Shown here: positions 1 through 38,843 of the stretch, in pieces
Layout of the letters: each line of letters begins with the position of its first letter
Numbering within the stretch: position 1 is the stretch's first letter
DNA from: a virus
Virus record (IMG/VR): IMGVR_UViG_3300022839_000038
Coordinates: 1-38,843 of that record
Strand: one strand, 5' to 3'
Length of the DNA: 38,843 nt
The notes under the pieces: generated by a model
Databases searched by the model: none
Seen by the model: the letters and a program-made list of their open reading frames with translations, nothing else
What the model was told of the DNA's origin: nothing
Program-made: the position numbers and the translations under genes

Positions 1-1
1 T

Positions 2-1087
2 CGACTGAAGGTCGGAATGCCCTACAAGAAGAAGATCAAGAGCATGTCTCAAGACTTCTATGACGAGAAGAAAGCATTGCTCCTAAATTACGGATGGACC
101 TGCTCAGAAGACAACCTCGCCACACTACCTGACACAGCCCCTAGCGGTGCTAAAGCACTAGCCCAGTGGCTCACCCTAGAGGGACGCAGAAGCAGCCTAG
201 CGGAGTGGCTAGGGCAGGTAGGCAAGGACGGCAGGATACACGGGTCCACCTCCCATACCGGGGCATGGACAGGGCGATGCGCGCACCAAGGGCCCAATAC
301 GGCTAACATCGCTTCAGTCTTCCATGGTGATCCTAAGAATGCAGTAGAGGAGATAAAGAACAAGTACGACCTTCACCTACGTAAGTGCTGGACTACACCA
401 GAGGGTAGCTACCTAGTAGGTTGTGATGCTGACGGTATCCAGCTTCGTGTATTAGCTGATTACATGTGGCGTCACTTCGGTGCTAAGATGTACGCTGATG
501 CTATTATGGTAGGCAACAAGGACGACGAGACAGATATTCATAACATGAATAAGAAAGCTCTTAACGTCCCTAGTGGTACCCGCGACATGGCCAAGACTTT
601 TATCTACGCATGGCTTTTAGGTGCTGGTGTTGGTAAAACTGCTGCTATCCTACACATCAGAGAAATGGAGGCTGTACAAGCACGTAAACGATTTGAGGAT
701 GGTATCGAGGGTCTTGGTGACATCAAGAAGAAGCTGGTACCACACATAGCTAAGAAAGGATTCTTCCTAGGTTACGATGGTCGTGAGGTTCGAGTACCAA
801 ACGAGCATAAGACCTTGGCTGGTATCCTACAGAACGGTGAGTCTGTGCTTATGAAGCACACACTGCTTAACTTCCATAAAGCTGCTCGTGCTGAGTTGAT
901 CAACTTCAAGCTTGTCACTTTTGTACACGACGAGTATCAGGTTGAAGTCATTGGTTCTGAAGAAGAAGCTGCTCACTTAGGTGGGTTAATTGCTAACACA
1001 ATGCTTAAGACTGGTGAAGACCTAGGCTTCCTGATCCCTACACCGGGTCAGTTCAAGTTAGGTCGTAATTGGTACGACACACACTAG
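2..1087 (+). CDS. T7-like family A DNA polymerase, C-terminal part (5' truncated by window edge)
   Basis: Phage replicative DNA polymerase, polymerase domain only. The reading frame stays open to the first base of the window, so the true start and the 3'-5' exonuclease domain lie outside. Residues counted from the first internal ATG (17): the primer/template loop resembling T7 'GRIHGS..TGR' at 72-87; motif A with CDADG at 136-140; the O helix RDMAKTFIY at 189-197 followed by LLGAG; motif C VHDEYQVEV at 303-311; and a C-terminal LGRNWYDTH like T7 'GPNWAICH'. The O helix has Tyr at the position equivalent to E. coli Pol I 762 (T7 Tyr526) and Leu at the 766 equivalent. It heads the replication arm, just upstream of the SSB gene. 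Family assignment is firm. Confidence 0.95.
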   Translation, partial: RLKVGMPYKKKIKSMSQDFYDEKKALLLNYGWTCSEDNLATLPDTAPSGAKALAQWLTLEGRRSSLAEWLGQVGKDGRIHGSTSHTGAWTGRCAHQGPNTANIASVFHGDPKNAVEEIKNKYDLHLRKCWTTPEGSYLVGCDADGIQLRVLADYMWRHFGAKMYADAIMVGNKDDETDIHNMNKKALNVPSGTRDMAKTFIYAWLLGAGVGKTAAILHIREMEAVQARKRFEDGIEGLGDIKKKLVPHIAKKGFFLGYDGREVRVPNEHKTLAGILQNGESVLMKHTLLNFHKAARAELINFKLVTFVHDEYQVEVIGSEEEAAHLGGLIANTMLKTGEDLGFLIPTPGQFKLGRNWYDTH

Positions 1088-1121
1088 GTGGTCTAACTTA
1101 ACGTCAGGAGTTAAGTAACTC

Positions 1122-1150
1122 TTGACACCATAGGCCACTAATGCTATACT
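1122..1150 (+). promoter_or_regulatory. sigma70-type promoter upstream of SSB
   Basis: TTGACA at 1122-1127, a 17-base spacer, and TATACT at 1145-1150. Transcription would start near 1157, about 30 bases before the SSB start codon, leaving room for the AAGGAG ribosome site. It lies in the 99-base gap after the polymerase gene and would boost SSB over polymerase. Confidence 0.75.
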
Positions 1151-1186
1151 GCAATAACAGAAACCAACCATGTAAGGAGATACCAC

Positions 1187-1750
1187 ATGGCTACTAAAAC
1201 AATCGAACTGACAGGCACTCTGGAATGGGCTAAGCTCTTTGAGTTTAACCGGGACCAAGGAGAGTTCGACATTGAGACAGACGGTGCAACATCGGTTAAC
1301 CTGTTGATGGACGAAGCTACCTTCAAGAAGATGAAGGATGCTGGAGTACGTAAGCAAGGTAAGAAGGATGATGATACCGGTAAGGTCAGGGTCAACTTCA
1401 AGCGGCCTTGGGCTGATAAGTTTGGACGAGACTGGTCAGCTGGCCCACCCAAAGTATTTACACCAGCTGGCACTGACTGGGACGCACAGGTGATGGGTTT
1501 GATTGGAAACGGGTCCACTGGTGTTGTGTTCCTCGACGTATACGACACCAAGCTGGGCAAGGGTTGCCGCCTAAATGCTGTACAAGTTATTGACCACGTT
1601 GAGTTTGAGTCTGATAGTGGTGGAGACGGCGGTGGAGGTTACTCTGTTAAACCTAAGGACTACACAGGAGGTGTTGAGACTAAAGCTACACCAAGCCCTG
1701 CGGCTAAGACTAAGAGCCCCAAGGTAGAGGATGATGATATTCCCTTCTAA
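1187..1750 (+). CDS. Single-stranded DNA-binding protein, T7 gp2.5-like
   Basis: Coats ssDNA at the phage fork and recruits polymerase and helicase. The 187-residue protein has a probable OB-fold body (about 1-145), then a Gly/Lys/Pro-rich linker, and ends in the acidic tail EDDDIPF. That tail matches the protein-interaction tip of bacterial SSBs and parallels the acidic tail of T7 gp2.5. The start is fixed by AAGGAG eight bases upstream of the ATG. It has its own sigma70 promoter and sits between polymerase and nuclease genes, as in T7-like replication modules. Residue-level similarity to gp2.5 is modest by eye; the call rests on size, tail and position. Confidence 0.85.
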   Translation: MATKTIELTGTLEWAKLFEFNRDQGEFDIETDGATSVNLLMDEATFKKMKDAGVRKQGKKDDDTGKVRVNFKRPWADKFGRDWSAGPPKVFTPAGTDWDAQVMGLIGNGSTGVVFLDVYDTKLGKGCRLNAVQVIDHVEFESDSGGDGGGGYSVKPKDYTGGVETKATPSPAAKTKSPKVEDDDIPF

Positions 1751-1763
1751 GAGTTAGTAATAA

Positions 1764-1790
1764 AGGAAGGGGGCCTAGCGCCTCCTTCTT
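1764..1790 (+). terminator. Hairpin after SSB, possible weak terminator or attenuator
   Basis: A 9-bp stem, 1766-1774 with 1780-1788, containing one G-T wobble, and a five-base loop CTAGC. It sits 14 bases after the SSB stop. Only two T follow, so it is more likely an attenuator or an mRNA-stabilising end than a strong terminator. Confidence 0.45.
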
Positions 1791-1814
1791 CACCTCTAAA
1801 TAGTAAAGATTAGA

Positions 1815-1988
1815 ATGAGGATAGCCTACAGAGAGTACGTAGCTCCTGACTTCGTTAGGTTCTACAATGAGACCCAGTTTATTATTACAGCATTGAGTCC
1901 TGATGAAGATGCTGGCATAACAAGGAGTTTTAAGTCAGCAGGGTATACAGTACTAGAATGGAAAGATAACAAGCATGAAGACAGTTGA
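1815..1988 (+). CDS. Hypothetical protein, 57 residues
   Basis: A small open frame between SSB and the exonuclease. It starts MRIAYREYVAPDFV and ends WKDNKHEDS, with a mixed, soluble-looking composition. Its stop overlaps the start of the next gene by 14 bases, which fits the tight packing of this arm. The ribosome site is weak (AAAG ten bases upstream). No family recognised. Its support is that it fills an otherwise empty gap of 224 bases in the right orientation and with coupled ends. Confidence 0.55.
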   Translation: MRIAYREYVAPDFVRFYNETQFIITALSPDEDAGITRSFKSAGYTVLEWKDNKHEDS

Positions 1989-2835
1989 TACACTAGTAGC
2001 CGACATGGAAAACGTTATTATGGGTGAGGGCGGTTGGCAAGACATTATCGCCACACACATGGCCACTAACATCGCAGACATGGCTACTAACCGATTTAGC
2101 AAACCTCAGGAGCCCCGAACTAAACTATCTATGTCTAGCCTTGGATCACAGTGTGATAGACAGCTGTGGTATAAGTTTAACCAACCAGAGCTAGCCATAC
2201 CCCTGAGGGCCAACACCCTGCTCAAGTTCTTTTATGGAGATATGATCGAAGAGCTTGCCTTATGTATCGCACAGCAAGCAGGGCACACTATCACAGGCCA
2301 ACAAGACAAAATGGAGATTGACGGTATCTTCGGTAGCCGTGACTGTGTTATTGATGGCATGACAGTTGACGTTAAGTCAGCATCACCTTACAGTTTCCAG
2401 AAATTCAAGAGTGGTGGCCTGCGAGAGCAAGACCCATTTGGTTATATCTCGCAGCTATCCTCCTACGTTTACGCAGCTAAGGACGATCCTAAAGTAACCA
2501 ACAAGACAGAGGGTGCCTTCCTAGTAATTGATAAGGTCAACGGCCACATCTGTTTAGACAAGTACGACTTCACTGAGGAGATGAAAGATAAGCGTGAAGA
2601 GGTCCAGAACAAGAAGGACATTGTAGCTAGCAAGGTACCACCTGATCGTGCCTTCGAAGATATCCCACAGAGCAAGACTTCGCCTAATCGTAAGCTGGAC
2701 ATGAACTGCTCCTACTGCCAACATAAGAAGGCCTGCTGGCCGGGCCTTAAGTTGTTCGCGTATAGCAATGGGCCTACTTATATCACTAAGCTTAAGAAGC
2801 CTTTGCAAGTGCAAGAGTCGGAGGACTGGACTTGA
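1975..2835 (+). CDS. PD-(D/E)XK exonuclease with Cas4/AddB-type Fe-S cysteines
   Basis: Probable 5'-3' or host-DNA-degrading exonuclease, the counterpart of T7 gp6 in this arm. The 286-residue protein shows Cys60 (QCDRQLWY) near the N-terminus and C-x2-C-x5-C at 245-254, the one-plus-three cysteine pattern that holds a 4Fe-4S cluster in Cas4 and AddB nucleases. Nuclease motifs in order are Glu92/93, Asp127, D132-x-K134 (VDVKSAS), and QxxxY at 160-164. It lies directly before endonuclease I, and the two together would recycle host DNA. The catalytic superfamily is confident; polarity and substrate are inferred. Confidence 0.85.
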   Translation: MKTVDTLVADMENVIMGEGGWQDIIATHMATNIADMATNRFSKPQEPRTKLSMSSLGSQCDRQLWYKFNQPELAIPLRANTLLKFFYGDMIEELALCIAQQAGHTITGQQDKMEIDGIFGSRDCVIDGMTVDVKSASPYSFQKFKSGGLREQDPFGYISQLSSYVYAAKDDPKVTNKTEGAFLVIDKVNGHICLDKYDFTEEMKDKREEVQNKKDIVASKVPPDRAFEDIPQSKTSPNRKLDMNCSYCQHKKACWPGLKLFAYSNGPTYITKLKKPLQVQESEDWT

Positions 2836-3221
2836 GTAGACGGTCACAAGCTATCAAGGCTGGCTACAGGTCAGGACTAGAAGAGGACTTGGCAGCTGAT
2901 TTAAACCAACGAGGCATCAAGTTTACCTATGAGAAGCTGAAGATCAGTTGGCTAGACAGTCAGGTAAGAACGTATACTCCTGATTACCACCTACTAGATA
3001 ATGGCATCATAATCGAGTCTAAAGGACGTTTTGTGTCAGCCGATCGACGTAAGCATAAAGAGATTAAGAAGCAACACCCTGACCTAGACATCAGGTTCGT
3101 CTTTAGTAACTCACGGGCTAAACTATACAAGGGGGCCAAGAGTACATACGGAGACTGGTGTGATAAGCACGGTTTCTTATATTCGGATAAACAAGTACCA
3201 CAGAAATGGATAGATGAATGA
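2832..3221 (+). CDS. Endonuclease I, T7 gp3-like junction resolvase
   Basis: Structure-selective endonuclease that cuts branched DNA and helps degrade host DNA. The 129-residue protein aligns by eye with T7 endonuclease I almost throughout: GYRSGLEED at 11-19, YTPDYHLLDNGIIIESKG at 48-65, then HPDLDIRFVFSNSRAKLYKG. Catalytic residues expected from T7 are present: Glu17/18, Asp51, Glu62 and Lys64. The start is TTG at 2832, overlapping the TGA of the exonuclease; GGAGG about 8-10 bases upstream supports it and no ATG is available nearby. This rare start may keep expression low. Confidence 0.93.
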   Translation: MSRRSQAIKAGYRSGLEEDLAADLNQRGIKFTYEKLKISWLDSQVRTYTPDYHLLDNGIIIESKGRFVSADRRKHKEIKKQHPDLDIRFVFSNSRAKLYKGAKSTYGDWCDKHGFLYSDKQVPQKWIDE

Positions 3222-3655
3222 ACATTCAAGATGCAGCAGCATGGATGAGGCGTGTATTTGTGTACAAGCCAGACAAAGGTGAGTCATGGACTATCATGAC
3301 GCATGATGGTTCTAAGCTCTATGGTGACTGCGAAGACTTCGCCCTTACCCTGCTTCACGCCATATCGGACGGTTCTAAGCTTAAGTTCTGGTTCTACTTA
3401 ATTACCTTCCAAGCAGTCATATGGCATTGCAAGACAGCAGGAGGTGAGCAACACGTACAGCTTTGGTTCCGAGGTAAGTGGATTGATAACATATACTCTA
3501 CGTGGGACGACAACCACCGACACTCCCTACGCTTCCCATACCCCTTCCCACTGGTAGCCTACCGCATGGCGACCTACATGCTATCACGGTGGCAGTCAGG
3601 TGCATTTCTTGTAGTTATCTGTTCAGTACCTCTATTATTAAGTTTCATTAAATAA
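3218..3655 (+). CDS. Transglutaminase-like cysteine peptidase-fold protein with C-terminal membrane helix
   Basis: A 145-residue protein with GDCEDFAL at 36-43, the signature Cys motif of bacterial transglutaminase-like cysteine peptidases, then His79 in EQHVQLW and Asp90 in KWIDN. Together these could form a Cys-His-Asp triad. Residues 127-144 are strongly hydrophobic (FLVVICSVPLLLSF) and would anchor the protein in the inner membrane with the enzyme domain in front. The start ATG overlaps the endonuclease stop (ATGA). Substrate unknown; it might modify or cleave a host membrane or periplasmic protein, or be inactive. The fold call rests on motif spacing only. Confidence 0.65.
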   Translation: MNIQDAAAWMRRVFVYKPDKGESWTIMTHDGSKLYGDCEDFALTLLHAISDGSKLKFWFYLITFQAVIWHCKTAGGEQHVQLWFRGKWIDNIYSTWDDNHRHSLRFPYPFPLVAYRMATYMLSRWQSGAFLVVICSVPLLLSFIK

Positions 3656-3667
3656 AGGAGAAGTAAG

Positions 3668-3931
3668 ATGATTGAAGCTACAGTTAAAGTAGGCACTAAT
3701 GGTTCTAAGTATTGGTACCTCAACGATAAGCTACACCGAGAAGATGGCCCTGCTATTGAGTATAACGATGGTGATAAGTATTGGTACCTCAAGGGTAAGC
3801 TACTAACAGAAGCAGAACACAAAGCTGCTACTTCACCTTTGAAGGAGGTTACGTGTAATGGTACCTTAGTAACAACCAACACCGGCAACCAACATCGGCA
3901 ACCAACATCGGCAACGGGAGGTGTTAAATGA
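3668..3931 (+). CDS. Small MORN-like repeat protein
   Basis: An 87-residue protein with two copies of a motif of the type KYWYLN.KLHREDGPA, seen at 14-35 and again at 36-47. Such 'YWYLNGKLHREDGPA' repeats occur in many phage and giant-virus proteins of unknown function and resemble MORN-type beta hairpins. A clear AAGGAG precedes the ATG. The C-terminal 20 residues are encoded by a 13-base tandem repeat (3874-3915) and look unstructured. The stop overlaps the next start. Function unknown. Confidence 0.7.
   Translation: MIEATVKVGTNGSKYWYLNDKLHREDGPAIEYNDGDKYWYLKGKLLTEAEHKAATSPLKEVTCNGTLVTTNTGNQHRQPTSATGGVK
3874..3915 (+). repeat. 13-base tandem repeat inside the MORN-like gene
   Basis: Unit CGGCAACCAACAT at 3883-3895 and 3896-3908, with partial copies on both sides. 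The unit is not a multiple of three, so copy-number slippage would shift the frame of the gene's tail. Confidence 0.8.
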
Positions 3932-4698
3932 CAACAGCAGTAGTATGGAGCTGCAGCCACAGCGACCCAGACACCGGCAACGAACGGTTCACATGGCTAG
4001 GGAAGCTACTGTACGATATCAAACCTGACTACGTAGTTGACCTAGGTGATGGGGCTGATATGCGGTCCCTTAATAGCTATGACACGCGTAAGCCCACCTC
4101 TATCGTATCTCAGTCTTATGAGCGTGACATCAACCACTACAACGACTCTCAGGAGCGTCTACGGCACTACTTCAAGGCTAATAAGCGTAAGCGGCCAGCT
4201 TGGTACGGCTTTGAAGGTAATCATGAGACACGTATTAAAACAGCTATTAATCTCGATCCAAGATTAGAGGGTAAGAAGTATGGGATTAGCTTCAAACATC
4301 TTCAGACCGAAAAGTGGTTTGACGAGTACCACGAGTATAGTAATGGGGCCCCCTCGATACATAGTTACGATGGCGTTGACTACGCTCACTTTATTGGCGC
4401 TGGAAACAGTACTCGCGCTATGTCTGGCATTCACCACGCTCATGGGCTACTACACAAGCGCTTCAATTCTTGCACTGTTGGTCACTCCCATCTGCGTAGC
4501 ATCCATTTTCAAGACAACGCAGGCTCTAAAGGCCTTATCGGGTTGGTCGCCGGTTGTTACAAAGGCGCTTATGAAGGTTGGGCTGGTCAGGCCAATGGAG
4601 ACTGGTGGAAAGGCGTTATCGTTAAGAGGAACGTGGAAGCAGGTCTATACGAGCCACAATTTATTAGTCTTGAGACACTACGACGGACATACGGATGA
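3928..4698 (+). CDS. Calcineurin-like metallophosphoesterase
   Basis: Dimetal phosphoesterase of the type carried by marine podoviruses such as roseophage SIO1. The 256-residue protein has SCSHSD at 8-13 in place of the usual D-x-H motif, GDGAD at 40-44 (GDxxD), GNHE at 97-100, His169/170 and His172, and GHSH at 185-188. The first metal-binding Asp appears replaced by Cys9, while the other motifs are intact. The substrate may be a nucleotide, a nucleic-acid end or a phosphoprotein; the sequence cannot tell. The start overlaps the preceding stop (ATGA) and is preceded by GGGAGG. It is the last gene before a strong terminator. Confidence 0.87.
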   Translation: MTTAVVWSCSHSDPDTGNERFTWLGKLLYDIKPDYVVDLGDGADMRSLNSYDTRKPTSIVSQSYERDINHYNDSQERLRHYFKANKRKRPAWYGFEGNHETRIKTAINLDPRLEGKKYGISFKHLQTEKWFDEYHEYSNGAPSIHSYDGVDYAHFIGAGNSTRAMSGIHHAHGLLHKRFNSCTVGHSHLRSIHFQDNAGSKGLIGLVAGCYKGAYEGWAGQANGDWWKGVIVKRNVEAGLYEPQFISLETLRRTYG

Positions 4699-4717
4699 TG
4701 AAACAGATGATAGGCTT

Positions 4718-4743
4718 AGAGGTGACAAGTAGTCACCTCTTTT
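4718..4743 (+). terminator. Rho-independent terminator after metallophosphoesterase
   Basis: A perfect 9-bp stem, 4718-4726 with 4732-4740, a five-base loop AAGTA, and a T run at 4740-4743. It closes the first rightward transcription unit. The -35 box of the next promoter starts four bases later. Confidence 0.85.
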
Positions 4744-4746
4744 GCC

Positions 4747-4775
4747 TTGACAACAACAAACACTCATGATATAAC
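4747..4775 (+). promoter_or_regulatory. sigma70-type promoter for the MazG-RNR unit
   Basis: TTGACA at 4747-4752, a 17-base spacer, TATAAC at 4770-4775. It follows the terminator directly. The in-frame TTG at 4747 is part of the -35 box and is therefore not a start codon for the next gene. Confidence 0.8.
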
Positions 4776-4788
4776 TGGAGGCTCGACT

Positions 4789-4956
4789 ATGGAATTTGAA
4801 GTAACTATGCGGATCAAGGTAAGCCCTGAAGTCTTCTATACTGAGGATACACCAGAACATAAGGATAGTATCGTACACGAGATGGTAAGTGACGCTATGT
4901 ACGACCTGTACGATGCTAAGGTATTATTGCTAGAAGTAGAAGGAATCAAAGAATGA
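4789..4956 (+). CDS. Hypothetical protein, 55 residues
   Basis: First gene of the promoter-4747 transcript. It starts MEFEVTMRIKVSPEVF and is acidic overall, with alternating beta-type and helical stretches and no recognised motif. The ATG at 4789 is chosen because GGAGG lies seven bases upstream and the frame's upstream TTG lies in the promoter. The transcript would begin near 4782, which makes the 5' leader extremely short and would cut into the ribosome site unless transcription starts a few bases earlier. It overlaps MazG by ATGA. Function unknown. Confidence 0.65.
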   Translation: MEFEVTMRIKVSPEVFYTEDTPEHKDSIVHEMVSDAMYDLYDAKVLLLEVEGIKE

Positions 4957-5264
4957 ACACTGAAGCTTACAGCGCGTGGGTGGAGAAGAAGATTATTACT
5001 GAGGGTGATACACGCCTTATTGAGAATACCCTAGGTCTTGTTGGTGAGGCTGGGGAGGTAGCTGAGAAGATCAAGAAGCTATTCCGAGACGGGGTTGTAG
5101 ACGAAGATGCCATCAAGAAGGAGATTGGTGATGTCGTGTTCTACGCTACTGCACTGGCCAACTACTTTAATGGTAACTTGCAAGAAGTAATTGATATTAA
5201 CGTTGATAAGCTAGATGGACGTGAAGCACGAGGTACTATTCAAGGGTCAGGTGACAATCGTTAG
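4953..5264 (+). CDS. MazG-like nucleotide pyrophosphohydrolase
   Basis: All-alpha NTP pyrophosphohydrolase, 103 residues. It has GEAGEVAEKIKKLF at 31-44, giving the paired metal-binding glutamates E32-x-x-E35, and EIGD at 57-60 (ExxD) in the next helix. Phage MazG proteins hydrolyse (d)NTPs and have been proposed to alter (p)ppGpp signalling or the dNTP pool. Here it is coupled to the preceding gene and lies upstream of the ribonucleotide reductase, so a role in nucleotide-pool control is the likely reading. The last 15 residues (RGTIQGSGDNR end) look unstructured. Confidence 0.88.
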   Translation: MNTEAYSAWVEKKIITEGDTRLIENTLGLVGEAGEVAEKIKKLFRDGVVDEDAIKKEIGDVVFYATALANYFNGNLQEVIDINVDKLDGREARGTIQGSGDNR

Positions 5265-5320
5265 TCCAGAGAGTAACACCTATATATTGGTTATGATTCT
5301 GTTTGATAGAGGAATAAGGA

Positions 5321-5722
5321 ATGAAAGTAAGTATAAGCGACTACCCTAAATCAAAGGTTAGTGTACAAATTGACCCTCACGACACTTGGAATATGGATAT
5401 CACACTTTCTTACATTATCCTACCAATGCTTAAACAGCTAAGGGACACTAGCCAAGGCTCATCCTGCACCTCAGACCAAGACGTACCTGAAGAACTTAAG
5501 AGTACAAGCGCACCACCTAGAGACAATGACTACGATATTGACGATAACCATCACTTACGTTGGGACTGGGTCCTTGGGGAAATGATCTGGTCATTTGATC
5601 AGAAGGTTACTGGTTTTGAGCCATGCTATCTAAGTGCTTCGTCTGAGCATGATAAACACCAAGATCGTATGTCAAATGGTTTTCTGCTGTTTGGGAAGTA
5701 TTATGAAGGTCTTTGGGACTGA
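5321..5722 (+). CDS. Conserved phage protein of unknown function, 133 residues
   Basis: It begins MKVSISDYPKSKVSVQIDPHDTW, followed by MDITLSYIILPMLKQLRDT, a disordered acidic stretch (49-75) and WDWVLGEMIWSFDQ at 81-94. The combination 'DTW.MD.TL..IILPMLKQL' with a later 'WDWV..EMIW.F' recurs in many marine phages next to nucleotide metabolism genes, but I know of no assigned function. AAGGA lies close before the ATG. It sits between MazG and RNR. No membrane segment or signal peptide is visible. Confidence 0.75.
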   Translation: MKVSISDYPKSKVSVQIDPHDTWNMDITLSYIILPMLKQLRDTSQGSSCTSDQDVPEELKSTSAPPRDNDYDIDDNHHLRWDWVLGEMIWSFDQKVTGFEPCYLSASSEHDKHQDRMSNGFLLFGKYYEGLWD

Positions 5723-5747
5723 CCTAAGTTAAACAAAGGAATAATAA

Positions 5748-5927
5748 ATGGATAGATACACAGCCGAGCCCGATAGTACCCCTGAGCACCCTAACGGTAC
5801 TTGGTGTATCGTAGACGAGCACCCAGGATGTTCAGGCTCAGTGATCATTTTTGACCTAGAAGAATACGAAGCCATTGCAATGTCAGCTAAAATGAACAAA
5901 GAATATAAAGAAGGTTTCCCCGTATGA
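5748..5927 (+). CDS. Hypothetical protein, 59 residues
   Basis: A small acidic protein starting MDRYTAEPDSTPEHPNGTW and ending YKEGFPV. The ATG has AAAGGA eight bases upstream, and the stop overlaps the RNR start by ATGA, which would couple their translation. No known domain. Two cysteines (20 and 28) are present. It lies within the RNR transcript and could be an accessory of that enzyme, but only its position suggests this. Confidence 0.65.
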   Translation: MDRYTAEPDSTPEHPNGTWCIVDEHPGCSGSVIIFDLEEYEAIAMSAKMNKEYKEGFPV

Positions 5928-7843
5928 AAAGCAACTACCTCCCAACAGACTACCAGACTTTTATTGCAACATCACGCTATGCACGTTGGTTGAACGACAA
6001 GAACCGCCGGGAGACATGGGGTGAGACCGTTGACCGTTACGTAACCAATATAGTTGAGGCTAAACTTACGGACGAGGTTACAACTGAGATTGAACAAGCT
6101 ATCCTTAGCTTAGAGGTTATGCCTTCTATGCGGGGCCTTATGACCGCTGGACCCGCTGCGGAGCGTGACAACACTTGTATGTACAACTGCGCCTACATGC
6201 CCACAGATAACGTAGTAGCCTTTGATGAGGCTATGTTCATTTTACTCTGCGGCACAGGGGTTGGCTTTAGTGTTGAGCGCCAACAAATCTCTAAGCTTCC
6301 AGAAGTTCCCTCTGAGTTCACACAAGCTGATATTACTATTGTTGTTGGTGACTCTAAAGAAGGTTGGGCTAAAGCACTACGTCAGGTCGTAAAGAGTCTA
6401 TATGCAGGTGTTACACCCACTTGGGACGTGTCCGGTGTACGAGTAGCTGGGTCTAAGTTGAAGACCTTTGGTGGCCGTGCCAGTGGCCCTGCACCCCTAG
6501 TCGATCTGTTTGGTTTTGTAGTTAAAGTCTTCGAAGGGTCTAAAGGACGTAAGTTATCCTCTATCGAGTGCCATGATATTATGTGTAAGATTGGGGAAGT
6601 AGTTGTTGTAGGTGGTGTACGCCGATCAGCTATGATCTCTTTGTCCAACCTATCTGACGATCGTATGCGTCACGCTAAGTCTGGCTCTTGGTGGGAGAAC
6701 GCAGGTCACCGAGCCCTAGCCAACAACTCGGTAAGCTATACTGAGAAGCCTGACGCTATGTCCTTCATGCGAGAGTGGGTGGCACTAGCTGAGAGTGGTT
6801 CAGGTGAACGGGGTATCTTTAACCGACAAGCTTCTAAGGTGCAGGCAGGTAAGAATGGTCGCCGTAAGTCTAACTACGAGTTTGGGACCAACCCTTGCAG
6901 TGAGATTATCCTACGACCTAACCAGTTTTGTAATCTAACAGAGGTGGTGGTAAGAGCCAACGACAGCCTTGATGACCTTAAACGTAAGGTTCGACTTGCA
7001 ACTATCCTAGGTACTATTCAATCTACCTATACTAAGTTCCCTTATCTTCGTAAGGTCTGGGCTGACAACACGGAAGAAGAGCGGTTGCTCGGGGTATCCC
7101 TGACAGGTATCATGGACAACCCTATTACTAGCGGGACTTATAGTAACTCTGATAAGACTTACCTTGATGGTGTTCTAGCTGAGCTTAAGCAAATTGCTGT
7201 TGACACCAACAAAGAGTGGTCAGAGAAACTAGGCGTCCCACAATCTGCAGCTATCACTTGTGTCAAGCCCTCTGGTACAGTGTCGCAACTAGTTGATAGC
7301 GCATCGGGCATCCACACTCGCTATAGCCCCTACTACATCCGCACAGTAAGAGGAGACAACAAGGACCCTATCACTCAGTTCATGATTGACCAAGGAATCC
7401 CTAATGAACCTGACGTCATGAAACCTGATGCTACGACAGTATTCAGCTTTCCTATGAAGTCACCAGACGGTGCTCTTACTACCTCCGACATGTCAGCTAT
7501 TGAGCAGCTTGAGATGTGGCTAACTTACCAGCGTCACTGGTGTGAACATAAGCCGTCTGTTACTATCAGCATTAAACCTGAAGAATGGATTGAAGTAGGA
7601 GCTTTTGTCTATAAGCACTTTGATGAGATGAGTGGTGTGTCTTTCTTGCCCTACAGTGAACACACTTACCAACAAGCCCCTTATCAGGAGATCACCAAAG
7701 ATGTTTATGATACTGCACTTGCAGCTATGCCCAGCCAACTAGACTGGTCACGTCTGAGCGAGTATGAGCTTGAAGACCAGACCAAGGGTTCTAGTACTTT
7801 TGCCTGTGTCGGCGGAACCTGTGAGATTGTTGACCTAACTTAA
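5924..7843 (+). CDS. Class II (adenosylcobalamin-dependent) ribonucleotide reductase, monomeric type
   Basis: Reduces ribonucleotides to deoxyribonucleotides for phage DNA synthesis, using vitamin B12 coenzyme to make the thiyl radical. The 639-residue protein has Cys89 (NCAYMP), the catalytic loop NPCSEI at 323-328 (Asn323, thiyl Cys325, Glu327), Cys336 in FCNL as redox partner of the N-terminal cysteine, a PSGTVSQL phosphate-binding stretch, and a C-terminal shuttle pair Cys628/Cys633 (CVGGTC). This matches the Lactobacillus-type single-chain enzyme; no NrdB, NrdG or thioredoxin gene is nearby. The host must make or import cobalamin. The start overlaps the previous stop. Confidence 0.95.
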   Translation: MKSNYLPTDYQTFIATSRYARWLNDKNRRETWGETVDRYVTNIVEAKLTDEVTTEIEQAILSLEVMPSMRGLMTAGPAAERDNTCMYNCAYMPTDNVVAFDEAMFILLCGTGVGFSVERQQISKLPEVPSEFTQADITIVVGDSKEGWAKALRQVVKSLYAGVTPTWDVSGVRVAGSKLKTFGGRASGPAPLVDLFGFVVKVFEGSKGRKLSSIECHDIMCKIGEVVVVGGVRRSAMISLSNLSDDRMRHAKSGSWWENAGHRALANNSVSYTEKPDAMSFMREWVALAESGSGERGIFNRQASKVQAGKNGRRKSNYEFGTNPCSEIILRPNQFCNLTEVVVRANDSLDDLKRKVRLATILGTIQSTYTKFPYLRKVWADNTEEERLLGVSLTGIMDNPITSGTYSNSDKTYLDGVLAELKQIAVDTNKEWSEKLGVPQSAAITCVKPSGTVSQLVDSASGIHTRYSPYYIRTVRGDNKDPITQFMIDQGIPNEPDVMKPDATTVFSFPMKSPDGALTTSDMSAIEQLEMWLTYQRHWCEHKPSVTISIKPEEWIEVGAFVYKHFDEMSGVSFLPYSEHTYQQAPYQEITKDVYDTALAAMPSQLDWSRLSEYELEDQTKGSSTFACVGGTCEIVDLT

Positions 7844-7849
7844 TCTTAC

Positions 7850-7879
7850 TTGACAACCACTACAACAATATGCTATACT
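7850..7879 (+). promoter_or_regulatory. sigma70-type promoter for phoH unit
   Basis: TTGACA at 7850-7855, an 18-base spacer, TATACT at 7874-7879. Predicted start of transcription is about 7886, inside the 5' arm of the hairpin at 7881-7911. Confidence 0.75.
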
Positions 7880-7880
7880 C

Positions 7881-7911
7881 AAGGGAGGTGCCGCAAGGTG
7901 CTTCCCTTTTT
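7881..7911 (+). terminator. Rho-independent terminator overlapping the phoH promoter start site
   Basis: A 12-bp stem (three wobbles), 7881-7892 with 7897-7908, closed by a GCAA tetraloop and followed by T at 7907-7911. Read-through RNA from RNR makes the full hairpin. RNA started at the 7850 promoter lacks most of the six strong outer pairs, so it should escape. Confidence 0.75.
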
Positions 7912-7934
7912 CATTACTAGTAATAGGATCACAA

Positions 7935-8651
7935 ATGGCTCCCCGACCACAAGCACCCAAGACTAGCAAAGTAGCTACCAAGCGTACTACCACATACAAG
8001 GGCGCTGCTACTAGGGCTACCTCAGGTATCATACCTAAGAATGCTAACCAGAAGAAGCTTATCGAAGCTATCCAGTCTTCTAATCAAGTAATTGTATTTG
8101 GCCCTGCAGGAACAGGTAAGACCTACGTTACTGCTACAATGGCAGCTGACTTGTATACCCTAAAGAAGATTGACAAGATCGTTATTACTCGGCCTATGAT
8201 TTCTGTTGGTAAAGAGATTGGGATTCTACCGGGGTACCTTGAAGACAAGGTTGCACCTTGGTCCCTTCCAGTCCTAGACATTCTGATCAAGCACCTAGGG
8301 AAAGGGACAGTTGAGACAGCTATTAAGAATGGCAATATTGAGATGGCCCCTCTAGCCCTGATGCGAGGTCGGTCCTTTGAGGAGGCCTTCATCATCTGTG
8401 ACGAAGCCCAGAACATTACTACCCATGAGCTTAAGATGCTACTCACACGAGTAGGTGAGGGTTCTACTATTGTTCTCAATGGTGACGTTATGCAGACTGA
8501 CCTGAAAGATGGAGATGGTCTGACTAAAATAACACACCTAGCTAAGAAGCACATGCTACCTGTACCTATCGTGGAGTTCACACTAGACGACATTGTAAGG
8601 TCAGATATTTGCGCTCAATGGGTACGAGTCTTTTATAGTGAGAAGCTATAA
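7935..8651 (+). CDS. phoH: PhoH-like ATPase
   Basis: P-loop ATPase of the PhoH family, common in marine phages and of uncertain role (possibly RNA metabolism or phosphate stress). The 238-residue protein has a basic, Lys/Thr/Ala-rich N-terminal tail (1-35), Walker A FGPAGTGKT at 55-63, TRPMISVGKEIGILPG at 84-99 and Walker B FIICDEAQN at 151-159, with the usual sensor stretch VLNGDVMQTD after it. The length is normal for the short PhoH form. It is first in the transcript from the promoter at 7850, with AGGAT ahead of its ATG. Confidence 0.93.
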   Translation: MAPRPQAPKTSKVATKRTTTYKGAATRATSGIIPKNANQKKLIEAIQSSNQVIVFGPAGTGKTYVTATMAADLYTLKKIDKIVITRPMISVGKEIGILPGYLEDKVAPWSLPVLDILIKHLGKGTVETAIKNGNIEMAPLALMRGRSFEEAFIICDEAQNITTHELKMLLTRVGEGSTIVLNGDVMQTDLKDGDGLTKITHLAKKHMLPVPIVEFTLDDIVRSDICAQWVRVFYSEKL

Positions 8652-9127
8652 TGATTTGGGGATCGACTAGAGCTTATAGAGAAGAAACATGGAAGTCTAT
8701 GCTAGCAAGAGAACATATGACCCATAGTGACTGCTTTGTATGTAAAACTCCACTAACTGAAGGTAAATGTATGACAAAAAGCTGCCCTAAGACTAAAGAC
8801 CCACTTAAACATGGCAGAGGTCCTATCAAGTCAGACGGGGGTCCATCTACTTACTTCGATCTATGCAACGGAGGCACACTAAACGATGAGCTGGAACGTA
8901 AGGGTGATGAACAGTGGCTTGGCGACTCATTCCACCTAGGTAATGTAGTTAAGCTAGCGTGGCGATGGGGCCTCAAGGAGGGTACAGATAAGGCTTACGA
9001 TGCTAACAAACTAATCTACTCTGGAGCTAGACTGCTCATGAAGTACAAAGGTGTAGCATCAGTCCGTAAGTCACTTCAAAATCTGTTGGATGATCCACAG
9101 TTTCAAGAAATGGAGAATGATAAATGA
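8651..9127 (+). CDS. DUF3310-like protein with N-terminal cysteine cluster
   Basis: 158 residues. The C-terminal half, SFHLGNVVKLAWRWG at about 92-106 followed by a helix with Asp, Ala and Lys (KAYDANKLIYSGARLL), resembles the DUF3310 family ('SaV-like', often labelled nucleotide kinase) found next to phage replication genes. The N-terminal part holds C-x2-C-x8-C-x4-C at 28-45, which could bind zinc. The ATG overlaps the phoH stop (TAATG). The enzymatic label of this family is not backed by motifs here; there is no P-loop. Confidence 0.65.
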   Translation: MIWGSTRAYREETWKSMLAREHMTHSDCFVCKTPLTEGKCMTKSCPKTKDPLKHGRGPIKSDGGPSTYFDLCNGGTLNDELERKGDEQWLGDSFHLGNVVKLAWRWGLKEGTDKAYDANKLIYSGARLLMKYKGVASVRKSLQNLLDDPQFQEMENDK

Positions 9128-9315
9128 TTATTGGGTACCTACTAGTTTGCTTAGCCTCTGAATGTCGAGTATGGACAGACCACTTTGAGTCAGTAGAAGC
9201 TTGTGAAGTAGCAGGTGCTGAGGCTATTGTAGAGATACCTAAGCTAAACCCACAAACAACAAGAGTTGACTTCAAGTGTACACTCACTGGTGTCCCAGCT
9301 AAAGAAACCTATTGA
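9124..9315 (+). CDS. Hypothetical small protein with hydrophobic N-terminus
   Basis: 63 residues starting MIIGYLLVCLASECRVW. The first 13 residues are hydrophobic and could act as a short signal or membrane segment; Cys14, Cys27 and Cys52 follow. It could be exported and disulfide-bonded, but there is no lipobox of normal form and the hydrophobic stretch is short. It overlaps the preceding gene by ATGA. No family recognised. Confidence 0.6.
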   Translation: MIIGYLLVCLASECRVWTDHFESVEACEVAGAEAIVEIPKLNPQTTRVDFKCTLTGVPAKETY

Positions 9316-9340
9316 CATAGCTTTTCTAGTATGATACAAT
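9312..9340 (+). promoter_or_regulatory. sigma70-type promoter for the last rightward gene
   Basis: TTGACA at 9312-9317, a 17-base spacer, TACAAT at 9335-9340. The -35 box overlaps the stop codon of the preceding gene. The expected start near 9347 precedes GAGGAG at 9351-9356. Confidence 0.8.
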
Positions 9341-9361
9341 AAATACAATAGAGGAGACCTT

Positions 9362-9592
9362 ATGGCAGCACCAAGCAAACAAAAGCCCCCTGTCCCAAAG
9401 CTGGAGCAGGAGGCTAAGAAGTTTATAGAAGAATCAGCAGCTAAGTCAGTGCCACCAGACCCGGTTAGGTCTCAGACAGCTGCAGTAATCCTCGCAGGAC
9501 TCATTACCCGTGGAGCGGGGTTAGGACGAGCAGAAGAACTCGTTGAAGAAGCGTACAGGTTGGCCGACCTAGTACTCAAAACAAACAACTAA
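9362..9592 (+). CDS. Hypothetical protein, 76 residues
   Basis: Last gene of the rightward arm, with its own sigma70 promoter, a strong GAGGAG ribosome site and a terminator 19 bases after the stop. The N-terminus is Pro/Lys-rich (MAAPSKQKPPVPK); the rest is helical with an Ala-rich stretch AAVILAGLITRGAGLGRAEELVEEA. No domain recognised. A private promoter and terminator for one tiny gene suggest a product needed in high or separately timed amounts, such as a host-takeover or regulatory peptide; this is inference. Confidence 0.75.
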   Translation: MAAPSKQKPPVPKLEQEAKKFIEESAAKSVPPDPVRSQTAAVILAGLITRGAGLGRAEELVEEAYRLADLVLKTNN

Positions 9593-9610
9593 TAACAATA
9601 ATGAACTTAC

Positions 9611-9644
9611 AGCCCCCAAAGGTTAATAGCCTCTGGGGGCTTTT
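9611..9644. terminator. Strong hairpin terminator between the convergent arms
   Basis: A 12-bp stem with one mismatch, 9611-9622 with 9630-9641 (AGCCCCCA against TGGGGGCT), loop TTAATAG, and T at 9641-9644 for rightward transcription. The stem is symmetrical enough to slow leftward polymerase too, but that side lacks a T run. It also lies seven bases beyond the end of the leftward arm. Confidence 0.88.
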
Positions 9645-9650
9645 CTTCGT

Positions 9651-12600
9651 TTAATTGTCCCTCATACCGAGGGCTTGGTAGTTCTCTGCAAAGCCTATGA
9701 TAGCGATAAGCTGCTCCATACCGTTGTCTTCCTTAAGGAGGTCAAGCGGGTTGCCTTTAACGTCAGGGAAGTAGTTCTTGAGAGTCAGCTTCAAGTCATT
9801 CTTATTGACCTTAGCAAACCGGTCACGGTAAGAAAAGTCACCTCCTTCTGACTCCATCCAAGACTGAGCTTGTTCCTTAGACCGCTTTAGTACACCCTTG
9901 ACTAGGACTTGACGGTTGTACAAAGGTAGGTCAAAGAAGTCAGGATGCTCTCTAAATAGTTGAGAAGATTCAGCTTCGAAGATAGGAGCAACTAAGGAGT
10001 TCATACGGTTCTTCAGTTCCGGGTCATTACCCCAACGGAAGGACTGCCAAGATGGTATACCAACTGAGTTCATCAACTGTTCAGCTTGGGTGTTACCGGG
10101 GCTGGACCGTGTGCCTAATACACGCCCAGCGTCAGGTGCTTGCTTGTAGGGTGCAGTAGGTTTAGCTGCGTTAGGGCTGCCGTCAGCACCTAGGCCAACC
10201 ATCTCAAAGAACTCATCAAAGTAACGAGTCCCTTTCTTAGTCAAGCTAAAGTCAGTCCAGCTATCACCGTTAGTATTACGGTCAGGCTCAACCCAGTCAC
10301 CAGTGCCCAGCTTAATAGCTTGGTTTGGCATATCCAGAGGACGGGTAGCACCTGAAGCAATACGAGCCAAGGAGCCGAAGGTAATGTCAAGGGCTTGTCT
10401 TCCTGTGGCATCCAAGTCACCCGAAGCAATAGCTTTAGCTAGGTTGTCCATAACTTGTACTGCATCAGAGGCACCACGGAAGGTTTGACCAACTGTGAAG
10501 TCTACAGCTTCAGCGGCAAGCTCAGGAGGAATCTGACCATCTTTACGGTGATGAGCTATGATCTGCCCTACTAAGTGCAGCATAGACTCAGGGAACTCAT
10601 AGGTCTTATCTGTAATAGAACCATCATCTTCTCGTTTCTGGTTCCACTTAAGACCTTCAGCTAGGCTACTCATCTTCTCGTTGCTCATCATGTAAGCCGC
10701 AGTAAGACCCACAGTTGTCTTAGCTAGGAGTTGTGATCCCTCTTCTGCAGCTAAAGAGGTTTGCCCCTTACCAAGTAGGCGACCACCGAGGATACGTACA
10801 GCATTGACACCGGAGTAGTCACTCATCATTGCCATAGAGTTATTGAAGAACTTACCGAATGGTATCAAGTAGCCACCTACAGCGTTAGCTGAGATACCTT
10901 CCATGTACCGAGCAGCATTAAGTGCTAGGCTTGAGCCCTTCTTAGAGGTCCAGTCCTTGCTGTACACTTCACGCTGAGTACGATCGAGGGCGTTAGCCTC
11001 TACCACGTTACGGTAGCGAGGGGTATGCATCTCGACAAACCCAAGCTTAGGGTCAGTCATGAAGGTGTTATAGTCCATGCCATACTCACGGCGGATCATA
11101 AGGTCCACGTTAGACATGAACGACAACATCTTAGTAGTCTCATCCTGTAGCTTCTGGCCTGACAGGGCTTGGAAAAGGTTACGAGTAGACTCAAGACCAA
11201 GGTTTACCTTGTCCTTAGGGTCCATACCAAGACGCTTAAGCGTATCGACACCAGCAGCAGCACCTGAGTCACCGCCAAGGTCTCTTGACAGAGCCTTAAA
11301 GGTCTGGGGGCTGTACTTCATGTACTCAAGGGCTTTGTCGATAGTGTCACCGGGTTGCAGGAAGTTTACACCTCGACGTAGGGCTCCAGAGATACTACCT
11401 CGTCCAGCCCTAATAGCCGCATTGTAGGCGTCTTTACCATTCAGCACACGTACAGCAGGGGCAGACATAAGCTCAAGAGTACCCTGAACTACGTCTGAAA
11501 CAGTACCAGCGGCACTAGTAGCAGCCCAGCCTTTGATGTTGAGCATAGTAGTGCTGATGTGAGACGTGAGCAAAGACTTGTAGAGGGATAGAGTGTACTT
11601 ACCCACCTCTCTAGTCTTCTTAGTCTTATCACTTAGCTCACGGTTCATAGCTTCTACCAGAGCACTGTTCGTTGACTTGTCTGTAATACCACGGGTGATC
11701 AACACGGAGGACTGCTTAGAGTCCCACAGACGACTACCAATCTCAGACTGACGACCTTTCCAGAACTCAGACAGTTCTTTAGGAGTCTTCATACCATCAA
11801 TATTATCTGAGATACTTCCGAACTCTCTTTGGAAAGTCTTGATAAAGTCAGCTACGATCGTACTCTCTGGAGGTAGGAAGTTGATAGCATCACCAATGAA
11901 GTTAGTAATGTTAGTATCCTCACGCTCAACAAAGACTAGCCCAGCGTCAGACATCACATTGACAAAGCCTTTAGTTCCACCCTTCTCCTTAGGGCTACCA
12001 AACAAGAAAGAGCGCATGAACAACTTCTCATTGTCTGTAGCGGAGAACGAGTCACCAAGGGTCTCACGAGCCTCACCAACCACCTTAGACCAGTCTGTAT
12101 AGTCAGATGAGTGATCACCGAAGTTCTTAAGCAGAGCACCCATCTCGGTCTCAACCTGAGGTAGATTGATACGAGCCTTCTGAGCAGCTAGTATGTCTTC
12201 CTTGCCTAAGCCCTTGAACAGATCATTAACGCCTACTGCAGCCTTGAAAGGAGCAGGAGCGCTAGCACTGTTAGACCAAGCAGAGAATGCACGGGAGCCA
12301 CCTACGATAGCAGGGAGCAGCATTGTAGCCATACCAGCCATAACTGTCTGGCTCAGCTGGTACTCCTCTTGTACACCAGTGTCCATCATGGCGCTCTGGT
12401 AAGCAATGTCCGTAGACACGTTAGCTACGAAGTCCACAGCGGAGTACTTAGCTGCGTCTACCAAACCAACTCTAACGAAGGCACCTTGGGCTGCTTTCTT
12501 GGAAGCCGCTACAGCAGCCTCACGAGCCATACCATTCTTAAGGGCAGACCGGAAAGCTGTTTGAGCTGCACCACGCACGGCAACTGATGCAACCTTAGTG

Positions 12601-13367
12601 GCACCAGCACCCATAGCTTTACCCACACCCAGCGAGAACAGAGTCAGTGGGTCCCAGACAGCAGCACTAGCGTAGTCTTTGATACCATCAAACATTTCAC
12701 CCCAGCCAGTCTCAGCTGAGAAGATATTAGGGTTCTTATCGAACATCTCGTACTGAGCACCAACTAGTGCCTTCTCATCATCGTCTAGCGTAGATAGGAA
12801 TGCAATCTCGTTAGCAGTCGTGACAGTTTGACCACCAGCAAAGGAACGCTGCCAGTTCTGCCACTGCTCGAAGATTTCATCCTTACTCATATCTTTGGTG
12901 TAACCACCGGTGGCACCACCAGCAAGGCCAGTAGCCAAGTTAGCGGCCATCCCACGATCACCAAACCGGAAGTTAAGGCCAACTTCCATAGCGTCGATAA
13001 CCCGTGGGTCAGCCAAAGCTTTCTCTTTGCTCAACGTACCCTTCTCGTACTCGTCTATAAACGACATAGCAGCTAAACCTGACGTAGGCCCACCAGTAGG
13101 AATCTCAGGGGAGCCAGCCGTGGGTACAGGGGAGTAGTTGTCACGCCACGTACCAGTAGCTGCAGGAGCCTCCTGAGTCACTGGGGTGTAGTTGTCTCTC
13201 CAAGATGGTGCTGCAGGCTCTGCTTGAGGAGTAGGCGCAGAGACAGGAGCAGAGGGCCTCTCAGACAGCACCTCCGCTTGATCGCTGATCACGTCTATTG
13301 GACGACCTAAGTTGTCACGCTCGTCTGTAACATCGACAGGTGAGTAGTTATCACGCCAAGACGCCAT
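9651..13367 (-). CDS. Large internal virion/DNA-ejection protein, 1238 residues
   Basis: Last and longest gene of the leftward virion arm, in the position where T7-like phages keep inner-core/ejection proteins (gp15/gp16). The N-terminus carries three copies of [S/T]WRDNY[S/T]PV at 3-11, 55-63 and 73-81, joined by Pro/Ala-rich linkers. Residues about 225-375 are Ala/Gly/Val-rich with amphipathic helices, plausible for insertion into the host envelope; the rest is helical and soluble. No transglycosylase motif was seen. The ATG follows AGAGAGGA. Role is inferred from size, composition and place. Confidence 0.7.
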   Translation of the reverse strand: MASWRDNYSPVDVTDERDNLGRPIDVISDQAEVLSERPSAPVSAPTPQAEPAAPSWRDNYTPVTQEAPAATGTWRDNYSPVPTAGSPEIPTGGPTSGLAAMSFIDEYEKGTLSKEKALADPRVIDAMEVGLNFRFGDRGMAANLATGLAGGATGGYTKDMSKDEIFEQWQNWQRSFAGGQTVTTANEIAFLSTLDDDEKALVGAQYEMFDKNPNIFSAETGWGEMFDGIKDYASAAVWDPLTLFSLGVGKAMGAGATKVASVAVRGAAQTAFRSALKNGMAREAAVAASKKAAQGAFVRVGLVDAAKYSAVDFVANVSTDIAYQSAMMDTGVQEEYQLSQTVMAGMATMLLPAIVGGSRAFSAWSNSASAPAPFKAAVGVNDLFKGLGKEDILAAQKARINLPQVETEMGALLKNFGDHSSDYTDWSKVVGEARETLGDSFSATDNEKLFMRSFLFGSPKEKGGTKGFVNVMSDAGLVFVEREDTNITNFIGDAINFLPPESTIVADFIKTFQREFGSISDNIDGMKTPKELSEFWKGRQSEIGSRLWDSKQSSVLITRGITDKSTNSALVEAMNRELSDKTKKTREVGKYTLSLYKSLLTSHISTTMLNIKGWAATSAAGTVSDVVQGTLELMSAPAVRVLNGKDAYNAAIRAGRGSISGALRRGVNFLQPGDTIDKALEYMKYSPQTFKALSRDLGGDSGAAAGVDTLKRLGMDPKDKVNLGLESTRNLFQALSGQKLQDETTKMLSFMSNVDLMIRREYGMDYNTFMTDPKLGFVEMHTPRYRNVVEANALDRTQREVYSKDWTSKKGSSLALNAARYMEGISANAVGGYLIPFGKFFNNSMAMMSDYSGVNAVRILGGRLLGKGQTSLAAEEGSQLLAKTTVGLTAAYMMSNEKMSSLAEGLKWNQKREDDGSITDKTYEFPESMLHLVGQIIAHHRKDGQIPPELAAEAVDFTVGQTFRGASDAVQVMDNLAKAIASGDLDATGRQALDITFGSLARIASGATRPLDMPNQAIKLGTGDWVEPDRNTNGDSWTDFSLTKKGTRYFDEFFEMVGLGADGSPNAAKPTAPYKQAPDAGRVLGTRSSPGNTQAEQLMNSVGIPSWQSFRWGNDPELKNRMNSLVAPIFEAESSQLFREHPDFFDLPLYNRQVLVKGVLKRSKEQAQSWMESEGGDFSYRDRFAKVNKNDLKLTLKNYFPDVKGNPLDLLKEDNGMEQLIAIIGFAENYQALGMRDN

Positions 13368-13390
13368 GTCGTATTCCTCTCTTATTATTA

Positions 13391-14857
13391 TTAGTTAAGT
13401 GTAGCCAGTAGGTCACGAAGCGCTTGGAATCCGTAAGTCTTCTCAAACTCATCAGACATAGCATCCAGCATTTCGGGAGGTGTACTGTCATCCTGAAGGT
13501 AGTCAAGAAGGAGTTGACCATCCTCTTCTTGGACACTGCTAGGTGGGGACAGTAAGGCAGGGTCTGGGCGGGCGTCAGCTGGGGCAGGCTCACCAAAAGC
13601 TTCATCTGTTTGTGCTGTGGCTGGGTCAGCAACTGTAGCCTCAGGGGTAGTAGGACCGACCTGACCTTCAGGCCCTCTGCTCAGGGCGGAATTGTTAGCT
13701 AAAAGCTTACCATCAACGTAGACAAAAGGGGTACCGGGGTCTTCCTCTAGATTATCAAACTCCTCTTTAGTATATCGGGGCAGGCTGGCATCGGTCATAC
13801 CAAAATTAGACAGAACATTAGCAACACTTCCGTCTTGGATACCTCCGTCCTCAGGTATGCTAGAGTCTTGATTAGCCAAGAATCTCTCTTTAGCTCGTTG
13901 GATATCACCACCATAGTTAGCATTCATGAAGCGTTCGTTACCAACAAAGGGCAAGATAGCCTCGTCGCCAAGAAGATCAAACGCCAGAGAGTAACTAGGG
14001 TTGTCACCCTTTAGAGATTTAACAGCACTATTGAGTTGCACCAAACGAGTAGGGTCCGCCTTATCTGGGTCATCACTGACAGACTTTAGATAATTAATTT
14101 CATTATTGATATCATCGACCATGTTGCCTTTGATAATATCTACGTTCTGCTTGTACTCCTGAGGGTCCATAGGTTCTAGATAGTCCATACCAAAGTTTAT
14201 GGTACTCATATCTTGCTGGGTGAACATCTCCACCATCTTCTCTTCCAGACCAGACTGGCTCTCTATCTCCTCCAGAGTTAAGCCTTTAGCCTTAGCTACC
14301 TTTGCTAAGTCAAACGGCTCACCGGGGGTAGTAACCATAACAGCCGTCTCTAGGAAGTCATTGACGTCAATCTTATTACCATCTTTACGGGCACGAGTAT
14401 TAAGAGCCTCAAAAGCCTTTAAGGCGTCAGCCGCTACTTGATTACCCTCACCAGCTATGTTAAGCAAGTGCGAGTCTTTAGCTCCGTAGGAAACAAGCTG
14501 CTTCAGGGTATGATTCAAGTCTTGCTTAGTGGTGCCAACGGGGGTAGTACCTGAGTCGCTGCTTGTATTAGTACCTCTGCTTGCAGTCTCTACAACACCG
14601 CCTGTTAGGCCTAGCTTAAGTACCCTAGCATCGTTTATAGCTTTGTCTTCTCGATCAATAGCTAGTTGATCCTGCTTAACACGGTACTTCTGCTGTTCAA
14701 GAGTGTTAGACCACTGCTCTGCTTGGAAAGCTTGTGCAGCATCGTACCGAGTATCAGCCTTTGCTGAAGCATCCTGACGATCACTACGCTCATTCTCAAC
14801 ATTACGTTGCTGTTCGTTAGACTCCATTGCCCTTCCAAGGCCATCCCAGAAACCCAT
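13391..14857 (-). CDS. Putative internal virion protein, 488 residues
   Basis: The N-terminal 85 residues (MGFWDGLGRAMESNEQQR...) form a charged, Gln-rich predicted coiled coil; the middle is mixed helical; the C-terminal third is acidic and Pro-rich. It lies between two other virion-block genes, with start coupled to the previous stop (TAATG) and a near-perfect AAGGAGGT ribosome site, so it is probably made in quantity. It may correspond to one of the core proteins of the ejection apparatus. No recognised domain. Confidence 0.65.
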   Translation of the reverse strand: MGFWDGLGRAMESNEQQRNVENERSDRQDASAKADTRYDAAQAFQAEQWSNTLEQQKYRVKQDQLAIDREDKAINDARVLKLGLTGGVVETASRGTNTSSDSGTTPVGTTKQDLNHTLKQLVSYGAKDSHLLNIAGEGNQVAADALKAFEALNTRARKDGNKIDVNDFLETAVMVTTPGEPFDLAKVAKAKGLTLEEIESQSGLEEKMVEMFTQQDMSTINFGMDYLEPMDPQEYKQNVDIIKGNMVDDINNEINYLKSVSDDPDKADPTRLVQLNSAVKSLKGDNPSYSLAFDLLGDEAILPFVGNERFMNANYGGDIQRAKERFLANQDSSIPEDGGIQDGSVANVLSNFGMTDASLPRYTKEEFDNLEEDPGTPFVYVDGKLLANNSALSRGPEGQVGPTTPEATVADPATAQTDEAFGEPAPADARPDPALLSPPSSVQEEDGQLLLDYLQDDSTPPEMLDAMSDEFEKTYGFQALRDLLATLN

Positions 14858-15399
14858 TAGATATTACCTCCTTTAGTCGGACGAGCCATCAAACCTTTAC
14901 CACCTGTAGGGGGCATAGGTAGAGATTCGTCTGATATTTCCATTACTTCAGCAGGTATGTCTGCTCTAGGGTCTTCCAACGGGAGGTCAAGCTTCTTGTC
15001 TTTCCTAAGTTCTTCAATAATCTTAGAAGCTTTCCTAGTATTAATCTGATACTTTACCTTAATCTTTTCTTCACTATTATCTGGAATACCTTCGTCAAAG
15101 TCAATGCCTACACGCTCAGCACTGGTCTTAATGAACTCATGTATAACTGGCCCGATAATAAGAGATACGTCAATAGAGTGGCGACCATCAAGAACAGCAC
15201 CACGTAGGATTCCCTCAGTAAGTGTTACTACGTCAAGACCTAACTCCAAGGCGTCAAACAGAGCATCTGCCTTATCGGGTTCCATTAAACGGTTAAGGTG
15301 CCACATGATAGCCTCTTCAGGCTTGGTAATAGCAGGTGCATTCTCGTAGGGAGCGTTCTTGGGTTCTGCAGTCAGAGATTGACCGGGGATAATAGCCAT
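14857..15399 (-). CDS. Virion-block protein of unknown function, 180 residues
   Basis: Begins MAIIPGQSLTAEPKNAPYENA, followed by a helical body (KPEEAIMWHLNRLMEPDKADAL...) and a Pro/Gly-rich C-terminus with LPMPPTGGKGLMARPTKGG. Similar small proteins accompany the internal virion genes of marine podoviruses; I know no tested function. AAGGA lies upstream of the ATG. The order between the SleB hydrolase and the 488-residue protein suggests a part of the injected core or an adaptor. Confidence 0.65.
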   Translation of the reverse strand: MAIIPGQSLTAEPKNAPYENAPAITKPEEAIMWHLNRLMEPDKADALFDALELGLDVVTLTEGILRGAVLDGRHSIDVSLIIGPVIHEFIKTSAERVGIDFDEGIPDNSEEKIKVKYQINTRKASKIIEELRKDKKLDLPLEDPRADIPAEVMEISDESLPMPPTGGKGLMARPTKGGNI

Positions 15400-15413
15400 G
15401 TTGTTATTCTTCC

Positions 15414-16148
15414 TTATGCTTTACCGAAGCGGTGATTACCGATGTCTGTCCAACCTTCTCCAGCTTTACCACCCCACTTAGGACTAGCTACCTGAGGGTT
15501 GTAGTAATGGGTAGCACCGCCAGTAACATCTTCGTAGTCGCCTGATAGCAGTTTCCTTGCAGCAGCTTTAGCGTCTTTAGAGGCCCTAAGATTAGACATA
15601 TCAATAGCACCTTCACCACCAGCATAACCTGTTACACCGTTCCAAGCTGAGAACTGACCGGGCTTCATGATGACGTCGCGTACATTGGACCCGCCGTAGT
15701 TACCTGAGTTAGTTCTATTCATAATAACTGAGCCAGCAGCAAGCATACCGTCGAAACCTTCACCAGCAGCTTCAGCTTGAAGCGTAAGTGCTAGTATCTC
15801 TACATCGTCCATGTCTACTGGTGCAGTGTCTCCAAGGCGCTTCAGAGGGCGTCCGGAGGTGTCAGGGCCACTACCACCCATCTCAGTCGCTGTTGGAGCT
15901 GCACGGGCCTTCTCTGCGTCTGCTACGGCCTGTTCCTTGGCTTGGAAACTCTCCATGAGTGCCATACCCATCCCTTGAGCCAACCCACCAGCTTTAGGCT
16001 TAGGTTGAGCACGAGGACGCATCAAGCCTTCCTTCTGCATTTCGACCTGCTGAGCAGCGTCAGGTACCCGTGACTGAGTCTCACGGTCAAGAAGAGCTTT
16101 ACGAGCAGCCTCTAGGTTCTGCTGATATGCAAATTTACCTTGTTCCAT
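15414..16148 (-). CDS. Virion-associated cell-wall hydrolase, SleB-like C-terminal domain
   Basis: A 244-residue protein. The N-terminal half (1-110) is helical and low-complexity, likely a virion attachment part. The C-terminal half matches the SleB/Hydrolase_2 fold: LALTLQAEAAGEGFDGMLAA at 119-138 with probable catalytic Glu126, VIMNRTNSG, then THYYNP and a final IGNHRFGKA. Such lytic-transglycosylase-type domains cut peptidoglycan. Its place among the internal proteins, far from the holin and lysozyme genes, argues for use during DNA entry rather than lysis. The ribosome site is weak. Confidence 0.85.
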   Translation of the reverse strand: MEQGKFAYQQNLEAARKALLDRETQSRVPDAAQQVEMQKEGLMRPRAQPKPKAGGLAQGMGMALMESFQAKEQAVADAEKARAAPTATEMGGSGPDTSGRPLKRLGDTAPVDMDDVEILALTLQAEAAGEGFDGMLAAGSVIMNRTNSGNYGGSNVRDVIMKPGQFSAWNGVTGYAGGEGAIDMSNLRASKDAKAAARKLLSGDYEDVTGGATHYYNPQVASPKWGGKAGEGWTDIGNHRFGKA

Positions 16149-16153
16149 TTATC

Positions 16154-19015
16154 TTATAACCCCACTAACTTGCCTAATACAAAGCCTATTCCCGCCCTCT
16201 TCGAGTCGTTAGAAGACTGACTAGACTCCCACTTAGATAAGTCAACCTCCTTGTCAGCTAAGAAAACAGACAAAGCACGATCAGTAGAACTCTCAGACAT
16301 ACGGAAGGCGTAGTCCATCATGTCCCGCTCACGCTGCCACACAACATCCATTGTACTCTGAGTGAAGCTGTTAGCCGCCATAGCGTCAGCCATGTTAGCC
16401 TCGTTCTGAGCTGCAGAATTAAGGGTAGTAGCGTTCTGACGCCATTGAGCGTTAGCCTGTGCCACAACCAAAGAATTCTGAGCATTGAACTGGCTACGTT
16501 GTACTTCCATACCGGCATTAAACTGTTGGACTTGGTTCTTCATGGATTCAAAGAACTGATTAGTTTGATTCTCACTAGAAGCGTTGAACTGCTTAGCCGC
16601 GTTCATAGCTGCTTGATCAGACAGTACAGCATTGATAACTGACTGTGACTTAAACAACTCAGTCTGTTGAGCCAAGTCCATATTCTTCATATCCATAGCT
16701 AGGAATGACTGAGCATTAACTACGGCAGCTTGTTGACGATTATTAAGATTAGTCATATCCATAGAAGCTACAGTAGCTGCATTCTGAAGAGTAACGGCGT
16801 TCTTAGCTGACATCTCATTGAGTCCGATAGTCTGCATCAACTGAGAGTTAGAAAGGGCGGCGTTCTGTTCAGCTGTAAAGGTAAGGTTAGCTGCTTCAGC
16901 AAACTTGGCCGCATTGAGTACAGCTGACTGCTGCTTGTTAGTCATCTCTTGACCACGTAGTGTAGCTTCGATCTGAGTATTAGCTAGTACAGTTTGTTGA
17001 CGGTTAGACAGTTCTGCTAGATCAATATTCAGCTTATTGGTAGTGCTGAACAGAGTCGTTTGTTGTTCGTTGCTTAGTTCAATCTTACGCTCCTCAAGAG
17101 CAGCTGAGACGTTGAACAGCTGTGTCTGTTGACGAATGTCCATAGACCTACCCTCAAGGGCAGCTTGAGCAGAAGCATCCTGTAAGAAAGCTTGCTGCTT
17201 AGCGCTGGCATTGAAGTTAGCACGTTGAAAGTCTTGAGTAGTAGTCAACACAGCCACCTGTTGTTCATTAGACAACTCCTGACCAACCAGAGAAGCACGT
17301 ACCTGTAGGTTACTCAGGGAAGTCTGCTGCTCGTTAGATAGGTTAGCCATTGCAACTTGCAGATTCTGAGATGAGTTCTGTATGGCAGCTTGTTGGCGAT
17401 TATTAAGGTTGATGTTATTCTTCTCAGCGTACTTGGCTGCGTTAGCTAGGGACGTCTGGGTCTTTACATCAATAATCTTGCTCTGCAGAGCTGCCTTAAA
17501 CTGAGCGTTAGCTAGAACGGTAGCTTGTACGTTAGACAGGTTTTGAGACTGGAGTGAGAAGGCGTTAGATGAGTTCTGTAGAGCTGTTTGCTGTTCGTTA
17601 TTTAGGTTAGACAGTTCCATGTTTTGCTGTGCAGCCGCGTTAGCTAAAGAGACCTGTTGACGGTTGTTAAGGTTAGCTAAACCCATCTGTTGAAATGCTT
17701 GAGCATCTTGAGAGGCAATGGGTATTGCTGCTTCCATCGTAGCTTGTACGATAGCTGCCCCAGCCATTGAGCTACCACCCAGACCACGCGCAGCCATAGC
17801 CGCGTTAGCGGCCCGCATAGCGCCAGCGGCCCATGCCGGGGTACCGTTGTTGAACTGATCCAGTAGACTAGCCATCTGTCCTTGGACAGTAGCATAAGGT
17901 GGTACAGTACCTTGTGCAGCTTTAGCTAGAGCAGCTTGAGAGAAGCTACCTTGTGCTGCAATAGCAACTGCGTCAGCATCAAGGGCTTCCATAGTCGCAG
18001 CTACTGCGGTGACGGCTCTAGCGGCTCCAACAATATCCTTGGCGTTTACTAGTTCGTTGGCCCCAACAGAACCTTGTGCAGCTTCAATAGTTGACTGCCA
18101 GTCAGACTGAGCAGCTTCAGCAGTAGGGTACTCAGAAGCCTTAGCAGCGTCTTGTACTGTCGTTGCTTGTTGTTCTGCAATCTGGGTAGGTGTGAGAGTG
18201 TAGGTGTCCTGTGCCTCAGCTTCAGGTGTATCACCTTCAAACTTAGCAGCAGTTACGTCCTGATACTCACTCAACATTTGAGCTGCTTCAGCCTGTGGGA
18301 TGTTGTTAGCTTTAGCAAACGTAGTCAACTCTTCAGGTGACACTGTGCGAGTACCTGCTTGTACTTCTTGCAGGTACTTGGAGTCAAAACCAGCAGCAGT
18401 AGCCATCGCCTTGGGTGACAAAGAACCTTGGGCAGCCAGTACGGTAGCATCAGCTGAGACTTCACCTTGTACAGCCTGAGTAGCGTTTGTAATACCTTTT
18501 ACTTTATTAATAACTGTTTCAGGAGTAACGATAGCAGCGGAGAGAGCAGCAGGATCGTCTATCTGGGGTGCAGCGCCAGTCACCTGACCAGTAGTGGGTG
18601 CAATGCTAGTACCAGCTGCGTTAGGGTTAATCTGAGTTACTTCAGACTCAGTCACCATAGAAGATGGATCAGCTAAGACCTGTTCTTGTAGCTTGCCCGC
18701 ATTATTAGCATTAGTCTTAGCTGCAGCAATAGCAGCATCAGATTCAGCTTTTGCCTTAGCAGCAGCATCAGCTTTTGCCTTAGCAGCAGCATCAGCTTTT
18801 GCCTTAGCAGCAGCATCAGCTTTTGCCTTAGCAGCAGCATCGGCTTTAGCTTTAGCAGCAGCATCGGCTTTAGCTTTAGCAGCAGCTTTTGACTTAGCAG
18901 CAGCCTTTGTAGCAGCTTGTTGAGCAGCAGTAGGTCCACCACCTCCACTACCACCGCCACCAAACACCACACCCCGGTTAAAGGATAGGTCCGGCATGAA
19001 AGGATTATAGCTCAT
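16154..19015 (-). CDS. Giant helical-repeat internal/tail protein, 953 residues
   Basis: Four parts: a Gly-rich N-terminus; an Ala/Lys stretch with 8-residue repeats (AKADAAAK) at about 35-90; an Ala/Gln/Thr-rich region to about 448; and residues 449-888 made of 20 consecutive 22-residue repeats with no length change, each opening hydrophobic-x-N-[R/E]-Q-Q. Twenty-two is two hendecads, expected for a long, nearly straight coiled coil. The 65-residue C-terminus ends GFVLGKLVGL. It lies upstream of the SleB hydrolase and the ejection-type proteins, so a DNA-ejection conduit, core or tail part is likely but unproved. TAATG coupling and GAGGA support the start. Confidence 0.7.
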   Translation of the reverse strand: MSYNPFMPDLSFNRGVVFGGGGSGGGGPTAAQQAATKAAAKSKAAAKAKADAAAKAKADAAAKAKADAAAKAKADAAAKAKADAAAKAKAESDAAIAAAKTNANNAGKLQEQVLADPSSMVTESEVTQINPNAAGTSIAPTTGQVTGAAPQIDDPAALSAAIVTPETVINKVKGITNATQAVQGEVSADATVLAAQGSLSPKAMATAAGFDSKYLQEVQAGTRTVSPEELTTFAKANNIPQAEAAQMLSEYQDVTAAKFEGDTPEAEAQDTYTLTPTQIAEQQATTVQDAAKASEYPTAEAAQSDWQSTIEAAQGSVGANELVNAKDIVGAARAVTAVAATMEALDADAVAIAAQGSFSQAALAKAAQGTVPPYATVQGQMASLLDQFNNGTPAWAAGAMRAANAAMAARGLGGSSMAGAAIVQATMEAAIPIASQDAQAFQQMGLANLNNRQQVSLANAAAQQNMELSNLNNEQQTALQNSSNAFSLQSQNLSNVQATVLANAQFKAALQSKIIDVKTQTSLANAAKYAEKNNINLNNRQQAAIQNSSQNLQVAMANLSNEQQTSLSNLQVRASLVGQELSNEQQVAVLTTTQDFQRANFNASAKQQAFLQDASAQAALEGRSMDIRQQTQLFNVSAALEERKIELSNEQQTTLFSTTNKLNIDLAELSNRQQTVLANTQIEATLRGQEMTNKQQSAVLNAAKFAEAANLTFTAEQNAALSNSQLMQTIGLNEMSAKNAVTLQNAATVASMDMTNLNNRQQAAVVNAQSFLAMDMKNMDLAQQTELFKSQSVINAVLSDQAAMNAAKQFNASSENQTNQFFESMKNQVQQFNAGMEVQRSQFNAQNSLVVAQANAQWRQNATTLNSAAQNEANMADAMAANSFTQSTMDVVWQRERDMMDYAFRMSESSTDRALSVFLADKEVDLSKWESSQSSNDSKRAGIGFVLGKLVGL
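16352..17671 (-). repeat. 20 protein repeats of 22 residues (66-base period)
   Basis: Codes for residues 449-888 of the 953-residue protein. The repeats are kept in length but diverged in sequence, so the constraint appears to be on protein geometry rather than recent DNA duplication. The best kept positions are the QQ pair at 5-6, a hydrophobic residue at 9 and a frequent Asn at 11. Confidence 0.9.
18745..18888 (-). repeat. Six tandem 24-base repeats (Ala/Lys/Asp)
   Basis: Four almost identical 24-base units at 18745-18840 and two slightly changed ones at 18841-18888, coding for an 8-residue AKADAAAK unit. Near identity at DNA level points to recent expansion by slippage. Confidence 0.85.
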
Positions 19016-19440
19016 TAGAAAGTCCTCTTATGTAGTTTATGTCTATCTGAGAACCGACGAAAGTGGACCTTAGTGGTGGTTCCATATAGTTCTTTATATA
19101 ATTCACGTATATGACGCATGACTTGTAAAGCATGACCGTAGGGGGTTATGAACTCAACGCCCCACAGTTGGTAGTCTCCATCTGGGTTCTCTAGCTTGTA
19201 ATCCTCCTTAGTAGGAGTATACTCATCTAATAAGAACCTAGTACCTTTGTCAGGGGTTAACCAGCACCATGTCACTAAGCCTACTACATCCGTACCTTTG
19301 TAGTACAACTGGCACCTCTTGTAGTCTATAGGGAGGGAGATGTAAGATAGGACTTCACTAGGGGTGTAGCCTGAGTGGACCTCCCCTAGTGTTAATAGAT
19401 ATATACTATCTACTATAGCTTTATACCTATCTAGTTCCAT
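19015..19440 (-). CDS. HlyC-like (RTX toxin-activating) lysine acyltransferase family protein
   Basis: 141 residues from the second ATG (143 from ATG 19446). Numbering from the longer form: GEVHSGYTPSEVLSYISLPI at 21-40 with His24 where HlyC has catalytic His23; VVGLVTWCWLT at 54-64 like HlyC 'AYCSWANLS'; YTPTKEDY; then LWGVEFITPYGHALQVMRHI at 94-113, matching HlyC 'WFIDWIAPFGD..LYKYMR' with Glu98 where HlyC has catalytic Asp92. Expected to move an acyl chain from acyl-ACP to a lysine. The target could be a virion protein; no RTX toxin is present. AGGTG favours the start at 19440. It has a consensus promoter. Confidence 0.75.
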   Translation of the reverse strand: MELDRYKAIVDSIYLLTLGEVHSGYTPSEVLSYISLPIDYKRCQLYYKGTDVVGLVTWCWLTPDKGTRFLLDEYTPTKEDYKLENPDGDYQLWGVEFITPYGHALQVMRHIRELYKELYGTTTKVHFRRFSDRHKLHKRTF

Positions 19441-19478
19441 ATACATACACCTATATACCCCTGGGAAGCATTAAGCTT

Positions 19479-19507
19479 ATTATACACTAGTTTTAGTAAC
19501 CTGTCAA
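19479..19507 (-). promoter_or_regulatory. Perfect sigma70 promoter upstream of the HlyC-like gene (leftward)
   Basis: Reading leftward: TTGACA (19507-19502), a 17-base spacer, TATAAT (19484-19479). Start of transcription expected near 19472, about 30 bases before the start codon. It would also feed the whole internal-protein block down to 9651. Confidence 0.85.
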
Positions 19508-19562
19508 GTACTTTCTTAGCGTATAGCTTTAAGTTACACTTCACGAGGGTGCAAGGTGCTAC

Positions 19563-19802
19563 TTATACCATACTAGGGTTGGTGGCCGCTCTTGCTACTG
19601 CTGCTTTTACAGATGTCATGTCTTCATCTGCCCAGAAATCCTTTTCCATCATCGCTACTAGATGGTCTACGTTGCGCGATACAACAGTTTCATCATCGGC
19701 GTATGCAGCAGGATTATCTAGAGCTACATTGACAAGCAATACACTGTCCAGCATAGCTAAATAATGCTGTGCGATTTGATCTTGTGTTGAGGTATTTTCC
19801 AT
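19563..19802 (-). CDS. Small protein downstream of the tail fibre, 79 residues
   Basis: An acidic, helical protein starting MENTSTQDQIAQHYLAMLDS, with no Cys and no membrane segment. The ATG overlaps the tail-fibre stop (TAATG) and GGAG lies eight bases upstream. It is the last gene before the promoter at 19479-19507. It could be a fibre assembly helper, given its coupling to the fibre gene, but no family is recognised. Confidence 0.65.
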   Translation of the reverse strand: MENTSTQDQIAQHYLAMLDSVLLVNVALDNPAAYADDETVVSRNVDHLVAMMEKDFWADEDMTSVKAAVARAATNPSMV

Positions 19803-21577
19803 TATTTAGTCTCCAAAGCCAAAAGGCGGGTTTCAAGGTTTTCGATAATCTCCTGCTGCTCCTGAATGGCATTTACCATAACAGCAATCAGCGATTGGTC
19901 CGTCATACGAAGTTTGTCTGGTTGCTCGTTGTCAATAATGACTGGGTTGTCACCTTCCAGAGCAAGTATATCCTGCGCCAAAAAGCCATAGCGGGTCTGG
20001 CCGTGACCTTCGGTAGCATCGCGATCAATCTTGTAACGGAACGACGTGGGCTTCAGCGCATTTACAAAATCCAAGCCATGCGGCACAGGCGCTATTTCAG
20101 TTTTATCCCTAGCGTCAGACACCACGGTCCATGCCACTTGGATGTAGGCATTTGTGACACCCGTTGAGCCCATACAGAACCGGTTGTCTTCAGTAGTGGG
20201 GTTGAAAACAGGAACATAGGCTCCTGCGGAATTTAAGGGGTTTAACGCGGTGTTGCCGCTGCCTGTAGTGTTGCTGAATAGTGCGTTGAATCCACTAGCT
20301 GTGTTACTGGAGCCAGTAGTGTTGCTGTAAAGTGTTTGGTAGCCACTTGCTGTGTTGCTTAGGCCAGTAGTGTTGCTGTATAGTGCTTGGGAGCCACTAG
20401 CTGTGTTTCTGATGCCCTCAGTGTTGCTGAATAGTGCTAGGTAGCCACTAGCTACGTTGTCGGAGCCAGTAGTGTTGCTGTATAGTGCTTGGGAACCACT
20501 AGCTGTGTTTCTGAGGCCAGTAGTGTTGCTGAATAGTGCTAGGTAGCCACTAGCTACGTTGTTGGTGCCAATAGTGTTGCTGAATAGTGCTTGAGAGCCA
20601 CTAGCTGTGTTTCTGATGCCTGTAGTGTTGTTGAGTAGTGCGACGTAGCCACTAGCTGCGTTGTCAGAGCCAGTAGTGTTGTTGCGGAGTGCTTGGAATC
20701 CACTAGCTACGTTGTTGCCGCCAGTAGTGTTGCTGAGGAGTGCTTGGGAGCCACTAGCTACGTTGCTGCTGCCCGTAGTGTTGCCGGATAGTGCATTGCG
20801 GCCACTAGCCACGTTGTTGCTGCCAGTAGTGTTGTTGAGGAGTGCTTGGAATCCACTAGCTACGTTGTTGGTGCCCGTAGTGTTGGAGTTCAGTGCTTGG
20901 GAGCCACTAGCTGTGTTAGTCGATATATTACCTGCGCCACGCCCAACGGTTAGACCATTTAATGTCGAATCGCTTGTTGATGTTATCGCCGTAAAAGTAG
21001 GGCTAGCGGTAGTTATTAAGCTTTGGTTAATTGCCTTAACAGCAGCGAGGTCTGTAAGCTCACTATCCATTAACGCACCAGCAGAAGTAACATTAATTGT
21101 ATCTGTCACGTCAGCTAGAGCTTCGATAGCATCTAGTTTGGTTTCATCTGCAACCAAGAAACTAGCGGTAGTGTTGGTTAGAACAGTCGTAAGAGGTTGC
21201 TTACCATTCAGTTGGGTCTGGATAGCAGAGGTAACTCCATCTACGTAGTTAAGTTCAGCTGCTGTAGAGGTAACAGCAGTACCGCCGAGGGTAAGCGTAG
21301 TCAGGTGCAGGTTAGACCAAACATTGCTGGCCTTACCTAAGGTGTATACAGCGGTAGTCTTAGGGTAGAATGCTGAACCGTCACCTAGGTACTCTTGCAC
21401 AGGCCCGAGCGCAGAGATAGCCCCACCCTCTGCAGCAGTTCCGTCGTGAGTATGACCAGTAGTGTTAACGAATGCTGAAACGATCGCATCAAACTCACCG
21501 TCAAGGTCAGATGCTGCAATTACGTTGCCGTTAGCAATGTTGTTTGGGGTGTCGTTGCGGGTGTAACCTTGGCCCAT
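19802..21577 (-). CDS. Tail fibre/adhesin with collagen-free repeat shaft and S74 intramolecular chaperone
   Basis: 591-residue receptor-binding protein. Residues 1-60 (MGQGYTRNDTPNNIANGNVI..) are the virion-attachment end common in marine podovirus fibres; 100-215 a beta-rich neck; 221-441 thirteen 17-residue repeats N-x-A-S-G-x-x-A-L-x-x-N-T-T-G-x-x, like the left-handed beta roll heads of trimeric adhesins; about 486-591 a peptidase S74 chaperone starting SDARDKTEI (Ser487/Lys492 as self-cleavage pair) and ending in a coiled coil LETRLLALETK. The chaperone would trimerise the fibre and then cut itself off. GGAAG precedes the ATG. Confidence 0.88.
   Translation of the reverse strand: MGQGYTRNDTPNNIANGNVIAASDLDGEFDAIVSAFVNTTGHTHDGTAAEGGAISALGPVQEYLGDGSAFYPKTTAVYTLGKASNVWSNLHLTTLTLGGTAVTSTAAELNYVDGVTSAIQTQLNGKQPLTTVLTNTTASFLVADETKLDAIEALADVTDTINVTSAGALMDSELTDLAAVKAINQSLITTASPTFTAITSTSDSTLNGLTVGRGAGNISTNTASGSQALNSNTTGTNNVASGFQALLNNTTGSNNVASGRNALSGNTTGSSNVASGSQALLSNTTGGNNVASGFQALRNNTTGSDNAASGYVALLNNTTGIRNTASGSQALFSNTIGTNNVASGYLALFSNTTGLRNTASGSQALYSNTTGSDNVASGYLALFSNTEGIRNTASGSQALYSNTTGLSNTASGYQTLYSNTTGSSNTASGFNALFSNTTGSGNTALNPLNSAGAYVPVFNPTTEDNRFCMGSTGVTNAYIQVAWTVVSDARDKTEIAPVPHGLDFVNALKPTSFRYKIDRDATEGHGQTRYGFLAQDILALEGDNPVIIDNEQPDKLRMTDQSLIAVMVNAIQEQQEIIENLETRLLALETK
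20255..20917 (-). repeat. 13 tandem repeats of 51 bases in the tail fibre
   Basis: Thirteen units of 17 codons without length change; neighbouring units share long identical stretches (for example CCACTAGCT in every unit). The array is a natural site for unequal recombination that lengthens or shortens the fibre. Confidence 0.92.
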
Positions 21578-21580
21578 GAT

Positions 21581-23581
21581 TTACTTCCTATCGTTAATTG
21601 AGAATTCAAGTAGACCAGTATCTACGATGAATGGGATTGTGTCTTTTGCGTTGAAGTCGTACTCTAAAGATACAGTAAAGAAGGACCCAGTTGGGTTAAC
21701 CGTAAGCACTGTATCAGGCTCACCGCCGAATGAACTAGAACCAAAGGTCGCTGCACCGTAGATTGCGAAGGTGCCACCGCCAGATAGTTCTTGAAAGTCA
21801 GGTTGAATCTTACTAGGGGCGTTAAAGTCGTAAGTAAAGCTTAGAGTACCCTCTATAGTCCCTTCAGGGTCGTAGTATGTAGTGGACTTGTAGAGTGTCT
21901 TTCTAATCCTAGGATCATTAATAGGCATGTAAGGTGTGTAGAACTTAGCTGGTATACTAACATCATCGAAGGTATTCCCTGACTCCATAAGGTAGACGTA
22001 ACCAGTTTCACCGGAGAATACAATAATCTCATTGTTGATAGTAAGGGCAGAGGAGGCTCGGTATACTTTAAAACCCTCTGTCTTACCCCATTGGAACATA
22101 GACTGGGCTTGACCAACAAACTGAGTACCTAGGTAGCCTACAGCCTCTGCACCCACTTGCCCAGAGTTAAACCCAAAGATACGGTACTGAGACTTGTCTC
22201 TAATAGTAACTGAGCAAAGGCTGGCGTAGTCAGTCCTAAACGTATTCAGGTTGTCTTGTATAGGAGCTGAAGCAAGAGATAGGTTGAAGTCACCAATACG
22301 TGCAGTGGCACCTACAAACCGAAGACCGTCGGGACCAAGGAAGAGTAAGTCGCCACCAACTTCTTGGATACTGTCAGGCTCAGAGCAACCTAGTTCACCT
22401 ACGATCTCGTCTAACTTAAAGTCGGTTACAGAAGAGCCAGTTATTTGATATATTTTATTGTCTGTAAATACAATTAGTTTATCACGAAAGTTCTGAAGAC
22501 CGGTTATTCTACCTTGTACAAGAATAGTACCAGCACCGTTAGCTATACGGTAATCAGTTTCGTCAAAGGGAGCAGAGAAGACTATCTTATTACCAACACC
22601 AAAGAAGAGGTGATTAGAAAACGAATCAACAGTACTTGCACCTATTAAGTCGATAGTACTATTTAACCGAGTTGTACCTACAGTTGTGTTACCAGCTATA
22701 GGGTAGTTAACCCCATCCACCATAACAGTCTTCTCAGTACTGTCAAATACAAAATCAACAAACCTAGCCTTAGTCCCACCTGTAGACGACTTGCCTAGGA
22801 ATGTGACAACAGCGTTATCAGCTGGGCTAGAGTCTAGAGCTGGGTAAATGCTAAGAGTACTTGCACCTGAGGCAACAGTAGGTATAGCTAACACAGTGTA
22901 GACTAGCTCAATACCAGCAATCTTAAAGGTGTCACCGGGCTGAGGCACATACGTATCGCTAGAGAAGGTATCCAGAGCCACTGTAACGCCTGTCTGAGAG
23001 CCTCCAGCAACTAATACAGGTCCGTAGTAGGGTGCATTAACTTCTGTCCACACGGAGCCTGTACTGTACCACAGGACACCCTGCCGTAGAGCAAGAACAC
23101 CACCAGTACCAGTGAGGCTCTCGTAGAAGTAGTGGAGCCCCTCGATATTGCTGTCCAAGTTACCTATAGTCACAGCAGCTTTATCAGCTGGCGAGGAGTC
23201 AAGGGCAGGGGTAAAGGTAATAGTATTCTGGTTATAGGTACTATCAAAGGTAACACCAGCTACGTCGATCGTGTAGGTTCCTGTAACACCATCAATAGTA
23301 AACGTATCACCATCAGTGAGTTCAGTAAAGGTATTAGCTAGAAGGAGCGTTGTACCGGTCTGACCGCTACCCTGCACAAGAGGGGAGCCGTGGGAAGGCA
23401 CAGGGTTAGGGCTATACTTAGAATAACCGTTAATACGACGATAACCGCCCTTGATGGACGGCTCAAAGTTAACTAACTCACGGGCAGAACCGGGCATCTT
23501 GATACCCTGCTGTAGGCGCGAAAGGTTAGTCACCAATCCGCCTGTAAACTCAATAGGGTAAGACTCCCAACCTGTAGGCAT
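21581..23581 (-). CDS. Tail tube/nozzle protein, T7 gp12-like position
   Basis: 666 residues. The N-terminus WESYPIEFTGGLVTNLSRL...ELVNFEPSIKGGYRRINGY is typical of marine podovirus tail tubular protein B/nozzle proteins; the C-terminal half is beta-rich (beta-propeller type segments). Residues about 72-139 and 194-262 look like two copies of one inserted beta domain, each ending PALDSSPAD.A.VT. The gene follows the gp11-like gene and precedes the fibre, as in T7-like tails. The start is coupled to the preceding stop (TAATG); the ribosome site is weak (GGGTG). Confidence 0.8.
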   Translation of the reverse strand: MPTGWESYPIEFTGGLVTNLSRLQQGIKMPGSARELVNFEPSIKGGYRRINGYSKYSPNPVPSHGSPLVQGSGQTGTTLLLANTFTELTDGDTFTIDGVTGTYTIDVAGVTFDSTYNQNTITFTPALDSSPADKAAVTIGNLDSNIEGLHYFYESLTGTGGVLALRQGVLWYSTGSVWTEVNAPYYGPVLVAGGSQTGVTVALDTFSSDTYVPQPGDTFKIAGIELVYTVLAIPTVASGASTLSIYPALDSSPADNAVVTFLGKSSTGGTKARFVDFVFDSTEKTVMVDGVNYPIAGNTTVGTTRLNSTIDLIGASTVDSFSNHLFFGVGNKIVFSAPFDETDYRIANGAGTILVQGRITGLQNFRDKLIVFTDNKIYQITGSSVTDFKLDEIVGELGCSEPDSIQEVGGDLLFLGPDGLRFVGATARIGDFNLSLASAPIQDNLNTFRTDYASLCSVTIRDKSQYRIFGFNSGQVGAEAVGYLGTQFVGQAQSMFQWGKTEGFKVYRASSALTINNEIIVFSGETGYVYLMESGNTFDDVSIPAKFYTPYMPINDPRIRKTLYKSTTYYDPEGTIEGTLSFTYDFNAPSKIQPDFQELSGGGTFAIYGAATFGSSSFGGEPDTVLTVNPTGSFFTVSLEYDFNAKDTIPFIVDTGLLEFSINDRK

Positions 23582-24297
23582 TAAGACACCCGATCATTTG
23601 TTTTGACATTGGAACCATGAGTTCTCGTATCACGTACGTACTCAGTTCTATTAATATAGATACTACGCATTGACTTAATGCCATTGCCAAACTTGCCTAA
23701 GGCTATCTGAGCTGACTCGTTGTCATTACGGAAGTTGTTGATGTAGTGCATGGCACCATCTTCGATAATGTGCCGGAAAGCATCTGGAGTTGTAGGTACA
23801 TCGGAGTACAAGTTAAGATCGACTGGCAGGGAGTAGTACTCGTAGATAAGCGTGTAGTCTTCCTTAGGGGAAGGGTATACTAGGAACATAGAGCCGGGAG
23901 CCCGTACGATACGGTGAGGAATACCTCGGATAGATGTGTTACTAGTATTGTACTCATCATCTGCGTAACGGTTCAGAAACTCTTCGTAGTCTAGCTCACG
24001 GAGCAACTCAGTACGGTTCCCGAAGGTATCGTCACGCTTGACACGGAAAGTGTTATAGTCTACTGCCTTAGCGTTAGCTGGAGTCTCATAACGCATTGTA
24101 CCGGCTGTAAGAATGTCCTCGCTCTCCACGTAGTTAAAAGGCCACTGGAACGCGTTCTGGTTAATCATACGGATAGAGGAGTTGACAGCGTTCTTAGCTG
24201 TACTGTAGAAGCCCTTAGCCAAGGGGAAGTTAACAGAGGTCAGCTCTGTCTCGTTGACTCGTACACAAACATCATTGACTAGTTGTAGAAAGTTCAT
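23581..24297 (-). CDS. Tail tube adaptor, T7 gp11-like
   Basis: 238-residue head-to-tail adaptor that would bind the portal and carry the nozzle. It begins MNFLQLVNDVCVRVNETELTS and has the family-type stretch INQNAFQWPFNYVESEDIL at about 44-62, then a helix-rich C-terminus with SMRSIYINRTEYVRDTR. Length and gene order (adaptor, then nozzle, then fibre) match T7-like tails. AAGGA lies before the ATG, which overlaps the previous stop. Confidence 0.8.
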   Translation of the reverse strand: MNFLQLVNDVCVRVNETELTSVNFPLAKGFYSTAKNAVNSSIRMINQNAFQWPFNYVESEDILTAGTMRYETPANAKAVDYNTFRVKRDDTFGNRTELLRELDYEEFLNRYADDEYNTSNTSIRGIPHRIVRAPGSMFLVYPSPKEDYTLIYEYYSLPVDLNLYSDVPTTPDAFRHIIEDGAMHYINNFRNDNESAQIALGKFGNGIKSMRSIYINRTEYVRDTRTHGSNVKTNDRVS

Positions 24298-24608
24298 TAC
24301 CGTTCCTTCACTGGGAGTTGAATAACACGCTCAACTACAAGAGTGGTATTGTAGGTTACAGAACAGGTAATGCGGTAAGTTTTATTAGCAGTTCCTGCCG
24401 ACCAACGAGCAGTAGCTACTGTAGCTGTGGTAGTAGCACCACCTAAGTTAAGGCCGTCTACAGTCTCGCCAGCTTGAATCCAAGTCTTAACACCATCTGC
24501 ATCACGTACATACCACTTAACAGAGTCAATAACGTATGTACCTAGGAAGCGGGACCAATCAACACTATAGTCTTGGATTTCATCTGGGTCTTTGAAAGGC
24601 CATTTCAT
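24297..24608 (-). CDS. Small structural-type protein, 103 residues
   Basis: Begins MKWPFKDPDEIQDYSVDWSRFLG and continues as a predicted beta sandwich (IDSVKWYVRD..., NKTYRITCSVTYNTTLVVERVIQLPV). Proteins opening with 'KDPDE..DYSVDW' occur in tail regions of several phages and are probably small Ig-like tail or adaptor parts. Coupled at both ends by TAATG. Exact role unknown. Confidence 0.7.
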   Translation of the reverse strand: MKWPFKDPDEIQDYSVDWSRFLGTYVIDSVKWYVRDADGVKTWIQAGETVDGLNLGGATTTATVATARWSAGTANKTYRITCSVTYNTTLVVERVIQLPVKER

Positions 24609-25816
24609 TACGCTGCAATCCTTGTATTATTCTGTGCTTCTACTAAGAGTGTACGATCACTATCAGTCCTACTAAAGTGCTCGACATAGACCACAGCAGG
24701 CTCAGCTGGTACGTAAGCAGTAAGCTCTAAGACTTGCCCCAGTGGTGGCAGCTCAACCACGAGAGGAACGGTTATCTCTGAGTTAACTTCAAGACTACCG
24801 GCTGTGAGGATAGCCAGTTGGCTAAAGGCAGGTGGAATAACCTCAGATAGGGCCTCAATACTAGAGGAGTTTAGGGTGTTTAACTGAGTAACTATTGGTA
24901 GTGTAAGTTCAGAAGTAGTCTCTAAGTCATCAGCTGCTAGGAGGGCTTTAGCTGAGCTATTAGGTATAGTTAGTTCAGAAGTTGCTTCAAGGTCATCTAC
25001 CAGAAGGTCATGGGCTTGAGTAATAGAAGCTGCAGTAAGTTCTAGGTTAGTTTCAAGGCTTACAGCTATTAAAGCATTATCTTCTGATATAACTGGGATA
25101 GTAAGTTCAGAAGTAGCCTCTAAGTCAACAGCAAGGAGTATAGCTTTAGCTGAGCTATTAGGTATAGTTAGTTCAGAAGTTGCTTCAAGGTCATCTACCA
25201 GAAGGTTATGGGCTTGAGTAATAGAAGCTGCAGTAAGTTCTAGGTTAGTTTCAAGGCTTACAGCAATTAAAGCATTATCTTCTGATATAACCGGGACAGT
25301 AAGTTCAGAAGTAGCCTCTAAGTCATCAGCAAGGAGTATAGCCTTAGCTGAGCTACTAGGTACTGTAAGTTCAGGGGTAGTATCAACGCTAAGAGCATTA
25401 AGGACTTGGCCTAGAGCAGGAGCAGTGATCTCAGTTAAAGAGGTTATGCCCCCACCGTAAGAAGCGTCACCATACACCGAAGTGCCGTAGAAAGGGTTAG
25501 GTCCAGCTATTAAAGCATTATCTTCTGATATAACCGGGATAGTAAGTTCAGTTAAAGAGGTTGTGCCCCCATTGTAAGAAGCGCCACCGTACACCGAAGT
25601 GCCGTAGAAAGGGTTAGGTTCAGCTATTAAAGCATTATCTTCTGATATAACCGGGATAGTAAGTTCAGGGGTAGTCTCTATATTAATAGTTTTCTGAGCA
25701 ATGACAGGGGTAGTTACCTCTGTATCAGAACGGATATGCCCTCCGTACTGTTCAGCCCCATAGACTGCAGTACCATAGAGGGCATAGCCACCAGCTCTTA
25801 GGTCATGGTCAGCCAT
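24608..25816 (-). CDS. Highly repetitive putative tail protein, 402 residues
   Basis: Starts MADHDLRAGGYALYGTAVYGAEQYGG; residues about 25-330 are built from 18-22-residue units of the type LEATSELTIPVISEDNALIA, with two inserted blocks bearing NPFYGTSVYG. Alternating hydrophobic residues suggest a beta-solenoid or stacked-strand shaft. The DNA holds a 198-base and a 117-base tandem duplication, so the length is probably changeable. The C-terminus (from about 355) is non-repetitive. It lies between coat-region genes and the tail tube genes. No known family; a fibre or appendage is the best guess. Confidence 0.6.
   Translation of the reverse strand: MADHDLRAGGYALYGTAVYGAEQYGGHIRSDTEVTTPVIAQKTINIETTPELTIPVISEDNALIAEPNPFYGTSVYGGASYNGGTTSLTELTIPVISEDNALIAGPNPFYGTSVYGDASYGGGITSLTEITAPALGQVLNALSVDTTPELTVPSSSAKAILLADDLEATSELTVPVISEDNALIAVSLETNLELTAASITQAHNLLVDDLEATSELTIPNSSAKAILLAVDLEATSELTIPVISEDNALIAVSLETNLELTAASITQAHDLLVDDLEATSELTIPNSSAKALLAADDLETTSELTLPIVTQLNTLNSSSIEALSEVIPPAFSQLAILTAGSLEVNSEITVPLVVELPPLGQVLELTAYVPAEPAVVYVEHFSRTDSDRTLLVEAQNNTRIAA
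24945..25340 (-). repeat. 198-base tandem duplication
   Basis: Copies at 24945-25142 and 25143-25340 differ at about five positions by eye (around 97% identical). The unit is 66 codons, so the frame is kept. Such identity means recent duplication or ongoing gene conversion. Confidence 0.88.
25434..25667 (-). repeat. 117-base tandem duplication
   Basis: Copies at 25434-25550 and 25551-25667, nearly identical over most of the unit, 39 codons each. Both contain the NPFYGTSVYG block and one ELTIPVISEDNALIA unit. Confidence 0.85.
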
Positions 25817-25829
25817 AACTCAGGCTGCC

Positions 25830-26192
25830 TTAGACGTCGCGGATAGTGATAGAGATAGCGTCCAAGGAGAAGGTGTTACCGGACGTGACGACTTGGCTAG
25901 CTGACAGAGCACCAGTAGCGTACAAGGTGGTAGAGCCGTTAGTCAAAGCCCAGAAAGCAGCAGTACCAGTGCCAGTTACGGTACCTGCGGTGACTGCGGG
26001 GACAATAACACGGCGACCATCAACAGCGCCGTCAAGAGGGGCTCCAGTGTTAACTGCAGCATTACCGAGGGTGCTAGTTGAAGTAGCACCAGCATAAGTT
26101 GTAGGTTCAACAGAACAGATATCGATCCGAGTACCGTTCGTATCAAGAGTTGTTAAACCGGAGTCAAAAACGACATCAGCGATAAATGGCAT
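25830..26192 (-). CDS. Putative head or tail structural protein, 120 residues
   Basis: A beta-rich, Thr/Ala/Gly-rich protein starting MPFIADVVFDSGLTTLDTNG and containing RIDICSVEPTTYAGA. 'ADVVFDSGL..L' openings are seen in small phage structural proteins of unknown exact role. It is first after the terminator at 26212-26233, with AGGA about ten bases before the ATG. No promoter of the strong type is seen in front of it, so it is probably made from read-through. Confidence 0.65.
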   Translation of the reverse strand: MPFIADVVFDSGLTTLDTNGTRIDICSVEPTTYAGATSTSTLGNAAVNTGAPLDGAVDGRRVIVPAVTAGTVTGTGTAAFWALTNGSTTLYATGALSASQVVTSGNTFSLDAISITIRDV

Positions 26193-26211
26193 GTTCTATA
26201 GTCCTACTATT

Positions 26212-26233
26212 GAGTGAGGGTAGAAAGGCCCCC
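26212..26233 (-). terminator. Hairpin terminator after the coat/decoration genes (leftward)
   Basis: Reading leftward: AGGCCCC, loop TTCG, GGGGCCT, then TTTCT. The 7-bp GC-rich stem with a UUCG loop is very stable; the short T run makes it partial. It would keep the coat transcript much more abundant than the tail genes behind it. Confidence 0.8.
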
Positions 26234-26253
26234 GAAGGGGCCTAACTGTTAGA

Positions 26254-26667
26254 TTAAGCAAGTTGGTCGCGGGCGACTTCAGTTGCTTCTTTAGTACACT
26301 CGTTCACGTTAACGACCACAGCCCAGATGCGTGCATCAGCAGCAACCAGACCAGAACCGGAAACAACCATTACGGCGTCAATGGTATCAGCAGTGCCGTT
26401 AAAGACTGGGACAACACCACCGAGGATGGTGCCAGCATCTTTACCCTGCATGGTCACAGCAGCCAAGTTAGCAGTCACACCATTGCCAACGGCAACAGTA
26501 GCGGACGTACCAGCAGAGCCGGGAGCGGTAACAAACTCAATACCAGCGGAGACAACCACACACCCAGCAGGGATAGCAGGGCCAACGGTAGTACCGGAAA
26601 CGATTGGAAGAGTTACATAAGCTTCGACGATAATCGGCGAGAACTTCAGAGATTGCGAGAGAGCCAT
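26254..26667 (-). CDS. Putative capsid decoration/head protein, 137 residues
   Basis: A small, Val/Ala/Gly/Thr-rich beta protein (MALSQSLKFSPIIVEAYVTLP...) directly after the major coat gene and before the terminator, so it shares the high-level coat transcript. Size, composition and position fit a capsid-stabilising or head-surface protein. A good AAAGGA precedes the ATG. No family motif recognised; decoration is inference. Confidence 0.6.
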   Translation of the reverse strand: MALSQSLKFSPIIVEAYVTLPIVSGTTVGPAIPAGCVVVSAGIEFVTAPGSAGTSATVAVGNGVTANLAAVTMQGKDAGTILGGVVPVFNGTADTIDAVMVVSGSGLVAADARIWAVVVNVNECTKEATEVARDQLA

Positions 26668-26744
26668 TGTATAAATCCTTTCAAGATAAGCTATGGCTTA
26701 AGGGAGTCAGGGTACCCTAGTATTAACCAGAGTACCCCAAGCGA

Positions 26745-27818
26745 TTAGGCCAAGTTATACTTAGCAGTGACAAGAGCCTCAGGGCGCAGAATCTTACGAC
26801 CGTAGAGGTGCATACCACGAACGATGTCAGCAAAGCTGTCAGGGTCACGGTAAGTCTCAGTCTTGTTGATCTGCTCAGCAGAAGCAACAGCAGAGTCATG
26901 ACCTGCAACGATAACACCATAGTCGGTGTTCTGGTTAGCGGAACCCGTGGTAGCTGGGCCCGTGCCAACGCTTGGCAGGTTGTTCGACTCATAGACGCGG
27001 AAGCCATTCCACTTAGGGATGACCAGACCGTTACGCAGAGCACCATCATCACCGAAGTCAGCATTCAAGAAGCGGCTATCTTCGTCAGCCAAGATTTCCA
27101 TCATAACTGGGTCGATGACCAACCAACGACCGTCCTTGTCAACGTTCTGCTGGTCCAGAAGACGAGCCATACGGTTGATCAACATGACAGGCGAGACGTA
27201 GGCGGTTGGCAGTGCAGTCGCACCGGGCAACCGGGCAGCGATTGGGATCGAGTGGTCGCCAGCCGAACCAGTCGTGATGTTTCCGAACTTACCTTTGATC
27301 AGCTTCATCGAAGCCAGCAGTTCGTCGGAACCAGCAGATTCAACTGCTTTAGTGCCGTTTACCACGTTGTTGACAGTACCAGCTGCAGTATGCAGGGTGG
27401 CCTGCTTGTAGCCCGACAGGTAGCCCAGAACTTCTTGATCCAGCTGGTCAGCCAAGCGGTAAGCCGCACGGTTGGTAGCAAGGTCCATGAAGTTGACGTG
27501 GCTGTGAGCCTCTTCAATGTCGTCAATCTTAAAAGCGAAGTAGTTAGCTTTGTCGATCGTCAGCGAGAAGTCTTCGTCATCAAGGTCTTGAGCGGCGATC
27601 TGGGTACCACGGGAGTAGCTAGAAACACTGATCTCAGGCTCTTTGATGATCTTGACCGTATCACCTTGAGTGTTCAACTCACCGATGAAGTCAGAGTTCG
27701 TAATATCCGTAGACAGGGACTTCTTGCGGAAAGCAAGCTGAACCTTCTTAGAATAGATTACGCTTGAAAAGTTGCCATTAGGCAGGTTGCCGTGACCGGC
27801 TGCGGATTGAAAAGCCAT
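26745..27818 (-). CDS. Major capsid protein
   Basis: 357 residues from MAFQSAAGHGNLPNG. It has HK97-fold, P22-coat-type features: FRKKSLSTDITNSDF, an E-loop-like region DTVKIIKEPEISVSSYSRG, a long helix with AYRLADQLDQEVLGYL and a C-terminal MHLYGRKILRPEALVTAKYNLA, the usual end of this coat family. The start is set at 27818 because GGAGG lies nine bases upstream; a longer frame to 27866 lacks a ribosome site. It lies between the scaffold and the decoration-like gene, with a promoter and structured leader of its own and a terminator two genes on. Confidence 0.93.
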   Translation of the reverse strand: MAFQSAAGHGNLPNGNFSSVIYSKKVQLAFRKKSLSTDITNSDFIGELNTQGDTVKIIKEPEISVSSYSRGTQIAAQDLDDEDFSLTIDKANYFAFKIDDIEEAHSHVNFMDLATNRAAYRLADQLDQEVLGYLSGYKQATLHTAAGTVNNVVNGTKAVESAGSDELLASMKLIKGKFGNITTGSAGDHSIPIAARLPGATALPTAYVSPVMLINRMARLLDQQNVDKDGRWLVIDPVMMEILADEDSRFLNADFGDDGALRNGLVIPKWNGFRVYESNNLPSVGTGPATTGSANQNTDYGVIVAGHDSAVASAEQINKTETYRDPDSFADIVRGMHLYGRKILRPEALVTAKYNLA

Positions 27819-28021
27819 TGGATAAATCCTCCATAGATTGTTTGGCTTGCATAAGAAGGACACCATTATTGGTATCCCGATTAAAGAACCTAAACTATCG
27901 TTATTAGAGGCTGATAATGGTTAAGGGTGCTGAGGTTATCCGCTAAGATACCCAAGGGCCTTCATCGTCAGGTAGGTCTAAATGATTGTTTGAGTGTTCA
28001 GATGTGGCCTAGTGTGGCCTA

Positions 28022-28075
28022 CTGTAAACATACAAGAGGGGTATCCATTGCTGGGGCCTTCTCGTATGCTTACAG
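28022..28075 (-). promoter_or_regulatory. 5' leader hairpin of the coat mRNA
   Basis: Arms 28057-28075 and 28022-28039 pair over about 18 bases with two G-U pairs and one bulge; loop of 17 bases. The predicted transcription start (about 28068) lies in the upper arm, so the mRNA would begin almost with the stem. No T run follows, so it is not a terminator. It probably protects the 5' end from RNase E. Confidence 0.65.
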
Positions 28076-28103
28076 TTATAACATACCAATTACCGTATGT
28101 CAA
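28075..28103 (-). promoter_or_regulatory. sigma70-type promoter for the major coat gene (leftward)
   Basis: Reading leftward: TTGACA (28103-28098), a 17-base spacer, TATAAC (28080-28075). Confidence 0.85.
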
Positions 28104-28118
28104 GTACTTATTTACTAA

Positions 28119-29009
28119 TTAACGTGCATTACCAGTCATATCGTAAACAAACTTACCGCTATTCATAGCAGCTTGGATTTTAGGGTAGTTCTCTTCAAAC
28201 TCCTTAACACCCATCTTGTTAACTTGGGACTCACTAAAGGTTCCCGAGGTGTCGTTGGGGTCGATGTCAGCGCGGCTCTTACCAGTCTTAACTGCTGCTG
28301 CAGCATCTTTAACCTTAGCCTTCTTAGCGGAAGGGGTCAGGCCATTATCAGTCTTGTAAAGATCAAGGACACGGATAACACTATCTGGATCATCAGCGTT
28401 CTCATAGAGTGCATTCTGAACCCACTTAGGTTGTTCGTCAACCCAGTCGTGGAACGCATCACCGTCACGCAGCTCATCAAAGTCGGAGTGAGACTTACGG
28501 ATAGTATTCTCAGCTTTAGTACGCTCTGCCTCACCTTTAGCTTCATCCAGTTCACGGAACCGAGCATCAGCAGCAGAGAATCGTTCGTTAGCCTTCTTAT
28601 CTGCAATAGTTTCTACAATAGCTGCAATGTCAGGGTACTGACGAGCCCAAGCTGCAATGTCTTCGTCAGACTTAGGGGCGCGGAAGTCAGCTGGTTTATT
28701 CTCAAGAGTCTTAAAGCGTTCTTCCCACTCCTTCTCCTTAGACGACATGTGGCGACGTAGATCACCGTAACGCTTCTTAAAGGACTTCTCCTCTCCAGTC
28801 AAGCCTTCGTTTGACTCTTCCTTCTCGGCCTTGGGCTCATCAGCGGGTTCTGCTACCTTAGTAACTTGAGGCTTGTCTTCCTCCTCGTCCACTTCAGTTT
28901 TAGCTTCAGACTGACGAGCCATCAGTGCTTCAAGTTCCTTCTCATCTGCTTCCAGACGTGACTGCTTCTTAGCGTAATTTACGCCACGGTTTGCTTGGGT
29001 ATTAGACAT
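28119..29009 (-). CDS. Capsid scaffolding protein
   Basis: A 296-residue, highly charged, mostly helical protein just upstream of the coat gene. The N-terminal 110 residues are Glu/Lys-rich and coiled-coil-like (EADEKELEALMARQSEAKTE), followed by a family-type middle DIAAWARQYPDIAAIVETIADKKA and a C-terminal helix EFEENYPKIQAAMNSGKFVYDMTG, which probably binds the coat shell. This is the usual design for scaffolds of T7- and P22-like heads. It is made before the strong coat promoter, so less of it is made than of coat. Confidence 0.85.
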   Translation of the reverse strand: MSNTQANRGVNYAKKQSRLEADEKELEALMARQSEAKTEVDEEEDKPQVTKVAEPADEPKAEKEESNEGLTGEEKSFKKRYGDLRRHMSSKEKEWEERFKTLENKPADFRAPKSDEDIAAWARQYPDIAAIVETIADKKANERFSAADARFRELDEAKGEAERTKAENTIRKSHSDFDELRDGDAFHDWVDEQPKWVQNALYENADDPDSVIRVLDLYKTDNGLTPSAKKAKVKDAAAAVKTGKSRADIDPNDTSGTFSESQVNKMGVKEFEENYPKIQAAMNSGKFVYDMTGNAR

Positions 29010-29080
29010 TGTATTTCCTTTATGGTGGGGTCAGCGCTATTGCTGAGTAGCCTTGATCTTATTATAGGATTAGTTGGTTA

Positions 29081-30700
29081 TTACTTAGTTGGTCGTTTGA
29101 CGAGGCCACCTTTAACGTAACCACCACCTCGTTTAGCCTTCTGATCGTAGCTTTCTTTTGTTGGACGGGCGACAGGACGGGCTGTTTGCTTGGGTGCTGT
29201 CGAGCCTCTAGCTGTATCCGTCGTTGTAGTCTGCCCAGAGTTATTAGTTGATCTAGTCCTATCATAGGTTACACCACCTGAGCTTCCCCAGCTGTTCCTA
29301 TCCCTATCGGAGTCACGCGACACAGGACGAGGTGTAGAAGTAGGTGCGTTAGTGCCTTTGGTCTTCTCCACAAGGCTCTTACGATCATCGTTAGAGGTGG
29401 TAGACGGTGTTGTAGCGTTACCTACAGTAGACGTCTTAGACGCATTAGTGACATAGGTTATACGACCATCAGCTGCAAGTTTGTCGTAAAGACCTTTACC
29501 GTCACGGAACATAGAAGGCATATTAGTCAATTTGTTATCTTTTTCGTAGACACTAACTTGATTAGTAATCTTATCAGCTAAGTCCTGACGACCCATGTCT
29601 TTAAGTGCAAGAGCGTTAGCCTTTGTTTGTGCTACGTTAGTGGAGCTCATAAACTTACCAATGACACCACCGGCAAGAATGTTTTTACCAATACCCAGTA
29701 ATCCTTCAACTAAGGATACGTTCTCTTCTTTACCTGAACCAGCACCTAGGGAGGTCATGGTCTGCTCGTAGAGTACGTCAGGGTCGTTGTAGTTATACTT
29801 ATCCATCCAAGAGGTGTTAGAGGCTCCCTGTTGACCGGTGTTACCGTAATACTCACCACGATTCTGGTTACGGTCTCTGCTTTCGTTTTGGGTAGGGGCT
29901 GTAGCAGTTGCACCAGCAGGAACACAGGTGTTAGTTGCCGGGTCAAGCACAAAGCCTGTAGGGCATTTCACAGGAGCAACGGGTTTAGAGCCTAGGCCGG
30001 GCCCACCCGCACCCTTGTAGAAGCCGGGGGTGTACTCGTACGGGTTAAAGGAACCAGCATAATTAGCAGGATCGTATTCACCAGTAGCAAAACCACCTTC
30101 AGCATAGGCAGAGGCGTTGTCTTTACCCTCTAGCTGAGGAGGAGCTGCTTGAGTAGGTACTGCACCGCCCATCATTGCTGACTGTTGCTCCAGAGAATTA
30201 GGGGCAGGGGCTTCGATGAAGATACCCTTAGCCTTAAGCATGTTACCGATCGAAGGGTCCTTACCAGCTGCAGCCTTAACACGGTCAATGATAGCGTCAT
30301 AATCAGTACCATCAACAAGACCACCAGTAGCGTAGCCATCCAGAGCCATGACGTCATTACCAAGAGTGTAACCACCCTCAGCCATCTCCAGCATATCATC
30401 TTCTTCTTCAGCTATCTCGGTAATAGCCTCATCTACTTCTTTACCACCAATACGGCCTTCTTCTTCGAACTCAGCCATACCCTCCTTGGCTTTCTTGATC
30501 ATCTTCTCAAAGTGAGCCATTCCAAAGAACTTAACTACGTCAGCAGGCATTACGTACTCACCTTCAGACAGCTTAGCATCAATGTCGTCACGGACATTCT
30601 CAGCGGTCACACCGGGAGGAATCTCATTACCTGATACAGGGTCCATTTCAACGCCCATGCTCTTCATCATTTCTTCATCCATTAGCTGCATCCCTAGCAT
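29081..30700 (-). CDS. Head-region protein of unknown function, 539 residues
   Basis: The N-terminus has DAKLSEGEYVMPADVVKFFGMAHFEKMIKKAKEGM at about 41-75, a motif recurring in marine podovirus proteins encoded between portal and scaffold. The middle carries MAEGGYTLG- and GGFATGEYDP-type Gly-rich segments, and the C-terminus is Ser/Thr/Arg-rich and disordered, ending GGGYVKGGLVKRPTK. Probably a virion or head-assembly protein. Start choice is unsure: ATG 30700 overlaps the preceding gene by 26 bases, while ATG 30682 has AGGG nine bases upstream. Confidence 0.6.
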   Translation of the reverse strand: MLGMQLMDEEMMKSMGVEMDPVSGNEIPPGVTAENVRDDIDAKLSEGEYVMPADVVKFFGMAHFEKMIKKAKEGMAEFEEEGRIGGKEVDEAITEIAEEEDDMLEMAEGGYTLGNDVMALDGYATGGLVDGTDYDAIIDRVKAAAGKDPSIGNMLKAKGIFIEAPAPNSLEQQSAMMGGAVPTQAAPPQLEGKDNASAYAEGGFATGEYDPANYAGSFNPYEYTPGFYKGAGGPGLGSKPVAPVKCPTGFVLDPATNTCVPAGATATAPTQNESRDRNQNRGEYYGNTGQQGASNTSWMDKYNYNDPDVLYEQTMTSLGAGSGKEENVSLVEGLLGIGKNILAGGVIGKFMSSTNVAQTKANALALKDMGRQDLADKITNQVSVYEKDNKLTNMPSMFRDGKGLYDKLAADGRITYVTNASKTSTVGNATTPSTTSNDDRKSLVEKTKGTNAPTSTPRPVSRDSDRDRNSWGSSGGVTYDRTRSTNNSGQTTTTDTARGSTAPKQTARPVARPTKESYDQKAKRGGGYVKGGLVKRPTK

Positions 30701-30881
30701 TTACTCGATCACGGAGTTGTTTCATTTTACGGATCATTCTAACTTCACCTTGGTAACGATAGATTTCCAGATCAGTGTCTGCCTTCTCTAAGGACTTACG
30801 GGTAGTCTCAAGCATCTGGTCTAGCTCGTCGTTGTAAGCATCCCAGATATCTTTGTTATTCACCAGAAGCTTGATCTTCAT
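30675..30881 (-). CDS. Small helical protein after portal, 68 residues
   Basis: A strongly helical, charged protein (MKIKLLVNNKDIWDAYNDELDQMLETTRKSLEKADTDL shape, then EVRMIRKMKQLRDRV). Its ATG overlaps the portal stop (TAATG), so it is translationally coupled to portal. Small helical proteins in this place in other podoviruses are of unknown role; a head-assembly helper is possible. Confidence 0.65.
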   Translation of the reverse strand: MKIKLLVNNKDIWDAYNDELDQMLETTRKSLEKADTDLEIYRYQGEVRMIRKMKQLRDRVNARDAANG

Positions 30882-33034
30882 TACATCGCACCTCCGCCAG
30901 TGTTAGCACTAAAACCTTGCTCACCCGGCACAGCCGCTCCGCCGACCCCTACAGCCCCTTGACCGGCTGCTCCTTGTCCCTGTACCGGAGAACCTCCTGG
31001 ACCCCCTGTAGGGGCTCCCTGTGGGGCTCCTGGAGGTGCTTGAGGTTGAGGGGCTTGGTCTGGGTTCTCAGCTTGGAACTTCTTGAGTACTTCTGCTTGG
31101 ATAGCAGCCTCACCTAAGGAGTTAGCAACCTTGTCTGGGTCAAGGTCCATAGACTCAGCGATCTGACGAATAATGTAGTCCATCTTAGCAAACGGGGCCA
31201 AGGCTGGGTTCTGTACGACACCCAAGAACTGCATGAGACGCTGACTACGTACTTCGTTAGCCATAAGAGAGGAAGTACCACGAGCTTTAACTTCGAGGTC
31301 GCCCTTAATCTCAGGGTCATGGTCGAACTGCATGTTGAAGGCAAACATAGCCTTACCCATTGGGTCAAGCAGGTAGTCATCCACGTTCTTAATTACAGTA
31401 CGGACAGAGCCGTTAGCTGCAGACATGAGCATAGAGATACCGGACGCTGTACGACCAACACCACTAATACCTGTTTGGCCATGTGAGAAGGATGGCAGAC
31501 CAGTAGACTCGTCAGCTAGCACACGGGCCTTGTCAAACATCTGCATGTTCTCGTTAGAGACGTTAGGAAAGCTAGTACCGAAGATAGCTTGACCGGGGGC
31601 ACCACCACTACGGCGGAAGACCTTACCGGGGTACACAGTCAAGTCTTGGCCCGGCACCAAGTTGTCTTCGTCTACTTCAATAAGGAGGTTACCGGACAGA
31701 GCAGCGTTATCAACTGCCATACGCATGAAGCCGTTCATTAGGGTCTGCGTATCGTCCATGTTCTCAGCCAGACCAATACCAAAGAAAGAGTAAGGGTTGA
31801 CTTCGTATGGGACTGCGTAGTAAGGAATGATTTGAGGAGTAAATGGGTTCATAACTAGACGAAGGACTTCGCCATTGCAAATCCAGATGTTGACATTCAG
31901 CTCATCAGCCTTACGAAGCTCCTTAGGGATGTCAACCTTGTACTCTTCCAGAATCTCACGGTCTACGTAACCCCAGAACTCTAGTACTTGGAAGCGCTCA
32001 ACAGCCGTAGATTGCGAGTCATCCTCCATGACCTGCTCCCACCACAGCTTAGTATACTGCTCACCATACTTGATGGCCATGTTGATGGCGTTGTTACGGA
32101 AGAAGGGACGCTTCTTAAGAGCTCGCATTTGCGAACGGGACAACTTGTGACGCTGAATGCAATGCTCAGCTTCATCCATGTTGTTGGCATCTGGGTCAGG
32201 GTAGAAGTTCCAGATAGATACTGCATCAATAGATGGGAGGGTCTTAATACGAGGCTTGTAAGCACCTTCTTCATCCCAGTGAGGATACTCTTTATTTACT
32301 GCGAATGGGCCTTTCATGATACCTGTACCAAATAGAGCACATTCAAAGGCTGCTGTACGCATCTTCTTAGAAGCATTAGACGAGTCTAGTTGATCATGAA
32401 TCTTCTTCTCCATCTTCTTAGCTGCTACATGAGCAGGATGGAACGTAACGGAAGTAGGCGTATGGCCTTCACCTTCCTTAAGCTTGTCCATGACAGGCTC
32501 AAGCTTCTTCTTGAAGGCACCAAGGCGTTCACGGAAGTCAGGCATGGTCTCACCGGGACGGAGCTTCATGTCCTCTGCAGTAGGACCAGACTCAGGGCCA
32601 GCGGAGGCTGCACCAGCGGCTTGAGCTGCAGGGTCAGTATCAAAGTGAACAGACTCAGCAATACCGTCAGGTAGCTTAGAGGGTTCGATAGAGATAGGGA
32701 ACTTATTATTACCAAACAAGACTTCGACCAACTGGCCATAAGCTGCTAGTACTTTGGTTTTAGTAACCTTAACAAAGACACGAGACTTCTCTGTATCAGT
32801 AAACTTAACGTCAGAGCCATAGATGCCCCGGTAGTTACGGTAGGCTGTAATCCAACGAACCTCATCACCCATACGAGCCGTCTCAGCACGATTGAACTTA
32901 TTCTCAACAAAAGCTACGATAGTGCCAACAGGCTTGTCGGTAGTTTCATCTTCTTTCATATCCCCGACAAAGGTAGAGTCTGACTCTTCCATGTTACGGT
33001 CAATCTCTGTGTTCTCGTCTTCGAAGTTATCCAT
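30881..33034 (-). CDS. Portal (head-tail connector) protein
   Basis: 717 residues forming the ring through which DNA enters and leaves the head. A charged N-terminus is followed by FVENKFNRAETARMGDEVRWITAYRNYRGIYG at about 42-73, the start of the portal core. Later come AYGQLVEVLFGNNKFPISI, FYPDPDANNMDEAEHC, NPYSFFGIGLAENMDDTQTLMN and VGRTASGISMLMSAANGSV, which are typical podovirus portal segments. The last 60 residues are Pro/Gly/Gln-rich and flexible. It is placed between terminase and scaffold, with AGGA before the ATG. Confidence 0.92.
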   Translation of the reverse strand: MDNFEDENTEIDRNMEESDSTFVGDMKEDETTDKPVGTIVAFVENKFNRAETARMGDEVRWITAYRNYRGIYGSDVKFTDTEKSRVFVKVTKTKVLAAYGQLVEVLFGNNKFPISIEPSKLPDGIAESVHFDTDPAAQAAGAASAGPESGPTAEDMKLRPGETMPDFRERLGAFKKKLEPVMDKLKEGEGHTPTSVTFHPAHVAAKKMEKKIHDQLDSSNASKKMRTAAFECALFGTGIMKGPFAVNKEYPHWDEEGAYKPRIKTLPSIDAVSIWNFYPDPDANNMDEAEHCIQRHKLSRSQMRALKKRPFFRNNAINMAIKYGEQYTKLWWEQVMEDDSQSTAVERFQVLEFWGYVDREILEEYKVDIPKELRKADELNVNIWICNGEVLRLVMNPFTPQIIPYYAVPYEVNPYSFFGIGLAENMDDTQTLMNGFMRMAVDNAALSGNLLIEVDEDNLVPGQDLTVYPGKVFRRSGGAPGQAIFGTSFPNVSNENMQMFDKARVLADESTGLPSFSHGQTGISGVGRTASGISMLMSAANGSVRTVIKNVDDYLLDPMGKAMFAFNMQFDHDPEIKGDLEVKARGTSSLMANEVRSQRLMQFLGVVQNPALAPFAKMDYIIRQIAESMDLDPDKVANSLGEAAIQAEVLKKFQAENPDQAPQPQAPPGAPQGAPTGGPGGSPVQGQGAAGQGAVGVGGAAVPGEQGFSANTGGGAM

Positions 33035-33052
33035 GTCTATTCCTAGTTAGTT

Positions 33053-34639
33053 TTAATATCCGAAGACACTATCAGCGGCTTGGAAGCCTGTACGTTGATT
33101 ATTAGGGTCGTAGTCCCATATACTGCTGCGAGGTCTAGTCATAAGTCCGTAGCGTAGGGCGTCGTAACCGTGGTCAATAGGGCTCTTGGTGTCCACATCG
33201 TCTAAGTTGTTCTTGTCTAGGGGTAGGGCCGGTATCTCGGTGATAAGGTTACGACAAGTGTCGAAGAAGATTAGGCGAGGTTCCTCAGTAAAGTCATCGA
33301 CCTGTAGACGCCGGTGTACTTCGTTCTTACCTGCTATACGGGAACCTTTAGAGCGATCAGACGGACGCCACCGGCAACCCTTAGCAATCATCTGCTCAGC
33401 TAGGGCTGGTCCACGATCACCTCGGTTATGCCAAAGGGAACTGTCGAGGACACCGTAACGAATACGCTCACCTCTTTCAGACTCTAATATCATATCAGCC
33501 AAGTCAACTGCTGTTACTTTAGAACAGTACAGTTCTCGGTATACCACAAGTTGTTCGTCAGGTGATACCGCAATCCAAAGTACTGCAGTAGTAGAACCGT
33601 ATCCATAGTCACAAGCACGAAACTTAGCCCAATCTGAAGGTATGTCAAAAGGTTTAACTACATGAATACGGGGATTGAACTCAGGGAATGCAGAACCTTC
33701 CGAGATGCTCCAATCACCCTCAAGGAGTTGGCGACGTTGATGCTCAGGTAGGGAGAGCAGGTTAGCTTCGTACATACCATCTTCGGCTAAGTACGGATTA
33801 TCAAACAAGTTAGCTGGGATAAACCTACGCTTAAACAGAGGTTGTCCCTCTTTAACATGGCCCTTAGGGAACCGGATCGTTTCACCAACCTCATTCTTAG
33901 CGTCAAAGCTCTTGTTAGGTGGAGACGGGTCAATGAATGTCTTCTTAACCCAATGGTGGCCGGGACCACCGGGGTTAGTCGTAGCTCTCATCGAGAGGGG
34001 CAGTCCAGCGCCACTAGTGCTACGCAGACGGGAACGCATGTAGTTCCAAGCATAGTCAGTAGGCCACTGGGTAAGCTCGTCAAATCCGATCCAGTCAAAG
34101 GCCTGTCCTTGGTAGCGCATAACGTCATCGTCGCGCTCAAGGTAACTCATCCAGAGGGTAGCACCTCGTGGGGTAATCCAAGTCTTGTCTCGTTCGAGGA
34201 ACTTGATACCGGGGATAGCTGCAGGGTAAAGCTTCTTAGATACCGAGATAAGCTCACGTAGTTCTTCAGTTGACCGTCGGACTAGTAGAGCTTGAGAATG
34301 GGGGTTGTTGAAGTTACGAACTGGGTCGGCTACCATAGCGAAGGACTTACCACCGCCAGCTGCACCACCAAAGAGAACCTCCTGCTCACTAGAAGCTAGG
34401 AAGTCCTCTTGGGGTCCGGGGTTGGCTTGGAAGATAACACTACGAGCCTTCTCGAAGTCTACTTCAGGTGGTAGAGCCTGAGCTGGAACTGTCTTCCTTG
34501 TCGCTGCCTGCTCTTGTACGTCTACCGCCGATTCTTTGCTCTTCGAGCTTAAGTGCCTTTTCCGAGGCTTCTTTACAGCGCCGGGCATAGACTCTATGGG
34601 CGTCGGCTGCTTGGTTGCGGGTTTTCTCGATGTTGACAC
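33053..34639 (-). CDS. Terminase large subunit (TerL)
   Basis: DNA-packaging motor and nuclease, 528 residues. Walker A GGAAGGGKS at 91-99, Walker B FDWIGFDE at 181-188 with catalytic Glu188, the coupling motif ATTNPGG at 219-225, and RNase-H-type nuclease acids Asp344 (ACDYGYGS), Asp399 (VLDSS) and a late Asp in DHGYDALRYGL. The longest frame starts at GTG 34639, with AGGA about ten bases upstream, and overlaps the small gene by 176 bases; the next candidate, ATG 34588, has a poor ribosome site. The first 60 residues are basic and low-complexity. Confidence 0.95.
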   Translation of the reverse strand: MSTSRKPATKQPTPIESMPGAVKKPRKRHLSSKSKESAVDVQEQAATRKTVPAQALPPEVDFEKARSVIFQANPGPQEDFLASSEQEVLFGGAAGGGKSFAMVADPVRNFNNPHSQALLVRRSTEELRELISVSKKLYPAAIPGIKFLERDKTWITPRGATLWMSYLERDDDVMRYQGQAFDWIGFDELTQWPTDYAWNYMRSRLRSTSGAGLPLSMRATTNPGGPGHHWVKKTFIDPSPPNKSFDAKNEVGETIRFPKGHVKEGQPLFKRRFIPANLFDNPYLAEDGMYEANLLSLPEHQRRQLLEGDWSISEGSAFPEFNPRIHVVKPFDIPSDWAKFRACDYGYGSTTAVLWIAVSPDEQLVVYRELYCSKVTAVDLADMILESERGERIRYGVLDSSLWHNRGDRGPALAEQMIAKGCRWRPSDRSKGSRIAGKNEVHRRLQVDDFTEEPRLIFFDTCRNLITEIPALPLDKNNLDDVDTKSPIDHGYDALRYGLMTRPRSSIWDYDPNNQRTGFQAADSVFGY

Positions 34640-34928
34640 GCTTGATCAATCCTACATGTGAAATATACCTACCGGACGCTTGGGATAACCACTGAGCTAC
34701 TAGTCGTAGACTGTATTCAGCTAAGTACTTCTTGGCTTGTTCCAGTAACTCTAGTTCAGATTGAATAGGAAGAAGTATCATATCATCGTCAGGGTCTTGC
34801 TCATAGCCGAAGGGTACATGACGACCCACCCGTACAACAGGGTACCACTCACCCTCGATTGCCTTAGGGAGAAACCAAGTCTGGTTGGTTGGGTCAGTCT
34901 TAAACTTAGGTCTTTGAACTCTTGCCAT
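34464..34928 (-). CDS. Probable small terminase or DNA-binding protein, 154 residues
   Basis: Directly upstream of and overlapping TerL. VVRVGRHVPFGYEQDPDD at about 31-48 is followed by ELLEQAKKYLAEYSLRLVAQWLSQASGRYISHVGLIKRV at about 60-98, a helix-turn-helix of the resolvase type, then a charged helix and a Ser-rich tail. This layout suits DNA recognition for packaging. The ATG (34926-34928) lacks a clear ribosome site and directly abuts a promoter -10 box, so it is probably translated from longer upstream transcripts. Confidence 0.65.
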   Translation of the reverse strand: MARVQRPKFKTDPTNQTWFLPKAIEGEWYPVVRVGRHVPFGYEQDPDDDMILLPIQSELELLEQAKKYLAEYSLRLVAQWLSQASGRYISHVGLIKRVNIEKTRNQAADAHRVYARRCKEASEKALKLEEQRIGGRRTRAGSDKEDSSSSGSTT

Positions 34929-34957
34929 CTTATATCATACTACTTTATTGTTGTCAA
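34929..34957 (-). promoter_or_regulatory. sigma70-type promoter before the terminase genes (leftward)
   Basis: Reading leftward: TTGACA (34957-34952), a 17-base spacer, TATAAG (34934-34929). Expected transcription start is near 34922, inside the following gene, so its RNA could serve TerL and portal but not the gene's first codon. Confidence 0.65.
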
Positions 34958-34970
34958 GTACTAATTTGTA

Positions 34971-35222
34971 TCAGCGTTTACTGGCTGTCTTCTTAGCTAT
35001 CTTCTTAGGTTGAGCAACGTATTGCTTACCAGCCTTAGTGCCTTTACGTTTAGCAGAAGAAGTCTTACTGTACTCCTCTTTAGTCAGAGAGGCTATGGCT
35101 TTCTTAGGCAGGTATCGCTCACCTGTAGCTTTCTTACCTTGAGTTGAGTTCTTACCACTCTTGGTACCCCACTCTTCACCAGTCCACTTCTTAAGACTTC
35201 TTTGACTTTTTGACAGTGCCAT
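34971..35222 (-). CDS. Small basic protein, 83 residues
   Basis: A Lys-rich protein starting MALSKSQRSLKKWTGEEWGTKSG, with KATGERYLPKKAIASL in the middle and a Lys/Ala tail. The 'W..W.TKSGK...GERYLP.KA' pattern recurs in small phage and large-virus proteins of unknown function. It overlaps the previous gene by 32 bases. Last gene before the promoter at 34929. It might bind DNA or RNA, judging from charge alone. Confidence 0.65.
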   Translation of the reverse strand: MALSKSQRSLKKWTGEEWGTKSGKNSTQGKKATGERYLPKKAIASLTKEEYSKTSSAKRKGTKAGKQYVAQPKKIAKKTASKR

Positions 35223-35382
35223 CAGCTTTAGCCTTTGCAGTTTTACTTAAATCTTTGTAGTGAAACAACTTCTGAGAGGTCTTAGACATTGTAGCTCCAG
35301 TCATAAGACTTCCGTCTTTGTGCTTATGGGTCTTCCCTGTATGGAGCGTACCGTCTCGAAGGTAATGATTTACACCTTTCAT
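35191..35382 (-). CDS. Small basic protein, 63 residues
   Basis: Starts MKGVNHYLRDGTLHTGKTHK and ends in a Lys run (ADGTVKKSKKS). His- and Lys-rich, soluble. A strong GGAGGA site precedes the ATG, which overlaps the previous stop (TAATG). 'MKGVNHYLRDGTLHTG' type proteins occur beside terminase genes of marine podoviruses; function unknown. Confidence 0.65.
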   Translation of the reverse strand: MKGVNHYLRDGTLHTGKTHKHKDGSLMTGATMSKTSQKLFHYKDLSKTAKAKADGTVKKSKKS

Positions 35383-35564
35383 TACTTGTATCCTCCACCT
35401 TTTGCTTTGTATTGTTTAGCTACCATCTGAGCCTTACGGGCAGACCACTGACCAGCACTGCCACCTTTAGAGCCTGCTTTAATAGAAGCTACTAGGTTCT
35501 TACGCATTGTAGGCTTGGTGTAGTTACCGGCTGCGTTAACTGTTGATTTCTTCTTAGGGACCAT
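35382..35564 (-). CDS. Small basic conserved phage protein, 60 residues
   Basis: MVPKKKSTVNAAGNYTKPTMRKN..SIKAGSKGGSAGQWSARKAQMVAKQYKAKGGGYK: a Lys/Gly/Ala-rich protein of a widespread small family in marine phages. The start is taken at the second ATG (35564), which forms TGATG with the preceding stop and matches the usual N-terminus; ATG 35570 is the alternative. Function unknown; the high positive charge suggests nucleic-acid binding. Confidence 0.7.
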   Translation of the reverse strand: MVPKKKSTVNAAGNYTKPTMRKNLVASIKAGSKGGSAGQWSARKAQMVAKQYKAKGGGYK

Positions 35565-35851
35565 CACCATTTACTTTTATCTGCCCAGTATGCAGCGGAC
35601 ATCTTGCCCTTAGCAATGTTCTTGCCATGACGGGCTTTAAAGGAAGCTCTCTTCTTCTTCATCTTATCAGATTCACCTGCCTTAGGTTTACCTGCTGTGC
35701 TAGCACCTTGCTCACCAAAGCGGATGGTTTTAATAGTATCACCCTCTTTGGCTACAACAACGTGGGACTTCTTAGGATGATCAGGGGTACGCTTAGGCTT
35801 GTTGAAACCAGATACGCCTGCACGAGTCAGTCTTGAGTCTTTCTCAGCCAT
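35564..35851 (-). CDS. Small basic protein, DUF6321-like
   Basis: 95 residues from MAEKDSRLTRAGVSGFNKPKRT, with HPKKSHVVVAKEGDTIKTIRFG in the middle and RASFKARHGKNIAKGKMSAAYWADKSKW at the end. This pattern matches the DUF6321 family as I remember it, common in marine phages and of unknown function. The start at 35851 is chosen over 35908 because AGGA lies eight bases upstream and the family begins there; it overlaps the preceding gene's end by eight bases. Confidence 0.75.
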   Translation of the reverse strand: MAEKDSRLTRAGVSGFNKPKRTPDHPKKSHVVVAKEGDTIKTIRFGEQGASTAGKPKAGESDKMKKKRASFKARHGKNIAKGKMSAAYWADKSKW

Positions 35852-36230
35852 CATCATTGTCCTGACTACGCTTAGCCGGGAGAATAAACAAAGCTTGGTC
35901 TGCCACAATCTCTACACGCTCAGTCTTAGCCAAGCCAGCACGATCCATAATATCTTTAGCTGCAGCCATACGCTCCTTAGCACCCATCATGATCTCTGAG
36001 CCCATAGCAGTATACATCGTATAAGCAGCCTTGGTAGAACTCTGAGCAATGAACTTCTTAGTCAGCTCATAGATTTCATCTTGGAGTGAAGCAGTTAGGC
36101 GGGAGGTAGGCATACCTTCGGTATACCCAGCCAGTTTCTTAGCCGCAACGGGATCACCCTTGGCCTCCTCACCGAAGAGAACATCAAGGAACTTCTGTTG
36201 CATTTCTGTCAGTTCTCTCTTCTTAGTCAT
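35844..36230 (-). CDS. Small-terminase-like helix-turn-helix protein, 128 residues
   Basis: LTEMQQKFLDVLFGEEAKGDPVAAKKLAGYTEG at 7-39 has the shape of the N-terminal helix-turn-helix of small terminases (LT..QQ.F.., then AA..AGY), followed by long helices and KDIMDRAGLAKTERVEI at about 90-106, also seen in small terminases. It may be the true TerS, although four tiny genes separate it from the gene that overlaps TerL. AGG lies upstream and the start overlaps the previous stop. Which of the two HTH proteins recognises packaging DNA cannot be settled here. Confidence 0.65.
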   Translation of the reverse strand: MTKKRELTEMQQKFLDVLFGEEAKGDPVAAKKLAGYTEGMPTSRLTASLQDEIYELTKKFIAQSSTKAAYTMYTAMGSEIMMGAKERMAAAKDIMDRAGLAKTERVEIVADQALFILPAKRSQDNDDG

Positions 36231-36445
36231 TACTTCTTACCTTTCTTAGCCATACCGCCTTTAGCCATAGCTGCTGGCTTCTTAGCCGCCCCACCTTTAG
36301 CGTAACCTGCTTTAGCCATGCCACCCTTAGACATCATAGCTGGCATTGGGTTCTTGCTGTTCATACCTAGGGCTTTAGGGGCCATCGGCTTCTTAGCTTT
36401 AGCGTTTGCCTTAACTGGCATTGCCGGTGCTTTACGATCCATCAT
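36230..36445 (-). CDS. Small Lys/Ala/Met/Gly-rich basic protein, 71 residues
   Basis: Low-complexity protein built largely of Lys, Ala, Met, Gly and Pro (MSKGGMAKAGYAKGGAAKK, AMAKGGMAKKGKK), almost without acidic residues. It resembles histone-tail-like or polyamine-like peptides. Probably disordered and nucleic-acid binding. The ribosome site is weak. It is held in the coupled string of tiny basic genes. No family recognised. Confidence 0.55.
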   Translation of the reverse strand: MMDRKAPAMPVKANAKAKKPMAPKALGMNSKNPMPAMMSKGGMAKAGYAKGGAAKKPAAMAKGGMAKKGKK

Positions 36446-36450
36446 GATAA

Positions 36451-36729
36451 TTACTTTCTCTTTCCATTGCCATACTTGGCAGCATTTGTTTTACGAGAGA
36501 AACTACGGTTAGTAGCCTTAGGAACAGCACGAAGGTTATTCTTGCCGTTAGACAGGGGATTACGGTTCTTATGATCTACATCTTTACCATCACCCTTCTT
36601 AACCACCCCAACCTTCTCTAGCTTACGACGAGCTGCCTTACGGGAGGCATTCTTCTTAAGCTCACTAGGAGTTGATTGAAGCTCACGCTCACGCTTGTAG
36701 TCTCGCTTATAGCCGGGAGAGGAAGGCAT
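36451..36729 (-). CDS. HNH-like small basic protein, 92 residues
   Basis: Starts MPSSPGYKRDYKRERELQS; a basic helix (ASRKAARRKLEKVG) is followed by GKDVDHKNRNPLSNGKNNLRAVPKATNRS at about 48-76. The D-H-x-N...N...N-R spacing is that of HNH nucleases, with DH as the first catalytic pair and Asn later. Phage HNH proteins near terminases can assist packaging cuts, but here the gene lies nearer the holin. AAGGA precedes the ATG. Activity not certain because the last His is not obvious. Confidence 0.65.
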   Translation of the reverse strand: MPSSPGYKRDYKRERELQSTPSELKKNASRKAARRKLEKVGVVKKGDGKDVDHKNRNPLSNGKNNLRAVPKATNRSFSRKTNAAKYGNGKRK

Positions 36730-36740
36730 AGCTTTAGTCC

Positions 36741-37103
36741 TTACTTGGTTCTCTTCTCGTACGCACGAGTTAGGAAGTACGCACCGAAGATGATGATTTG
36801 TAGTTGCCAGTACGAGGCTGAAAGGTCATCAGTAACACCGAGTCCTAGCACCTTGTCCCACACTACAACTTTGAAATTATAAATAATGAAAGGGAAGGCA
36901 AAGGCTGGACGAATCCAGCTGGTAAGCCTCGACCCCTGCTCAGCAATGAGGACAGCTTGACGTCCTTCTAACTGTTGAATCTCTACCTCAGCTTGGATAC
37001 GCCCCTTCTCAGTAGCTGCATCTAAAAGCCTACCTTTAGCAGATACCAAATCAATGGCTACTGCTGAGAGGGGCTTGATGATAGCGAGGAGCATACCAAA
37101 CAT
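36741..37103 (-). CDS. Holin, 3-TM type
   Basis: 120 residues. MFGMLLAIIKPLSAVAIDLVSAKGRLLDAA gives a first hydrophobic/amphipathic segment, then a charged helix RIQAEVEIQQLEGRQAVLIAEQGSR, TSWIRPAFAFPFIIYNFKVVVWD as the second membrane segment, and LQIIIFGAYFLTRAYEKRTK as the third. 'SRLTSWIRP..A' followed by 'FLTRAYEK' is characteristic of the 3TM phage/GTA holin family. It would open the inner membrane at lysis for the lysozyme coded just upstream in the transcript. Confidence 0.82.
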   Translation of the reverse strand: MFGMLLAIIKPLSAVAIDLVSAKGRLLDAATEKGRIQAEVEIQQLEGRQAVLIAEQGSRLTSWIRPAFAFPFIIYNFKVVVWDKVLGLGVTDDLSASYWQLQIIIFGAYFLTRAYEKRTK

Positions 37104-37288
37104 TACTTAGTTCCCACTGGGGTGGTAGTAATTGAACGGAGGTACATGTTACCCATAGCTACGGCTAGCATGTAGAGGGTTATGTAATCCTCAGGGATGA
37201 ATGGGAGTATCTCACTCATCTCAAGCAGAGGTACTAGAGCTGCCAAGATATTGAAAATTATGGTCTTCCAACCTTTGAACTTACTCAT
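37103..37288 (-). CDS. Small membrane protein, putative holin or holin partner
   Basis: 61 residues starting MSKFKGWKTIIFNILAALVPLLEMSEILPFIP, with two hydrophobic segments (about 8-24 and 33-47) and ending MYLRSITTTPVGTK. Proteins of the form 'WKT..FN.L..L..LLE......P......N..LR..T.TP' occur as small holin-like proteins beside phage lysozymes. The start at 37288 gives TGATG coupling with the previous gene; a frame to 37318 lies inside that gene and is unlikely. Holin, antiholin or pinholin role cannot be told apart. Confidence 0.65.
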   Translation of the reverse strand: MSKFKGWKTIIFNILAALVPLLEMSEILPFIPEDYITLYMLAVAMGNMYLRSITTTPVGTK

Positions 37289-37482
37289 CATTGAGATAGC
37301 CCACCGCCAATAAGCCAAGTAGCAAAAGCCATTATAAAACCACCGCCAAGAATCCAGAGACCGCGACCTATGCCGCTATTAAGATTATCTACTTTATCAA
37401 CTAGCTGTTGTACTTGTTGACGCAATAGTGCGTTCTCTACTTCCAGCAGTCTAAGCCGGTTGGCCAAGTCGTCTTCTGACAT
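37288..37482 (-). CDS. Small coiled-coil plus membrane-helix protein of the lysis block
   Basis: 64 residues from MSEDDLANRLRLLEVENALLRQQ. A coiled coil with leucine heptads (about 3-37) is followed by one membrane helix GLWILGGGFIMAFATWLIGGGL near the C-terminus. The design resembles XhlA-type hemolysin/holin partners. Start is unsure: ATG 37482 is used, while GTG 37491 overlaps the lysozyme stop and has AAGGG very close. It probably inserts in the inner membrane and works with the holin. Confidence 0.62.
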   Translation of the reverse strand: MSEDDLANRLRLLEVENALLRQQVQQLVDKVDNLNSGIGRGLWILGGGFIMAFATWLIGGGLSQ

Positions 37483-37487
37483 AACAA

Positions 37488-38036
37488 TCACATACCCTTT
37501 AAAAATAGATCACGCTCTTTAGCGCGGCGGATAGTCAAGCCAGTCAGAGGCTTACCCTTCTGCTTGTTCCATCTAGGAAGCTCGTTAGCGGCTCCCTTAT
37601 AATCTTTACCATTCAACTTCTTAAGTAGGGTAGAAGTACGGAAGTTAGTCTCACCAAGGTTAAAGATAAAGGACGTGAGGGCGTCGTACATGTTCTGAGT
37701 CAAGGGAACTTCAACGTAACGGTTGAGAGCCTTCTGGACCCACGCTAGGTCAGCATACAGAAACTCTGTAGCTTCTTCTCTAGAGATTACTTGACCGGGG
37801 AAGACACCTTGGGTATGGCCCCATCCGATAGTCCACACATCATTCTTAGTTGGGAGGTAAGCCTTAAGACGCAGACCCTCGGACTCCTTAATCAACTCCA
37901 CATCACTAGGCTTTAGTGCCTGAGCCATGGAGTAGGCAGGACCGAACTTATGTTCCTCTGGGGTCTCCTTAGATTCAGCGGAGAGGTACTCCAGAATCTT
38001 CTTAAGCATCGCTATAATCTGTTCCATCTCTGTCAC
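37488..38036 (-). CDS. Endolysin, GH24 phage lysozyme
   Basis: 182-residue muramidase. Residues 1-40 are a helical lead-in without a clear signal peptide, though IIAMLKKILEYL is amphipathic. The catalytic region is IKESEGLRLKAY at 49-60 with Glu53, then Asp66 and Thr75 in DVWTIGWGHT, giving the Glu-8+-Asp-Thr triad of T4-type lysozymes; later LTSFIFNLG and the C-terminal TGLTIRRAKERDLFL fit the family. With no signal peptide it needs the holin coded downstream. Coupled by ATGA to the preceding gene. Confidence 0.92.
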   Translation of the reverse strand: MTEMEQIIAMLKKILEYLSAESKETPEEHKFGPAYSMAQALKPSDVELIKESEGLRLKAYLPTKNDVWTIGWGHTQGVFPGQVISREEATEFLYADLAWVQKALNRYVEVPLTQNMYDALTSFIFNLGETNFRTSTLLKKLNGKDYKGAANELPRWNKQKGKPLTGLTIRRAKERDLFLKGM

Positions 38037-38290
38037 TCCCAGTCCCTCTTAAGGTTTGGTTCGTTACAATCACGAGCTGGGATCATTCCCTCCAAGTACA
38101 TGGCCCGTTCCATCCGATCGAGTTCAACCCAATGTCCGGTATCTTGGAAGTACTTCTCTCTGATGTAGTATACTTCACTTCGAGGGATATGGGTAGACCG
38201 CAGAGCCTGTACGTCATCACTAGCGAGAGCCTTAAAGACCTTCCCTAGTATGTCATCCCCTGAATATGGGTTATCTCGGTTGCGTTCCAT
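38033..38290 (-). CDS. Hypothetical protein, first gene of the leftward arm, 85 residues
   Basis: Starts MERNRDNPYSGDDILGKVFKALASDD; helical and charged, with YYIREKYFQDTGHWVELDRMERAMYLEG in the second half. No family recognised. The start at 38290 is chosen because GAGG lies seven bases upstream and the promoter at 38313-38341 would start RNA near 38306; a longer frame to 38341 lies inside the promoter. It leads the lysis block and could be a small regulator or lysis helper. Confidence 0.7.
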   Translation of the reverse strand: MERNRDNPYSGDDILGKVFKALASDDVQALRSTHIPRSEVYYIREKYFQDTGHWVELDRMERAMYLEGMIPARDCNEPNLKRDWE

Positions 38291-38312
38291 TGTTAGCCTC
38301 TTGTTGGTATCA

Positions 38313-38341
38313 GTTATAACACAGCACTTTAGACAAGTCAA
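38313..38341 (-). promoter_or_regulatory. sigma70-type promoter of the leftward arm, proximal
   Basis: Reading leftward: TTGACT (38341-38336), a 17-base spacer, TATAAC (38318-38313). Gives a leader of about 15 bases with the GAGG site of the first gene. Confidence 0.75.
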
Positions 38342-38612
38342 CCCTTAAGTTGAACTTGCCTTCAATTTTATTGATTATAGGAGTTAAGCCAGTACTTAAA
38401 GTCATTCTAAGGGTGAGCTCAGTCTCCACCTTCACTTAAGATGCAAAACAAATTAACTAAGTTGCGCAGATTAGTGCCCAAAAGATAGAACCTTAAGCCC
38501 ACTTTGGGTGCTTAATGGTCTACTTACGGTACTTTAAGTCATACTTTAAGTAATACTATAAGTTTAAGTACTTATTTTATATTAACTAATAAGTTCTATA
38601 TCTCTAAGTCTT
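38342..38612. other. AT-rich untranslated stretch with repeated ACTTWAAGT/CTTAAG boxes
   Basis: No gene seen. The near-palindromic 9-mer ACTT[T/A]AAGT occurs at 38394-38402, 38531-38539 and 38543-38551; CTTAAG occurs at 38344-38349, 38435-38440 and 38492-38497; a further TTTAAGTACTT lies at 38563. A hairpin TTAAG-CCCA / TGGG-TG-CTTAA spans 38493-38515. The stretch 38521-38630 is very AT-rich. It lies in the leader made by the distal promoter. It could be operators, an origin, or RNA-processing elements. Confidence 0.6.
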
Positions 38613-38623
38613 TCTATAAGTAT

Positions 38624-38652
38624 ATTATACCATAAGTGACATTCTATGTCAA
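38624..38652 (-). promoter_or_regulatory. Perfect sigma70 promoter of the leftward arm, distal
   Basis: Reading leftward: TTGACA (38652-38647), exactly 17 bases, TATAAT (38629-38624). It would give a leader of more than 300 bases before the first leftward gene. Direct repeats lie just upstream of its -35 box. Confidence 0.88.
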
Positions 38653-38663
38653 CCCTAAATCGA

Positions 38664-38699
38664 CATAATGGTACAATTTAGTTGGCATAAGGGTACAAT
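38664..38699. repeat. Direct repeat pair CATAA[T/G]GGTACAAT, 22-base period
   Basis: Copies at 38664-38677 and 38686-38699, two helical turns apart, beginning 12 bases upstream of the distal -35 box. The geometry suits a dimeric regulator bound on one face of the DNA. Confidence 0.75.
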
Positions 38700-38712
38700 C
38701 TGTACCACCTCT

Positions 38713-38751
38713 TGAATAACTAGTTGGCTGTAGCACCCTGAATAACTAGTT
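38713..38751. repeat. Direct repeat pair TGAATAACTAGTT, 26-base period
   Basis: Copies at 38713-38725 and 38739-38751, exact over 13 bases, each preceded by a CACC-type stretch. A second repeat family in the control region between the divergent arms. From 38752 to the window end I see no gene, only a GGTCATG pair (38777 and 38823) and a TATATATAC tract. Confidence 0.8.
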
Positions 38752-38843
38752 CAGCAAGGGTTTGGACGATCCGCCCGGTCATGATGTGGTTAACAGAACG
38801 TTATTTCCCCATTTCTGGCACTGGTCATGTATATATACGCGCG

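Follow-up and report, generated by a model that had tools for sequence, protein, structure and literature searches.

Palindromic boxes at a consensus late promoter of an HMO-2011-type podovirus: candidate late half of a two-site regulatory switch

The DNA analysed here, hereafter the window, is a linear IMG/VR contig of 38,843 nucleotides and a fragment of an HMO-2011-type podovirus genome, from a group described as dominant and widely distributed in the ocean (PMC9038755). The best matches of its terminase are those of CRP-13 (70.6%), CRP-9 (69.5%) and HMO-2011 (65.8%), and the packaging and morphogenesis genes of this type are represented by these terminase matches and by portal and capsid families. 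The arm on the plus strand encodes DNA polymerase, an SSB-like protein, a Cas4-type exonuclease, RNR and PhoH. The late arm, on the minus strand, encodes capsid, portal, terminase and endolysin, and its open reading frames in the window are codirectional throughout; self-comparison of the window finds internal direct repeats in long genes of this arm (18734-18904, 20247-20922 and 24903-25680). Because the closest records of the group are about 53-57 kb long, part of the early region is absent from the window. A further contig, L007, is 99.86% identical to the window over 4,244 bases and continues for 3,073 bases past position 38843. In this extension the first early gene begins at about 39,953, so that the early arm, on the plus strand, starts beyond the window end and the non-coding region between the divergent late and early arms measures about 1.6 kb in total. 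The idea that the window end is a physical genome end was rejected, as the L007 sequence runs straight through it. Just past this point (L007:2939-3048) lies a 10-bp tandem unit, ACGGTATACA, in 10.6 copies, and this array is possibly the reason why the assembly stops there. The features of the region inside the window, together with the first late gene, are as follows.

38033..38290, minus strand: first late gene (85 aa), with a probable ATG at 38290; the listed open reading frame opens with TTG at 38341, and endolysin follows
38313..38341, minus strand: P2, second leftward promoter, TTGACT-17-TATAAC, directly before the first late gene
38393..38403, no strand assigned: isolated box TACTTAAAGTC, between P1 and P2
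38530..38540, minus strand: box GACTTAAAGTA, one mismatch
38542..38552, minus strand: box TACTTAAAGTA, perfect, 12 bp from the neighbouring boxes
38554..38564, minus strand: box AACTTATAGTA, one mismatch
38612..38622, minus strand: box TACTTATAGAA, one mismatch, overlapping the predicted P1 start site
38624..38652, minus strand: P1, late-arm promoter, TTGACA (38652-38647), 17-bp spacer, TATAAT (38629-38624)
38664..38699, no strand assigned: two copies of CATAAnGGTACAAT starting at 38664 and 38686, 22 bp apart, upstream of P1
38713..38751, no strand assigned: two copies of TGAATAACTAGTT starting at 38713 and 38739, 26 bp apart, upstream of P1
38776..38843, minus strand: conserved upstream element with TGTTAACCAC (GTGGTTAAC at 38786-38794 on the plus strand), continuing past the window end

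P1 agrees with the sigma70 consensus at 12/12 positions, with TG before the -10 hexamer and a predicted start at about 38617. A preliminary description had reported two leftward promoters here, one of them perfect; both are present, although P2 (38341-38313) lies just outside the interval in which they had been placed. The stretch 38530-38662 is conserved among relatives in blastn comparisons despite being non-coding, and nearly all relatives that hold the region have a P1 equivalent in the same place (TTGACA-(16-18)-TATAAT or one mismatch from it); CRP-13, CRP-2 and HMO-2011 are among those with a 12/12 late promoter, and the CRP-9 version scores 10/12. Most relatives also carry a P2 equivalent (TTGACTT...TATAAC), some have a third promoter between the P1 and P2 equivalents, and homologs of the first late gene adjoin P1 in IMG/VR contigs. 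The AT-rich tract described earlier corresponds to an AT content of 0.79 across 38530-38640, downstream of P1.

Within the window, matches to TACTTWWAGTA with at most one mismatch start at 38393, 38530, 38542, 38554 and 38612; an exact spacing of 12 bp separates three of these. Just two more (7135 and 19488) occur in the remaining 38.3 kb. The three ACTTWAAGT near-palindromes of the preliminary description were recovered at 38394, 38531 and 38543, and four ACTTWWAGT boxes are found in the region against a mean of 0.05 in 1000 dinucleotide shuffles. A full box at the position of 38612 is also present in L009, L023, L029, L034, L038, L041, L080 and CRP-13; at ten loci the start site is covered by a box that starts directly after the -10 hexamer, with more boxes beyond it, often spaced by 12 bp. 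We also scanned 16 non-redundant P1 leaders for palindromes without bias, taking all four-base arms and gaps of 0-8 and using 200 shuffles. The top palindrome was TACT-N3-AGTA, with 37 copies in 14 of the 16 leaders, whereas in the shuffles the best palindrome of any kind averages 4.9 copies (maximum 9) and TACT-N3-AGTA itself averages 1.1. The full box is approximately ATACTTWWAGTAT, and its general form is (A)TACT-NNN-AGTA(T). Boxes are found in both orientations, and the CRP-13 lineage changes the box centre while keeping the arms, as expected for a dimer operator co-evolving with its protein. HMO-2011, CRP-1 and CRP-2 are without a box of the TACTTWWAGTA type; a variant palindrome of HMO-2011, ACTTAAGT, was considered as an equivalent and rejected, having two copies in the control region and none at a replication promoter. 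The three CTTAAG boxes noted earlier are likewise present, at 38344, 38435 and 38492 (shuffle mean 0.27), but were rejected as a specific box with 27 copies in the whole window. As an observation in its own right, GAATTC, the same pattern backwards, occurs twice in the whole 38.8 kb, where CTTAAG occurs those 27 times.

The boxes recur at a second site. Every one of ten whole relative contigs searched carries TACTTWWAGTA at P1, and six of them also carry it about 6-7 kb into the early arm; the reversed pattern, used as a control, gave one match overall. A rightward promoter resembling the sigma70 consensus precedes the boxes of the second site; it lies 5-7 kb into the early arm, ahead of the replication genes (TTGACA-18-TATACT in L098, TTGACA-17-TACAAT in L099 and TTGACA-17-TAAAAT in L101). 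In the cultured phage CRP-9, whose genome was searched towards both ends, four boxes lie in the control region, and three more occupy 5188-5259, in the gap from gp16 to gp17 and ahead of thyX and primase; the second array of CRP-13 has variant centres, e.g. TACTGTTAGTA. An independent test used loci retrieved by DNA polymerase alone and not by the box: 54 box palindromes were counted upstream of the gene against 3 downstream, and a control palindrome gave 3 and 8. Upstream sequence of at least 5.5 kb is available for 31 such loci. Two or more boxes are clustered in 12 of them, with a promoter just before the cluster in 8 of these 12; the loci without a cluster have single boxes or none. In 6 of the 31, a 12/12 promoter is followed by boxes 15-69 nt after the -10 hexamer. 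The second box site is thus common but not universal. The replication promoter of the window phage itself falls in the missing early region.

Other observations concern the early arm of these relatives. At least some of the early genes at L098:2767-3168, L099:3181-3576 and L101:3110-3511 weakly match the S-adenosylmethionine lyase family, and this likeness suggests a possible anti-restriction role. A conserved early gene pair (L098:3733-6200 and relatives) encodes a protein of about 500 aa with Cys pairs and an M28-like peptidase; in five genomes with boxes the pair is located a short way ahead of the second box array, and it was not found in CRP-13 or L080.

Upstream of P1 the picture differs from that of the boxes. 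The repeats with 22- and 26-base periods, CATAAnGGTACAAT and TGAATAACTAGTT, exist as the preliminary description stated and exceed chance: two CATAAnGGTACAAT copies compare with a mean of 0.00 in 1000 dinucleotide shuffles of the region, and close 13-mer repeats arose in 0 of 60 shuffles. They had been proposed as a regulator site set two helical turns apart upstream of the -35 hexamer, but 26 bp is about 2.5 turns and both repeats are restricted to the phage population of the window, whereas the conserved boxes sit downstream of the -10 hexamer; as conserved regulator sites the upstream repeats were therefore rejected. Conservation in relatives, which had been suggested as a check, is accordingly seen for the ACTTWAAGT boxes but not for these repeats. 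Some other elements of the non-coding region are noted here for completeness. The element upstream of P1 reads roughly CAATGACAGAGAGGGGTATTTT...TGTTAACCAC, and 23 relatives, HMO-2011 and CRP-1 among them, have TGTTAACCAC without a change. Two palindromic copies of approximately TGTAACAAnTCGTTACA lie in L007 at about 39,000 and 39,290 (extended window coordinates), in non-coding sequence near the early genes, and CRP-13 (54671-54734) and CRP-9 (55448-55535) have three to four GTTTA-N4-TAAAC palindromes, spaced by about 22-33 bp, in the part of the control region that faces the early arm.

A repeat-rich, AT-rich stretch next to a promoter could also be a replication origin, as the preliminary description had considered. 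The primary origin of T7 consists of a promoter and an AT-rich tract, and P1 would in the same way prime replication into the stretch downstream of it, where the AT content is high. In HMO-2011 the cumulative GC skew has its minimum adjoining the control region and its maximum where the arms converge, and the 10-bp tandem array just past the window end would suit an origin as well. Nevertheless, we consider this reading of the region very unlikely. In the window phage the skew switches sign near 39.25-39.5 kb, past the end of the window and hence outside the proposed interval, and gene direction confounds skew, which in HMO-2011 follows the gene arms; the relatives examined do not share the 10-bp array, and an origin leaves unexplained why boxes recur at a promoter 5-7 kb away. 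It is possible that an origin lies somewhere within the 1.6-kb region.

The combination of promoter and box reaches well beyond the closest relatives. At least 120 viral stretches carry this composite, against 8 with the box reversed; they include near-duplicate contigs and form 48 sequence clusters. Most of the larger clusters adjoin homologs of the window terminase, portal or first late gene, and one cluster of 22 contigs represents a distant podovirus clade, with only 22-28% identity between its portal and HMO-2011-type portals. The presence of the same composite in two such clades might mean that a regulator of the host binds the boxes and is exploited by the phages. We regard this as highly improbable: a stricter composite gave 17 scattered matches in 257 Gb of cellular genomes, none in a genome titled alphaproteobacterial, and such scarcity argues against a host regulon; moreover, the box centres differ between CRP-9 and CRP-13, which both grow on host strain FZCC0023. 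The same absence from genomes titled alphaproteobacterial bears on another explanation, in which the boxes are immunity operators inherited from a temperate ancestor and a lysogeny repressor silences the replication and late promoters. In the G007 and G008 lineages a tyrosine integrase is encoded by the first long gene that follows the second box array, and integrases are also found in CRP-1, CRP-2 and HMO-2011. Still, this appears quite unlikely, as no repressor gene was recognised and integrase is absent from G000-G006 and L007, which are partial records, and from the available parts of the window phage genome.

We propose, with a probability of roughly 60%, that the control region is the late-promoter half of a two-site switch, in which a phage-encoded dimeric regulator would act on box operators. 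The preliminary description had also seen a master switch between divergent arms, and this view is strengthened by the start of the early arm beyond the window end, by the conservation of promoter and boxes in relatives and by their recurrence at the replication-operon promoter. Host sigma70 RNA polymerase would transcribe both arms, since the group is not known to carry an RNA polymerase of its own; none was found among the 18 window proteins scanned, part of the genome being absent from the window, and cobaviruses are described as lacking one (PMC6918029). The late arm would be read from P1, together with P2, and the replication operon from the second, consensus-like promoter in the early arm, and at both promoters the putative operator arrays would extend from the start site through the first ~150 transcribed bases. 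A dimeric protein made from the early genes most likely binds the tandem operators and holds down both promoters, by repression or as a roadblock, and its removal or outcompetition would free them, thereby timing replication and late genes. In the relatives scanned, the boxes form, as operators should, a repeated palindrome that exceeds chance and is essentially confined to the two promoters; from this pattern we infer protein binding, the phage origin of the protein, repression and timing. The regulator is most likely a repressor, judging from the placement of the sites: a perfect P1 needs no activator, and dimer-type sites at or after the start in two operons fit repression or a roadblock. 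A difficulty for a repressor made early is that nothing would yet hold down the consensus promoters at time zero, except where the DNA enters slowly or in an ordered way.

Sites placed in this way could also serve activation, antitermination or pausing. In particular, the boxes might serve processive antitermination or start-proximal pausing, with a phage protein loading on RNA polymerase that is paused within the first ~150 bases and thereby enabling it to read through the long late operon. The boxes do lie at and downstream of the start site at both promoters, the late arm is wholly codirectional, and with their likeness to a -10 hexamer the TATACT arms of the full box could cause sigma-dependent pausing. 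We nonetheless judge this unlikely, because tandem palindromes that occur in either orientation and with a changeable centre are a better fit to a dimer operator, and RNA folding of six leaders was inconsistent (z of 0 to -3) and gave no common structure. An Rfam search of L007 1-4000 found no RNA family.

The proposed regulator is plausibly encoded in the missing early region. In the early arms of CRP-13 (L088:1991-2323) and L080 there is a MarR-like winged-helix gene, a candidate for these two genomes only, as no counterpart was found in the other lineages, and a scan of 48 early ORFs gave no DNA-binding or HTH family common across lineages. The first large early protein of the window lineage was considered and set aside, having no Pfam, PHROG or phage-record match. 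Its AlphaFold2 model, of moderate confidence (pLDDT 68, pTM 0.58), gave no fold match at E 0.001; the helix-helix-hairpin order in the model hints at a winged helix, which we do not count as evidence.

The papers found on HMO-2011-type phages leave undescribed how these phages, which have no known RNA polymerase, set the timing of early, replication and late genes, and no mention of promoters was found in the published roseophage descriptions (PMC9038755, PMC8528129, PMC6918029). A literature search for the box sequence gave unrelated matches only, and a two-site operator system of this kind was not found described in the literature searched, subscription papers being outside its scope. Repressor-operator control is itself an old principle. 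That we are dealing with a new two-site regulator-operator system, present in at least two distant marine podovirus clades without a known RNA polymerase, governing the replication and late operons through two consensus host promoters and showing lineage-wise co-evolution of the operator, we hold at somewhat below an even chance. A conserved pair of operator-bearing promoters makes a testable circuit, and the cultured members CRP-9 and CRP-13 exist.

Several known systems resemble parts of this arrangement. The closest are the HMO-2011-type and the CRP-9/CRP-13-type roseophages, which like the window have divergent arms and a long non-coding region before the first late gene; the 12/12 late promoter is shared by CRP-13, CRP-2 and HMO-2011, and boxes at both sites by CRP-9 and, with variant centres, by CRP-13, whereas the upstream repeats are unique to the window population. 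Phage phi29 is similar in its divergent early and late transcription, its use of a host sigma70-type RNA polymerase and the sites for phage proteins (p4 and p6) in one intergenic region. In phi29, however, the late promoter depends on activation and has the p4 sites upstream of it, while the late promoter of the window is full consensus and its conserved sites lie downstream of the -10 hexamer; the window repeats upstream of the -35 hexamer, where phi29 would have its activator sites, were not found in relatives. Like operators of the MetJ/Arc and MarR types, the boxes are short tandem palindromes about one helical turn apart near a start site; no known consensus was recognised in them. The operators and stoperators of mycobacteriophage L5 are comparable as repressor-type sites inside the transcribed regions of several operons, but those sites are asymmetric and dispersed over the genome, whereas the boxes are palindromic and confined to two arrays. 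Finally, the Q site of phage lambda is likewise a DNA element at a late promoter and its first transcribed bases, where Q brings about antitermination at pR'; the Q site is a single, non-repeated element, whereas the boxes form arrays of palindromes.
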